From Patescibacteria group bacterium (GTDB lineage Bacteria; Patescibacteriota; Minisyncoccia; Moranbacterales; UBA2206): a DNA stretch of 46,217 nt. The DNA lies in NCBI GenBank assembly GCA_030837625.1, contig JAUPKF010000002.1:64168-110384 (forward strand), in the 5' to 3' direction. Position 1 is the first letter of the stretch, and each line of letters starts with the position of its first letter. A program made the translations under genes and the position numbers. This document shows positions 1-46,217 of the stretch, piece by piece. The notes beneath the pieces are model-generated. The model did not search any database. It was given only the letters and a program-made list of their open reading frames with translations, and was not told where the DNA came from.

Positions 1-2
1 TT

Positions 3-1142
3 CTCAAATCAGATTTGCCGGACGCGACTCAAACACAAGGAATGGGCTTGGATAGTTTCAAATTTAACCTGAATCGGGAAGACCAAAAGGATTATTTGAA
101 AGTTAAATTGACTGTCACGGAAAACGTAACCAGCGGAGTAAAAAGAGAGGGACATAGTTCCGTTGTTATCCCAGTTTCTTCCACTTCCGAAAGAATCAAG
201 CTTTACAGCGCCGACGTTTCCAGCGATAGCGCCCTGAATCTCAGCCTCGCCGACACTGAGAGATGCGTTTCCGGTTTCGAAAAAGCCATGTGCCCGGTTT
301 TTAAAAACGAAATTATTGGAGTTAACATTGAAGGCGACGGTCTTACCGACTTTTTCTGGACGCTTAACGGTGAACCGATCTTGCCGTATAATAAAGAATA
401 CCAAGCTTCCGACACCGCCTTCTTCCCCGTTCTTTCCAATCCAGGAGAAGAATATACTCTGACCCTCGCCGCCACGGACCAGGATTCCGGACAAAAAGTT
501 AACCTGACCCGCGCGCTTTTTGTGGCCGAACCCAGGGCGGAAATAGTTTCCACATCTTCCGACACCTGCAAGCCGGTACTTTTGGGAAATTACGTCAATT
601 TGGACGGGGAGCTTTCCGCGGATTACAGCGAGAACAATTTTTTGGCGCTGACCGGCTACCCAATTACACTCAAAGCGGACTTCTCCGGGCTGAACATTTC
701 CCCCGACAATTTTAACTGGTACGTAAACGGATATTTAATCAACAGATACAACGCGGAATATTATGCTTTCAACGTAAGCGACGAAGGGATTCTGACTTTG
801 CCCGACGGAGAGCTGGATCAAACGTACGCGGTGTCAATTTCCGCGCTTTACTCGCCGAACAATTCCGTCAAGAAGGCTTTGCAAAAATATTGGGGTGTGA
901 CTTACGGCGATTTCTACGAGAAAACTATAACTAATTCGGTTGAAATAAAAATGATTGATTTTATGCCTCAAGAAATGGCGACTGCTCAAACCTCTCCCCG
1001 AAAAATTCTCGCCAGTATGTATCTGGCTGTTCCCGAATATCTGGCGTTTTTACTACGAATTGTCTTGACCGGCTTTCTAATTCTTTTCAGCTCAAGATTT
1101 ATTTTGTCGTTTTTCCCGAATATAAATAGAAATGAAATATAA
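3..1142 (+). CDS. Surface-exposed Ig-like protein with C-terminal membrane anchor, 5' end cut by window
   Basis: The reading frame is open from base 3, so the gene begins upstream of the window. The TTG at 15 is only the first possible start seen, not the likely real one. The visible part is about 378 residues, rich in Ser, Asn, Asp and beta-strand-like segments, with phrases such as FFWTLNGEP and FNWYVNG that recall PKD/Ig-like extracellular modules. The last 45 residues hold one hydrophobic helix (IPEYLAFLLRIVLTGFLILF-like) and a short basic tail, consistent with a C-terminal anchor and an outward-facing body. The stop overlaps the next gene by 11 bases, so it is translationally coupled to the pilin-like genes downstream and probably belongs to the same envelope apparatus. 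I do not recognise a named family. Confidence 0.7.
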   Translation, partial: LKSDLPDATQTQGMGLDSFKFNLNREDQKDYLKVKLTVTENVTSGVKREGHSSVVIPVSSTSERIKLYSADVSSDSALNLSLADTERCVSGFEKAMCPVFKNEIIGVNIEGDGLTDFFWTLNGEPILPYNKEYQASDTAFFPVLSNPGEEYTLTLAATDQDSGQKVNLTRALFVAEPRAEIVSTSSDTCKPVLLGNYVNLDGELSADYSENNFLALTGYPITLKADFSGLNISPDNFNWYVNGYLINRYNAEYYAFNVSDEGILTLPDGELDQTYAVSISALYSPNNSVKKALQKYWGVTYGDFYEKTITNSVEIKMIDFMPQEMATAQTSPRKILASMYLAVPEYLAFLLRIVLTGFLILFSSRFILSFFPNINRNEI

Positions 1143-2148
1143 AAAAATAAAAAAATACATATTTGCCGCGATGTTTTTATTTTTCCCTGCTTTGGTTTCC
1201 GCCCAATTCACTTATACCCCGATGGAAAAAATTCCCGGGTTTGAAACCGCCGGCGGGGACTTTCCAGCATACATTCTGGCTATTTACCGCTTCGGACTTT
1301 GGACGGTCGGCATCGCCGCGCTTCTGATGATTTCGGTCGGAGGCTATATGTACATCACCTCCGCCGGCAACAACGCCCAAACCGGAAAAGCCAAAGGCAT
1401 CATCACCGACGCTATAATCGGCGTGCTTCTGGCACTGACTTCGTATTTACTTCTTTATACTATCAACCCGGATCTAGTTCAAATAAAAATACTCAGCACT
1501 ACTGCCCCAGGCACAGGCACAACAAAAGCTGAATGCGAGAAATGGTGTGATGACGCCGGGGGCAACGCCGAGTGGACGTCCAGCTGCAAAACCGGATGTA
1601 GCAGTAACAGTGAAAGCCCAGTATCGGCCAATAATCAAGCTGAGTGCGAGAAGTGGTGTGATGACGCGGGAGGTAATGCCGAGTGGACATCCAGCTGCAA
1701 AACCGGATGTAGTAGTGGATCCAAAGTGAGCGGAACGGCCAATTGCAACGATTTAAACCCTTCTCTATCTAATGAACTCAAACAAGCCAATAACGGAGTC
1801 CCGCCCGCCCTTTTAGCCTCCTTTATGCGAAGAGAGTGCACCTCAGCTATGTCAAATTCCGGCGCCTGCGCTACCAATAACTCATATGGAGCCGGAGGAG
1901 CAATGCAATTTATAGATTCAACGTGGAAAGATTATGGTTGCACCGGAAGCAAATTCAACCGGCAAGACGCTCTTAGTTGCGCGGCTAAGAAAATAGCCAA
2001 GGATAGCGGAGGAAATTACAGCGACGCCGGCATCAGACAATCGGCCAAGAGATACTGCGGATCGTGTACCGATCCAAAGGCTTGCGGTGGAAATTACTGT
2101 GATGGAATAATTAGCAATTATAACGCCTACAAATCTTGTACCCCCTAA
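1132..2148 (+). CDS. VirB2-like pilin fused to Cys-rich repeats and a lytic-transglycosylase-like domain
   Basis: Residues 1-24 are a signal peptide ending in VSAQ. Residues about 46-110 hold two hydrophobic helices separated by a short polar turn, the layout of the T4SS/TrbC-VirB2 pilin family common in Patescibacteria. Two identical 26-residue Cys-rich units follow (133-158 and 170-195, four Cys each). Residues about 205-338 resemble a goose-type/SLT lytic transglycosylase: PPALLASFMRRE gives a candidate catalytic Glu235, and GAGGAMQFIDSTW matches the SLT GxMQxxPsT motif. Ten or more further Cys suggest disulfides outside the membrane. The start overlaps the upstream gene by 11 bases and the next pilin gene follows after 19 bases. 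The inferred role is a membrane or pilus subunit carrying its own wall-opening enzyme. The fold assignment rests on motifs only. Confidence 0.75.
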   Translation: MKYKKIKKYIFAAMFLFFPALVSAQFTYTPMEKIPGFETAGGDFPAYILAIYRFGLWTVGIAALLMISVGGYMYITSAGNNAQTGKAKGIITDAIIGVLLALTSYLLLYTINPDLVQIKILSTTAPGTGTTKAECEKWCDDAGGNAEWTSSCKTGCSSNSESPVSANNQAECEKWCDDAGGNAEWTSSCKTGCSSGSKVSGTANCNDLNPSLSNELKQANNGVPPALLASFMRRECTSAMSNSGACATNNSYGAGGAMQFIDSTWKDYGCTGSKFNRQDALSCAAKKIAKDSGGNYSDAGIRQSAKRYCGSCTDPKACGGNYCDGIISNYNAYKSCTP

Positions 2149-2167
2149 TAAAAATTAAAATCTAACG

Positions 2168-2692
2168 ATGATTAACAAAATTAGTATGAAAAAAGCCTTT
2201 TCAATCTGCTTTCTAATTGTGTCCATCGGTTTATTTCTTTCTGCGGACATTACACTAGCCGCCGAATGCGCAACGGCGGGAGGAACTTGCTATCCAACAT
2301 CCTGCCCGGCTGACAAGCCCCAGCAAGTTACGGACGGGGAATGCACCACGCCGGGGCAAGTCTGCTGTAAAGCCGGAACGGCTACAACTACTCCGACCGG
2401 CGTTTATATTCCCAATGGTTCCGAAGTGGGACTGCCCGATCCGTCCGGCGGAATCGCCGCTGTTATCAAAAATGTATTATCTTGGATGCTGGGCATTATC
2501 GGAATGATCGCCATCATCGCTTTTGTCATTTCCGGCCTCCAATATCTCACTTCCCGCGGCGACGAAAAACAAATCGAAACCGCCAAAACGAATATGACAT
2601 ATTCCATCATCGGCGTCGTTGTCGCTCTTTCCGGCTTCATCATCATCCAAGCCATCGACCTGGCGCTCCGCGCCACGTCCAGCAGTTTCTAG
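2168..2692 (+). CDS. VirB2-like pilin with short Cys-rich N-terminal segment
   Basis: This 174-aa protein has a signal peptide (cleavage probably near TLAAE, residue 32) and a compact Cys-rich stretch (six Cys within residues 33-67, ending VCCKAG). A Thr/Gly/Pro-rich linker follows, then two hydrophobic helices (about 100-120 and 138-165) joined by the polar loop TSRGDEKQIETAKTN. That loop and helix pair is typical of the two-TM T4SS-pilin family found in multiple copies in CPR genomes. An internal Met at residue 7 (base 2186) is an alternative start; no clear Shine-Dalgarno sequence distinguishes them. It is the middle of three consecutive pilin-like genes, with 19- and 15-base gaps, so co-transcription is likely. 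Unlike its two neighbours it has no extra C-terminal enzyme-like domain. Confidence 0.75.
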   Translation: MINKISMKKAFSICFLIVSIGLFLSADITLAAECATAGGTCYPTSCPADKPQQVTDGECTTPGQVCCKAGTATTTPTGVYIPNGSEVGLPDPSGGIAAVIKNVLSWMLGIIGMIAIIAFVISGLQYLTSRGDEKQIETAKTNMTYSIIGVVVALSGFIIIQAIDLALRATSSSF

Positions 2693-2707
2693 TTTTTACA
2701 TTTATCA

Positions 2708-3802
2708 ATGAAAAACAAAACAAAATTTCCAAAAATATTTTTATTCCTCGCGGCTCTTGTTTTGCTGCATCTTCCCTTTCTCGCTTTTGCCGATGGCATC
2801 GTTCCTTGTGGCAACTCCAGCCAAAGCCCCTGCACGCTGTGCCACTTGATTATTGGGATCAAAAACTTGATTGACTGGGGGAAAAATCTTTTGGTCACCA
2901 TTACTTTCGTCGGGATTTTCATTTCCGGCGTGATGTATATCATTTCTTCCGGAGAAGAAGCTATGGTAACCCAAGCTAAAAAGTTTTTGAGCGCCAGCCT
3001 CATCGGCTTCACCGTCACCCTGGCCGCTTGGCTGATTGTCAACGTCGCCATTACCTGGGTCGCTTCCGCCAAACCGGATCTCGGCATCGGGAAAACTAGT
3101 TGGAGCACTTTTACTTGCGACACCACATCCAGCGCGCTGACCGACGGAGGCGGAACACCCGGACCAACACCCGCCGCCCAAAAATGCTGCATACTGGCTA
3201 CCGACAAAAGCGATCCGCGCTACGGCAAAGCAGAAAACTGCCCAGCGCAAAAGTCAGTAACCGATCCGGCGGAATGCAAGAAAGATTGCCCGGCGTCTTG
3301 CCAAGGCAACCCTGATTATCCGACCTGCATATCCAATTGCGAAAAAGCCTGTGATGATCAAGATAAAGCCTGCGAACAAGGCACCCCAACCGAGAACTGC
3401 GCAGCTAACCCCGCCTGCACAACCGCAACGGGTACGCCTGACGGTTATACATACGACCCAGGCATAGAACAACAAAAGAGTGATGCCTCGAATGAACTCA
3501 ATCAAATGTTAAGCTGTATGCAGGACAAACTACCCACTGAAGCGAAAAGAATAAGCTCCATATCGGACTCAGCAGGAATGGCAAGATGCACCACCAACTG
3601 GCAAAGGCCTCCTTGTGCTCATGCCAAAACTTCTTGCCACTATGGAGGCACAACCTGCGCGGGAAAATCGTACGCGGTTGATTTCGCAAATGAACAATAT
3701 TCAAGCCAAATATCTGCCGCCGCGGGACAATGCAATGGGAGAGTAAATCCCGAAGGAAACCACATCCACGTTAGCGTACAAACAAACTGCTGTACTCTAT
3801 AG
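2708..3802 (+). CDS. VirB2-like pilin fused to Cys-rich linker and M15/Hedgehog-type peptidase-like domain
   Basis: The 364-aa product has a signal peptide (1-28), a Cys-containing lead (CTLCH) and two hydrophobic helices (about 55-80 and 94-118) with the pilin-type loop SSGEEAMVTQAKKF. A long Cys-rich linker (about 159-237) includes CKKDCPASC and CEKACDDQDKAC. The C-terminal 75 residues carry SCHYGG (His311), SYAVDF (Asp325) and GNHIHVS (His352, His354). A His, an Asp and a terminal HxH are the zinc ligands of LAS/M15 D,D-peptidases and Hedgehog-like folds, although the His-to-Asp spacing (14) is longer than in VanX. The inference is an exported pilin-like subunit bearing a peptidoglycan peptidase domain. 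It parallels the transglycosylase-bearing gene two positions upstream. Confidence 0.7.
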   Translation: MKNKTKFPKIFLFLAALVLLHLPFLAFADGIVPCGNSSQSPCTLCHLIIGIKNLIDWGKNLLVTITFVGIFISGVMYIISSGEEAMVTQAKKFLSASLIGFTVTLAAWLIVNVAITWVASAKPDLGIGKTSWSTFTCDTTSSALTDGGGTPGPTPAAQKCCILATDKSDPRYGKAENCPAQKSVTDPAECKKDCPASCQGNPDYPTCISNCEKACDDQDKACEQGTPTENCAANPACTTATGTPDGYTYDPGIEQQKSDASNELNQMLSCMQDKLPTEAKRISSISDSAGMARCTTNWQRPPCAHAKTSCHYGGTTCAGKSYAVDFANEQYSSQISAAAGQCNGRVNPEGNHIHVSVQTNCCTL

Positions 3803-3857
3803 CTTTTGAATTTTAATTTGTCATTTTTCATTTTGATTTTTAATTTTTGATTTTTCT

Positions 3858-5006
3858 ATGTCCACTCTCAAAAAAATATTTTTCCTCTCAATCTTCATCT
3901 TTGTCCTGTCATTGCTTTTTTGGGGCGTGTATAATTTGTCCTTCAAAAAAACTTTCGTAGATGAAACGCCGAAGGAAACCGAAGCGCCAGACGAGATAAA
4001 AAATGTTGTCCCTCCCAAGGAAACTCCCGCCATCATTGCCGTTTTCGACGAACCGGCCATTTCTCCGGTTCTTTCCGCCGACGGAAACGCCATCCGCTAT
4101 TATTCCAAAACCAACGGCCAAGCCTGGGAGATAAGTCTTGACGGAACCAACAAAAAAATTATCGGTGACACAGAACTGGCGGGGTTGGCTGACGTTTATT
4201 GGTCGGCCGATAAAAACAAGGTCATTACCAGATTTAATAAAATCGGCGAAAAAGTGGCCTTCTTCTATTACAACTACGCCGAAAACAAGGGCGTAAAATT
4301 AAAGGATAATTTAGACGAGGTTGCTTGGAATACCAACGGAAACAAGATTTTATACAAATATTACAGTCCTGCCAGCCAGGAAAGAACCTTAAATATCGCC
4401 GATCCGGACGGAACCAGCTGGCAAAAACTAGCTGATTTGAAATACCGCTACGTCAATATCGCCCAAATTCCCATGTCCGGACTCATCTCATTTTGGAACC
4501 GTCCTGATGCTTACACAGAAACGCTCCTTCAGACCGTCCCCGCCATCGGCGGCGAAGAAAAAACCGTTTTCACCGGAAAGTTTGGCGCGGATTATCTTTG
4601 GAACAATTCCGGCACCCACACACTCGTAAGTCACTCCGACATCCGCATGGGAAACAGGATGCAGCTCGCGACAATCAACTACAACGGCGGGGAATACAAG
4701 AATTTGAACATTCCCACTTTTGTTTCCAAATGCCTTTGGTCGAAAGACCAAAAAACAATCTACTACGCCCTTCCCGGAAACATTCCCGAAAACTCCATTC
4801 TCCCCAATGATTACGATGAAGGAAAATTCACCACCACGGACACTTTTTGGAAAGTCAATCTGGAAAACGGAGAAAAAACCAGATTAGTAGAAACGGAGAA
4901 TATCCCCGGAAAATTCGACGTGGCGAAAATGTTTCTCAACTCCGATGAAAGCATCCTTTTCTTTACCAACAAAATCGACGGGGAACTTTACCGAATTGAT
5001 TTATAA
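3858..5006 (+). CDS. Membrane-anchored TolB/WD40-like beta-propeller protein
   Basis: The N terminus (residues about 5-28) is a single uncleaved-looking hydrophobic anchor, followed by an acidic Pro/Glu linker and a 300-residue body. The body has repeating blade-like units of the kind seen in TolB/PD40 propellers: short strands ending in Gly-Asn-Lys or Asp-Gly-Thr turns, for example ISLDGTNKKI, NTNGNKILYKY, IADPDGTSW, WSKDQKTIYYA, NSDESILFFTN and DGELYRIDL. Such domains usually mediate protein contacts outside the cytoplasmic membrane. The gene lies 55 bases after the pilin cluster, across an AT-rich repeat-like spacer (3803-3857), and ends just before a 150-base hairpin. It may assist the neighbouring envelope machinery, but that is inferred only from position. 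Confidence 0.65.
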   Translation: MSTLKKIFFLSIFIFVLSLLFWGVYNLSFKKTFVDETPKETEAPDEIKNVVPPKETPAIIAVFDEPAISPVLSADGNAIRYYSKTNGQAWEISLDGTNKKIIGDTELAGLADVYWSADKNKVITRFNKIGEKVAFFYYNYAENKGVKLKDNLDEVAWNTNGNKILYKYYSPASQERTLNIADPDGTSWQKLADLKYRYVNIAQIPMSGLISFWNRPDAYTETLLQTVPAIGGEEKTVFTGKFGADYLWNNSGTHTLVSHSDIRMGNRMQLATINYNGGEYKNLNIPTFVSKCLWSKDQKTIYYALPGNIPENSILPNDYDEGKFTTTDTFWKVNLENGEKTRLVETENIPGKFDVAKMFLNSDESILFFTNKIDGELYRIDL

Positions 5007-5021
5007 CGTACTCAAATGATA

Positions 5022-5174
5022 GCAAAAGAGGTGGTTATTTTTTTTGAATGGTTGCTGTTTGAGAACGAGGATTTTTTCTAAAATTTTCCTTTGGCAGCCG
5101 TTGATTGAGGGAAAATTTTAGCTAAAAAATCCGCGTTCGAGTTGACCATTCGAAAAAATAACCGCCTCTTTTGC
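5022..5174. repeat. Large imperfect palindrome (about 150 bp) between convergent genes
   Basis: The arms 5022-5052 and 5144-5174 are near-perfect inverted repeats (GCAAAAGAGG... with ...CCTCTTTTGC). A second inner arm pair (about 5061-5090 with 5110-5140) continues the stem, leaving a loop of about 20 bases centred on 5100. The element fills the whole gap between the convergent beta-propeller gene and the Wzy-like gene. It could be a bidirectional terminator or a MITE-like element; no adjacent transposase identifies its source. Confidence 0.8.
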
Positions 5175-6563
5175 CTACAACGCCAGAAAACACATCCAAA
5201 AGACGACCGCCAGGTCGTTTTTGAAATAGGTCGTATCGACCAAGCCGTGAAGGAGGATATACAGCATTATTGCTAAAGAAATATACAACGCATCCATAGA
5301 GACGCCCCGACGGGGCGTCTCTACGTTTATCATCGCAAAAACGTCCTTAAAAAATAATCCCACCAGCCACAAAAATCCAACCAACCCCAAAATCCCCCCC
5401 GCCAGCCAAAACGCCAGAAACAAATTATGTGGATGCGGAACCGCCCACTCCAAATATGGCGGAAAATGCTTTTGATATTCTAAGTATTTGTCTTGAAAGT
5501 TTCCCGGCCCGATTCCCAGTATCCAATTGTCTTCCAAAATTTTTCCAGCCGACTTCCAAATCATAACGCGAGAAGATAGAGAAGAGCGCTCATCGAAATT
5601 TATGAAATCAGTAAATTTTTTATTGTTGACCTGAGAAAAAAATAATACGACTAGAATAGCAATAGTCACTATGTGTTTCTTATTTATCTTATTCTTTAGC
5701 AACTGCCACAAAACATCTTTCCCGCTATTTGCCGCCAGATCCCTCGACTCCGCTCCCTGCCTCGCCGGCAGGCGGGCGCTTCGCTCGGGATGACACATTG
5801 TTTTTATCGCTTGAGTGATTAACAGCGAAATGAAAACAGCTATCCAAGCAGAATATGAATACGTTTTATATACAACAAAAAATATTATTAGCAAATAGAT
5901 TATATAAAAAATAATTTTTAATTTTGCATTGTCATTTTTATTTTTTAGATTTTCATTTTGAATTTTCTGTCCATAAGAATTAACTCTTTCAACGGCAGAA
6001 AGCAACAAGAATAAACCTCCTATTATTCCTGGAGACAGATACATCGCCAGATAATTCGGCGAATTAAATATTCCCTGTAGCCGGCCGTCAAAAGTGACCG
6101 CTCCCGCAAGATAATATCCCAAAGAAATTATCGCCACCGCTAAAGCCGAAAAATAATACGCTGTAAAAACATTGTCTATCTTTTCCCGCGGGACAATCGA
6201 ACGGGCGGAAACAAAGAATAAAGCAGGCAAAACAAACCAGCTTTTTATGATGCCCAGGCTGTGTACGTAATCGATTACGTACATGTTTACGTAAGTTGAA
6301 ACAGTCAAACCCACAGACATCAGAGCGACGGGATAAAAATATTTTTTGTAAACCACATCCGTAGAGACGCATTGCAATGCGTCTCTACGACCGCAACACG
6401 ATAATGCCCACAAGATTAAAACAATCCCCACCAATATTTCCCAAACATTCGTCGGAATACCATAAATCTCAAACCTGACCAGATAAAGCGGCAGACAAAA
6501 AAAGGCCAGGCATATTAGGTTTTCGAAATTAACTATTTTTTTCATCAACATCGACATTTGCAA
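5175..6563 (-). CDS. O-antigen ligase/polymerase-like membrane protein (Wzy/WaaL family)
   Basis: The 462-aa protein has about 10-12 hydrophobic helices and a large loop with the Wzy_C/WaaL hallmarks: SSLSSRVMIWKSA, then ILGIGPGNFQDKY and the conserved HPHNLFL (about residues 377-383). It should act at the outer face of the cytoplasmic membrane, polymerising or transferring undecaprenyl-linked polysaccharide. The first codons overlap the end of the upstream Wzy-like gene by 35 bases; a start at 6545 (MKKIVNFEN) would reduce this to 17. Four segments look repeat-derived: residues about 57-68 and 414-423 (TAGAGACGC palindromes), 256-279 (a REP-like GATCCCTCGACT/CGGGATGACA element) and 199-216 (an AT-rich Lys/Asn repeat). 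They fall between hydrophobic helices, so the protein may tolerate them. Confidence 0.8.
   Translation of the reverse strand: MQMSMLMKKIVNFENLICLAFFCLPLYLVRFEIYGIPTNVWEILVGIVLILWALSCCGRRDALQCVSTDVVYKKYFYPVALMSVGLTVSTYVNMYVIDYVHSLGIIKSWFVLPALFFVSARSIVPREKIDNVFTAYYFSALAVAIISLGYYLAGAVTFDGRLQGIFNSPNYLAMYLSPGIIGGLFLLLSAVERVNSYGQKIQNENLKNKNDNAKLKIIFYIIYLLIIFFVVYKTYSYSAWIAVFISLLITQAIKTMCHPERSARLPARQGAESRDLAANSGKDVLWQLLKNKINKKHIVTIAILVVLFFSQVNNKKFTDFINFDERSSLSSRVMIWKSAGKILEDNWILGIGPGNFQDKYLEYQKHFPPYLEWAVPHPHNLFLAFWLAGGILGLVGFLWLVGLFFKDVFAMINVETPRRGVSMDALYISLAIMLYILLHGLVDTTYFKNDLAVVFWMCFLAL
5297..5323. repeat. Perfect 13-bp-arm palindrome inside the Wzy-like gene
   Basis: The arms TAGAGACGCCCCG and CGGGGCGTCTCTA are separated by one base. 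The outer TAGAGACGC arm is shared with the palindrome at 6361-6388 in the same gene, so the two are members of one family with different cores. Translated, it gives ETPRRGVSM, between two hydrophobic segments. Confidence 0.85.
5738..5795. repeat. REP-like element inside the Wzy-like gene
   Basis: The segment has AGATCCCTCGACT at one end and CGCTCGGGATGACA at the other, with a nested GC-rich palindrome (GCCTCGCCGGCAGGCGGGC). The same end sequences occur at 32392-32431 and 32488-32533. In the gene it encodes CHPERSARLPARQGAESRDL, a peptide typical of translated REP copies. Confidence 0.8.
5917..5968. repeat. AT-rich repeat copy inside the Wzy-like gene
   Basis: This stretch of TTTTTAATTTT, GTCATTTTT and TTCATTTTGAATTTT matches in style the intergenic repeat at 3803-3857 and the one upstream of ruvB (33570-33672). 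It encodes a Lys/Asn-rich peptide (about residues 199-216) in a loop between transmembrane segments. The family assignment is by eye. Confidence 0.5.
6361..6388. repeat. Perfect 28-bp palindrome inside the Wzy-like gene
   Basis: GTAGAGACGCATTG is followed directly by its reverse complement CAATGCGTCTCTAC. The outer arms equal those of the element at 5297-5323. It encodes GRRDALQCVST near residues 58-68. Confidence 0.9.
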
Positions 6564-7797
6564 AACTTAGCACCAAAAGCAAAAGCGTCAAGACCACGGG
6601 AGAATAGATGGCCGTTTCAAAAAACGAATGGACTGAAAATATTATCATACTCGCGGCGCATCCCAGAAACACAACGTGCTTTTTTGATTTTTTTATAAAT
6701 ACAAGAACTGAGGAAAACATCAAAACAATCCAAACGAGAGCATTGGCGGCTCCCGTTTCCGCCGCGATATCCAAATAGGTGTTGTGAGCGTAAATCGGTT
6801 CGCGATAATCAGCCGTCGGCTTGATTTCCAGTGGATAGTTTCCAATGCCTGTTCCAAAAAAAGGATAACTCCGCGCGACCTCCGCCGCCTGTCCCCAGGT
6901 TTCGATTCTGCCTACATTGGAACCTTCTCTCAAATCAAAGCTGGAAAAAAACCTTGAGGATATGGGTGAAGGAATGGACAAAGAAACTCCAAGCAAGCCA
7001 AGAATTAGGGCTCCGTATAGTTTATGTTTTCTTCCGATTCTATTCCAAAAAAACCAAGTTAAAAATAATGCGCCAGAAAAAAGTCCCAAATAGCCGCCGC
7101 GGGAAAATGTCAGCGCGTCAGCCGTTGTTAAAATAAAAAAAGCGGCTAAATAAAATTTGTTTTTGTTTTTCAAAAACAAGGCCAACGCCAACGGAATCAA
7201 AATCCCCAAATAGTAGGAAAGCATATGCGGATCGGGAAAAAATGAAGTGGCTCTCAAATAAGTCGCGCCGGAAATATTCACCAGCCAGCTGGGATTTTTC
7301 AACACCGCTTCCGTAAGACTCCGTCCCAAAAAAGGCGGCACCGCGTAATTCGCCCAAAAACCACACACCGCTTCCAAGCCGAAAATAAATTGCGCCAAAA
7401 ACTGCCCGATGCCAATCATTGCCGCCGCGGTTCCGGAAAAGATCAAATATCGAACAACTTTTTCCAGTTTCCAAATGTTTCTTATTTCAGCCGAAGCGAC
7501 AAAATACAAAGGGAAAACGGAAAGCAGAAACAAAAGCTTGCGCGCCGACCATTCCGGATTTCTGGCAAAGAACATGGAAAAAAGATTTAAAAACAAAAAA
7601 GAAATTATCAGCAACGTCTGCAAGTTTTTTCCAATAACTATTTTTTTGTTCTTTAGCCCGCTCGCCAGCCAAACTAAAAAAAACAAAATAATCAACACCC
7701 GAATCGAAGCCAAATCAACGCCTTCCGCCGGATTAAGGGCGATTTGGAAGGGGAGATAAAGAGATATAAATAAAAGAAAATTGAACAGCATACTCAT
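6529..7797 (-). CDS. Second O-antigen ligase/polymerase-like membrane protein
   Basis: The 422-aa protein has roughly 11 hydrophobic helices. It contains the Wzy_C-type stretch: NVGRIETWGQAAEVARSYP, GTGIGNYPLE and the periplasmic-loop IYAHNTYLDIAAETG (His-Asn pair, about residue 337). This motif order (R..W..A, GxGxGNY, HNxyl) is characteristic of the O-antigen ligase/polymerase superfamily. It overlaps the glycosyltransferase gene upstream by 4 bases (ATGA) and the second Wzy-like gene downstream, so all three should be co-translated. With two related enzymes in one operon, one may polymerise the repeat unit and the other transfer it to an acceptor, but sequence alone does not say which. Confidence 0.8.
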   Translation of the reverse strand: MSMLFNFLLFISLYLPFQIALNPAEGVDLASIRVLIILFFLVWLASGLKNKKIVIGKNLQTLLIISFLFLNLFSMFFARNPEWSARKLLFLLSVFPLYFVASAEIRNIWKLEKVVRYLIFSGTAAAMIGIGQFLAQFIFGLEAVCGFWANYAVPPFLGRSLTEAVLKNPSWLVNISGATYLRATSFFPDPHMLSYYLGILIPLALALFLKNKNKFYLAAFFILTTADALTFSRGGYLGLFSGALFLTWFFWNRIGRKHKLYGALILGLLGVSLSIPSPISSRFFSSFDLREGSNVGRIETWGQAAEVARSYPFFGTGIGNYPLEIKPTADYREPIYAHNTYLDIAAETGAANALVWIVLMFSSVLVFIKKSKKHVVFLGCAASMIIFSVHSFFETAIYSPVVLTLLLLVLSFANVDVDEKNS

Positions 7798-8657
7798 CTG
7801 ATGTATTTTTCAAAGTCCCGGTACGCTTTGCTTACAGTCTCGGCTAATTCATTTCTGCCACGCGCCAAATCAATCCAGTTTTTCATCTTCCTCAGTTTCA
7901 CATAGAAACAAAGCCAGCCTTTCAAGTGCCGCGGCGCGTTTTTTTTGAAAAAAATCAATCCGGAAATCACCAGCCAATACACTTTGTTCTTTTTGAGCTT
8001 TTCACTTTTTTCCCAGTGATAAATCCAGGCGCCCGAAACCACCGCCAACTTGAAACCCGCTTTCTTCACCCGCACGCTGAAGTCCGCATCCTCCCAATAA
8101 AGAAAAAAGTCTTCGTCCAAAAGGCCGACCCTCTGAAAAATTTCCCGTTTGACCAGCATCGCACAACCGGAAACGAAATCGGTCTCAAAAAAATCCTCCG
8201 TTTTTGCCTGGCGCATATGCTCAGCCTTCATAGAAAGCCATTTTATTTTTCCTCCTGAAAACCAGATCTTTCCATTTTCCTTTTCGAAGATAACCGGGCT
8301 GAGCATCCCAACGGCTTCATCTTTTTCGGCTGCGCCAAGCAATTTGTCTAAAAAATCTTTGTCGACTTCGGTGTCATTATTCAAAAGAAGCACCCAGTCT
8401 GCCGCCCGATCAAGGGCGTATCTTATGCCGACGTTGTTTCCGGCCGAGAAGCCTAGGTTTTCTTCATTTTTTATAAAAGTCATCTTGGAGAAACAGCTTC
8501 TCGCCAACTCAAAAGAACCGTCATTGGAATTATTGTCCACCATAACAACCTCTAATGAAGGGTAATCAATCTTAAAAACGCTCGCCAGGCACTTTCTAAT
8601 AACATCCCGGCCGTTGTAATTCAAGATAACGATGAAAACCTTGGGAAAACTTTTCAT
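7794..8657 (-). CDS. Family 2 glycosyltransferase
   Basis: This 287-aa soluble protein has the GT-A fold signatures of rhamnosyltransferase-like GT2 enzymes. These are VIVILNYNGRDVIRKCLASV at the N terminus, VVMVDNNSNDGS for nucleotide binding, LLLNNDTEVDKDFL (the DxD-equivalent, about residues 90-104) and the late acidic motif WEDADFSVRVKKAG (about 187-200). It should transfer a sugar from a nucleotide donor to a lipid-linked intermediate at the inner membrane face. The frame ends in TGA overlapping the ATG of the Wzy-like gene, showing coupling and also that UGA is a stop codon here. A 167-base structured-looking gap separates it from the flippase gene upstream. Confidence 0.88.
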   Translation of the reverse strand: MKSFPKVFIVILNYNGRDVIRKCLASVFKIDYPSLEVVMVDNNSNDGSFELARSCFSKMTFIKNEENLGFSAGNNVGIRYALDRAADWVLLLNNDTEVDKDFLDKLLGAAEKDEAVGMLSPVIFEKENGKIWFSGGKIKWLSMKAEHMRQAKTEDFFETDFVSGCAMLVKREIFQRVGLLDEDFFLYWEDADFSVRVKKAGFKLAVVSGAWIYHWEKSEKLKKNKVYWLVISGLIFFKKNAPRHLKGWLCFYVKLRKMKNWIDLARGRNELAETVSKAYRDFEKYIR

Positions 8658-8670
8658 TTTTTATTCACTA

Positions 8671-8821
8671 GGAGCTTACGCGTTTGACTCGGAGCGTTGA
8701 GTCCATGAAGGCTCGCGAATAAAACATGACTTTCTGGGGCTACACAATATTGGAGCATGCAACAGTAAAGAATAACCTTTCGGCCGGAATCATGAAACGG
8801 GACGAGGCAAGCGCGTAAGCT
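8671..8821. other. Structured intergenic element closed by a 15-bp stem
   Basis: GAGCTTACGCGTTTG near 8674 and CAAGCGCGTAAGCTC near 8808 pair over 15 positions with one G-T wobble, enclosing about 120 bases. Inside is a small hairpin (GACTC...GAGTC near 8690). The segment is richer in GC than other gaps and has no ORF. It could be a leader of the glycosyltransferase gene (minus strand), a small RNA on either strand, or a non-autonomous mobile element. I could not match it to a known RNA family. Confidence 0.4.
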
Positions 8822-8824
8822 CTC

Positions 8825-10243
8825 TCACTGGGATTTCTTTACCAATCCCGCAATTTCAGACGTTTTCACGGCCCTTGTCGCCCAAAGAAGAAAAAAATAA
8901 ACCCCCGCGCTGGACAAAGCCAAAAAGAAGAAATTCAAATTTCTAAAGGCGAATAAATAAGCTGCCATCAAAAGCCCCGAAAAGACTACAGCGCCCTTTT
9001 TCTCCAGCCTGGGAATATATTTAACCTTCTTCACGACCAACCCGGCAGCCAAAGCGACAACAGCCAACTCTGTTGCCAAGGAAACATAGGCGGCGGAGAC
9101 ATAAGAATATTTGGGGATGAAAATCAAATTGAGACCGATATTCAAAAAAGCCGCGACTCCCAAAACCGCCATCAATTTTTTTTGCAAATTGGAGACAATC
9201 AGAACGGCGTTGAACAAATGTCCAAAAAAGATAAGCGCCAGCGGAAAAACCAAAATCCGAAGGACATAAGCCGACTCGGAAAATCCCGCCCCGCCGATCA
9301 AATCAATTATACCATCCGCCAAAAAAAGCGTCCCGACAACAAGCGGTATCGTCATAATCGCGAAAAACTTGAAAGTCTTGTTGGCAACACTTTCGAATTC
9401 CACCCTGTTGGAAAAAACATTGAGCGACATTATCGGCAGCACCAGCCCCACGATCATCGCCGGAAAAAAAGTGATGTTTTCCAAAACCTTGTAAGCGGCG
9501 TTATACACCCCGACATCGGCGCTGCCCTTCATAACGGAAAGCAAGAGGGTGTCCATCTTGAAATATAGAAAAGTTATGACCGCCGCTCCGCCCATCGGCA
9601 AGGACTGTTTCAAAAACGTCTTCCAATAGTCCCAATCAAACCGCAACTTAACACGGACATACCGCCGGGAAAAGAAGAAAACGGCGAAGAACACAAACGT
9701 CATATAAACAAGCAGCGAAAATATGATCCAAGCGAACCCCAAATTAAACTTTACGGCCGCGATTATGAAAAGGACCTGGAGAATCTTTCCGCCCAGCTCG
9801 GAGAAAGAAACTTTGTCCATCGATAAGTTCTTCTGGAAAATACCATTTAAGATCTGGTAAGCGGACGAAAAAAGATAGGCTGCTCCGGCTACAATTATAC
9901 CCATCTTAACTTCACTGGAATACGGCAGGAACCAGACAACCAGCGGAGAAACAAAAACCACGGCCGCCGCAGAAACAATCCTCAACGTGAAAACGTTCCC
10001 CATTATTTTTTCCGCGTCCGCGCCTTCCCTGGAAATTTCCCGGGTTGAGATTTGGTACAGCCCCAAGTCAGATATAGCCGAAAAAAAAGCAAAAAACGCC
10101 AATACCGTGGCGTAATCTCCAAACCCGTCTTTTCCCAGGTAGCGAGTTATGAAACCTATCGAAACCAGCGCCAAAACAGTGGAAGCTATCTTCGAGGCGC
10201 TGCTGGCAAGAACATTATAAGCGATTTTACGAGCAACCTTCAT
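8825..10243 (-). CDS. Wzx-like polysaccharide flippase (MOP/PST superfamily)
   Basis: The 472-aa protein has about 14 predicted helices. Its N terminus, KIAYNVLASSASKIASTVLA, is followed by GFITRYLGKDGFGDYATVLA and LGLYQISTREISRE, the standard opening of Wzx/RfbX flippases. Mid-protein SLPMGGAAVITFLYFKMDTL and GVYNAAYKVLENI are also family-typical. The likely role is translocation of undecaprenyl-diphosphate-linked oligosaccharide across the cytoplasmic membrane, feeding the two Wzy/WaaL-like proteins encoded downstream in the same direction. The gene is bounded upstream by a long inverted repeat (10246-10486). Confidence 0.88.
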   Translation of the reverse strand: MKVARKIAYNVLASSASKIASTVLALVSIGFITRYLGKDGFGDYATVLAFFAFFSAISDLGLYQISTREISREGADAEKIMGNVFTLRIVSAAAVVFVSPLVVWFLPYSSEVKMGIIVAGAAYLFSSAYQILNGIFQKNLSMDKVSFSELGGKILQVLFIIAAVKFNLGFAWIIFSLLVYMTFVFFAVFFFSRRYVRVKLRFDWDYWKTFLKQSLPMGGAAVITFLYFKMDTLLLSVMKGSADVGVYNAAYKVLENITFFPAMIVGLVLPIMSLNVFSNRVEFESVANKTFKFFAIMTIPLVVGTLFLADGIIDLIGGAGFSESAYVLRILVFPLALIFFGHLFNAVLIVSNLQKKLMAVLGVAAFLNIGLNLIFIPKYSYVSAAYVSLATELAVVALAAGLVVKKVKYIPRLEKKGAVVFSGLLMAAYLFAFRNLNFFFLALSSAGVYFFLLWATRAVKTSEIAGLVKKSQ

Positions 10244-10245
10244 AA

Positions 10246-10486
10246 ATTCACCTAATTACCTAATTCACCTAATTTCTAATAAAAGTCCCAATAACCAAAT
10301 GTCCAATAAAATTCCTAGCAACAAGCTTCAATCTTTATCATTTTACTATTTTGACTTTGGAATTTTATTAGGTTCACCCCGTTAAATAACTCTAAACTCG
10401 TCAAACGATTGTCAGATTGTTCAATTTATTTTATTAGAACTATTTAACGGGGTGAATTAGAAATTAGGTGAATTAGGTGAATTTTA
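10246..10486. repeat. Long intergenic inverted repeat, family B (TTCACCTAATT)
   Basis: The outer arms consist of repeated AATTCACCTAATT units on the left (10246-10282) and AATTAGGTGAATT units on the right (10453-10486). An inner hairpin pairs CCCCGTTAAATA (about 10377) with TATTTAACGGGG (about 10443). Related copies lie at 26410-26587 and 39207-39416. It fills the 280-base gap between the flippase and jag genes; I see no gene in it. Confidence 0.85.
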
Positions 10487-10523
10487 AATCTCTTAATTAG
10501 GAACAATCTCAAAAAATATTCTT

Positions 10524-10991
10524 CTAAACAAGATCAGCGGGTTTTATTACCACTCTCCGATCCTCTCCTTCCCCAATGCTTTCTGTTTTGATTTCTTCCA
10601 TCTTGGACAGCTCGAGGTGAACAATTCTTCTCTCATACGGAGACATCGGGCGAAGAACTACAGCCCTCTTTTCCAGCAAGCACTGCCGGGCGACTTCCTG
10701 GGCCATTTTTATGATAGAGCTGTTTTTTTCCCGGCGATAAGAATTTACATCCAAAACGAAATCAGCCCTGTCCTGAAATTTTTGCCGAACTAACAGTCTG
10801 GCAATATGCTGAAGAGATTGAAGATTAATGCCATATTGTCCGATTAAAAAGCTGGATTCCTCGGTTCTAATGTTGCAAACCAACGTTTCGCCGTCTCCCT
10901 TTTCAATTTCCACTTCCACCTCAAATCCCATCTTGGAAACAAGCTCAATCACTGTTTCTTTCACTATTTCTTCCAAATTTCCCTCTTTCAT
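10524..10991 (-). CDS. jag: KH-R3H RNA-binding protein KhpB/Jag
   Basis: The 155-aa protein contains a KH domain with the GxxG loop in FLIGQYGINLQSLQHIARLLV (about residues 48-68). An R3H domain follows (about 86-145): RREKNSSIIKMAQEVARQCL and VLRPMSPYERRIVHLEL. This is the Jag/SpoIIIJ-associated family, a single-stranded RNA-binding regulator linked to cell division and envelope growth. The usual N-terminal Jag_N domain is missing, leaving a minimal KH-R3H form. It lies 74 bases downstream of yidC in the conserved rpmH-rnpA-yidC-jag order. Confidence 0.92.
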   Translation of the reverse strand: MKEGNLEEIVKETVIELVSKMGFEVEVEIEKGDGETLVCNIRTEESSFLIGQYGINLQSLQHIARLLVRQKFQDRADFVLDVNSYRREKNSSIIKMAQEVARQCLLEKRAVVLRPMSPYERRIVHLELSKMEEIKTESIGEGEDRRVVIKPADLV

Positions 10992-11065
10992 GTTTTTAGC
11001 AATTAGTAATTAGCGGCTGGCAACTTGAAAAAAACTCTTAGGCTCAAATCACCAATCGCCAATTG

Positions 11066-11836
11066 CTATTTGACTGCCACCTTTTCTTGATTCTCTAAAT
11101 AGTATTGTTGAGCCACCATGAAAACAGTTGAAATAAGCCAATAAAGCGCCAGCCCGGCCGAAAACTTTATACCGATAAACAAAGTCAGAAGCGGCCCGAG
11201 ATAAAGCATTTGCTGGGACATAACGGCAGAAAAATCGGAACTGTCCATCTTTACGCCCTTCTTGGCTTGTTTAGCCATTAGCATCTTGGTCTGAAAATAC
11301 TGGGAAGCCGCCGCCAGAACCACCAAGACAATGTGCGGCAAGCTGGCCAGGGTGATATTTTTGAAATCGATTGATTTGCCCAAATCAACTATGCCTAAGA
11401 AAAACTGGTTTATCTGTCCCGGATTAGACACGAAAGAATAAAGTCCCGATCCATCCACCACCAACCCGTTGCCGCTTCCGGATATATTGAACAAAACGCG
11501 ATAAATGGCTATTAGAAAAATCAACTGGAAAATTGTCGGCAAACATCCGGAAAAGGGATTAGTCTTATTCTCTTTGTAAAATTCCATCAACGCCCGGCTT
11601 TGCTTTTCCTTATCTCCTTTGTATTTCGCTTGGATTTCCTTGATTTTCGGCTGAAGCGCCTGCATTTTCTTTTGTGATTCTATCTGTTTTTTGGACAGCG
11701 GAATCAAGAGAAGCTTGATGAAAATGGTTACCAAAACAATAGCAATGCCGAAATCGGCTACGGGAAAGATGTTATAGGTAAAGATCAAAAGATTGTAAAT
11801 AGGCCGATAAACCAGTTCGTTGAATAAAAAAAGCAT
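11066..11836 (-). CDS. yidC: Membrane protein insertase YidC/Oxa1
   Basis: The 256-aa protein has about five transmembrane helices and starts directly with the membrane core, lacking the large periplasmic domain of Gram-negative YidC. Conserved features are PVADFGIAIVLVTIFIKLLL (TM1 region), the cytoplasmic coiled-coil hairpin KKMQALQPKIKEIQAKYKGD (about 57-76) and NPFSGCLPTIFQLIFLIAIY (about 97-116). The groove arginine found in SpoIIIJ-type proteins (TILIRLL) is a lysine here (Lys41), preserving the positive charge. It would insert small membrane proteins with or without SecYEG. It is separated from rnpA by only 16 bases. Confidence 0.95.
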   Translation of the reverse strand: MLFLFNELVYRPIYNLLIFTYNIFPVADFGIAIVLVTIFIKLLLIPLSKKQIESQKKMQALQPKIKEIQAKYKGDKEKQSRALMEFYKENKTNPFSGCLPTIFQLIFLIAIYRVLFNISGSGNGLVVDGSGLYSFVSNPGQINQFFLGIVDLGKSIDFKNITLASLPHIVLVVLAAASQYFQTKMLMAKQAKKGVKMDSSDFSAVMSQQMLYLGPLLTLFIGIKFSAGLALYWLISTVFMVAQQYYLENQEKVAVK

Positions 11837-11852
11837 TTATTTTAATATTAAC

Positions 11853-12206
11853 TTATTTCTTAAGAAGCCCCGCTTTTAGCAGAAGAATTTCCAACGATTT
11901 TTCTACGCTTTCGCTTTTATTCTTCAAATCGTTCTTCTCCGCCTTTTTTGCCATAAAAACCACATCCCAACCCTTCTCAATAACTCCTATTCTCTTCTGA
12001 AAGGCCTCTCTGATTTGCCGCTTAATTCGGTTTCTTTCCACAGCTTTTTTGGAAAACTTCAGTCCGATAGATATGCCTAGTCTCGTCTGATCCAGGCCGT
12101 TTTTCTTAATTTTCGCGGAGATGTTGCTATGAGCAAAGAATTTTCCGCCACGATAAATACTGGAAAAATCCTCCTTTTTTATAAGCCTGTTTTTGCGCGA
12201 AAGCAT
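11853..12206 (-). CDS. rnpA: Ribonuclease P protein component
   Basis: The 117-aa basic protein carries the family signature RNRIKRQIREAF at about residues 58-69, preceded by LGISIGLKFSKKAVE. It binds RNase P RNA and helps recognise the 5' leader of pre-tRNA. The N-terminal MLSRKNRLIKKEDFSSIYRG is typical. It lies 13 bases after rpmH and is probably expressed from the promoter upstream of rpmH. No yidD gene intervenes between rnpA and yidC, unlike many other bacteria. Confidence 0.95.
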   Translation of the reverse strand: MLSRKNRLIKKEDFSSIYRGGKFFAHSNISAKIKKNGLDQTRLGISIGLKFSKKAVERNRIKRQIREAFQKRIGVIEKGWDVVFMAKKAEKNDLKNKSESVEKSLEILLLKAGLLKK

Positions 12207-12219
12207 TTTGTACTGTAGA

Positions 12220-12357
12220 TTATACCGTGGTTAGTTTTTTCCTGCCCTTTTGCCTTCTTCTCTTAAGCACGTCCTGCCCTGATTTAGTGCTGTTCTTTTT
12301 GAGAAAACCGTGCCGCCTTTTTCTTTTTTTGCTTTTGGGCTTGTATGTGATACTCAT
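12220..12357 (-). CDS. rpmH: 50S ribosomal protein L34
   Basis: This 45-residue, very basic protein was read directly from the minus strand (ATG at 12357, TAA at 12220-12222). It begins [19 protein letters not shown] and ends GRKKLTTV. The motif KRRHGFLKK (family form RtHGFrxRM) and the following [10 protein letters not shown] identify L34, and the length is typical. Its place between dnaA (divergent) and rnpA is the canonical bacterial arrangement. An upstream minus-strand promoter lies at 12396-12424. Confidence 0.96.
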
Positions 12358-12395
12358 CGTTTTTTTATCTGTTAATTGCTTAATAGTCACTTTGA

Positions 12396-12424
12396 AGTTT
12401 ATCAGTTGCCAAACAAAAAGTCAA
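12396..12424 (-). promoter_or_regulatory. Promoter for the rpmH-rnpA-yidC-jag operon
   Basis: On the minus strand TTGACT (12424-12419) is followed after exactly 17 bases by TAAACT (12401-12396), a good sigma70-type pair. It lies about 40 bases upstream of the rpmH start codon, giving a short leader. Confidence 0.7.
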
Positions 12425-12486
12425 TTCTTGACGGCAAATTTGCGCTTAATTTGTTTTTGTATTATATATAAAAAGAAACCCACACC

Positions 12487-12507
12487 TTACCCACACCCTT
12501 ATCCACA
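12487..12507 (+). promoter_or_regulatory. DnaA boxes upstream of dnaA
   Basis: A perfect DnaA box TTATCCACA lies at 12499-12507 and a variant TTACCCACA at 12487-12495, in tandem on the same strand about 85 bases before the dnaA start. They may serve autoregulation of dnaA or form part of a bipartite origin with the dnaA-dnaN gap. Confidence 0.75.
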
Positions 12508-12588
12508 AAATTCTTCGACGCTTTTTTTCTCTTGTGCTATACTTTCCCTAAACGCTCCACCTTTTTATTCCAAACTAACCAAAAAGCC

Positions 12589-13962
12589 ATGACAAATGAA
12601 GAACTTTGGCAAACCGCTCTTTCGGAAATAGAACTCTCTATTTCCAAAGCCAACTTTATAACCTGGTTTAAGGGCACTTCCATACTGTCCAACAAGGATG
12701 GCCACATTGTTGTTGGTGTCCCCAATGGCTTTGCTAAGGAATGGCTGGAAAACAAGTACAACTTGTATATTTTAAGGGCTATTCGAAATATACAGGAGGA
12801 GGTTAAAAGCGTTTCTTGCACAATATCAACTGCTAATACTGAAGATTCCACTCAAAAGGAACCCCTGGTTGATGCCATTTCCGCTCCAAAAAAGGTTTTC
12901 GTCAAAGAAAGCGCTAAGTTTTTCCCAGGCCAGGAAAACAACTTAAACCCCAAATATACTTTTGAGAATTTTGTGGTCGGCGGCAACAACGAGCTAGCTC
13001 GAGCCGCTTGTTTTGCTGTTTCCCAGAATTTGGGACAAATTTATAATCCCTTGTTTATTTACGGCGGAGTAGGTCTGGGAAAAACCCACCTTATTCAATC
13101 AATCGGCAATGAAATACTGCAGAGAGATCCTTCCTCAAAAGTCAAATACATCCCTTCGGAAAAGTTCGTAGCTGAATTCATTGAAGCGGCTAAAACAGGA
13201 AAAATAAACGAGTTTTCCCAGTGCTACAAACAAATAGACTTGCTAATCATTGATGATATTCAATTTATCTCAGGAAAAGAAAGAACTCAGGAGAATTTTT
13301 TTCACATATTCAACCACCTTTCCCAATCCAATAAACAAATTGTCCTTTCCAGCGACAAACCACCCAAAGCCATCCAAATTCTTGAAGAAAGGTTGCGATC
13401 CCGCTTTGAAGGCGGTATGATCGCCGATGTTTCCAAGCCTGATTTTGAAACCAGAGTGGCTATACTAAAGAAAAAGGCCATGCGAGAGGGGCTTTCTATT
13501 GATGATGAGTCCTTGGGTTTTATTGCTGGCAACATTAAAAATAATATTCGAGAACTGGAAGGCGCCTTAAACAGGGTGGCTGTTTCCGCCCAACTTAGCA
13601 AAAAGGATCTTACCCCCACCTATATCGCGTCTATTTTAGGCGAAATTATCTCCAGTGGAAAGAAAAAGGGCATTACTTATAAGCACATTCTTAAAACTGT
13701 TTCCGGTTTTTATGATATAAGTCCAGATGAATTAATCGCCAAAAACCGAAAACAAGAAGTAGTCCGACCCAGACAAGTAGCCATGTATCTTATGCGTAGC
13801 GAGCTTCAGTATTCCTACCCAGGCATAGGCAGTAAATTAGGAGGCAGGGATCACACCACCGCCATTCACGCTTTTGACAAAATATCCAAAGCGCTAAAAG
13901 TAGACGACAAACTCTTTGAAGAACTCACATCCATTAAAGATCAACTATACAGTATTGTTTAA
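12589..13962 (+). CDS. dnaA: Chromosomal replication initiator protein DnaA
   Basis: From the ATG at 12589 the protein is 457 aa. Domain I (1-80) has the typical ELWQTALSEIELSISKANFI and TWFKGT; a short linker follows. The AAA+ domain has Walker A GGVGLGKTH (159-167), Walker B LLIIDDIQF (218-226) and the sensor-region ELEGALNRV. Domain IV ends with the DnaA-box-binding signature GGRDHTTAIHAFDKI (418-432). An in-frame ATG at 12532 would add 19 residues unlike the family, so the internal Met is chosen. It binds DnaA boxes to melt the origin. Tandem boxes lie just upstream and a likely oriC just downstream. Confidence 0.97.
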   Translation: MTNEELWQTALSEIELSISKANFITWFKGTSILSNKDGHIVVGVPNGFAKEWLENKYNLYILRAIRNIQEEVKSVSCTISTANTEDSTQKEPLVDAISAPKKVFVKESAKFFPGQENNLNPKYTFENFVVGGNNELARAACFAVSQNLGQIYNPLFIYGGVGLGKTHLIQSIGNEILQRDPSSKVKYIPSEKFVAEFIEAAKTGKINEFSQCYKQIDLLIIDDIQFISGKERTQENFFHIFNHLSQSNKQIVLSSDKPPKAIQILEERLRSRFEGGMIADVSKPDFETRVAILKKKAMREGLSIDDESLGFIAGNIKNNIRELEGALNRVAVSAQLSKKDLTPTYIASILGEIISSGKKKGITYKHILKTVSGFYDISPDELIAKNRKQEVVRPRQVAMYLMRSELQYSYPGIGSKLGGRDHTTAIHAFDKISKALKVDDKLFEELTSIKDQLYSIV

Positions 13963-14242
13963 AACCTGGGTATAAGTTGTTATAATCCCATCTAATAACC
14001 CTGTTTATAAACCTTAAATTAGTCAGCTATAAACATGGGAGCTATTTCCAATATATATATTTCCCATTCGCTATTAACTTATCATGCAATCCCATCTATT
14101 ATAGTTATCATACAGTTATCAACAGCTAATTTACCTTGCTTAAGCCTCTATCTCTACTTATCCCCAATAATTTAATTCATTAATAATAACTAACTTACTT
14201 TTATACTTAAATAAAAAGAAGAATATACAACCAGTTAAAATT
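13963..14242. other. Probable replication origin region (oriC) between dnaA and dnaN
   Basis: This 280-base gap is strongly AT-rich and has no convincing ORF. It holds DnaA-box-like sites TTATCAACA (14116-14124) and TTATCCCCA (14158-14166), each one mismatch from consensus. It also has further degenerate TTATCA/TTTATAA sites and a TATATATAT stretch near 14054 that could serve as an unwinding element. A dnaA-dnaN location is the classic place for oriC, but the boxes are few and imperfect. Confidence 0.6.
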
Positions 14243-15400
14243 ATGAAACTTATTTGTACCCAAGAGAATTTTAAAAAAGCTATTTATAGTTGTGAGAGGA
14301 TGGTGTCTAAACAAAACACCCTACCTATTCTTAATAATATTCTTTTTGAAGCTCAAAAAAACAAGTTAAGTTTATCAGCAACTAATTTGGAGATTGGCGT
14401 TCAAGCTAAAATAGGGGCTAAGGTGGAAAAAGAGGGTAAAATAACTATCCCAGCCCGGATTATAAGTAATTTTTCCAATAATCTTCCCGCCGGGGAAAAT
14501 ATTTCGCTGGAACTATCTGGGCAAAGTCTAAAAATTAAAAGTGGGGCAATGAAGGTTGTGATAAAAGGTCTTTTAGCGGACGATTTTCCTCTTATCCCCA
14601 AGAAAAAAGCGGATTCTTTGCTTGAAATAAGCGGGGTAAAATTAAAAACCGTTCTTTCTCGGGTTTTAACCTCAGTGGCGCGCAATGAGGCTCGGCAGGA
14701 ATTAACAGGAATTAATCTGATTTTGGGCCAAAAGGAATTATTTTTTGCTTCTACGGATAGTTTTCGCTTGGCTGAAGAGCGGTTGGTCCTGGATAAATTA
14801 AGTGTAAATAAGGAAAATTATGAAATATTCTCAACTAAAAACGGCAGTTTGATTATTCCTTCTGCTACTTTAGCGGAAATATCCAGAATAATCTCCGGCG
14901 ATACCGACACCCCAGTAAAAATTACTATAGAAGAAGGACAAATATTTTTTGAGTTGGAGAATATTATCATAGTCTCTAGGTTGATTAATGGCAAATATCC
15001 CGAGTATCGACATATAATGCCCAAGGAATATAAAACTCGGATCGTGGGTGAAAAAGGCGTTTTTCAGAGCGCGGTAAAAATGGCCAGCATTTTTGCTTCC
15101 GGAAAAACCGGAGAAATAACCATCAAAATTGACGCAGAAGCGAAGAAAGTTTTAGTCAGCTCAATGAGCCAGGATACGGGAGAAAACTCAACAGAACTTA
15201 ATTTTGACATAACAGGGCCATCTCAGGAGGTGGTGCTCAGTTCAAAATATCTTTTAGAAGGAATTAACACTGTTTCCACTTCAAAGTTGGCGTTGCTCAT
15301 AAACAGTGAATCCACGCCGCTGGCTCTTCGGGAGATAAATGAGCAAACAGGAGAGGTGCTGGAAGATTATACGTATATTGTGATGCCGATAAAGAATTAA
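14243..15400 (+). CDS. dnaN: DNA polymerase III subunit beta (sliding clamp)
   Basis: The 385-aa protein has the three-fold repeated clamp architecture. The N-terminal domain contains the SKQNTLPILNNILFEA motif, the middle one VARNEARQELTGINLI and STDSFRLAEERL, and the C terminus the SSKYLLEGINTVSTSKLAL and typical ending YTYIVMPIKN. It encircles DNA and tethers polymerase. It is slightly longer than the 366 aa of E. coli. It follows dnaA across the putative oriC, keeping the conserved dnaA-dnaN order, but recF and gyrB do not follow here. Confidence 0.96.
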   Translation: MKLICTQENFKKAIYSCERMVSKQNTLPILNNILFEAQKNKLSLSATNLEIGVQAKIGAKVEKEGKITIPARIISNFSNNLPAGENISLELSGQSLKIKSGAMKVVIKGLLADDFPLIPKKKADSLLEISGVKLKTVLSRVLTSVARNEARQELTGINLILGQKELFFASTDSFRLAEERLVLDKLSVNKENYEIFSTKNGSLIIPSATLAEISRIISGDTDTPVKITIEEGQIFFELENIIIVSRLINGKYPEYRHIMPKEYKTRIVGEKGVFQSAVKMASIFASGKTGEITIKIDAEAKKVLVSSMSQDTGENSTELNFDITGPSQEVVLSSKYLLEGINTVSTSKLALLINSESTPLALREINEQTGEVLEDYTYIVMPIKN

Positions 15401-15515
15401 AAATAGGAAATTCCAAATTACAAGCACCAAATTCCAAATAAATTACAATTTCCAAAACCCAAAACGTTTTGAAATCGAGATTTTGTATTTTGAATTTATT
15501 TGGAATTTGTAATTT
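15401..15515. repeat. Intergenic inverted repeat, family A (CCAAATTCCAAATAAATT)
   Basis: The left arm has AATTCCAAATTACAAGCACC and CAAATTCCAAATAAATTAC; the right arm has the reverse complement GAATTTATTTGGAATTTGTA, around a CAAAACGTTTTGAAA centre. Very similar copies lie at 17042-17166 and 25684-25803, always at gene ends. The remainder of this gap (15516-15647) has a second, partial inverted match (CGCTTTGAC / GTCAAAGCG) and no gene. Confidence 0.85.
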
Positions 15516-15647
15516 TGCCGCGCCCGACTTCGCTTTGACCCTTGGTTATTTTTGTAAATTTATTAAAAATTTTACGATAACGAGAGTCTTTTGCCTTTTA
15601 AACGGCGAAGTCAAAGCGGGCGGGGATTTGGGATTTTTTTAATTACT

Positions 15648-16583
15648 ATGAGCAACACTGTCGATTTAATTATTATTGGTGCTGGTCCCGCCGGCTTGGC
15701 GGCTTCGATTTACGCTTCCCGTTACGGGGTGGAGCATAGCGTAATTGGGTTAATTTTGGGCGGACAAATCAGTGAAACGCACGAGATTGACAATTATCCT
15801 GGAATGGAGAATATGAGCGGCTTTGATTTTTCCCAAAAATGGGGGCATCATGTGGAAAAGTATGGGATAAACATAATTCCGCAAAGGGTCAGAAGTATAA
15901 AAGAGGCCAAAGAAAGCCAAACTTTTGAGATAGAACTGGAGAATAACGCTGTGTATAATGCCAAGGTAGTTTTGCTGGCGACTGGCACCAAAAGAAGGCA
16001 ATTAAACATTCCCGGGGAAGCCGAATTCAGGGGTAAAGGCGTGTCATATTGCGCCACTTGTGACGGTTTTTTCTATAAAAATAAAACTGTCGGTATAATC
16101 GGCGGAGGCGACAGCGCGGTCGGAGCGGCCCTCTATTTGGCCAATATCTGCCAAAAAGTATATATAATTTACCGGAAGAACGAGCTCAGAGCGGAGCCTT
16201 TTTGGTTGAAACTTATTGAAAACAACGAAAAAATAGAGCTTATTTATGAAACTAATGTTGCTAAGATATCTGGCGGCGATAAATTGGAGAAAATCGAACT
16301 GGATAAAGATTATAATGGCGGAAAAGAGCTGAAAATAGACGGTTTGTTTATTGAAGCAGGGTCTGACCCGGATATTTCTTACGCTAAGGATCTGGAAATC
16401 AAGCTGGATGAAGGCGGCTACGTAAAAATCGCCAAAGATGGCGCTACGTCGATGCCCGGCGTTTGGGCGGCCGGCGACATCACCGACGGCTCCGACAAGT
16501 TCCGCCAAGTCCTCACTGCCGCCGCCGAAGGCGCCATCACGGCGCGGAGTATTTTTAACTGGTTAAAAAAGCAATCTAAATAA
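15648..16583 (+). CDS. trxB: Thioredoxin reductase
   Basis: From the ATG at 15648 the protein is 311 aa, the usual family length. An earlier in-frame start at 15591 would add 19 atypical residues derived from repeat sequence. The FAD-binding motif GAGPAG is at 11-16, the redox-active pair CATC at 135-138, the NADPH-binding GGGDSA at 152-157, and the late FAD motif GVWAAGDITD near 271-280. It reduces thioredoxin with NADPH in the cytoplasm. The phosphate-binding region reads YRKNELRAE, close to the HRR..RA pattern, so NADPH use is probable. No clear Shine-Dalgarno sequence is seen. A strong terminator follows. Confidence 0.95.
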   Translation: MSNTVDLIIIGAGPAGLAASIYASRYGVEHSVIGLILGGQISETHEIDNYPGMENMSGFDFSQKWGHHVEKYGINIIPQRVRSIKEAKESQTFEIELENNAVYNAKVVLLATGTKRRQLNIPGEAEFRGKGVSYCATCDGFFYKNKTVGIIGGGDSAVGAALYLANICQKVYIIYRKNELRAEPFWLKLIENNEKIELIYETNVAKISGGDKLEKIELDKDYNGGKELKIDGLFIEAGSDPDISYAKDLEIKLDEGGYVKIAKDGATSMPGVWAAGDITDGSDKFRQVLTAAAEGAITARSIFNWLKKQSK

Positions 16584-16610
16584 TTTGACGCTTCAGTGAA
16601 AATTACTGGG

Positions 16611-16641
16611 AAAAAACGCTCTCCGGAGGGCGTTTTTTGCT
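16611..16641 (+). terminator. Rho-independent terminator after trxB
   Basis: The stem pairs AAAAAACGC(T) with (G)GCGTTTTTT around a CTCCGGAG core, giving a strong hairpin with flanking A- and T-runs. The symmetric A/T tracts allow it to work in both directions. Confidence 0.85.
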
Positions 16642-16755
16642 AAATAGCCGGTTTTGGCGTAGAATTGAGGGGAGAAAAGTGTTAAGCAACTAGTTAATAA
16701 TATATTGAAATAGGCGGCGGCACTGTTTGAAATAAGCTTAATCTCCCCTCTAATC

Positions 16756-17037
16756 ATGAAATCTCTTAAAGATCTTCTAAACAAGAAAAAGGCTTCGGGG
16801 CCGTTGAATTTGGATGATCAGACGGTTTTTTATGTTTTTCGAAAAATCATCAAGGAGGAATTCGGCAATGTCGGCGCGGGAAACTTGAAGGCTGATTTTT
16901 TCAAAAATAAAACGCTCTTCATAAAGAGCGAGAGCAGTGTTTGGCTGAGCGAGCTTTGGATGAACAGGGAAAAGGTTATGCGGAAGATGAATAAAGAGTT
17001 GGGAGAAGACGCGGTGAAGAATATAAAAACGAAGTAG
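16756..17037 (+). CDS. DUF721/DciA-like protein
   Basis: The 93-aa protein has the DUF721 pattern. An N-terminal amphipathic segment is followed by VFYVFRKIIKEEFGNVGAGN, then the strand-helix block LKADFFKNKTLFIKSESSVW with LSELWMNREKVMRKMNKELG and a C-terminal IKTK. The block matches the DciA form of a strand, a Ser-x-W-x-x-E-L turn and a long helix. DciA is the ancestral loader/partner of the DnaB helicase. Its closeness to dnaA, oriC and dnaN fits that role, though the protein is short and the assignment rests on pattern. It lies between a terminator and a family A repeat, so it is probably monocistronic. Confidence 0.65.
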   Translation: MKSLKDLLNKKKASGPLNLDDQTVFYVFRKIIKEEFGNVGAGNLKADFFKNKTLFIKSESSVWLSELWMNREKVMRKMNKELGEDAVKNIKTK

Positions 17038-17041
17038 GCGT

Positions 17042-17166
17042 AAAAATTCCAAATTCCAAATCTCAAATTCCAAATAAATTACAATAACCAAAATTCAAAA
17101 TCCAAAACATTTTGAATTTTGGAAATTAGAATTTTGAATTTATTTGTGATTTGTAATTTTGGATTT
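17042..17166. repeat. Intergenic inverted repeat, family A
   Basis: The left arm (AATTCCAAATCTCAAATTCC, then AAATAAATTACAATAACC) pairs with GAATTTATTTGTGATTTGTA on the right, around CAAAACATTTTGAATTTTGG. It separates the convergent dciA-like and uppP genes and may act as a two-way terminator. Confidence 0.85.
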
Positions 17167-17171
17167 GGTGC

Positions 17172-17993
17172 TTATTTTATCAACCAAACCGTAAGAATTA
17201 ATATTGCCAATGCTAGCCTGTACCAAAAGAAAATTTTGTAGCTTACTTTTTCAATGAAGCTGATCATAAACGCGATGGCGAAGTAGCCGGAGAGGGCGGC
17301 GGTCGCGATGGCGACGATCTCGTAAAAATCTATTCCGTGCGAGATGAATTCCGGCAGTTTGAGAACGGTGGCGCCGAAGATGATGGGCGCGCTCATAAGA
17401 AAAGAAAAACGGGCGGCGCTGACGCGGTTAAGACCTAAGAATAGTCCGGCGGTAATTGTCGAGCCGGCGCGCGACACTCCCGGAACAATCGCCAAGGCTT
17501 GTGAAACGCCGATAACAACGGCGTCTTTAAAATTCATATCGACTATTCCTCGCCGGTGTTTCGCGTAGCGGTCGGCTAAATATAGAATCAATCCAACCAG
17601 GCTCAACGTTCCGGCAATGAGCAGAGGATTGCGGAAAACTGTTTCGGCGTAATTTTCCAAAAAATATCCGGCAATCGCGCCGGGAACAGTGGCGATAACG
17701 AGAAGCCAAAGAAGATTTCTGTTGTAGAATGGCGACGTTGAGATAGTATCTCCGGTACCGGAGATACTATCTCTGCTTGGCAAGATGGATTTTACAATTT
17801 TCATAAAATCCTTGGCAAAATACAAAACGACGGCGAAAAGTGTTCCCAAATGCAGCGCCACGTCAAATGGAAGTCCCGGGTCGGGAAAACCGAAAAGCCA
17901 GGGAGCGAGAACCAGGTGTCCCGAAGAAGATATGGGCAAGAATTCGCCCAAGCCCTGAACAAGACCGAAGATTATAGCTTGGAAAAAAGTCAT
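17172..17993 (-). CDS. uppP: Undecaprenyl-diphosphatase UppP/BacA
   Basis: From the Met at 17993 (MTFFQAIIFGLVQGLGEF) the protein is 273 aa; an in-frame Met at 18017 would add eight residues. The family motifs are present: QGLGEFLPISSSGHL (the usual Thr before Glu is Gly here) and VPGVSRAGSTITAGLFLG, which supply the catalytic Glu, Ser, His and Arg. There are about eight transmembrane helices. It dephosphorylates undecaprenyl diphosphate for reuse in peptidoglycan and polysaccharide synthesis. A perfect 34-bp palindrome (17740-17773) lies in frame and encodes RDSISGTGDTIS in a loop after the third helix. The adjacent PBP gene suggests a cell-wall grouping. Confidence 0.95.
   Translation of the reverse strand: MTFFQAIIFGLVQGLGEFLPISSSGHLVLAPWLFGFPDPGLPFDVALHLGTLFAVVLYFAKDFMKIVKSILPSRDSISGTGDTISTSPFYNRNLLWLLVIATVPGAIAGYFLENYAETVFRNPLLIAGTLSLVGLILYLADRYAKHRRGIVDMNFKDAVVIGVSQALAIVPGVSRAGSTITAGLFLGLNRVSAARFSFLMSAPIIFGATVLKLPEFISHGIDFYEIVAIATAALSGYFAIAFMISFIEKVSYKIFFWYRLALAILILTVWLIK
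17740..17773. repeat. Perfect 34-bp palindrome inside uppP
   Basis: GAGATAGTATCTCCGGT is followed directly by its exact reverse complement. It is in frame and adds a Ser/Thr/Gly/Asp-rich peptide. UppP homologues normally have a short loop at this place. Confidence 0.9.
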
Positions 17994-18046
17994 AGAATCA
18001 TGAAGCGCGTAACGCATAACGTGGAACGTGGAACGAGGGGGCTGTC

Positions 18047-20581
18047 CTATGGAATGTTGGTGTGAATGTCGATGGATTTAGAGGCGCCGTCTCCGGTTTC
18101 ATTTTCGGCGCTGACTTCTATTTCGATTGTTGAAGATTTTTTTGAATCCGGAACAGAATAGGAATAGCTGATTTCCGAGTCGGAAGACTCTTCCACTGTT
18201 TCCCCATCTATTTTTATTTTAATCTTCTCAATGTCATAGTCGGAAGAAGCCTTGGCGCTGATCGTGAAAGAGGAGGAGGTTATTTCTTCTCCGTCGGAGG
18301 GACTTTTGATGCTGATAGAAACATCGGAATCGCCGAAATCATCGGACTGGCACTTTTTGGTTGGCGCGTCATTGCCCTTGTAATCCTTGTTGTCTTCCAC
18401 CCATTTTTCCACGGCTTTTTCCCAATTTTTGAATTGAGGGTCTTTCCCTGGATCTTTGGGAATCTCTCCGCGCGGGTCATCTTTGTTGACGTAGTAAAGA
18501 ATAGTGTGGGCGCTGGTGAACTTTTTCTTTTCCACCTTGCTGTCAGGGCAAGCGTCCGTCGCCAGGCAATACTTGTCTTTTTTCCCGGGAATTTCACAGA
18601 CCTTTATTTCTTCTTTCACTTCAAAATCTCCCTTTAAAATATTCTTCTCAATATCTTTGTCTTCCTTGTACTCTGGAAAATTTTCAATAGCGTAATTTTT
18701 AATCGCGGTTTCCATAAAACTTCTCCAAATAGGAGCGGCAACATAGGAACCGTCAGCGCCTTCGGCCATAATGGAGTTGTCGTTGTTTCCCGCCCATACG
18801 CCCACAGCCAGAGATGGCGTGTAGCCCATTGTCCAACCATCCCGCCATTCATTGGTGGTGCCGGTTTTAGCGGCTACCGGACGGTTGTCAAAACGCAAGG
18901 GATTGTTTTCTCCGAATACCGGCGCGCGAAGCGCGTTAGTGGAAAGGACATAGTCAACCATCGCCACGTATTTTTCCTCAATTACCCGGTCGCCTTCCTT
19001 GTTTTCGTATTTTTCCAAGGTTTCTCCTCGGCCGTTTTCCACTCGAAGGATGGCGGTTTTTTCGCGCCGGATTCCGCCGGTGGCCAGGGTGGAAAAAGCG
19101 TTGACATGGTCAAGCAATTTCACTTCTCCTCCGCCCAAAACCAAGGATAATCCGTAACGATCAGGTTCGTTAAGCGTTTCAATGCCCATTTTTTTGGCGG
19201 TTTTTATGGACTCCTGAACGCCGGCCAGATATAGTGTTTTCACGGCCGGAACATTGAGCGAACGCGCCAAGGCGTCTTTCATTCTAAGCGGACCGCTATT
19301 TTTCCCATCGTAGTTTTTAGGGTTGTATTCTTTGCCGTCTTCAGTGGAGAAATTTGTGTCCACATCCCAAATCAAAGTTTCCGGCGTGTATCCCTTGGTG
19401 AAGGCGGTAAGATAAACATAGGGCTTAAAAGAAGATCCCGGTTGGCGGTCGCGAATAGCCACGTTTACCTGGCCGTCAATCTTGGTGTCAAAATAGTCTT
19501 TGGATCCGACCATCGCCAGAATTTGTCCGGTTTTTGGATCCATAGCGACCAGCGCCGCATTCTCGGCTTTGTATTTGGTCAGGTTTTTTTCCGCTCCTTC
19601 TCGAACCGCCCGCTCGGCCAGTTGTTGTTTGTCCCAATCCAATGTGGTATAAACTTTGAGGCCGCCCTGCTCCACTTCATCTTCGCCGTATTTTTTCTCC
19701 AGATATTCCTTGACATACATCACAAAATGCGGAGCGCTGATATTCTCCCGGTGCGGAGAGAGGCGCGAGAAAATGTCTTCCAGTTTAGCTTCTTCGGATT
19801 GCTCCTTGGTGACATAACCTAGTTCCGCCATGCGGTCAAGAGCGTATTCCTGGCGGGCTTTCAAGAGTTCCGGATACGAGCCGTAGGGTGAGTAGCGCGA
19901 GGGTGCCTGGGGAAGCGAGGCCAGCATAGCCGACTCCGCCAGATCAAGTTCTTTGGAATGTTTGCCGAAAAAAGTTTGGGCGGCAGCTTCGATGCCGTAA
20001 GCGTTGGAACCGTAGGGAATAGCATTGAGGTACATTTCCAAAATTTCGTCTTTCTCGAATTTTTGTTCCAGCTCAACAGCCAAAATCACTTCTTTGATTT
20101 TTCGGGTGAAAGTTTTTTCCGAAGTGAGCATGGAATGCTTGATAAGTTGCTGGGTGATGGTCGAACCGCCCTGGGCTTTGCCGCCCAGCGCCACATCTTT
20201 GAAGACCGCCCGGACAATGGAGCTTAGTTTTATTCCCTGGTGGGAATAAAACTCGTTGTCTTCCAGGGCGATGGTGGCGTAACGGATGGCCTCGGGCATT
20301 TCCGAATAGGGGACTTGCGTCCTTTTTTCTTCGCCGTGGATTTCATAAAGCAGGTGCTCTCCGGAACGGTCGTAAATCTTGGTCGATTCCACCACAAACC
20401 GGTTATTGAGGCTTTTGGGGCTGGGCAAATCTTTGGCAAACCAGGCAAAAACTCCCGCCACGGCCAAAAATCCGGCCACAGAGCCGAAAAGCGCTATTTT
20501 TTTGGTGAGCTTCCAGTTGAAATTAAGTTTGAATTTTCTGGAAGAAGAATCCCGATTTTGAGGGTTGAATATTTTTTGCAT
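18047..20581 (-). CDS. Class A penicillin-binding protein (PBP1A family) with Ig-like tail
   Basis: The 844-aa bifunctional murein synthase has a basic cytoplasmic N terminus and one transmembrane helix (about 28-49). The GT51 glycosyltransferase domain shows the catalytic EDNEFYSHQG (Glu107) and GGSTITQQLIKH (138-149). The transpeptidase domain has SSFK (Ser383 nucleophile), SLN (441-443) and KTGTT (572-576). After residue 650 comes a Cys-containing segment (CEIPGKKDKYC, CPDSK) and a C-terminal Ig-like/Big domain (about 750-844, SPSDGEEITSSSFTISAKAS). It polymerises and cross-links peptidoglycan outside the membrane. It lies between uppP and the ATP-grasp operon, all on the minus strand, which hints at wall-related roles for those ligases. 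Confidence 0.94.
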   Translation of the reverse strand: MQKIFNPQNRDSSSRKFKLNFNWKLTKKIALFGSVAGFLAVAGVFAWFAKDLPSPKSLNNRFVVESTKIYDRSGEHLLYEIHGEEKRTQVPYSEMPEAIRYATIALEDNEFYSHQGIKLSSIVRAVFKDVALGGKAQGGSTITQQLIKHSMLTSEKTFTRKIKEVILAVELEQKFEKDEILEMYLNAIPYGSNAYGIEAAAQTFFGKHSKELDLAESAMLASLPQAPSRYSPYGSYPELLKARQEYALDRMAELGYVTKEQSEEAKLEDIFSRLSPHRENISAPHFVMYVKEYLEKKYGEDEVEQGGLKVYTTLDWDKQQLAERAVREGAEKNLTKYKAENAALVAMDPKTGQILAMVGSKDYFDTKIDGQVNVAIRDRQPGSSFKPYVYLTAFTKGYTPETLIWDVDTNFSTEDGKEYNPKNYDGKNSGPLRMKDALARSLNVPAVKTLYLAGVQESIKTAKKMGIETLNEPDRYGLSLVLGGGEVKLLDHVNAFSTLATGGIRREKTAILRVENGRGETLEKYENKEGDRVIEEKYVAMVDYVLSTNALRAPVFGENNPLRFDNRPVAAKTGTTNEWRDGWTMGYTPSLAVGVWAGNNDNSIMAEGADGSYVAAPIWRSFMETAIKNYAIENFPEYKEDKDIEKNILKGDFEVKEEIKVCEIPGKKDKYCLATDACPDSKVEKKKFTSAHTILYYVNKDDPRGEIPKDPGKDPQFKNWEKAVEKWVEDNKDYKGNDAPTKKCQSDDFGDSDVSISIKSPSDGEEITSSSFTISAKASSDYDIEKIKIKIDGETVEESSDSEISYSYSVPDSKKSSTIEIEVSAENETGDGASKSIDIHTNIP

Positions 20582-20669
20582 AATATTTTTAACTTATTTC
20601 AAAGTGCCTTGTATTGTAGTATAGAAAGAGGGAATTTTCAATGCGAAGTCAAGCTTTTTTCAAAAAGGA

Positions 20670-21548
20670 TCAGCTTCTATTTTTGTGGTATTTTTTTAGC
20701 GCGTAAGCGATGATTTCTTTGGCTGGGTTTATTCCAGTTACGCGCTTGAAGGCATGCCATTGAGGGGAAATATTTACTTCAATTACATACCAGCGCTTTT
20801 TGCTCTCATCCCAAGCCAGATCAACTCCGGCCACATCATAATGCAGTGTCTTAGCTGCAGACAGGGCAACTTTTTTTGTTTCAGAGGTTAATTCGAAGTT
20901 CTCTACTTCTGATCCAAGCGAAGCGTTGGAACGGCAATCTCCTTTCTGGACATACCTTTTCATTCCCCCTAAAACCTTATTTCCAACTACAAAGATTCTG
21001 ACGTCCCAAGCTATTCTTAAATATTCCTGGATCAAAAAATCCTCATCGGTTTTCGAAAGAAATTCAGCCAATTTCTTCCTGTTCTTTATTAAATTAATAT
21101 CCCTGCCTCTTGCTCCATTAGCGGGCTTGGCAATGACCGGAAAAATATTGTCTGGCAAAGAGCTAAGGTTGTCTATATTATTTATTTGGTAGGTCTTCGG
21201 ATAGTGGAGGTCTTTTTTTATAATTCTAACTCCTTCGGCGAGCTTGCTGTTTATGTATTTGTCTGAAATGCAACTTTCAATAACAATTTTTTTGCGCGAT
21301 CTCAGCTCTTCAATGAAAATTCTGGAATTAGCCATGTTTTCCGAGAAGTATCTGAAAATATAAATGTCAAAACCAAGAAGATTCTTAATATCTGGCGTAC
21401 TTACGCTTAATTCTCCATCGCTTATCTTAAAAATAAAATCACGAGTTTTTGAAAAAACGCAAATATGGCCCCCGGATTCTATTTCTGCTTGCAAATCCTG
21501 CGACAACATACCCCTATTCGAAGTTACAATAAGAAATTTAATTTGCAT
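20670..21548 (-). CDS. RimK-type ATP-grasp ligase
   Basis: The 292-aa protein has an N-terminal pre-ATP-grasp Rossmann-like region (FLIVTSNRGMLSQDLQAEIE), then a central ATP-grasp with IAKPANGARGRDINLI (Lys and Gly-rich loop). FLIQEYLRIAWDVRIFVVGN, GGMKRYVQKGDCRSNASLGS and the terminal VAGVDLAWDESKKRWYVIEV with INIS-type metal ligands complete it. This order is that of RimK/LysX enzymes, which join amino acids (Glu, Lys-type) to a carboxylate through an acyl phosphate. It is the last gene of a run of four ATP-grasp genes and overlaps the previous one by 11 bases, so the enzymes are probably made together. The substrate cannot be read from the sequence. Confidence 0.85.
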   Translation of the reverse strand: MQIKFLIVTSNRGMLSQDLQAEIESGGHICVFSKTRDFIFKISDGELSVSTPDIKNLLGFDIYIFRYFSENMANSRIFIEELRSRKKIVIESCISDKYINSKLAEGVRIIKKDLHYPKTYQINNIDNLSSLPDNIFPVIAKPANGARGRDINLIKNRKKLAEFLSKTDEDFLIQEYLRIAWDVRIFVVGNKVLGGMKRYVQKGDCRSNASLGSEVENFELTSETKKVALSAAKTLHYDVAGVDLAWDESKKRWYVIEVNISPQWHAFKRVTGINPAKEIIAYALKKYHKNRS

Positions 21549-22515
21549 AAGATTGATCCAATAGCTGGAGTTTCTTTTTGAAAACTTTTAGAAGCTCGCG
21601 GTACATTTCAATCATACATGGTTTTTCTTCCGGAGTGAAAAAAAGTCCTGGCATAGAATTTAACTCGACCACCCAAGGTTGTTTTTTTTCATCAAACATA
21701 AAGTCTATGGAGTATATTCTTGGTTCGAAGGCGGCAAAAATTTTATTTGCATGTTTTATTACGGGGAAGATAGTCCGGGGCAGTTTATTCTCAGGTACGA
21801 TCTTCAGGCTTCCGCCTTGAGCTAAATTGGCTAGAAAGCTGCCTTCTTGAGGTTCTCTAATATATGAATACATTAGTTTGTTATTGATGAAAACCAACCT
21901 CAGATCATGCATCTTTTGGCTTACCCCGGGAACGCCTCTTGATGAATCGATAAAGTCTTGCACTATATAGGGGCTGTTTATTTTAGGAAGTTCGCCATAT
22001 TTTTTTTTCTCAATAATAAAGATTCCGTTGCCCCCGCTTTCACTCAAAGGCTTGGCGACTAATTTGGAGGAGCTTATGTTTTTTAGAGTCATTTTCAAGT
22101 CAGTGTTATTTTTTATGACCCAACTTCTTTTGCTCCATTTGGAAAACAGCAGGCTAGTAATAAATTTATCATCAATGAGACGGGTAAAACAGAGATCGTT
22201 TATGAAAGGGTAGTGTTCCCCTATCAATTCTTTTTTATAGTATGTTTCCATCCTAGCTTTGGTTTTGTCGTAGATTAAATCGGGCTTGATATTGTCGACT
22301 TTTTTCCAATTTCCGCCCTTGCCTTCGAAGACCCAGGCATGTTTAAAAATATGATTTTTATAATCATACCATTCGTAAGAAGCGCGATACATCTGGATGC
22401 CTCCTTTCTTGCAGATATCATAAAAGTATTCGTATGAATACATATAATCCTTATTGGAGAATGGCTTGGCTTTTCTCCAATCGCTCTTGCCAAAAAGAAT
22501 CATTACTTTTTTCAT
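21538..22515 (-). CDS. ATP-grasp ligase, glutathione synthetase/YheC-like
   Basis: The 325-aa protein opens with MKKVMILFGKSDWRKAKPFS, a start shared by amino-acid ligase-like proteins. The ATP-grasp core shows LVAKPLSESGGNGIFIIEK, PYIVQDFIDSSRGVPGV, MHDLRLVFINNKLMYSYIRE and the metal-binding SIDFMFDEKKQPWVVELNSM (Asp...Glu-x-Asn), ending PGLFF. All residues expected for Mg-ATP binding seem present, so it should be active. Position between two other ATP-grasp genes, with an 11-base overlap downstream and a 19-base gap upstream, indicates a common pathway. The acceptor is unknown. A role in modifying a peptide or a wall precursor is inference. Confidence 0.75.
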   Translation of the reverse strand: MKKVMILFGKSDWRKAKPFSNKDYMYSYEYFYDICKKGGIQMYRASYEWYDYKNHIFKHAWVFEGKGGNWKKVDNIKPDLIYDKTKARMETYYKKELIGEHYPFINDLCFTRLIDDKFITSLLFSKWSKRSWVIKNNTDLKMTLKNISSSKLVAKPLSESGGNGIFIIEKKKYGELPKINSPYIVQDFIDSSRGVPGVSQKMHDLRLVFINNKLMYSYIREPQEGSFLANLAQGGSLKIVPENKLPRTIFPVIKHANKIFAAFEPRIYSIDFMFDEKKQPWVVELNSMPGLFFTPEEKPCMIEMYRELLKVFKKKLQLLDQSYAN

Positions 22516-22534
22516 GTTTTTGAAATTATAAAAA

Positions 22535-23500
22535 TTACTTTAAGTCGGAGTTCTTTTTCAGTTCTAATATAAACTCAATAATATACCGGACTACATCCCT
22601 AGTTTTTCCATGGGTGGGGTTGTAGTGAATGTATAAATCGGGTCTGCGGTTAGCTTCTAGGATATTGATTCTCTGTTTTGACGGGCTTTTTGTTATGTCG
22701 TCGCATATAATATCCAGTCCTGTTAATTTTTTATCAACAGCCTTAGCCGCTTTTACGCATAGCAATTTTATTTCCTCGTTGACGATATCGGTTGAATCTG
22801 CAGTCTCTCCTCCTTCGGCGAGGCAAGAGCTTGTTCTTAAAAATATTTCTTTGCCTTCTTTTGGCGTACTGGCCAGCGTCTCTCCCTGTTTTTGCAATAA
22901 CTCCGTGAGAACTGCATCGAGAGGAGTTCTTTTCTCTGTATTCTCTTGCTTTTTTTCAATAAGTTCTTTGGTGGTGCTTTCTCCATTTCCGAAAATTCTC
23001 GGAGGAATCATTTCCAGAGCTCCAATGATTTTATCTTCTAACACCAATATTCTGTATTCTTTTCCAAAAATCATTTCTTGAGTTACGAGACAAGGGAATT
23101 TCTCTATCTCTCGCAAAATAAGTTGCTTGGCGTCTCGCGAGTTTTTTATATCCGTAAAAACACCCAAGCTGTATGAACCGCTGGCATCCTTTACGACTAT
23201 GGGGTAGGAAAGTTTTCCAAGCTCCTCGTTTAGCTTTTCTTCAGTGATGGTTTTTCTGTAAAAACAGACCGTGTTGGGCGTCGGAATATTATTTTCTTTT
23301 AAAAATATGTAAGTCAGATCCTTGAAATTCGTCGGCTGTTTTCTGGAAAATAAATCACTGTCTATCACAAATTTTTTGTTGATGAATATTTTTTCTCCTC
23401 TTAACTTGATGTAATAGTAGCTTCTCTCGGGAATAATTTTTTCAATCGTTCCGCCCATCTCCTGAACGACTCTTTTGATAATTCTTTGGTTTTTTATCAT
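22535..23500 (-). CDS. ATP-grasp ligase, cyanophycin-synthetase/GshAB-like
   Basis: In this 321-aa protein the ATP-grasp fold is visible from about residue 60: KENNIPTPNTVCFYRK, LSYPIVVKDASGSYSLGVFT (ATP-binding Lys) and LVTQEMIFGKEYRILVLEDK. IIGALEMIPPRIFGNGESTT follows, a stretch strongly typical of cyanophycin synthetase and GshAB (family form RxPPxVxGDGxST). The end, LTGLDIICDDITKSP with INILEANRRPD, gives the Asp and Glu-x-Asn metal ligands. Its start overlaps the stop of the upstream ligase-protease gene by 4 bases. The cyanophycin-type branch adds amino acids to a growing chain, which suggests repetitive peptide-bond formation; the real substrate is unknown. Confidence 0.78.
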   Translation of the reverse strand: MIKNQRIIKRVVQEMGGTIEKIIPERSYYYIKLRGEKIFINKKFVIDSDLFSRKQPTNFKDLTYIFLKENNIPTPNTVCFYRKTITEEKLNEELGKLSYPIVVKDASGSYSLGVFTDIKNSRDAKQLILREIEKFPCLVTQEMIFGKEYRILVLEDKIIGALEMIPPRIFGNGESTTKELIEKKQENTEKRTPLDAVLTELLQKQGETLASTPKEGKEIFLRTSSCLAEGGETADSTDIVNEEIKLLCVKAAKAVDKKLTGLDIICDDITKSPSKQRINILEANRRPDLYIHYNPTHGKTRDVVRYIIEFILELKKNSDLK

Positions 23501-24909
23501 TTATTCACATCAATTAAGAATTTAGATAAATTCTTTCGGCCTATAATAATATTCTTTTCCAGTTCTTTTCTCTCGGCAATGTTCATCTGCGTGGATGTCT
23601 CTATTTTATCCAGAATAAATGTTATGTTTACTTTAGGTCGGATAGATGATCCGTGAGAGGAATAAACAACAACAATATCGGCAAGATCAGGATGCTTGCC
23701 TAAGTAGCTCTTTTTCAGAGCTTCTTCTACTCCCCTGGATTCTTCACGGGAAAAATTTGCTGGTAAATCCAAAGATGAGAAGAAGTCTATGACACTTTCA
23801 AATCCTAGCTGTTTTGCCAGATCAGTATCAATTGAACTGGAATACGCTCCTGTGTCGATCTTGGCTTCCACTTCGATTTCCTTCCCGTCTTTTCCGATGA
23901 GCTTTACTTTTTCCACTGTGCCGATGACTTTTTTGCCGGAGATGTCTTCCAACTCCTCTTCGATTTCGCCGCCAAAGAGGTCCATCCCGACTCGCACTCC
24001 CTTTTCCACGGTTTTGATTTTGAGTTCCGAAACGCGCTCCAGTCTTCTCTTGAGACCGGAGAGGTTGGCGACTTGGATGGCCAAACCCGGGCGGGCGTTG
24101 AGTTCTAGAAAAACCGGTCCGCGGTCTCGATCCAAGGCGATGTCGGCGCCGAGAAACCCGAGACCTGAAGCTTTCTGGGCTTTTACCGCCATTTCGAGAA
24201 TTTGTTTCCAATAAGGAATTCTTATGCCGGACAGAATCAGTCTTGTTTCTGGCAGATATTCGATTATTTTTGGTTTCTGGTGGCCCATAATCGCGGTGGT
24301 GGTGGTACCGGTGGCCATATCGATGCCGCAGCCGATGCCGCCCAAATGCAAGTTGGCTTTCCCGCCGGAAGCCTGAGTGGCGAGGCGGAGCATAGCCATT
24401 ACGGGAACGCCGTTATAAACAATAACTCGCACGTCCGGCATGCCTCTGTAGGAATAGGGCTTGAAAATTTTGGAAAGTTTTATTCTCTCTTCAAAAAAAG
24501 CGATATCGGGCGTGCTGGAAAGGGAGAACGAGCCGAAAAGAATATTTCGAATATGGTTTTTCAAATCTTCTACGCTGACCGAGGATCGGTCGGCTTTTAT
24601 CCAAACATTTTCCGCATTTTTTTTCTTGCCGTAAACTACAATAATTCCTTCTCCGCCGAATCCGCGGTTGGGTTTCAAGGCGAAACTGTCCGGCAGTTTG
24701 CTCCAATCAAAACTTTCCAATTCTTCCTGAGTCCTTATTTTGGCGATAAGTGTGGGGATAGGAAGCTCGGCTTTTTTGAGAATCCTTTTGCTGAGAAGCT
24801 TGTCATCGGCGATTCTTTTGGCGGATTTCAGATTGAGCGGCCGAATATACTCGAGATTTCTCGAGTTCATCCCCAATATTCTTCTGGATTTTTTTATAAA
24901 ATTAAGCAT
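23497..24909 (-). CDS. Alpha-L-glutamate ligase-like ATP-grasp fused to a retropepsin-like (RimB-type) domain
   Basis: From the ATG at 24909 the protein is 470 aa. A longer frame from 24939 reads MDTFVDSNRI out of an intergenic repeat and is unlikely. Residues 1-310 match the RimK-related glutamate ligase family: KPNRGFGGEGI (79-89), a basic DVRVIVYNGVPVMAMLRLAT, GLGFLGADIALDRDRGPVFL and LELNARPG (268-275). Residues about 325-470 match the RimB/ATP-dependent Zn-protease-like family of retropepsin folds, with KIDTGAYSSSI (350-360, active-site Asp-Thr-Gly) and NIIIGRKNL (453-461). In other bacteria these are separate neighbouring genes beside a 7TM protein; here they are fused and the 7TM gene lies just upstream. 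The fusion suggests coupled ligation and processing of one substrate. Confidence 0.85.
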   Translation of the reverse strand: MLNFIKKSRRILGMNSRNLEYIRPLNLKSAKRIADDKLLSKRILKKAELPIPTLIAKIRTQEELESFDWSKLPDSFALKPNRGFGGEGIIVVYGKKKNAENVWIKADRSSVSVEDLKNHIRNILFGSFSLSSTPDIAFFEERIKLSKIFKPYSYRGMPDVRVIVYNGVPVMAMLRLATQASGGKANLHLGGIGCGIDMATGTTTTAIMGHQKPKIIEYLPETRLILSGIRIPYWKQILEMAVKAQKASGLGFLGADIALDRDRGPVFLELNARPGLAIQVANLSGLKRRLERVSELKIKTVEKGVRVGMDLFGGEIEEELEDISGKKVIGTVEKVKLIGKDGKEIEVEAKIDTGAYSSSIDTDLAKQLGFESVIDFFSSLDLPANFSREESRGVEEALKKSYLGKHPDLADIVVVYSSHGSSIRPKVNITFILDKIETSTQMNIAERKELEKNIIIGRKNLSKFLIDVNK

Positions 24910-24911
24910 AA

Positions 24912-25030
24912 TCCGATTCGAATCTACGAATGTATCCAAATCTACGAATGATTCAAAGGAGCGTGTTTATGGGGTACTACCCATGCTCTTTTATTCGTGA
25001 ATTCGAATGTATTCGTAGATTCGTATCGCG
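24912..25030. repeat. Intergenic inverted repeat, family C (CGAATCTACGAATG)
   Basis: The left arm (CGAATCTACGAATGTATCC, AAATCTACGAATG) pairs with TTCGAATGTATTCGTAGATTCG on the right (within 25000-25025), around a GGGTACTACCC-like centre near 24973. Relatives built of CGAAT/ACGAA units lie at 32085-32131, 37331-37491 and 44803-44882, and inside polA and mutM. It sits within the ATP-grasp/7TM operon and encodes the spurious N-terminal extension of the ligase frame. Confidence 0.85.
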
Positions 25031-25681
25031 TCACATGTTTTTTATAACTTCCTTAAATCTCCAGTATTCGGTCAAGCGCAATCCGGTCCACTTTCCCAAA
25101 ATAATGTTTATCGGGATAGTGGCGAGAATCGCCCAGGGGTAACTGGCGAGAAACCGGATAAGAAACTCGGAGCTGGCGATAAAGTAGCCGACAATAGAAA
25201 TCCCAAGGGTTTCCAATGCCAGAATTATCGCCATTTTGTTGCCCTTTTCTATCTGAACTGTGATGAATTTTTCCACGATTGTGATCATAATGAGGATGGG
25301 GAAAATGGAAACGGAAGCTAGTCCTGTCCTTCTCATTCCGCCGCCCAAAACCAGAACTCCCAAAATCAAAATCGCCACGGCGGTGAGCATAATGGCGACA
25401 CGGGGAAGGTAGAGCAGACGAAACGGCCGGAGGACGAAGCGCATTACCATCCCGGCCAAAATCACGGCCGCGAAAATAGCGATGCCGTATTTGATTCCGT
25501 TGGTGGCGAGGAAGGCGAAAGTGACGATGAGCGGCGTATAGATTCCAAAAGCCTTGATGCCGACCACCTGGCGGAGAAAGGCAATGAAAGTGGCGATAAT
25601 AGGCAGCATTAAAATCAAGATGACTGTTTCCAAAGGAACGCCTTCTCGGAGAAAAAAGTTGATGATAGGACTGACATTCAT
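25031..25681 (-). CDS. 7TM protein of the inactive-transglutaminase/7TM family, without the transglutaminase domain
   Basis: The 216-aa protein has seven hydrophobic helices. The stretch from residue 35 reads FLRQVVGIKAFGIYTPLIVT, then FAFLATNGIKYGIAI and MRFVLRPFRLLYLPRVAIML. These motifs (RQVVGIxxFGxxxP, RLLxxPRxA) are the core of the 7TM domain normally fused to an inactive transglutaminase domain. The family is known to travel with RimK-related ligases and RimB-type retropepsins. Here the transglutaminase part is absent, leaving a bare membrane domain. It is the first gene of the ATP-grasp operon, upstream of the fused ligase-protease, and likely anchors the pathway to, or exports its product across, the membrane. 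Confidence 0.8.
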   Translation of the reverse strand: MNVSPIINFFLREGVPLETVILILMLPIIATFIAFLRQVVGIKAFGIYTPLIVTFAFLATNGIKYGIAIFAAVILAGMVMRFVLRPFRLLYLPRVAIMLTAVAILILGVLVLGGGMRRTGLASVSIFPILIMITIVEKFITVQIEKGNKMAIILALETLGISIVGYFIASSEFLIRFLASYPWAILATIPINIILGKWTGLRLTEYWRFKEVIKNM

Positions 25682-25683
25682 AG

Positions 25684-25803
25684 GATTGTAAATTCCAAAT
25701 TACAAGCACCAAATTCCAAATAAATCCCAATTTCCAAAATCAAAAATGTTTTGAATTTGAGATTTTGTATTTTGAATTTATTTGTAATTTGTAATTTGTA
25801 ATT
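25684..25803. repeat. Intergenic inverted repeat, family A
   Basis: The left arm TTGTAAATTCCAAATTACAA with GCACCAAATTCCAAATAAAT pairs with the right GAATTTATTTGTAATTTGTA, around CAAAAATGTTTTGAATTTG. It is nearly the same sequence as 15401-15515. The rest of this gap (25804-25858) shows nothing clear. Confidence 0.85.
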
Positions 25804-25858
25804 TTTTGCGACGACTTACACTTAGAATTATTTTTTTAGTTGGAATTTGCGCAAACAG

Positions 25859-26371
25859 TTACTTCATACTCGCCATCTTCCGGCTGTTGATATGGCATAT
25901 CGCGATGGCGATGGCGTCGGCGGTGTCGTCCGGTTTAGGGAGAGCGTTTAGTTTTAGGATGCTTTTGGTCATCTCTTGAATTTGTTTTTTGTCCGCCCGC
26001 CCGTATCCGGTAAGAGCTTGTTTTATCTGGAGGGGCGTGTAGCTTGCGATTCTAACACCATTTTGCTTTAAAGTCAAGATGATCGCGCCGCGGCTTTGAG
26101 CTACCTGGATGACGGTTTTTTGGTTTTTGAAAAAGAAAATCTGCTCGATGGCGGCTTCTTCGGGACGGTGCTTTCCGATGATTCTATTAAGATCCGAGGA
26201 TATCTCCAAAAGCCGGTCTTCGTCGGAGTTGTTTTTGCTGGTACTGATGTGTCCGTAGGCGATAGTTTTCATTTCCCCCTTGTTATCTTCCTCGATTACC
26301 GCCCAACCTGTGGTGGCAGTGCCGGGATCAACGCCTAATATGCGAAGGCTTTGAGTATTTTGTTCAGTCAT
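25859..26371 (-). CDS. ruvC: Holliday junction resolvase RuvC
   Basis: The 170-aa protein starts its fold with LRILGVDPGTATTGWAV (catalytic Asp15). AAIEQIFF follows (Glu76), then the C-terminal acidic pair in DDTADAIAIAICH (Asp149, Asp152), matching the four acidic residues of RuvC. It cleaves four-way junctions after branch migration by RuvAB. The usual partner yebC lies upstream across a family B repeat, and ruvB is encoded about 6 kb away on the same strand. ruvA is not in the window. Confidence 0.96.
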   Translation of the reverse strand: MTEQNTQSLRILGVDPGTATTGWAVIEEDNKGEMKTIAYGHISTSKNNSDEDRLLEISSDLNRIIGKHRPEEAAIEQIFFFKNQKTVIQVAQSRGAIILTLKQNGVRIASYTPLQIKQALTGYGRADKKQIQEMTKSILKLNALPKPDDTADAIAIAICHINSRKMASMK

Positions 26372-26409
26372 AAGGCAAAATATGCACTAAGTGGTTTTCA
26401 AGAAGTTTT

Positions 26410-26587
26410 GTAAATTTCTAATTCACCTAATTTCTAATTCACCTAATAAAATTCCAAATAGTCAAAGGTCAAACAACATTCCCAATGCCAAATTCTAAAG
26501 GTGTCTAATATTTGACATTTTATTTTGCTATTAGAAATTACTGAATTTTATTAGGTGAATTAGGTAATTAGACAATCAGGTGAATTT
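26410..26587. repeat. Intergenic inverted repeat, family B
   Basis: The left arm has repeated TTCACCTAATTTCTAATTC and the right AGAAATTACTGAATTTTATT and AGGTGAATTAGG, with an internal GGTCAAAC...GTCTAATATTTGAC pairing. The whole is shared with 39207-39416. It fills the gap between yebC and ruvC. Confidence 0.85.
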
Positions 26588-27301
26588 TCATAGATTATCA
26601 TAAATTTCCTCTACGTCATCCAACTCGTCCAGCGCTTCCAGGATTTTTTCATAGGAGAGGTGGGTGCTTTCGTCGATTTTGACGGTGTTTTTGGGGATAT
26701 AAATCAAGCCGGATTCTGTGACTTTCAAGCCGGAATTTTCCAAATTTTCCTGGACTTTTTGCAGGTCTTGGATTTCCGTGTAAACAATAAAAGCCCCTTC
26801 TTCGCTTAGCATATCTTTAGCGCCGGCTTCAATCGCCGCCATTTCCAATTCTTCCGTGTTTTTCCCGTTCAGTTCGACAATTATGCCGCCGACTTGTTCG
26901 AAATTCCACATCGCGCTGCCGGCTTCGCCCAGTTTTCCACCCAGTTTGTTGAAAACCGTCTTGATCTCGCTGACAGCGCGGTTTTTGTTGTCGGTAGTGA
27001 CTTTGACAAGCAGCATTATTCCTCCCGGCGCGCTGGCTTCATAAACCATTTCCACCAGTTCCGCGCCTTTCAGTTCGCCCGTGCCGCGCTTTATCGCGCG
27101 GTCGATGTTGTCCTTGGGCATATTAAACTCCCGCGCCTTGTCCATTGCCATCCGCAGTTTGAAATTCGTGTCCGGATTGCCGCCGCCTTCCCGCGCGGCG
27201 ATTGTAATAGGTTTCGCCAAACGCGTAAAAACCTTGGCGCGCCTGGCGTCATTAACTCCTTTCCTCTGTTTAATTCCCGCCCAATGGGAGTGTCCGGACA
27301 T
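26588..27301 (-). CDS. yebC: YebC/PmpR family protein
   Basis: The 237-aa protein opens with the family hallmark MSGHSHWAGIKQRKGVNDARR. Further matches are FTRLAKPITIAAREGGGNPD, MPKDNIDRAIKRGTGELKG, EASAPGGIMLLVKVTTDNKN and the ending LDELDDVEEIYDNL. YebC proteins are annotated as transcription regulators, and recent work links the family to relief of ribosome stalling at proline-rich stretches. The order yebC then ruvC is widely conserved. The 173-base gap upstream (27302-27474) contains short inverted repeats (AAAGCTAAG / CTTAGCTTT near 27354 and 27395, and TTGAGT / ACTCAA near 27442-27460) and no gene. Confidence 0.95.
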   Translation of the reverse strand: MSGHSHWAGIKQRKGVNDARRAKVFTRLAKPITIAAREGGGNPDTNFKLRMAMDKAREFNMPKDNIDRAIKRGTGELKGAELVEMVYEASAPGGIMLLVKVTTDNKNRAVSEIKTVFNKLGGKLGEAGSAMWNFEQVGGIIVELNGKNTEELEMAAIEAGAKDMLSEEGAFIVYTEIQDLQKVQENLENSGLKVTESGLIYIPKNTVKIDESTHLSYEKILEALDELDDVEEIYDNL

Positions 27302-27474
27302 AAAGATTAGTTAAAAATTAAAAGTGAAAAGTTAAAAGTGAGGGGGCGAGGAAAAGCTAAGTCTTGGGTGTGAGTATAAAGGTTGTAAAAAGCTTAGCTT
27401 TGAGAACTGTATGATGCACTCTCTTTGTTTCAAGTTTAACACTTTGAGTCGGTAAACTCAAGAAAAATTGCAAC

Positions 27475-28242
27475 TTAAGCGAGATAAGTTTTTCGCGGCT
27501 CATCAGTCGTTTTCGCGAGGCTTTGCCAGTTCAGCTCAAAAATACTTTTTAAGGTATTGTAAATTTTTTTGCTTTCGATGATCATGCCGATTTGTTCCTT
27601 GAATGACATAATGCCGATACTCCCGTTGCCGTAAAGGTTGATTTCCACTTCGAAAGGGAATTTTTCTGGTGAGATTAGTCTTGTTTGGCGAAGATGTTTT
27701 TGATCATGAGTTTTTACATTCTTCATATAATCAACATCCGGCGCAATAGACCTCTGCCAGATTTTGTTTTCAGCACGCTTTAAAACATAGAAATTCCAAA
27801 GCCAGTCGATGTCGAAATGATTGACGGCATCAACTGAAACCCAAGCCAGTGTTTCAGTTTTTGGATAATTTAGTGTGTCTCGATAAACCTCTTTTATTCC
27901 CTCAATACCTTCGAAATATCGAATCTTAGGCTTTTTGTCGATGAAGTTGGCGATGGAGAGAAGCTCCGGGAGAATAGTATTAAGTTTTGCCTTTCTTTCC
28001 TCGAGTTGGTCTTCTAGCTTGCGCGGGTCTTCGGCATAGTAGTATTTTTTATTTTTTCTGACGGTAATTCCCACAAGAGATTTTCTCCGTAAAGAGGCGA
28101 TAACGTCATATAGTGTAGTTCGTTTTACGCCAGATTTATTGGAAATTCGCTCTATATTGGACTCGCCAAGTTCAAGCAGGCTCAAATAAGTTTGAGTCTC
28201 TTTTTTGTCTAAACCAAAAAACTCCAGATCTTCAACTTGCAT
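27475..28242 (-). CDS. TrmB-type winged-helix transcriptional regulator
   Basis: The 255-aa protein begins with a TrmB-family HTH: LDKKETQTYLSLLELGESNI, then ERISNKSGVKRTTLYDVIAS and LRRKSLVGITVRKNKKYYYA. A basic coiled-coil-like segment (EDPRKLEDQLEERKAKLNTI) follows, then a 150-residue effector-type domain with IRYFEGIEGIKEVYRDTL, as in TrmB-like regulators. The ligand is unknown because this C-terminal domain differs from sugar-binding TrmB. It is divergent from the small gene at 28454 and separated from it by an AT-rich 210-base gap with promoter-like elements, so it might control that gene or itself. Confidence 0.85.
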   Translation of the reverse strand: MQVEDLEFFGLDKKETQTYLSLLELGESNIERISNKSGVKRTTLYDVIASLRRKSLVGITVRKNKKYYYAEDPRKLEDQLEERKAKLNTILPELLSIANFIDKKPKIRYFEGIEGIKEVYRDTLNYPKTETLAWVSVDAVNHFDIDWLWNFYVLKRAENKIWQRSIAPDVDYMKNVKTHDQKHLRQTRLISPEKFPFEVEINLYGNGSIGIMSFKEQIGMIIESKKIYNTLKSIFELNWQSLAKTTDEPRKTYLA

Positions 28243-28351
28243 ATTTCTTATTTTGTCGATAAAAAGGTCGTCATAGTAACGATATTATATAAGCCAAAAA
28301 TTGTCAATAATTAGATGAGTTTAACCTAACTCAGGACATTATTATTGTTTT

Positions 28352-28360
28352 TGATATAAT
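28352..28360 (+). promoter_or_regulatory. Extended -10 promoter for the small gene at 28454
   Basis: TGATATAAT is a perfect extended -10 (TGn plus TATAAT); no good -35 is visible 17 bases upstream. Transcription would begin near 28367, leaving a leader of about 87 bases before the ATG at 28454. Confidence 0.6.
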
Positions 28361-28453
28361 TTTTGGTCAATGAATGAAAGGAGCATTGGCAAAAAATTAG
28401 TGATGGACTTAGGGATCTTTGAAAACACGCTTACTGTTAAGAAAGGAGATTTT

Positions 28454-28747
28454 ATGAATATCAATACAGATATTCAATTTTTTGGAATTACCTGGGATGT
28501 GTTCAGGGATATTATGGACTGCATTGAAAGAATAAGGAAAGGAGAGAACATCTCAGTTCGACTTGTTGATCTGTCAGTGGTATTTGCCGGCCCAACAGGC
28601 GGACCATTCAATCATCGCTTTTCAGGAAAGATAGAAATTTCAGGAAAGATAGAAACTGTCTATGATATCTCTCCTACTATGGCAGTAAACAAGGCATGGG
28701 AACAGATATGTGCGCTTATCCAAGCGGAACGAGACGAATCGGAATAA
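28454..28747 (+). CDS. Small hypothetical protein
   Basis: I do not recognise this 97-aa protein. The start at 28454 is preferred because AGGAG lies 5 bases upstream, while the earlier in-frame ATG at 28370 is at the predicted transcript start with no ribosome-binding site. It is soluble and mixed alpha/beta: MNINTDIQFFGITWDVFRDI, a basic-acidic helix with ERIRKGENISVRLVDLS, a glycine turn AGPTGGPFNHRF, the duplicated EISGKIE strand (SGKIEISGKIE) and a final helix NKAWEQICALIQAERDE. It has its own promoter and a strong terminator, so it is a monocistronic unit opposite the TrmB-type gene. Such a strong Shine-Dalgarno sequence is uncommon among its neighbours. Confidence 0.6.
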   Translation: MNINTDIQFFGITWDVFRDIMDCIERIRKGENISVRLVDLSVVFAGPTGGPFNHRFSGKIEISGKIETVYDISPTMAVNKAWEQICALIQAERDESE

Positions 28748-28814
28748 GAAGAAGCAAATCCAACTATTCAGAGAAGCGTTCTCGCGCGGGTGCTTCCAAA
28801 AGGTGAACGGTTTT

Positions 28815-28845
28815 GAGCCAAGTTTAACAGCTTGGCTCTTTTTTA
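28815..28845 (+). terminator. Rho-independent terminator
   Basis: A perfect 8-bp stem GAGCCAAG / CTTGGCTC with an 8-base loop is followed by TTTTTTATTT. It ends the transcript of the small gene at 28454-28747. Confidence 0.9.
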
Positions 28846-28862
28846 TTTGGAAAATTTCGTTT

Positions 28863-28890
28863 GTAGGGGTGGTTCATGAACCGCCCCTAC
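28863..28890. repeat. REP palindrome downstream of the RAYT gene
   Basis: GTAGGGGTGGTTCA is followed by TGAACCGCCCCTAC, a 28-bp palindrome with one G-T mismatch pair. It shares GTAGGGG..TTCATGAA..CCCCTAC with the palindrome inside the RAYT gene (29129-29166), so it is probably a substrate of that transposase. It lies just past the gene's stop codon. Confidence 0.85.
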
Positions 28891-28900
28891 GAAGCAATGG

Positions 28901-29422
28901 TCACAGTAAAATATTTTCTGGATTATTCCGATCCCGTTCCCAATCGGCGGGATTGTTTTGAATATATTCTCGTATGCGGTTTAATTCTGATTCGTTTCGG
29001 ATGATGCGGTCGTAATAATTGCGTTGCCACAAGGGATTGCCAGATCTGTTTAAAGAAATATTAATTTCTCTGGCAGATAACATTTTAAATTTCCCAACGA
29101 TTTTTGGTATCAGCATATTGCGTCGATGTTTCCGTAGGGGCAATTCATGAATTGCCCCTACGGAAACGGAATGTATAATTTCAATTATCAGATGAACGTG
29201 GTTTTGCATGACAATAAATTCATCCAATTGGGTATTCGGGAAATATTTTTCAATATTTTTCAATTCCCTTAGCACAATTTTACCCGCGTCATTCAAAAAC
29301 ATTGTTCCATCGATAATATTTCCTAATAATTCTTCTCGGTTCTTCGCACAGATCGTCACAAAATACATTCCATTTTGGGAATAATCATAATTGGCGAGAC
29401 GGTTTAATTTGCGGTTTTTCAT
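28901..29422 (-). CDS. REP-associated tyrosine transposase (Y1/HUH family)
   Basis: From the ATG at 29422 the protein is 173 aa. A longer frame from 29473 overlaps the lamin-tail gene and is less likely. Family features are SQNGMYFVTICAKNREELLG, the HUH metal motif in QNHVHLII, a WQRNYYDRIIRNE stretch with the candidate nucleophilic Tyr, and IREYIQNNPADWERD at the end. These enzymes nick single-stranded DNA at REP hairpins. A 38-bp palindrome lies in frame within the gene (residues near VGAIHELPLRK) and a related one at its 3' end, so the enzyme appears to have been invaded by its own substrate. It starts 2 bases after the lamin-tail stop. Confidence 0.88.
   Translation of the reverse strand: MKNRKLNRLANYDYSQNGMYFVTICAKNREELLGNIIDGTMFLNDAGKIVLRELKNIEKYFPNTQLDEFIVMQNHVHLIIEIIHSVSVGAIHELPLRKHRRNMLIPKIVGKFKMLSAREINISLNRSGNPLWQRNYYDRIIRNESELNRIREYIQNNPADWERDRNNPENILL
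29129..29166. repeat. Perfect 38-bp palindrome inside the RAYT gene
   Basis: TTTCCGTAGGGGCAATTCA is followed directly by its exact reverse complement. It encodes AIHELPLRKH between the HUH motif and the Tyr region of the transposase, and matches the REP at 28863-28890 in its outer and central bases. Confidence 0.92.
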
Positions 29423-29424
29423 TT

Positions 29425-31443
29425 TTATATCCGATTGATAGCCCAATTCAAGCCGGAATTTATTTTTGTCCAAAAAGCGTTGAACAGCGCGATTGCCCAG
29501 TGTTTTTGGATGGCGGGGGCGGTGAAAGTATAAAAATTTTCGTATTGTTTTACGGCGGACGCGCCCAGGACGCGGGGTTGGTTGGTAAAATCTGCGCCGG
29601 CAAGTTTTATGGTTACGCCGTAATTCACCAGGTTATTTCTGTTGCGCTTTTTTTCTTCCCAATCGCCGGCGGGGGTGTATTTTCCAAGAGCGGCAGTGAT
29701 TTCTTCTTCGGTTAGGTTTATATTCGCGTTATTATTTTTTTCAGAACCCGTATTCTCCGCGCTATCTTGTTCGGAGGAGGCGACCTCGGAGGTCTGCGGC
29801 TGCAGACCTCCGAGGTCTGTTTCTGCTGGCGGCGCTACCCATTCCCATCCGTCCTCTCCTTTTTCATAAATCTCGTATTCTTCCATCTTTTCTTTTTTCT
29901 TGTCATAGTTCAATTTTTGGACAACTTTGCCGTCGGGCGAGCGGAGTTCGATTTTCGTTTTGACATTGGCGAGAGTGAAAGCGCAAATTTCGCGGGTGAG
30001 CTTTTTGGTTTTTCCGGCTTTGATTTCAAAATCTTCCCTGATCGGGTGGTTTACCAAGTTTTTTGTTCCGGTAGCGATCGACCAGTTTTTGAGGTTGACT
30101 TTCTTTTTGGTTTTGTTTTCAATTTCAATCCACTCATTGCCGGTGTCCTTGCCTTTTGGGTTGGGAGAAATTTTTGTGATCCTCACATCCGGCTGGGGAT
30201 ACTTTTCCACTTTCACTTCGAAATCATACAAAGCATCTTCGCCGTCGCCGGTAATTTTCAAACTGGCTTGATATTTTCCAGCTTTTTCGTATTTATGGCG
30301 CGTAACTTTGAGATAACTTTTATGCCCGTCGCCAAAATCCCAGGTGAATTTCTTGGCGTTTTTGTGGACGTCGCTGGCTTCAAAGTTGGCGTAAATGTTG
30401 GCATAAATATTTTTGTCTTTTTTGACTCTCCCGGAAAGAGTTGGATCAAATTCATTCTCCGCGCCCGGAGTGAGTTTCGAAGTCCACCGCCAGCTTGAAC
30501 CGTCAAAAGCGTACGCGTATTTAGATTTGGCTTTGTCGTATTTTATTTCGTCGACAAGTTTGTTATTTTCATCATACAGGGAAACCGTATCGCCGGTAGA
30601 ATTTAAGGAGAAGCTGTCATATTTGTGAAAATATTTCGTTACCCCGGTCTTTTCTTTGGCTAAAACCTTCTTGTTATTTTTTTCGTCTAATACGTACCAG
30701 CCGAATATGTCGATCTTTTCACCGCTTAGATTCAGGAGCTCAATAAACTCTTTTTCTCCGTTTGATGGTGAAGGAAGCAGTTCGTTTATTGTTATCTTTC
30801 CAGCGTAATCGAGTTTTTCATCATCATTATTTTCGTCATCATTTTCTTCTTCCGGTTGGCCGTGAGTGGGAGTGGGAACATCTAAAATATTGAAATCCTC
30901 TGAGTTATTGTCAGTATCTTGGAAATTTTTTCTTTCAATGCTTTGATTTTCCCCCGGGTTCGGATAAGGGAGATTTTCATAGTCCTTAGCTATTCCGAAG
31001 CCAATTTTATCGATAACTTTTTCATTATTGTCGTATAAAATAACTGTATTGTTGGTTGAAATTGAGTATGACGATCCGGAATAAGCTAAATCGGCAAAAA
31101 AGGCGGTCTTGTAATCAGGGTGGGCAATCAAGAAATAATCATGAGCGCGGATGGTGCCTGAAAATTTGGAAGAAGAAATTAGGCTACTCTCTGTTCCAGT
31201 GGAAGCTTTTTTGGTTAACTTATAATCAGAGAGGCTAATATCTAAATTGGACAGGTTGTATAGTTCTATAAATTCATATCTTGATTCGTCCTCTTTTTCA
31301 ACCATTACTTCATTTATAATCACAGTAGGTTCTTCCGCCAGACATATTCTCCAAAAACAAAAAACCGCCAATGTCAAAATTGGCAGTGTGAATATTAGCC
31401 TAAAAACAAAAAACCAAGTTTTGTTTTTGTTTCTAATTCTCAC
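29425..31443 (-). CDS. Secreted protein with three lamin-tail domains and a PKD domain
   Basis: The 672-aa protein has an N-terminal signal peptide (about 1-37, ending CLAEE). A first lamin-tail (LTD) domain follows (about 38-165: VIINEVMVEKEDESRYEFIE and LYNLSNLDISLSDYKLT), then an acidic Asp/Glu/Asn linker and a second LTD (about 218-330: ITINELLPSPSNGEKEFIEL). A PKD domain comes next (about 350-400, FTWDFGDGHKSY) and a third LTD (about 410-520, ITKISPNPKGKDTGNEWIEI). The C-terminal 130 residues hold a low-complexity Ser/Asn/Glu segment with an in-frame palindrome, then a hydrophobic-leaning tail. Such LTD proteins are common at CPR cell surfaces, where they are thought to bind envelope or extracellular material. 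No catalytic domain is visible. Confidence 0.85.
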   Translation of the reverse strand: MRIRNKNKTWFFVFRLIFTLPILTLAVFCFWRICLAEEPTVIINEVMVEKEDESRYEFIELYNLSNLDISLSDYKLTKKASTGTESSLISSSKFSGTIRAHDYFLIAHPDYKTAFFADLAYSGSSYSISTNNTVILYDNNEKVIDKIGFGIAKDYENLPYPNPGENQSIERKNFQDTDNNSEDFNILDVPTPTHGQPEEENDDENNDDEKLDYAGKITINELLPSPSNGEKEFIELLNLSGEKIDIFGWYVLDEKNNKKVLAKEKTGVTKYFHKYDSFSLNSTGDTVSLYDENNKLVDEIKYDKAKSKYAYAFDGSSWRWTSKLTPGAENEFDPTLSGRVKKDKNIYANIYANFEASDVHKNAKKFTWDFGDGHKSYLKVTRHKYEKAGKYQASLKITGDGEDALYDFEVKVEKYPQPDVRITKISPNPKGKDTGNEWIEIENKTKKKVNLKNWSIATGTKNLVNHPIREDFEIKAGKTKKLTREICAFTLANVKTKIELRSPDGKVVQKLNYDKKKEKMEEYEIYEKGEDGWEWVAPPAETDLGGLQPQTSEVASSEQDSAENTGSEKNNNANINLTEEEITAALGKYTPAGDWEEKKRNRNNLVNYGVTIKLAGADFTNQPRVLGASAVKQYENFYTFTAPAIQKHWAIALFNAFWTKINSGLNWAINRI
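29782..29817. repeat. Palindrome with perfect 16-bp arms inside the lamin-tail gene
   Basis: GACCTCGGAGGTCTGC and its exact reverse complement flank a 4-base loop. It encodes DLGGLQPQTSEV in the low-complexity linker after the third lamin-tail domain. Confidence 0.9.
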
Positions 31444-31481
31444 CCGAATTTATTCCCCCGGGCGGACTGTCCGCCTCAAAA

Positions 31482-32069
31482 CTAAACTTCTTCGTGATGG
31501 ATTTTCTTTTTGAGCATTTCGCCGAATTCGTTTTCTTCCTTGTTCTCGGCGCTTTTTTGCAAGTTCATAATCATATCCTTGACTGAGTACGGATCGGGAA
31601 TATTTCTGAAAACAAAGCGTTCCATTTCGGCGGCGGTTTGGACGTAGAGATTGCCGTAGTTAAGAAAAGTGGGAATGACGCCTTTGACGTCGGTGGTGAT
31701 GTCTTGGATGTTTTCCAGTTCCAATTCCGACACGACGCGCGAGAAAAGGCCTTTTTGCTCGATGTTAACGATGCGCTGGTCGGTAACAATCCAAACGTCG
31801 AAATAGTAATCGATCCAAATGAGAAAAAAAGTGAACCAGGTGAGAATGAAAAACAAGTTTTCCAGGAAGATGAAAAGCATTTGCCCCAGAGATTCCCGAA
31901 GGGCGGGGAAGAGAAGCGGGAGATAAACGGCGCTGACGAAAAAAATGGCCAGCATAGCGAAGACCACAACGAACTGGATCAAAATGTCAAACCAATGCCG
32001 GTGGATGACTTGCAATATTTTTTCGCCGTCTTTTTGTCCGGCGAAATGAAAGCGGGTGAAATTGTTCAT
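31482..32069 (-). CDS. Bacterial PH-domain membrane protein
   Basis: The 195-aa protein has two transmembrane helices (about 28-55 and 68-88). A bacterial PH-like (YdbS/bPH_2 type) domain follows: YYFDVWIVTDQRIVNIEQKG, LFSRVVSELELENIQDITTD and GVIPTFLNYGNLYVQTA. The WIVTDQRI...I.LENIQD pattern is diagnostic of the family. The C-terminal 40 residues are charged and probably helical. Function is not established; related proteins sit at the membrane and may sense or bind envelope components. It is followed on the same strand by the lamin-tail gene after a 38-base gap containing a GGCGGAC/GTCCGCC palindrome. Confidence 0.85.
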   Translation of the reverse strand: MNNFTRFHFAGQKDGEKILQVIHRHWFDILIQFVVVFAMLAIFFVSAVYLPLLFPALRESLGQMLFIFLENLFFILTWFTFFLIWIDYYFDVWIVTDQRIVNIEQKGLFSRVVSELELENIQDITTDVKGVIPTFLNYGNLYVQTAAEMERFVFRNIPDPYSVKDMIMNLQKSAENKEENEFGEMLKKKIHHEEV

Positions 32070-32084
32070 ATGACCGATGCGAAA

Positions 32085-32131
32085 CTACGAAATTAATGCG
32101 AATCTACGAACTTGCGAATATGCGAATAAAT
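32085..32131. repeat. Family C repeat (half copy)
   Basis: CGAAACTACGAAATTAATGCG and AATCTACGAACTTGCGAATATG units resemble the left arm of 24912-25030. It lies between the PH-domain gene and the small membrane protein gene and lacks a full opposite arm. Confidence 0.6.
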
Positions 32132-32359
32132 TTAAAACGAAAGCGGCGAGTTTTCCAGAAGTTCTTTCCAATCAACCGAGAAGAACAAAAGGACGTTGGA
32201 AAAAATCAGTAGAGTTGAAATGATAATGAAAACCGCCAGCATTATGGCGTTCAGGCTTTTATTGATGGAATATTTGATCAAGTGGTAAATGACGAAAAAA
32301 TAGGTCAGGACAAAACCCAGAAGGATGACGGCGTAGAGGGAGAGGATTATGTAGATCAT
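32132..32359 (-). CDS. Small two-helix membrane protein
   Basis: This 75-aa protein is mostly two long hydrophobic helices (residues about 4-28 and 38-62) joined by a short basic loop (HLIKYSINKSLN), with an acidic tail WKELLENSPLSF. I do not recognise a family; many Parcubacteria encode a similar small membrane protein near PH-domain genes. It is upstream of, and in the same direction as, the PH-domain gene, so the two may be co-transcribed. Coding is supported by the clean amphipathic/hydrophobic layout and lack of an overlapping alternative. Confidence 0.55.
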   Translation of the reverse strand: MIYIILSLYAVILLGFVLTYFFVIYHLIKYSINKSLNAIMLAVFIIISTLLIFSNVLLFFSVDWKELLENSPLSF

Positions 32360-32391
32360 AGGATAGTTATATTTAAGTAGCTAATAATACG

Positions 32392-32533
32392 GTGTCATCC
32401 CGAGCGGAGCGTAGCGAAGTCGAGGGATCTGACATTGGTAATCGATAAACTTACGATTTATAGAAAATTCCAACAATAATCGCCATTAGATCCCTCGACT
32501 GCGTCCGAGTACGGACTTCGCTCGGGATGACAC
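32392..32533. repeat. Inverted pair of REP-like elements upstream of the small membrane gene
   Basis: GTGTCATCCCGAGCGGAGCG...TCGAGGGATCT (32392-32430) and AGATCCCTCGACTGCG...CTTCGCTCGGGATGACAC (32488-32533) face each other over 57 bases. The same ends occur in the copy inside the Wzy-like gene (5738-5795). It may end ruvB transcription. Confidence 0.85.
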
Positions 32534-32560
32534 TTCTTCTTTGACGGCTATCGCATCTAT

Positions 32561-33568
32561 CTAAAACAGTCTACTTTCTTTATTATCATACACCATCCCT
32601 AAGTGCCCGTACGCGGATTCGGTGGCGACGCGGCCGCGGGGAGTGCGGGCGAGAAATCCTATCTGAATAAGATATGGCTCATAGACGTCTTCGATGGTTT
32701 TGACTTCTTCGGAGGTGGCGGCGGCAATGGTGCCCAGTCCCACCGGCCCTCCGCCGAATTTTTCAATGATGGTGCGGAGAATTTGCTTGTCGGCCGGTTC
32801 GAGGCCAATCGGATCAACGTCAATCATCTCCAACGCTTCGGTGGCGACGGCGCTGTCAACGGTTTTGTGGTCTTTGATTTGGGCGAAATCCCGAACGCGT
32901 TTCAAAAGCCGGTTGGCGACGCGCGGGGTGCAACGGGAGCAGGAGGCGATTTTTTCCCGTCCGGTCGGATGGATGTCGATGTCAAGAATTCTTGCCGAGC
33001 GTTCGATTATTTTTTCTATTTCCGAGTTTTCGTAAAACTCCAGGCGATGGATGGCGCCGAAGCGGTTGCGCAGGGGATTGGAAAGCGATCCCAGTTTGGT
33101 GGTCGCGCCGATAAGGGTGAATTTCGGCAGATCGAGTTGGATTGTTCGGGCGGAGGGACCTTTGCCGATAATAATGTCTAACTTGTAATCTTCCATGGCC
33201 GGATAAAGAATTTCTTCGATGGATTTGTTCAAGCGGTGGATCTCGTCGATGAAAAGGATATCGCCGTCAGAAAGGTTGGTGAGAATCGAGCCAAAATCGC
33301 CCACCCGTTCAATGGCCGGACCGGAAGTGGTCTTGATGTTGACGCCCATTTCTTTGGCGATAATGTTGGCGAGAGTCGTTTTTCCCAGTCCCGCCGGCCC
33401 GTAAAGCAGGACATGCTCAATAGCCTCTTCGCGCTTTTTGGCGGCCTGGATCAGTATATCCAGGTTTTTCTTGACTTTCTCCTGCCCGACGTATTCGGAA
33501 AAACTTTGAGGGCGGAGAGTTACGTCAAATTGGATATCGTCGGGTTGTTCTTGGGAAGTGGTGATCAA
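32561..33568 (-). CDS. ruvB: Holliday junction branch-migration ATPase RuvB
   Basis: The 335-aa protein has the RuvB opening ([20 protein letters not shown]), Walker [10 protein letters not shown] (57-65, Ala replacing the usual Pro), Walker B ILFIDEIH (104-111) and sensor-1 [20 protein letters not shown]. The C-terminal winged helix has [20 protein letters not shown]. It drives branch migration with RuvA and hands junctions to RuvC, encoded at 25859. Here it stands alone, with AT-rich repeats on both sides. The length is normal for the family. Confidence 0.97.
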
Positions 33569-33569
33569 G

Positions 33570-33672
33570 GGAAATTTGAAATTTTTAATTTGAAATTTTT
33601 AATAAATTTTAAATGACAAAATTCTAAAATTTTAAATTCAATTCAAATTAAAAATTAAAAATTAAAAATTAC
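33570..33672. repeat. AT-rich inverted repeat upstream of ruvB
   Basis: Repeated AAATTTTTAATTTGAAATTTT on the left pairs with AAATTAAAAATTAAAAATT units on the right, around GACAAAATTCTAAAATT. It resembles the spacer at 3803-3857 and the AT-rich insert at 5917-5968. Confidence 0.7.
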
Positions 33673-33696
33673 CGCATGGGTTCAGTATACTCCCAT

Positions 33697-33725
33697 TTGA
33701 CATTTTTCACAAACTATGCTACACT
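33697..33725 (+). promoter_or_regulatory. Strong sigma70-type promoter
   Basis: TTGACA (33697-33702), a 17-base spacer and TACACT (33720-33725) preceded by TG one base away form a consensus -35, ideal spacing and an extended -10. Transcription would start near 33732 on the plus strand. No long ORF follows, so the product is likely an RNA. Confidence 0.8.
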
Positions 33726-33731
33726 CCAAAG

Positions 33732-33930
33732 TCATCTAAAAATCCATATTCAAGCGGTTTTTGGTGGCTAGCAGTAAATTGCAGGCAATTGGTGGGTCCT
33801 ATCTTTTCCCATCAATACGGAAACTTCTTTCAAGACATGGGTAGGGTGGGTTCGTCCTGCGCTATTCCTCGATTTTGTTTCTTTTTCCGGGCTCCTAGTT
33901 CGGAATTCTTGCCTGCAAATTAGTGCACAT
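33732..33930 (+). ncRNA. Candidate structured small RNA
   Basis: About 200 bases follow the strong promoter. A long-range stem pairs GCAGTAAATTGCAGGCAA (about 33769) with TTGCCTGCAAATTAGTGC (about 33909) at 16 of 18 positions. Inside, CCTAT...CCCAT can pair with ATGGGTAGG, giving a long interrupted hairpin. A promoter-driven rod of about 200 bases resembles the overall plan of 6S RNA, but I cannot match conserved 6S bases. It also lacks signatures of tmRNA, RNase P RNA or SRP RNA. The transcript may run on to the terminator at 34146-34181. Identity is unknown. Confidence 0.45.
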
Positions 33931-33989
33931 TGTCAGAACCACAGATTCTCACGTGATTGGGGGAGACTTTCTTTGAAAAGGAGATAGTG

Positions 33990-34079
33990 ATGGACAAAAA
34001 ATTGGGGTTCGTTATTTGTATTTCCTTTGCTGGCGGGACGCTTATTGCCCAAGGAAATATTTTTGGGGGTTGGCATTAA
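33990..34079 (+). CDS. Possible 29-aa hydrophobic peptide
   Basis: This short frame reads MDKKLGFVICISFAGGTLIA then QGNIFGGWH, with a hydrophobic core and a basic N terminus. AAAGGAG lies 6 bases upstream of the ATG, one of the best ribosome-binding sites in the window. It lies between the predicted small RNA and a terminator on the same transcript. It could be a membrane peptide, a toxin-like peptide or a remnant; I do not recognise it and the frame is short enough to be chance. Confidence 0.35.
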   Translation: MDKKLGFVICISFAGGTLIAQGNIFGGWH

Positions 34080-34145
34080 TTGCCGCTGCAGGGTTTTATT
34101 GGGGACAGTCGTAGGCAAGAGGGAGGGGAGGACTCTTGCTGGAAG

Positions 34146-34181
34146 GGCGTCGCAGATCGAAGGATTCGGGCGCCTTTTTTT
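34146..34181 (+). terminator. Rho-independent terminator of the small-RNA/sORF transcript
   Basis: GGCGTC (34146-34151) pairs with GGCGCC (34169-34174) through one G-U pair, followed by seven T. An additional stem, GCAAGAG / CTCTTGC, lies just upstream (about 34115-34140). Confidence 0.65.
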
Positions 34182-34187
34182 AATTGT

Positions 34188-34275
34188 CTGAACCACAGAT
34201 TCTCACTGATTATCACATGAGTACACGTGATTTTAATTCAGTGAAATCAGGATAATCACGTGAAAATCTGTGGTT
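34188..34275. repeat. Long hairpin at the end of the GspE gene
   Basis: CTGAACCACAGATT (34188-34201) pairs perfectly with AATCTGTGGTTCAG near 34264-34277, and inner CACTGATTATC pairs with GATAATCACGTG. It may terminate the minus-strand GspE transcript. The arm also supplies the repeats noted at 33929 and 34183. Confidence 0.8.
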
Positions 34276-37200
34276 CAGAGATCAGTAACTCTTTCCACTT
34301 CCGCAAGCGTCGTTTCGCCTTCGAGGACGCGAAGCACCCCGTCTTGGGTCATGGTGAGCATGCCTAAGTTCACGGCTTTATCTTGAAGTTCCGCGGTGAT
34401 GGCGCCGCGGGTGATGAGGTCTTGCATTTCGCGGGTAATTTCAAAAATTTCGCTGACTGTCATCCGCCCACGATATCCGAGGCCATTGCATTTATCGCAA
34501 CCTTTGGGCTTATAAATCTCTCTGATTTCGGGAATTTCCACTCCTGACTTCGGCGAAATGGTTTTTAATACTTCTTCTATTTTATTTCTCTCTTCCGCGC
34601 TCGGTGCGGATTTTTGTTTGCAGTCGCAAAGTCTTCGCACCAGGCGTTGGGCGATGAAGGCGTTTACGGCCGTAGCGATATCGGAGGGAGCGACACCCAT
34701 ATTTTCCATTCGCGCCACCGCTCCCGCGGCGTTATTGGTATGAATGGTGGAAAGCACCAAATGTCCGGTGAGCGCGGCTTGAACGGCAGCCACGGCGGTG
34801 TCGTTGTCGCGTATTTCTCCGATCATCATAATGTCCGGATTTTGGCGGAGAAGTTGGCGCAGAGCGTTGGCGAAAGTATAGCCGTCCGCGTCGTTGACCG
34901 GAGTTTGCAGAATGCCTTCCATTTGGTATTCGATCGGATCTTCCACGGTGATGATTTTCACTTCCGGCTTGTTGAGATGTTGGAGAATGGAATACAATGT
35001 GGTGGTTTTCCCGGAGCCGGTTGGGCCGGTATTGAGAATGACACCGTTGGGTTTTCCAATTTGCCGCATAATTTTGTCCAGGTTGGTTTGCCGGATGCCG
35101 AGTTTTTTGAGATCGTATTCAAGATTGGCTTTGGATAAAAGCCGCATAACCACGGTTTCGCCGTAGCCGCCCAAAATTATGGACACGCGAACATCAATTG
35201 ATTTCTCGGCAACATTTTCTATTTCATCGTCAAACTTAATATTAAACCGGCTGTCAATAACTCCCTGGCGCACTTCCGTTTTCACGCCGGAAAGAAGTTT
35301 TATCTCTCCTAGAAAAGCCGGATATTCTGTTTTGGCGATAGTGGCGGCGGTTTGCAAAATGCCGTCGATGCGAAAACGGATTTGGATGTCTTTTCCTCCC
35401 GGCTCAACATGGATGTCGCCAGTGCCCAAAATGATAGCCGCGGCAAAAACTATTTTGGCGATATCGGTTGTTTTGGCTGAAGAAATCAGCTTTTGGAAAT
35501 CGTTAAAATTTTTGATATGGCTTTGGGCGGCAAGGTAATGGTCTTTGGCAACGATTACGGACCGTCCGAGAGTGGCGGCCATCAGTTTTTCATAAATTTC
35601 TTCCAGAAAATCTCCCTCGCCGGTTACTCTTTTGACTTCGTCGATGGAAGTGACGCCGCTGACGGCTTTTAGAATTCCGTCTTGGAGCATAGTGATCATT
35701 CCCGATTCTAAGGCGGCGATGGTCATTTCCGTTTCGCTGGCCATTTCCATAACCAGTTTTTCAATTTCTTCGTTGATCGTGAGAATTTCAAAAATTCCAA
35801 TCCGTCCTTTGTAACCCAGTCCGTTGCATTTTGGGCAACCCTTGGGGCGGTAAAGTTTGGTGATGTTTTTCGGCACTTCCACTTTTGAGCGGGGGGAGAT
35901 GATGGAAAGTATTTTTTGAATAGAGTCGATGGAAACCTGGGCGGGAACGTATTCCTCTTTGCAATCGCAAAGTTTTCGCACCAGGCGTTGAGCGATAAGA
36001 GCGTTGACGGAAGGGGATATGAGAGAAGGTTTTACGCCCATTTCAATCAATCGCGGTACGGAGCCGACGGCGCTGTTGGTATGAAGAGTGGAAAGTACCA
36101 GATGTCCCGTAAGGGCGGAATTGACGGCGATATCGGCGGTTTCGTCATCCCGGATTTCTCCCACCAAAATTATATCCGGATCTTGGCGGACAATGGCGCG
36201 AAGTCCGGCGGCGAAAGTGTAGCCGCGCTTTTTTTCTACTTGGGTTTGGGAAATGCCGGAGAGTTCGTATTCTATTGGATCCTCAATGGTGATTATCTTT
36301 TTGTCGGGCGTGTTGAGCTTGTTGATGATGGAATAAAGGGTGGTGGTTTTTCCGCTGCCGGTCGGTCCAGTGGTAAGGATCATTCCGTTGGGCGCGCTCG
36401 TTTGTTTTTGCAACTCTTCATAGGCCAGTCCGCGAAGTCCCAGGCTGTCGACATCGACTTTGATGGAATCCGGGTCAAGCAAGCGGATTACGATGGATTC
36501 GCCAAAATTTCCCGGGATGACGGAAACACGCGTTTCCACTTTTTTCTCTCCCTTGCCGCTCGGCAATTTAATTTCAAAGGTTCCGTCCTGGGCGATATCG
36601 CGAATGTTTATTTTCATACCGCTCATCAGTTTGATGCGCGACAGGATGCTTTTGAAAACGTTAAGCGGCAAAAACGCCACGTCTTGCAGGACGCCATCAA
36701 TGCGGTAGCGCAGGCGGATTCGGTCTTCTTGTGGCTCGATGTGGACGTCGGAGGCTCCGAGCTTATAAGCGCCGGCCATCATAATGCCCAAAATCTGGGT
36801 GGTGGGAAGTTCGTTGATTCTTTGCTTGAGAGTAATGAGGTCTTTCATCTCCTCTTCGAACTTTTTCAGTTCTTCCCCGGAAAGGCGCAGACTCATTTGG
36901 TCCAAAATATCGACGAAAATAATCTGCTTGTATTTTTCAAAGATTTTTTCCAGATTGAAACGGGAGACGACAAAAACTTTTATATTCCAACCCTTGTCTT
37001 TTCTTAGGTTTTCCAAGAAAGTTTGAGTTTCCGGATTAGCTGGATCGATTGAAACCACGGTAACGTTTTTTCCCGTTTTTTGAATAACAGCCACGTTGAA
37101 TTTTCGCGCCTCTTCTTCGGTGAGGATGCGGATGGATTCGGTGCTGACTGGAAACAAGTTAGTATCGATGTAGGAAAAGCCTATTTCGGCGGCGAAAGCG

Positions 37201-37322
37201 GAGGTTTGTTCTTCTTCAGATTTGTGGCGCAGGCGCGAAAGCACTTTTTGCGCCGCGATGTCGCTGTCTTCTTTTTGAGTCGCAAGCGGCGCGTTGGTTT
37301 TGTTTTTGAGAATCTTAATCAT
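34275..37322 (-). CDS. Tandem double GspE/PilB-type secretion ATPase
   Basis: The 1015-aa protein contains two nearly complete GspE/PilB units. Unit 1 has an N-terminal MshEN-like domain (about 30-130), SDVHIEP near 191, Walker A GPTGSGKTT (319-327), the Asp box IITIEDPIEYE, Walker B ILVGEIRDDET (385-395), His box LVLSTLHTN and a zinc site (Cys452, 454, 496, 499). Unit 2 (about 600-1015) repeats all of these: GDIHVEP, Walker A 766-774, MMIGEIRDNDT (832-842), LSTIHTN and Cys899, 901, 942, 945. GspE/PilB ATPases power type IV pilus or type II secretion as homohexamers; one chain here would supply two subunits. No pilC or pilT lies in the window. Both units keep all catalytic motifs. Confidence 0.9.
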   Translation of the reverse strand: MIKILKNKTNAPLATQKEDSDIAAQKVLSRLRHKSEEEQTSAFAAEIGFSYIDTNLFPVSTESIRILTEEEARKFNVAVIQKTGKNVTVVSIDPANPETQTFLENLRKDKGWNIKVFVVSRFNLEKIFEKYKQIIFVDILDQMSLRLSGEELKKFEEEMKDLITLKQRINELPTTQILGIMMAGAYKLGASDVHIEPQEDRIRLRYRIDGVLQDVAFLPLNVFKSILSRIKLMSGMKINIRDIAQDGTFEIKLPSGKGEKKVETRVSVIPGNFGESIVIRLLDPDSIKVDVDSLGLRGLAYEELQKQTSAPNGMILTTGPTGSGKTTTLYSIINKLNTPDKKIITIEDPIEYELSGISQTQVEKKRGYTFAAGLRAIVRQDPDIILVGEIRDDETADIAVNSALTGHLVLSTLHTNSAVGSVPRLIEMGVKPSLISPSVNALIAQRLVRKLCDCKEEYVPAQVSIDSIQKILSIISPRSKVEVPKNITKLYRPKGCPKCNGLGYKGRIGIFEILTINEEIEKLVMEMASETEMTIAALESGMITMLQDGILKAVSGVTSIDEVKRVTGEGDFLEEIYEKLMAATLGRSVIVAKDHYLAAQSHIKNFNDFQKLISSAKTTDIAKIVFAAAIILGTGDIHVEPGGKDIQIRFRIDGILQTAATIAKTEYPAFLGEIKLLSGVKTEVRQGVIDSRFNIKFDDEIENVAEKSIDVRVSIILGGYGETVVMRLLSKANLEYDLKKLGIRQTNLDKIMRQIGKPNGVILNTGPTGSGKTTTLYSILQHLNKPEVKIITVEDPIEYQMEGILQTPVNDADGYTFANALRQLLRQNPDIMMIGEIRDNDTAVAAVQAALTGHLVLSTIHTNNAAGAVARMENMGVAPSDIATAVNAFIAQRLVRRLCDCKQKSAPSAEERNKIEEVLKTISPKSGVEIPEIREIYKPKGCDKCNGLGYRGRMTVSEIFEITREMQDLITRGAITAELQDKAVNLGMLTMTQDGVLRVLEGETTLAEVERVTDL

Positions 37323-37330
37323 AGTAAATC

Positions 37331-37491
37331 CTTACGAATTACGAATTTTTTACGAATGTACGAATGACTTCACTGTTATTTTATCATAATAAGAGAAATA
37401 AAAAAACAGAGTAGTATCTGTTTATAAACGTTTTTTTGGGGATTGATTTAAAGTTTTCGTAGTTCGCTTATTTCGTAGTTCGTAAATTACT
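37331..37491. repeat. Family C repeat arms around the GspE/DHH gap
   Basis: TTACGAATTACGAATTTTTTACGAATGTACGAATG units lie at 37331-37364, and TTCGTAGTTCGCTTATTTCGTAGTTCG at 37455-37483 is their inverted form, about 90 bases apart. The right arm runs into the last codons of the DHH gene. Confidence 0.6.
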
Positions 37492-38604
37492 GATTTTTTC
37501 CACGATAGCCTTTCCTACCGCGGCCATATCTTCGTTTTCAATCTGGACTTCTAAATATCCGCGTTTCATTTCTCCGCCCAGGGACAGATATATTTTTTTG
37601 GCTGTTTCCGTTTCCGTTGTCCGGATTAAGGCAACGGTGTTTTTGGGAGTGTCTTTGTGAAGAATTATGAATATGCGGCCGTCACTGTAATTTTCCTGCA
37701 ATTTTTCCAATATCAAAGGCAAGTCCTCGGCTTTTGACCGGCTTTGCACAAAATCTTCGACGGTAAGTTCGGACCAGATAATTTGGGAATCGTTTTCGGA
37801 TTTCAACTTGGCCATCGTCCGTCCCCAAAGCTTAAGAATGTGGAGTGGATGGGTTTTATAGAGCCAGCGGATAATTTCTTGCTGATCGGCGCTTTTTTCC
37901 ATCAGTTCGGCCGAAACAGCCAAGGATTTCGGGGTGGTATTTTTCTTTTGAAAACTGTCCGTGGCGCCGATAATACCTGTCAAGAGGGCGGTGGCGATAG
38001 TTTCGTTGATAAGGCCGGCATCAATGTCTTTCAAAGATCCGGCGAGAATTTCCGAACAAGAGGAAGCGGTGACGTCAACCAGATTAATTTGCCCGAAACG
38101 GTCGTTGTCGCTTTTGTGATCGATGTTAACGATGGGAACCTCAAAGAAGAGGTCGGTGTTTTCCGAATAGATGCTTCCCAATTTTTCCAGATCGGAACTG
38201 CCGATGACGATGATGAGATCGTATTTGAATTTGGCCGGAATGAAAGAAAAGTCTCGCGGGTCGACGGAGCCGTGTTCTGGAGTAAGATAAATGTTAAATT
38301 TGTCGTCTTTTTCTTCTTGCCGGATTCGGATGATTTTGTTGCGGCTGATGTCAAATGACAAAACAAAGTCCCTGGCGCCGGAAACTTCTTCCAGGATTCT
38401 TTCGGGACGTGGGAGAAAGTTGAATTTGGAAGATAAGTGGTTGGAAAAGGCAATGGAAGGAGCAATCCCCTTTTTTTCCAGAAAGAAATACAGCGCCCAA
38501 GCGGATCCTACCGCGTCGGCGGTCGGGTTTTGAGTTAGAAGCAAGAGGACGTTTTTTGAATCTTCCAGAAACTTCTTGAATTGTTCGTTGGGAGCGAGAG
38601 ACAT
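37468..38604 (-). CDS. DHH-family phosphoesterase-like protein with degenerate active site
   Basis: The 378-aa protein has the two-domain layout of NrnA/DHH phosphoesterases, ending in a DHHA1-like region (about 310-378). The key motifs have lost metal ligands. Motif I reads TQNPTADAVGSAWAL (about 24-38) where active members have HxxPDxDxxGS. Motif II reads IIVIGSSD (Gly135 in place of Asp). The name-giving motif reads VNIDHKSDN (162-164, Asp-His-Lys instead of Asp-His-His). Metal-dependent hydrolysis of nano-RNA or cyclic dinucleotides is therefore doubtful; a binding or scaffold role is possible. It is upstream of the double GspE gene on the same strand across a family C repeat, and divergent from tsaE. 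Confidence 0.8.
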   Translation of the reverse strand: MSLAPNEQFKKFLEDSKNVLLLLTQNPTADAVGSAWALYFFLEKKGIAPSIAFSNHLSSKFNFLPRPERILEEVSGARDFVLSFDISRNKIIRIRQEEKDDKFNIYLTPEHGSVDPRDFSFIPAKFKYDLIIVIGSSDLEKLGSIYSENTDLFFEVPIVNIDHKSDNDRFGQINLVDVTASSCSEILAGSLKDIDAGLINETIATALLTGIIGATDSFQKKNTTPKSLAVSAELMEKSADQQEIIRWLYKTHPLHILKLWGRTMAKLKSENDSQIIWSELTVEDFVQSRSKAEDLPLILEKLQENYSDGRIFIILHKDTPKNTVALIRTTETETAKKIYLSLGGEMKRGYLEVQIENEDMAAVGKAIVEKISNLRTTK

Positions 38605-38620
38605 AGATTAGTTTAAAGTT

Positions 38621-38650
38621 TCCGCCCTAGGCGGATCCGCCTTTGGAGGA
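38621..38650. repeat. Nested GGCGGA/TCCGCC palindromes
   Basis: TCCGCCCTAGGCGGATCCGCC contains two overlapping palindromes, followed by TTTGGAGGA. Similar CCGCC/GGCGG elements occur at about 31457-31475 and 39319-39350. It lies in the DHH-tsaE divergent gap (38605-38738), which otherwise shows no gene. Confidence 0.7.
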
Positions 38651-38738
38651 AAAAGGTAAAAGTTTTTGGGAGTCTAAGTTAGTCGTATAAAGTAGCAGAT
38701 AGATTGCCATATTGTCAAACTATCGTTAATATTAAGTT

Positions 38739-39227
38739 ATGCAAAAAGATTTTATTACAAATAGCTCAAAGCAAACTCAACAGTTAGGGGAGTTGCTTGC
38801 TGGAGAATTACGGGGTGGGGAAGTGATTTGTCTAGCTGGCGATTTGGGCGCGGGAAAAACCACTTTTACGCAGGGACTTTTAAAAGGGCTGGGAGTTAAG
38901 GGGCCGTACACTAGTCCAACTTTCGTGATAATGAAACAATATCATGCAACACGAAACATGAAACATGAAACAGAAAATAAAAAATTGTTGCGTGCTTCAT
39001 GTTGCATAATTCATGATATATACCATATTGATGCGTATCGGGTGGGAGCGGAGGATGTTTTGAATTTGGGGTGGGAGGAGATTGTTGCGGATAAAAATAA
39101 TGTTATAATAGTCGAGTGGGCGGAGAGGATTTCCGGTGTGATACCGGAGGGTAGTTTGTGGGTGAGGTTTGAGTGGGTGGGAGAAAAGGAGAGGAAAATA
39201 ACTTTTAAAAATTCACCTAATTTCTAA
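38739..39227 (+). CDS. tsaE: tRNA t6A biosynthesis ATPase TsaE, with repeat-derived insertion
   Basis: The 162-aa protein carries Walker A GDLGAGKTT (34-42), YTSPTFVIMKQY (57-68), YHIDAYRVGAEDVLNLGWEE (95-114) and VIIVEWAERI (122-131), all standard for TsaE, which supports threonylcarbamoylation of tRNA with TsaB and TsaD. Between SPTF and YHIDAYR, where homologues have a few residues, about 25 extra residues (69-93) are encoded by an imperfect inverted repeat of ATGAAACATG/CATGTTGCAT units. The final residues KNSPNF and the stop codon come from the family B repeat that follows, so the original C terminus may have been replaced. The protein could still work if the insert loops out. Confidence 0.9.
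   Translation: MQKDFITNSSKQTQQLGELLAGELRGGEVICLAGDLGAGKTTFTQGLLKGLGVKGPYTSPTFVIMKQYHATRNMKHETENKKLLRASCCIIHDIYHIDAYRVGAEDVLNLGWEEIVADKNNVIIVEWAERISGVIPEGSLWVRFEWVGEKERKITFKNSPNF
38943..39015. repeat. Imperfect inverted repeat inside tsaE
   Basis: The left arm CATGCAACACGAAACATG, AAACATGAAAC and the right GTTGCGTGCTTCATGTTGCA, TAATTCATGAT are reverse-complementary in blocks. It encodes a His/Lys/Glu/Cys-rich peptide absent from normal TsaE. Confidence 0.75.
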
Positions 39228-39416
39228 TTCACCTAATTCACCTAATAAAAATTAAAATAACCGAAGGTCAAATAAAATCTCTAATGCCAAATTTAAAAAT
39301 TATTATTTAGCATTCGACCTTTCCCGCCAAAGGCGGGTCAGCCTCGGGCTGATATTTTGCTATTTGAAATTGTTGAATTTTATTAGGTGAATTAGAAATT
39401 AGGTGAATTAGAAACT
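39207..39416. repeat. Intergenic inverted repeat, family B, with nested palindromes
   Basis: The arms of TTCACCTAATT / AATTAGGTGAA units and the internal AAGGTCAAATAAAATC, AATGCCAAATTTAAAA follow the copy at 26410-26587. Relative to that copy, about 35 bases (39319-39350, CCCGCCAAAGGCGGG and TCAGCCTCGGGCTGA) are extra, so one repeat has inserted into another. Confidence 0.85.
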
Positions 39417-39444
39417 TAAAAAATGTTTTAGGAAGAAAAAGTTT

Positions 39445-40215
39445 ATGAAAAAGATATTAATATTATCAGCGGTAACAGTTTTAGTTCTAGTTCTTTCCGG
39501 TTGCGGAAACAAAGACGAATCGCTTAAAGATCCTAATAAAATACCAAATCCTGTGGAAGACCCGGGCGGGTATCTGCCGGATATGGTAAAAATGAAAAAC
39601 ACTATGGAAGGAGACATTAATCGCGGAGTTCAAAAGGAGGAGCAAAAAATCAATGACGCGCTGAAGGATACCGGCCTGGATGATTCAGGCGTCAAGGGAG
39701 ACTCGGATGAGAATCTAGCTGAAAAATACCAAGCGGCTATGATCGAAACCAGTTTGGGCGATATTAAAGTTAAATTTGACGCCGCGAACGCTCCAATGAC
39801 AGTCAACAATTTTTTGAAATTGGCGCAATCCGGATTTTATAACGGCACGAAATTTCATCGGGTGATAAAAGGCTTTATGATTCAGGGCGGCGATCCTCTT
39901 TCCAAAGACGAGGCAATGAAAAATCGCTGGGGAACCGGCGGACCGGGATATAAATTCGCGGACGAACTCAAGGGCACGGAAAAATATCCGCAAGGCACTT
40001 TGGCGATGGCCAACTCCGGTCCCAACACCAACGGCTCGCAATTTTTTATTGTCACTGCCAGCCCCCAAGCGCCGCTCCCGCCGAGTTACACAGTTTTTGG
40101 AAGCGTAGTTTCGGGACTCGATGCCGCGCTCAAAATTGAAAATGTCCAGACCGAGGTAAATGATCGTCCGGTGGAGGATGTGACAATTCAGAGCGTAGAG
40201 GAGCTGGAGAAATAA
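39445..40215 (+). CDS. Cyclophilin-type peptidyl-prolyl isomerase lipoprotein
   Basis: The 256-aa protein starts with a lipoprotein signal peptide; the lipobox is LSGC with Cys20. An acidic linker (about 21-90) leads to a cyclophilin domain (about 95-250): AMIETSLGDIKVKFDAANAP, FYNGTKFHRVIKGFMIQGGD (active-site Phe-His-Arg and Gln-Gly-Gly-Asp), LAMANSGPNTNGSQFFIVT and YTVFGSVVSGLDA. It should catalyse proline isomerisation of exported proteins on the outer side of the membrane. No clear Shine-Dalgarno sequence is seen. It stands between a family B repeat and a 210-base gap. Confidence 0.93.
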   Translation: MKKILILSAVTVLVLVLSGCGNKDESLKDPNKIPNPVEDPGGYLPDMVKMKNTMEGDINRGVQKEEQKINDALKDTGLDDSGVKGDSDENLAEKYQAAMIETSLGDIKVKFDAANAPMTVNNFLKLAQSGFYNGTKFHRVIKGFMIQGGDPLSKDEAMKNRWGTGGPGYKFADELKGTEKYPQGTLAMANSGPNTNGSQFFIVTASPQAPLPPSYTVFGSVVSGLDAALKIENVQTEVNDRPVEDVTIQSVEELEK

Positions 40216-40264
40216 ACATTACGCTAACGAAGCAGACTTTTCTGTTTTATTTTAGGAGTCTGTA

Positions 40265-40291
40265 TTGACGAAATTTTGACATTGCTATACT
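40265..40291 (+). promoter_or_regulatory. Possible promoter for the orphan membrane gene
   Basis: TTGACG (40265-40270) and TATACT (40286-40291) are 15 bases apart, shorter than ideal; an overlapping TTGACA at 40276 is too close to the -10. A small hairpin (ATTTTCC / GGAAAAAT, about 40296-40319) follows. Confidence 0.4.
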
Positions 40292-40339
40292 ATAAATTTT
40301 CCTTAACAATCAGGAAAAATCAAGAGCAAGGGCACAAAC

Positions 40340-40362
40340 CGGCAAAAGGAGGTGTTTTGCCG
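40340..40362 (+). promoter_or_regulatory. Hairpin displaying a perfect Shine-Dalgarno sequence in its loop
   Basis: CGGCAAAA and TTTTGCCG form a perfect 8-bp stem; the loop GGAGGTG, with preceding A residues, is an exact match to the anti-Shine-Dalgarno complement. The real ribosome-binding site of the next gene is a separate AAGGAGGAG 65 bases later. It could be a leader element, ribosome standby site or decoy. Confidence 0.5.
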
Positions 40363-40426
40363 AGCTTCATATAGAGATGTCGCGGGAAAAGAGGCGTGTC
40401 ATCAATTTCAGACTTAAGGAGGAGAC

Positions 40427-41008
40427 ATGGAAGAGTGGACGCATTACATCTGGGCAGGGGGAGTTTTAGGGTGTTTGGCGATTTTGGCTGTCTTTATAGA
40501 TTGGTTGAGGAGACTGCTTGATGGCAAAGCAGCTAAAAAGGAGTACATCGACAGTCTCTGGGGCCAGTACGAAAAAATTGCTGGCGCCGTAGCCAGCATA
40601 TGTATCAGGGTGTCCAGGGATCACCTGGGTCAGGTCGATTGGGGGATGCTTATCGAGTTCCACAAGGGTTTCAAAGAGAATCGGTATGGCGTCGATAATT
40701 CTGATTTTCGTCTGGAAATATTTTTGAATAGGATTATTAATGATCTACAGGAGATCAACATTTCCATAGAGATGTTAGCCGTCAATCATGCTATTCGGCA
40801 GGCAGCCGGACTCCCAAATATTTTCGCCTTCATTGCCGAAAGGTCGGGATGGAATTATTCTACACTTAGGTTAATGGAGGCCGTGAAGAGCTCCTCTGAT
40901 CTTTTTGATGAACACACTAAGTTCATCGAAAAATATGGGGAGGGGATTAAAAACGAAACATTTCAAAAAGAGGAGCCGGTAACGCTCTTGACAGCGGTGG
41001 CGAAGTAG
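40427..41008 (+). CDS. Orphan protein with N-terminal transmembrane helix
   Basis: I do not recognise this 193-aa protein. Residues about 7-27 form one transmembrane helix (YIWAGGVLGCLAILAVFIDW), followed by a basic patch (RRLLDGKAAKKEY). The rest is a mostly helical soluble body of about 150 residues (VASICIRVSRDHLGQVDWGM; LNRIINDLQEINISIEMLAV; LRLMEAVKSSSDLFDEHTKF). AAGGAGGAG lies just before the ATG, much stronger than most sites here. It has its own possible promoter, a structured 160-base leader and a strong terminator, so it is an independent unit. Its codon and signal style resembles the small gene at 28454 more than the housekeeping genes and may point to recent acquisition. Confidence 0.7.
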   Translation: MEEWTHYIWAGGVLGCLAILAVFIDWLRRLLDGKAAKKEYIDSLWGQYEKIAGAVASICIRVSRDHLGQVDWGMLIEFHKGFKENRYGVDNSDFRLEIFLNRIINDLQEINISIEMLAVNHAIRQAAGLPNIFAFIAERSGWNYSTLRLMEAVKSSSDLFDEHTKFIEKYGEGIKNETFQKEEPVTLLTAVAK

Positions 41009-41038
41009 TATGGCCGCTGGTAATCATCAAAGTATTTT

Positions 41039-41068
41039 CCACCCAGGTATTATTCTGGGTGGTTTTTT
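41039..41068 (+). terminator. Rho-independent terminator
   Basis: CCACCCAG (41039-41046) pairs perfectly with CTGGGTGG (41055-41062) around an 8-base loop, followed by TTTTTT. It ends the orphan gene transcript and argues against any polA start upstream of it. Confidence 0.92.
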
Positions 41069-41114
41069 ATTTTTCAAAATTGGTAATATTTTGTTATTGC
41101 GATATACTTTAGAT

Positions 41115-43835
41115 ATGAATAAGCCAATCGAAAAACTCATCCTTATTGACGGCAATGCCATTATCCACCGGGCGTATCATGCTCTGCCGCCGCTTACCAA
41201 TAAAAAAGGCGAGCTTTTAAACGCGGTGTACGGGTTCTCCTCGACTATTTTATCAGTCATTGATAAATTTAAACCCGACTACATCATCGCCACTTTTGAT
41301 CTGGCCGGGCCGACTTTTCGCCATAAGGAATATAAAGAATATAAAGCGACGCGAGTGAAGGCTGATCAGGAGCTTTATGATCAAATTCCGCGCGTGAAGG
41401 AAGTAGTCGAAGCGATGGGAATTCCGATTTTGGAGAAAGCCGGATTTGAAGCGGATGACGTGGTTGGGACTATTGTTAAGAATATCGAAAAAAATAAGCT
41501 AGACGTGGAAAATATTATCGTCACCGGAGATTTGGATACTTTGCAGTTGGTAAGTTCAAAGACTCAGGTTTATACAATGCGCCGCGGGCTTACGGATTCG
41601 GTCTTATACGACGAAGCGGCAGTTGGAGAACGCTACGGATTGGCGCCGTCGCAGATGATCGATTACAAGGGCCTGCGCGGGGATGCTTCTGACAACATTC
41701 CGGGAGTGAAAGGCATTGGCGAGAAGACCGCTACCGAACTTTTGAAAAAATACGAAACTCTGGAAGGCGTGTATGAAAATATTGCCGAGATAAAGGGCGC
41801 TGTGAAAGATAAATTGGAGCGGGACAAGGCCATGGCGATAAAAAGCAAACATCTGGCGACGATAAAAACCGATGTTTCGGTTGAAATCGATATTGAAAAA
41901 GCTCGGACTCAGGAATTCGACAGAGAGAAATTGGTGGAACTTTTTAAGGAGCTTAACTTTTATTCTTTAATCAAGCGCTTGCCTGTGATTGAAGGTAGCG
42001 ACCCTACAAAATTACAAAATGATTACAAAAATACAAAAGTACAAAAAGCAGAGGGAGTTAAGGATTTTAAGTATGAATACATTGCGCAGGATAAATTAGA
42101 TGAGTTTATTGAATTACTTGGAGGGCAAACAGAAATCGCGATCAAATTAAAAACCACGGGGGATAAATATTATAACAGCAATCTTCAGGGCATCGCTATC
42201 AGCTGGAAAACCGGACGAGCCAGCTACGTCGCCCTTGGCGAGTCAAAAGTTCAAAGTTCAAAATTAAAAGTTGTTCTAGAAGATAAAAATATTAAGAAGA
42301 TAGGATATGATTTGAAATATGACTGGGAAGTGTTAAGAAAATACGGCATTGAACTTCAAGGATTGGATTTTGACGTTTTGCTTTCGGCTTACGTTTTGAG
42401 TCCGGGCGGAAAAATAGAATTTGCCAATTTGGTTTTGGAAGAATTGGGAGAAGAAATCATCCCTGAAAAAAAGACCGGACAGCTGGGATTAAACATTGAA
42501 TCTGGTGAAGAAACAGCGCGAAAGTATTGTGCGCTCTCAGATTATATTTTGAAGCTCAAAAGCGCTCATCAGGCCAAAATCGAGAAGATAAGCGCCGAGC
42601 AAAAAGAAAAAAATAATCTGAAAAAAATATTTCAAGAACTCGAAATGCCGCTCATTCCGATTTTGGCTGAAATGGAAACGTACGGCGTAAAGCTTAACAA
42701 GGTTATTTTTGCCGGCATTTCGGAAAAGATAACGGCGCGGATAAAAAATTTGGAAAAAAGCATATATGACGCGGCGGGAAGCGAGTTCAACATAAATTCT
42801 CCCAAACAGCTGGCCGATATTCTTTTCAATAAGTTGAAATTGCCGACAGCTGACATTAAAAAAGGCAAAACCGGTTATTCTACCGCTGAAGCAGAACTGG
42901 AAAAAATCAAAAGCGAACACAAAATTATCGAGAAAATTCAAGAGTATCGGGAAATTTTCAAGCTCAAGACTACTTATTTGGACACCTTGCCAACTTTAGT
43001 GGATGAAAATTCTAGGATTCATACCACTTTTAACCAGGCCGTGACGGCTACCGGACGGCTTTCGTCGTCCGATCCAAATTTACAAAATATTCCCATCCGG
43101 ACTGATCTCGGGCAACTCCTTCGCGTAGCTTTCGAAGCCGAAAAAGGCTGGCGGCTGGTCGCGGCGGACTATTCGCAAATCGATCTTCGCGTTATGGCGC
43201 ATGTCTCAAATGATAAAAAACTCAAGGAGCTTTTCTATCAAGGCGAAGACATTCATCGGGCGACGGCCGCGCTTATCAATAATGTTACTATGAGCCAAGT
43301 GACGGACAAAATGCGCCGCGGCGCCAAGGCTCTGAATTTCGGAGTGATTTACGGTATGAGCGTGTTCGGCTTTTCCCAGGGAGCGGGAATCGACCGCGAC
43401 CAAGCCAAGAAATTCATTGACGAATATTTTAAAAAATTTCCGGGGGTGGCGGATTTTATGAAACGCACTAAAGAGTCGGCGCGAAAATTAGGCTACGTCG
43501 AGACTGAGATGGGACGACGACGCTATATTCCGGAGATAAATTCACCCAATTTTCAGGTGCAGTCGGCTGCCGAAAGGATGGCCATCAATATGCCGATCCA
43601 AGGCATGTCGGCGGATATCGTGAAGCTGGCGATGGTAGCAGTTTTTACTAATTACGAAGCTAATACGAATATACGAATGATACTCCAAGTTCACGATGAA
43701 ATTATACTTGAAGTAAAGGAAGAAATTGCTGAGGAAGTCGGGAGAAAAGTGAAAGAGATTATGGAGTCGGTGTATAAATTATCTGTTCCTCTCGTAGTAG
43801 ATGTTAAAGTAGGAGATAATTGGGGGGAGGTATAA
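41115..43835 (+). CDS. polA: DNA polymerase I
   Basis: From the ATG at 41115 the protein is 906 aa (MNKPIEKLILIDGNAIIHRA). The frame extends to 41010, but that would cross a terminator. The 5'-3' nuclease domain (1-290) has FEADDVVGTI, TGDLDTLQLV and GVKGIGEKTA. The 3'-5' exonuclease-like region (about 315-490) lacks the first Asp-x-Glu pair (IAIKLKTTGD in that place), so proofreading is probably lost. The polymerase domain has motif A DYSQIDLRVM (685-694), motif B RRGAKALNFGVIYG (734-747) and motif C QVHDE (858-862). Short repeat-like inserts occur near residues 296-311, 375-388 and 845-854. It fills gaps in replication and repair, and mutM follows after 4 bases. Confidence 0.96.
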   Translation: MNKPIEKLILIDGNAIIHRAYHALPPLTNKKGELLNAVYGFSSTILSVIDKFKPDYIIATFDLAGPTFRHKEYKEYKATRVKADQELYDQIPRVKEVVEAMGIPILEKAGFEADDVVGTIVKNIEKNKLDVENIIVTGDLDTLQLVSSKTQVYTMRRGLTDSVLYDEAAVGERYGLAPSQMIDYKGLRGDASDNIPGVKGIGEKTATELLKKYETLEGVYENIAEIKGAVKDKLERDKAMAIKSKHLATIKTDVSVEIDIEKARTQEFDREKLVELFKELNFYSLIKRLPVIEGSDPTKLQNDYKNTKVQKAEGVKDFKYEYIAQDKLDEFIELLGGQTEIAIKLKTTGDKYYNSNLQGIAISWKTGRASYVALGESKVQSSKLKVVLEDKNIKKIGYDLKYDWEVLRKYGIELQGLDFDVLLSAYVLSPGGKIEFANLVLEELGEEIIPEKKTGQLGLNIESGEETARKYCALSDYILKLKSAHQAKIEKISAEQKEKNNLKKIFQELEMPLIPILAEMETYGVKLNKVIFAGISEKITARIKNLEKSIYDAAGSEFNINSPKQLADILFNKLKLPTADIKKGKTGYSTAEAELEKIKSEHKIIEKIQEYREIFKLKTTYLDTLPTLVDENSRIHTTFNQAVTATGRLSSSDPNLQNIPIRTDLGQLLRVAFEAEKGWRLVAADYSQIDLRVMAHVSNDKKLKELFYQGEDIHRATAALINNVTMSQVTDKMRRGAKALNFGVIYGMSVFGFSQGAGIDRDQAKKFIDEYFKKFPGVADFMKRTKESARKLGYVETEMGRRRYIPEINSPNFQVQSAAERMAINMPIQGMSADIVKLAMVAVFTNYEANTNIRMILQVHDEIILEVKEEIAEEVGRKVKEIMESVYKLSVPLVVDVKVGDNWGEV

Positions 43836-43839
43836 ACTT

Positions 43840-44796
43840 ATGCCTGAACTGCCTGAAGTCCAAACGATCATTAATGATCTAAATAAAAAAATAAAAGGCG
43901 ACACGGTCGTCGGGTTTTGGAGTGATTGGGGGAAAGCGATTAAGAATAAATCGGTTAGTGTTTTTACTAAGGAAATAACGGGACGGAAAATTTTGGGAGC
44001 GCGGAGAATCGGGAAGAATATTTTTATTGATTTGTCAGGCGGGCCCGCCCGCAACGCTTCGCGTAGCGATGCGGGCGGGAAGACTTTGTATATCCATTTG
44101 AAGATGACAGGACACCTTCTGGTAAAGAAGAAAGAAGTAAGAAGTAAGAAGAAAGCAGGGGAAAGGGACTATTCCTCTGAGAGAGTTAATCAATATATTC
44201 ATCATATTTGGTACTTAACCGATCCGAATCTGCGAATGAAATCCAAATCTACGAATGCTACGAATAAAAAATTTAACAAGACACTGGAGTTTTCGGATTT
44301 GCGGAAGTTTGGGAAGATTGTGCTGGACGATACGGAAAAAATAAGCAATTTGAAAGAAATAAAATCGCTAGGGGTGGACGCGATGAGCAAGGAGTTTAAT
44401 TTCAAAAAATTTCGAGAAATACTTTTCAAAAAGCCAAACGCGAAAATCGGAATTTTGCTTATGGATCAAAATATCATCTCCGGCATTGGCAATATTTACC
44501 GCAGTGAAATTTTGTATGAATCGGGCATCTTGCCGGAAAGGAAAGTTGGCGAATTGAGTTCAAAAGAAATAAAAAATATTTTTGTCAATATCAAAAAAGT
44601 CTTGGAAAAAGCCATAAAATACCGCGGAACTTCTGATTCGGACTATCGCGACACTGACGGCGCGCCGGGCGGTTTTCAGAAAATTATGAAAGTGTATAAT
44701 CAAGAAAAGCGGAAGTGCCAAAAGTGTGGTACAATAATTACGCGTAAGACTTTGGGGCAAAGAAGCGTATTCGTTTGTCTGGGGTGCCAAAAATAA
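43840..44796 (+). CDS. mutM: Formamidopyrimidine-DNA glycosylase, enlarged by repeat insertions
   Basis: The 318-aa protein has the catalytic N terminus MPELPEVQTI (Pro2, Glu3), a beta-loop lysine in RRIGKNIFID (Lys59), the H2TH stretch LLMDQNIISGIGNIYRSEIL and a complete zinc finger (Cys293, 296, 313, 316: CQKCGTIITR, CLGCQK). It excises oxidised purines. Homologues are about 270-290 aa. The excess lies in residues 67-80 (a GC-rich palindrome), about 96-112 (GAAGAAAGAAGTAAG repeat) and 130-147 (family C CGAAT/ACGAA repeat), all before FSDLRKFGKI. All catalytic parts are intact, so activity is plausible. It is coupled to polA, forming a repair pair. Confidence 0.95.
   Translation: MPELPEVQTIINDLNKKIKGDTVVGFWSDWGKAIKNKSVSVFTKEITGRKILGARRIGKNIFIDLSGGPARNASRSDAGGKTLYIHLKMTGHLLVKKKEVRSKKKAGERDYSSERVNQYIHHIWYLTDPNLRMKSKSTNATNKKFNKTLEFSDLRKFGKIVLDDTEKISNLKEIKSLGVDAMSKEFNFKKFREILFKKPNAKIGILLMDQNIISGIGNIYRSEILYESGILPERKVGELSSKEIKNIFVNIKKVLEKAIKYRGTSDSDYRDTDGAPGGFQKIMKVYNQEKRKCQKCGTIITRKTLGQRSVFVCLGCQK
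44044..44079. repeat. GC-rich palindrome inside mutM
   Basis: CCCGCCCGCA (44044-44053) and TGCGGGCGGG (44070-44079) flank an inner ACGCTTCGCGTAGCG hairpin. It encodes PARNASRSDAGG, a known type of REP-derived peptide, between two strands of the N-terminal domain. Confidence 0.85.
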
Positions 44797-44802
44797 GTAA
44801 TA

Positions 44803-44882
44803 CCCTACGAATTACGAATTAATACGAATGTGACAAAATACGAATAAAAATTCGTACATTCGTAAGTATTCGTATTTCGTAA
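44803..44882. repeat. Intergenic inverted repeat, family C
   Basis: TACGAATTACGAATTAATACG and AATGTGACAAAATACGAAT on the left pair with ATTCGTACATTCGTAAGTAT and TCGTATTTCGTA on the right. It fills the gap between mutM and the DUF3048 gene. Confidence 0.85.
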
Positions 44883-44893
44883 GGAATATAAGC

Positions 44894-46051
44894 ATGAATC
44901 GAAACAAAAAAATAATCCTGGCGGTTTTTATAATCGCTTTGGCGGGAGGGGCATATTATTTCTTTCGTTCTCCGAAGGAAACGAAAAAAATAGATTTGGA
45001 AAAAAAGATGGTTACGGAGAACACCGGCCCGCTTAACGACGGTCCAGTCAGCCCGATTTCCGGATTGTCTTGTGAAAATTATAATCGTCGCCCGGTGGCG
45101 GTGATGCAGCCGTCCGACCTTCAGGCGCGTCCGGCGGCCGGATTTTCCGAAGCCGATATGGTAATTGAAATGCCGGCCTACACTTCATCGGTGACGCGGC
45201 TGATGGGCGTGTATGTGTGCAATATTCCCAAAGAAATCGGCGCCATCAGAAGCTCCCGCCATGACTACGTCGCCCTAGCCAAGGGTTTGGACGCGTTTTT
45301 TATCCACTGGGGCGGATCACATTTCGCGCTGGATCTTCTCAAAGAAAAAGTTATTGATCATATTGATTGCATGAATACCAATTATTGCGCCCGCTGGCCG
45401 GTGAGCGGAAAAATGCGGATGGAAGACACGGGACATATCACGGGAGAAAATGTTTTGGCGGCGATGAAAAACTTGAATTTGAAAATGGAAAGCAGTTTTG
45501 CCGGTTATGCCCACCAAGCGGAAACCCCGATGGATCAGCGGCCGAGCGGCGGACATTTGCGCGTGGCTTTCGCTAAGCCCTATGACGCTGAATATGACTA
45601 TAACAAGGAAACCAATACTTATTTGCGGACTTGGGGAGAAGACCAGGACACGGATAGGAACGGCGGAGAAAGAATCGCTCCGAAAAATATCGCCGTTATA
45701 TTTGCTGAGTCGGAACAAATTGTCAATACGAAAGATTACAAAGCTTTGGGGCTGAGCGATCCGTGGGCAAATGTTGAGGAAGTCAAAAATACTGGTGTGG
45801 AATCCATCAGCGGGCGGTATAATAACGTGCAAATCGGCGATCCTTGGTATGACTCAAGCGATTCCGGCGACGCTTTCTATTATATGAACGGAAAAGAAAT
45901 TAAGGGCACCTGGAAAAAAGACCGAAAGAAGCTGGACAGCAAGCTGTTTTTCTACGACGAATCCGGACAGGAGGTGAAATTTGTTCCGGGGCAAATCTGG
46001 GTGGAAATTTTGGAGCCAGGACAAGCGCTCAAGTGGGAACCAGCCAGCTAA
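44894..46051 (+). CDS. DUF3048 (YerB-like) membrane-anchored protein
   Basis: The 385-aa protein has an N-terminal hydrophobic anchor (about 7-25, IILAVFIIALAGGAYYFF) and an extracytoplasmic body. DUF3048 motifs include NRRPVAVMQPSDLQARPAAG, FSEADMVIEMPAYTSSVTRL, CNIPKEIGAIRSSRHDYVAL and AFFIHWGGSHFALDLL, matching the family order RPvaVmi.N...ARPqsGlseADivyE...g.iTRf....p..iGpvRSaR. The C-terminal half has SISGRYNNVQIGDPWYD and GQIWVEILEP. The family is widespread in Firmicutes and CPR and its molecular function is not established; YerB of Bacillus is a lipoprotein. Here the anchor seems to be a helix rather than a lipobox. Confidence 0.9.
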   Translation: MNRNKKIILAVFIIALAGGAYYFFRSPKETKKIDLEKKMVTENTGPLNDGPVSPISGLSCENYNRRPVAVMQPSDLQARPAAGFSEADMVIEMPAYTSSVTRLMGVYVCNIPKEIGAIRSSRHDYVALAKGLDAFFIHWGGSHFALDLLKEKVIDHIDCMNTNYCARWPVSGKMRMEDTGHITGENVLAAMKNLNLKMESSFAGYAHQAETPMDQRPSGGHLRVAFAKPYDAEYDYNKETNTYLRTWGEDQDTDRNGGERIAPKNIAVIFAESEQIVNTKDYKALGLSDPWANVEEVKNTGVESISGRYNNVQIGDPWYDSSDSGDAFYYMNGKEIKGTWKKDRKKLDSKLFFYDESGQEVKFVPGQIWVEILEPGQALKWEPAS

Positions 46052-46054
46052 GAA

Positions 46055-46127
46055 GCAGGAATAAAGAAGAAAGAAGAAAGAAAAAAGTTCAGTTCGCGCT
46101 TACTTCATTCTTCTTACTTCATTCTTC
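46055..46127. repeat. Inverted repeat of GAAGAAAGAAG units before holA
   Basis: AAGAAGAAAGAAGAAAG on the left and CTTACTTCATTCTTCTTACT, TCATTCTTC on the right are imperfect reverse complements around TTCAGTTCGCGC. The left unit resembles the insert in mutM (about 44124-44157). Confidence 0.65.
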
Positions 46128-46217
46128 ATGGTTATCTTTCTCTACGGCGATGACCAGTTCCGGTCACGTCAAAAGCTAAACGAAATAAAACAAAAATATT
46201 TAGATAGCGACAAGTCC
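46128..46217 (+). CDS. holA: DNA polymerase III delta subunit, N-terminal fragment cut by window end
   Basis: Thirty codons remain open to the window edge: MVIFLYGDDQFRSRQKLNEI then KQKYLDSDKS. The pattern (I-x-L-Y-G-x-D-x-F-x-S-x-x-x-L) is that of HolA, the clamp-loader delta subunit, common in Parcubacteria with the form FLYGEDTFRSRQKLNEI. The ATG follows an inverted repeat and no ribosome-binding site is visible. Only the opening of the AAA+ fold is present, so the call rests on this N-terminal match. Confidence 0.7.
   Translation, partial: MVIFLYGDDQFRSRQKLNEIKQKYLDSDKS

Follow-up and report, generated by a model that had tools for sequence, protein, structure and literature searches.

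A fixed gene pair, A and B, stands beside a cassette of ATP-grasp ligases that turns over between related genomes, and on balance the pair and the cassette probably form a machine that synthesises an acidic poly-amino-acid chain, cuts it back, and is diversified by cassette exchange. Five minus-strand ORFs (A to E) were confirmed in the window, the whole stretch of 46,217 nt analyzed (Table 1). B and C overlap by 4 nt (23497-23500) and D and E by 11 nt (21538-21548), and the remaining gaps are 121 nt (A-B), 19 nt (C-D), and 88 nt (E-PBP1A), the last of which contains a promoter-like site of PBP1A's own. All four RimK-type ligases of this genome sit in this locus.

Table 1 Features of the A-E locus and its flanks (positions in the window)
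Feature	Position	Strand	Evidence
A, 7TM protein of RloB/PF14402 kind, 216 aa	25031..25681	-	Pfam, NCBIfam RloB, AF2, alignment A2
B, RloC-like ATP-grasp ligase + RloA/RimB-like retropepsin fusion, 470 aa	23497..24909	-	profiles, fold
B ligase domain, residues about 1-300	24010..24909	-	ATPgrasp_ST 17-294; distance correlations
B retropepsin domain, residues 311-470	23500..23979	-	profile vs PDB 9g58; Foldseek RloA2
Catalytic DTG of B retropepsin, residues 352-354	23848..23856	-	alignment A1
B Arg 424, counterpart of RloA R114	23638..23640	-	invariant R114 of A1; 9g58 alignment
B Arg 447, counterpart of RloA R137	23569..23571	-	invariant R137 of A1; 9g58 alignment
Distal retropepsin half (flap + C-terminal part), start of exchangeable low-GC block	23497..23847	-	identity (from over 90% down to 25-48%), GC, AU tests
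C, ATP-grasp like the cyanophycin-synthetase backbone (poly-aspartate) domain, cassette cluster 2	22535..23500	-	profiles, clustering
D, RimK/GSH-synthetase/YheC-like ATP-grasp, cassette cluster 1	21538..22515	-	profiles, clustering
E, RimK/LysX/MptN-like ATP-grasp, cassette cluster 3	20670..21548	-	profiles, clustering
Promoter-like site TTGAAA-17-TACAAT 5' of PBP1A, approximate 3' edge of exchangeable block	20613..20641	-	motif; nt similarity in relatives
PBP1A, conserved 3' flank	18047..20581	-	downstream in 38/40 relatives' loci
RuvC, conserved 5' flank of A-B pair	25859..26371	-	neighbourhoods of relatives

A ligase-retropepsin fusion and its 7TM partner

The N-terminal ligase of B matched ATPgrasp_ST (1.3e-69) and the RloC-type profile TIGR02291 (8.3e-86), the latter at 287.8 bits, just below the curated cut-off of 314.2. 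The C-terminal part matched the Zn_protease/RimB family PF05618 at 30.2 bits (above cut-off), RloA3 at 4e-6 and, in profile comparison with solved RloA structures, 9g58 (6e-11) and 9g59 (1.5e-10). In Foldseek, its AF2 monomer model (pLDDT 90.5) retrieved RloA2 (2.8e-6) and HIV protease (about 1e-4); the TM-scores were modest, at 0.4-0.6. The domain therefore has the fold and DTG motif of a clan AA retropepsin of the RimB/RloA family, as the earlier note had proposed from the letters alone in describing a ligase-retropepsin fusion with a DTG at about 351-354. The ligase comes first and the protease last, and the chain has no cysteine pair.

In alignment A1, D42, G44, and A45 of the DTGA motif are invariant in all 64 rows, and so are R114 and R137, the two arginines with which RloA binds polyglutamate according to mutant data (PMC12239564). 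Arg 424 of B occupies the same column as the RPV arginine in RloA 9g58, and Arg 447 aligns with the TDR arginine of that structure. Together with a lysine at D-2 in the window and the DTGA motif, these residues match the polyglutamate-binding set K46, R114, and R137 of RloA. In 52 of 55 relatives, B was recovered over all or almost all of its length, which puts the observation far above chance.

Protein A matched Pfam 7TM_transglut (3.6e-30, profile positions 58-247) and NCBIfam RloB over positions 308-508 only, which is the 7TM part; profile searches with Pfam and NCBIfam found no transglutaminase or other extramembrane domain in it. The AF2 model has a pLDDT of 90.8, and the C-terminal tail GLRxxEYxRF is conserved, with R202, R208, and F209 invariant in alignment A2. 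The proposal of a 7TM protein without a transglutaminase was thus borne out, but the implied loss of that domain at this locus in particular was not: long relatives of A scanned with Pfam carried PKD or no recognised N-terminal domain, and none of the A proteins inspected across the phylum had a transglutaminase domain. An Rnf/Nqr membrane-subunit fold for A was rejected as a weak, non-significant similarity.

The fusion of ligase and protease in one chain is likewise not peculiar to this locus. Within the order, each of the 40 loci of relatives had both A and B, and 38 had PBP1A. A and B are an old pair: of 40 distant loci, drawn from many families of the phylum, 37 had them side by side. We propose that A and B are a fixed core that would build and trim an acidic poly-amino-acid chain, most likely with glutamate runs. 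The ATP-grasp domain of B would add amino acids in the cytoplasm at the expense of ATP, and the chain would be cut back by the fused retropepsin, or by a MATCAP metallopeptidase in other lineages. A would act at the membrane as a partner of B, perhaps exporting or anchoring the chain; an export role is a guess, the best fold match having an E of about 1.

Turnover of the ligase cassette and its junction inside B

The four ATP-grasp ligases anticipated at the locus were recovered, and all four (B, C, D, and E) retain the metal-binding D...E-x-N. C matched the ATP-grasp part of cyanophycin synthetase (4e-47; best solved relative 7wac, 5.6e-32) over only positions 214-475 of the 862 in that profile, at 160.7 bits against a cut-off of 850, and is thus not a full three-domain synthetase. 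D matched RimK (1e-11) and YheC (5e-8), and a profile search found no solved-structure relative for it; E matched RimK (4e-36) and the solved 5zct (4e-17). For the E gene of two relatives (L033 and L043), programmed frameshifting was considered and discarded, since the lesions differ (a missing base versus an extra T), and gene decay or assembly error is likelier.

C, D, and E would join further amino acids onto the same chain, but they are not a fixed part of the locus. Among 41 genomes of the order (Ca. Moranbacteria kin), the genes between B and PBP1A encode 110 proteins that fall into 49 clusters at 45% identity. The sets usually differ even inside a genus, as in six same-genus genomes with largely different sets, and gene content differs even where the ligase domains of two genomes share 94-97% identity; conversely, the same protease class occurs in different genera. 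Mapped onto the ligase tree, cluster 1 requires 12 changes for its 13 genomes, and cluster 2 requires 9 for its 10. A fixed five-gene operon can thus be rejected. The conservation check set out in the earlier note fails for C-D-E and holds for the A-B-PBP1A frame, and the three added ligases proved to be one allele of a highly variable cassette. This hypervariability was shown within this order; in the f51 family, the three loci seen (L114, L133, and L136) have nearly identical sets.

The exchange junction lies inside gene B, just past the catalytic DTG. In close pairs, identity is mostly at least 90% up to about B residue 350, then 25-50%, and high again in PBP1A; nucleotide similarity stops at B residues 347-354 in three pairs and, in several pairs, picks up again 68-111 nt upstream of PBP1A. 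Distances among A, the B ligase domain, and PBP1A correlate at 0.62-0.74 (0.62-0.72 for the ligase domain with the other two), whereas the distal protease correlates with A, ligase, or PBP1A at just 0.08-0.12. For the distal protease, sister pairs of the ligase tree were rejected by AU tests (6e-5, 3e-4, and 3e-43). The base composition also steps down there and rises again at PBP1A: in the window, GC is 36% in the distal retropepsin half against 47.5% in the ligase part of B, and cassette GC is below that of the ligase part in all 41 genomes, with means of 35.3 for the cassette, 43.5 for the ligase part, and 34.6 for the distal protease. The B ligase domain evolves slowly and is inherited together with A and PBP1A, and exchange of the distal protease half between lineages, as judged from the trees and distance tests, is well supported. 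As the sample holds one genome per species, the evidence concerns exchange between species.

A reading without exchange, in which the pattern reflects either rapid in-place evolution of the distal protease half and the genes downstream of it or misassembled metagenomes, is highly improbable. Most of the genomes appear to be metagenome assemblies, and the protease flap is variable in RloA too. Against this reading stand different gene content beside near-identical ligase domains, protease classes shared across genera, the AU rejections, and a GC step at the same places in all 41 genomes; misassembly, moreover, would not hit the same junction codons each time.

The protease allele is linked to the cassette significantly but modestly, with a Mantel p of 0.006 and, in a class chosen after inspection, a Fisher p of 0.002, and one genome (L056) breaks the link. 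The ligase set of a genome would be determined by horizontal exchange of the low-GC cassette via its conserved flanks, which are RuvC, A, and the B ligase domain at one end and PBP1A at the other. This exchange would also carry along the specificity half of the protease, so that the cutter changes with the polymer. Diversifying selection may lie behind the exchange.

The peptidase itself can be replaced. A degenerate DTG motif was found in 12 loci, and in all of them a MATCAP domain is fused (10) or adjacent (2); the TMCPs of the MATCAP family are deglutamylases (PMC10499314). Some cassettes of relatives contain both halves of cyanophycin synthetase as neighbouring genes, the Mur half being matched by the gene next door. 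Some cassettes include glycosyltransferases, and the product in those genomes may be a glycoconjugate.

Nature of the product

In a reading that we regard as unlikely, the cassette ligases modify peptidoglycan, at the lipid II stem or the cross-bridge, and PBP1A polymerises the product; the variation would then be that of the cross-bridge, with no separate polymer. ATP-grasp D-aspartate ligases of cross-bridges are established, but such rapid variation would be unusual, as cross-bridges usually vary more slowly than this cassette. The position of PBP1A beside the cassette, five Mur_ligase_M genes, which would fit a peptidoglycan pathway encoded by the genome itself, and the cell-wall phenotypes of rlo mutants (PMC12239564) also speak for it; the polyglutamate-binding residues of the retropepsin, and the absence of PBP1A beside A-B outside the order (except in L130), speak against it. 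The neighbouring PBP1A and UppP had earlier been taken as hints of a wall-linked product. The PBP1A adjacency is kept within the order, but because PBP1A has its own promoter-like site in the gap, its proximity backs such a product weakly; UppP adjoins the locus in just 2 of 40 loci and was dropped as a functional partner.

An intracellular storage polymer of the cyanophycin kind is less probable still. C is closest to cyanophycin synthetase, and neighbouring genes in relatives match the Mur half, but C lacks the other synthetase domains, this genome's locus has no Mur-half gene, and many cassettes are without a cyanophycin-like gene of C's cluster; rapid turnover and a conserved membrane partner also fit storage poorly. 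The candidate phyla radiation is reported to include graspetide loci (PMC8939145), and several ATP-grasp ligases within a fast-changing cluster might recall such a RiPP system, in which the ligases crosslink ribosomally made precursor peptides. We give this little credence, since the top-scoring families are RimK, cyanophycin synthetase, and RloC rather than graspetide maturases, and the 19-, 88-, and 121-nt gaps of the window have no space for a precursor (no ORF of at least 15 codons on the coding strand). Finally, the RimB/RimK-like domains and the known RimBK hybrids (PMC11957791) evoke modification of ribosomal protein S6, which can practically be set aside: the domain order is reversed, the ligase resembles RloC, modification of S6 would hardly call for a conserved 7TM partner, and the S6 (RpsF) of this genome ends in LEEILNI, without a terminal glutamate.

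Relation to known systems

The link to amidoligase, retropepsin, and 7TM systems that the earlier note had drawn holds, and these are now characterised as rloABC of Pseudomonas, in which RloA is a retropepsin, RloB an inactive transglutaminase fused to a 7TM protein, and RloC an ATP-grasp ligase (PMC12239564). The present locus shares with it the PF14402 7TM protein, a ligase that resembles TIGR02291 at a score just under the cut-off, the RloA-like retropepsin with the same polyglutamate-binding residues, and the arrangement in one operon. However, RloA is a separate protein, secreted with a signal peptide, whereas the protease here is C-terminal on the ligase and without cysteines; the transglutaminase is missing; and an exchangeable ligase cassette adjoins, its junction inside the protease. 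The RimBK hybrids of Desulfotalea psychrophila, Flavobacteriales, and Rhodobacterales (PMC11957791) also combine a glutamate-type ATP-grasp ligase and a retropepsin in a single chain, but there RimB is N-terminal on RimK, and no 7TM partner or variable cassette has been reported. C is homologous to the backbone ATP-grasp domain of CphA, and the next-door gene of relatives to its Mur-ligase domain (PMC9262961, PMC9427784); unlike CphA, these are separate genes, other domains are missing, and the type is one among many cassettes. Eukaryotic MATCAP/TMCP carboxypeptidases shorten polyglutamate chains (PMC10499314), and at loci with a degenerate retropepsin motif, a domain with their HExxxH and E(Q)EGLA motifs is either part of the B chain or encoded next to it; the domain in the relatives, in contrast, is bacterial and fused to an ATP-grasp ligase.

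In architecture, the locus resembles capsule and O-antigen loci such as those of the E. coli group 3 capsules (PMC10433991), with conserved flanks, a low-GC variable centre, gene sets that differ in close relatives, and alleles shared by distant ones through exchange between lineages. The likeness is one of locus architecture, and a surface product here is putative; the variable genes are mostly amino-acid ligases rather than glycosyltransferases, and the 5' junction falls within a protease domain. Because a fixed A and B stand beside exchangeable ligases, with the swap junction in the middle of the protease, our analysis suggests an amino-acid polymer that may be varied much like the sugar capsules of other bacteria. 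We tentatively consider, with less confidence than in the core machine itself, a polyamide 'serotype' locus in which a surface poly-amino-acid coat is diversified by ATP-grasp cassettes, the specificity half of the protease being co-swapped so that polymer and cutter stay matched.

We found no earlier description of this locus in the literature on variable loci and ligases of candidate phyla, largely open papers. To our knowledge, the variable surface loci described to date mainly vary sugars. The Moranbacteria are tiny and uncultured, and the surface chemistry of the vast group to which they belong is hardly known. Here, amino-acid ligases make up most of the variable genes, which suggests that this group has a class of diversified amino-acid polymers. 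If the 'serotype' reading is true, the locus would encode an antigenic system that resembles a capsule but uses peptide ligases in place of glycosyltransferases. In addition, a protease that is fused to the ligase, exchanged at its catalytic motif, and in other lineages replaced by a metallopeptidase of the deglutamylase type is a strong hint on the substrate of the RloABC proteins, which are unexplained and important for how Pseudomonas tolerates stress and how sensitive it is to antibiotics.

Gene content and the retropepsin domain

The five minus-strand genes at 20670-25681 were found at the positions described in the earlier note. The 7TM protein A matches 7TM_transglut (profile positions 58-247, 3.6e-30), bearing out its assignment to this family, and its match to RloB is limited to the last 200 residues of RloB. 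Each of the top ten Foldseek matches of its AF2 model is a membrane subunit of the Rnf/Nqr type (E about 1, TM-score about 0.34-0.5), a likeness that is not significant, but consistent. B combines an N-terminal RloC-like ATP-grasp ligase (TIGR02291 8e-86, ATPgrasp_ST 1e-69) with a retropepsin (PF05618 above its cut-off, RloA3 4e-6). The ligases C, D and E are closest to cyanophycin synthetase, RimK/YheC and RimK/LysX/MptN, respectively; these family matches and a D...E-x-N metal site in 4/4 ligases confirmed the proposed ATP-grasp quartet, and PF08443 matches only B, C, D and E genome-wide. The nearest named relative found, Candidatus Moranbacteria bacterium RIFOXYA12_FULL_44_15, shows 79% identity over B.

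The retropepsin of B, previously proposed from the sequence, was confirmed. A profile built from 64 relatives matched the solved RloA structures 9g58 (6e-11) and 9g59 (1.5e-10), as well as Legionella 2pma and Ddi1, and the AF2 model (pLDDT 90.5) retrieved RloA2, RloA, 2pma and HIV protease in Foldseek (2.8e-6 to about 1e-4; moderate TM-scores). All 64 aligned rows keep D, G and A of the DTGA motif, as well as two arginines. By alignment, the arginines correspond to R114 and R137 of Pseudomonas RloA, since the 9g58 spacing from the catalytic Asp (+66/+89) matches D48/R114/R137; substitutions at R114 and R137 had the largest effect on polyglutamate cleavage (PMC12239564). In having no cysteine, the domain resembles cytosolic RimB and differs from secreted RloA. 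The ligase's need for ATP and the lack of any visible membrane helix in B make the cytoplasm this protease's most likely site of action.

The locus combines the same parts as rloABC, but two defining features, the secreted protease and the transglutaminase, fail here, and it is therefore a relative of rloABC, not a member. Identity with RimBK was rejected, given the reverse domain order and the different ligase. A literature search found no description of this locus, which does not prove that none exists.

Features of the window and of relatives' loci (L numbers)
Feature	Coordinates	Strand	Remark
A	25031-25681	minus	7TM protein
B	23497-24909	minus	ligase-retropepsin fusion
B, ligase part	24010-24909	minus	
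B, distal protease	23497-23847	minus	past catalytic DTG
C	22535-23500	minus	ATP-grasp ligase
D	21538-22515	minus	ATP-grasp ligase
E	20670-21548	minus	ATP-grasp ligase
PBP1A	18047-20581	minus	
ORF	28901-29473		resembles REP-associated tyrosine transposase (translation judged by eye only)
Broken E-like gene	L033:10531-11402		
Broken E-like gene	L043:4435-5299		
Extended B	L116:7408-10173		921 aa; retropepsin intact; second, different ATP-grasp domain fused C-terminally
ATP-grasp, about 500 aa	L046:6154-7644		resembles PRK06524
ATP-grasp, about 500 aa	L100:6527-7984		
ATP-grasp, about 500 aa	L109:7043-8548		
ATP-grasp, about 500 aa	L123:10640-12184		
ATP-grasp, about 500 aa	L137:7484-8944		

The A-B pair and its cassette

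The A-B pair is old and widespread and has no fixed partners in C-D-E. B is present in 52/55 close relatives and 115/380 sampled genomes of the phylum, but no listed genome from another order of the class has it; A lies directly upstream of B in 37/40 distant loci. In the order itself, 40/40 relatives' loci have A and B and 38/40 have PBP1A, separated from B by 1-6 genes; the five-gene set suggested earlier is not conserved as a whole. A occurs in three size classes (184-257, 282-343 and 504-563 aa). Among the long forms, six were scanned: five have a PKD domain and the sixth lacks any further Pfam domain. Three middle-sized forms show only the 7TM part, and a transglutaminase domain was recognised in none of these nine. 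One genome (G206) has two B copies (L107, L108) in differing surroundings.

The locus centre between B and PBP1A (the cassette) is highly variable inside the order, as measured on a single genome for each species, most of them probably metagenome assemblies, with simple ORF picks as gene calls. The 110 cassette proteins from 41 genomes form 49 clusters at 45% identity, and six genomes of one genus carry clusters 2,6; 24,25,10; 5,6; 2,6; 1,13,18; and 1,38,39,40. On the B ligase-domain tree, clusters 1 (13 genomes) and 2 (10 genomes) need 12 and 9 changes, close to one per occurrence. Profiles found an ATP-grasp gene in 40/41 cassettes, the exception (L046) having a weak ATP-grasp match. Some cassettes contain Mur-type ligases with homology to cyanophycin synthetase in its second half; in three genomes such a gene immediately follows a C-like one. 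Other members are MATCAP peptidases, glycosyltransferases, DUF3541 and a YdjC-like protein. Family f51, outside the order, looks stable in gene set.

In L033 and L043, from two genera, distinct single-base changes break the E-like ligase gene around a shared set of codons (DIRxFVVGN), and in L131 an E-like gene is split too, probably through gene decay or assembly errors. A 114-132 aa protein with about four membrane helices follows E-like ligases downstream of B in L104, L106 and L135 (two distant families), and an ATP-grasp protein with a weak ATP-grasp_3 match recurs beside or near B in unrelated families (Table).

The exchange junction inside B

The exchange junction falls within the protease part of B. 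Compared with genus mate L033, the window's B shows 75-100% identity (90% or more for the most part) up to about residue 350 but 25-48% beyond it, and most of PBP1A is again at about 90-98%. DNA similarity ends at B residues 347, 353 and 354 in three pairs and restarts 68-111 nt before PBP1A in several, approximately at PBP1A's own promoter-like site. Pairwise identities correlate at 0.62-0.74 among A, the B ligase and PBP1A, but at only 0.08-0.12 between these and the distal protease, whose tree rejects sister pairs of the ligase tree (AU 6e-5, 3e-4, 3e-43). The L033 distal protease shares 78% identity with its counterparts in two genomes from a different genus, versus about 37% with that of its genus mate. 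Mean GC drops from 43.5% in the ligase part to 34.6% in the distal protease and 35.3% in the cassette, then recovers to 43.1% in PBP1A (window, in the same order: 47.5, 36.3, 37.7 and 48.2), and the cassette lies below the ligase part in 41/41 genomes. Protease allele and cassette are modestly associated beyond the ligase-distance prediction (Mantel p 0.006); protease class X, chosen after inspection, accompanies cluster 2 in 5/6 vs 5/35 (Fisher p 0.002).

Peptidase replacement and a possible mechanism

At ten distant loci, B (about 770-1030 aa) bears a MATCAP-type domain C-terminal of the retropepsin (Pfam 2e-60 to 5e-35 in six scanned), with HExxxH and E/QEG(L/I)A motifs in 10/10. The retropepsin is degenerate in all ten, with a shortened flap region and a DTG that is altered or lacks its usual context, and in L121 and L139, where MATCAP is the adjoining next gene, the catalytic Asp is Asn; these loci are mutually related and the counts are not independent events. 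Among 71 unfused B proteins, 66 keep DTGA (65 by search pattern plus L112, which the pattern overlooked) and three others have DTG-I. MATCAP also adjoins intact retropepsins (L038, L051, L069, L100). Since eukaryotic MATCAP relatives trim polyglutamate chains (PMC10499314) and RimB and RloA cut polyglutamate, the simplest common substrate would be a glutamate-rich chain from the B ligase.

The most likely working of the locus reaches beyond the sequence for substrate, export, display and selection. B would add amino acids to a chain and then cut it back, resembling the RimB/RimK pairing, in which RimB trims for RimK and also stimulates synthesis by RimK. Docking of B on the membrane could fall to A, its neighbour at almost every locus, through a basic tail (GLRxxEYxRF) conserved at the C-terminus of A. 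The cassette ligases would lengthen the chain or form branches using residues of other kinds, and recombination at the conserved flanks would swap the ligases together with the substrate-facing half of the protease. A capsule locus is similarly built, but the genes here are mostly amino-acid ligases; selection for diversity, exerted by phages, hosts or grazers, would account for the exchange, as for capsules.
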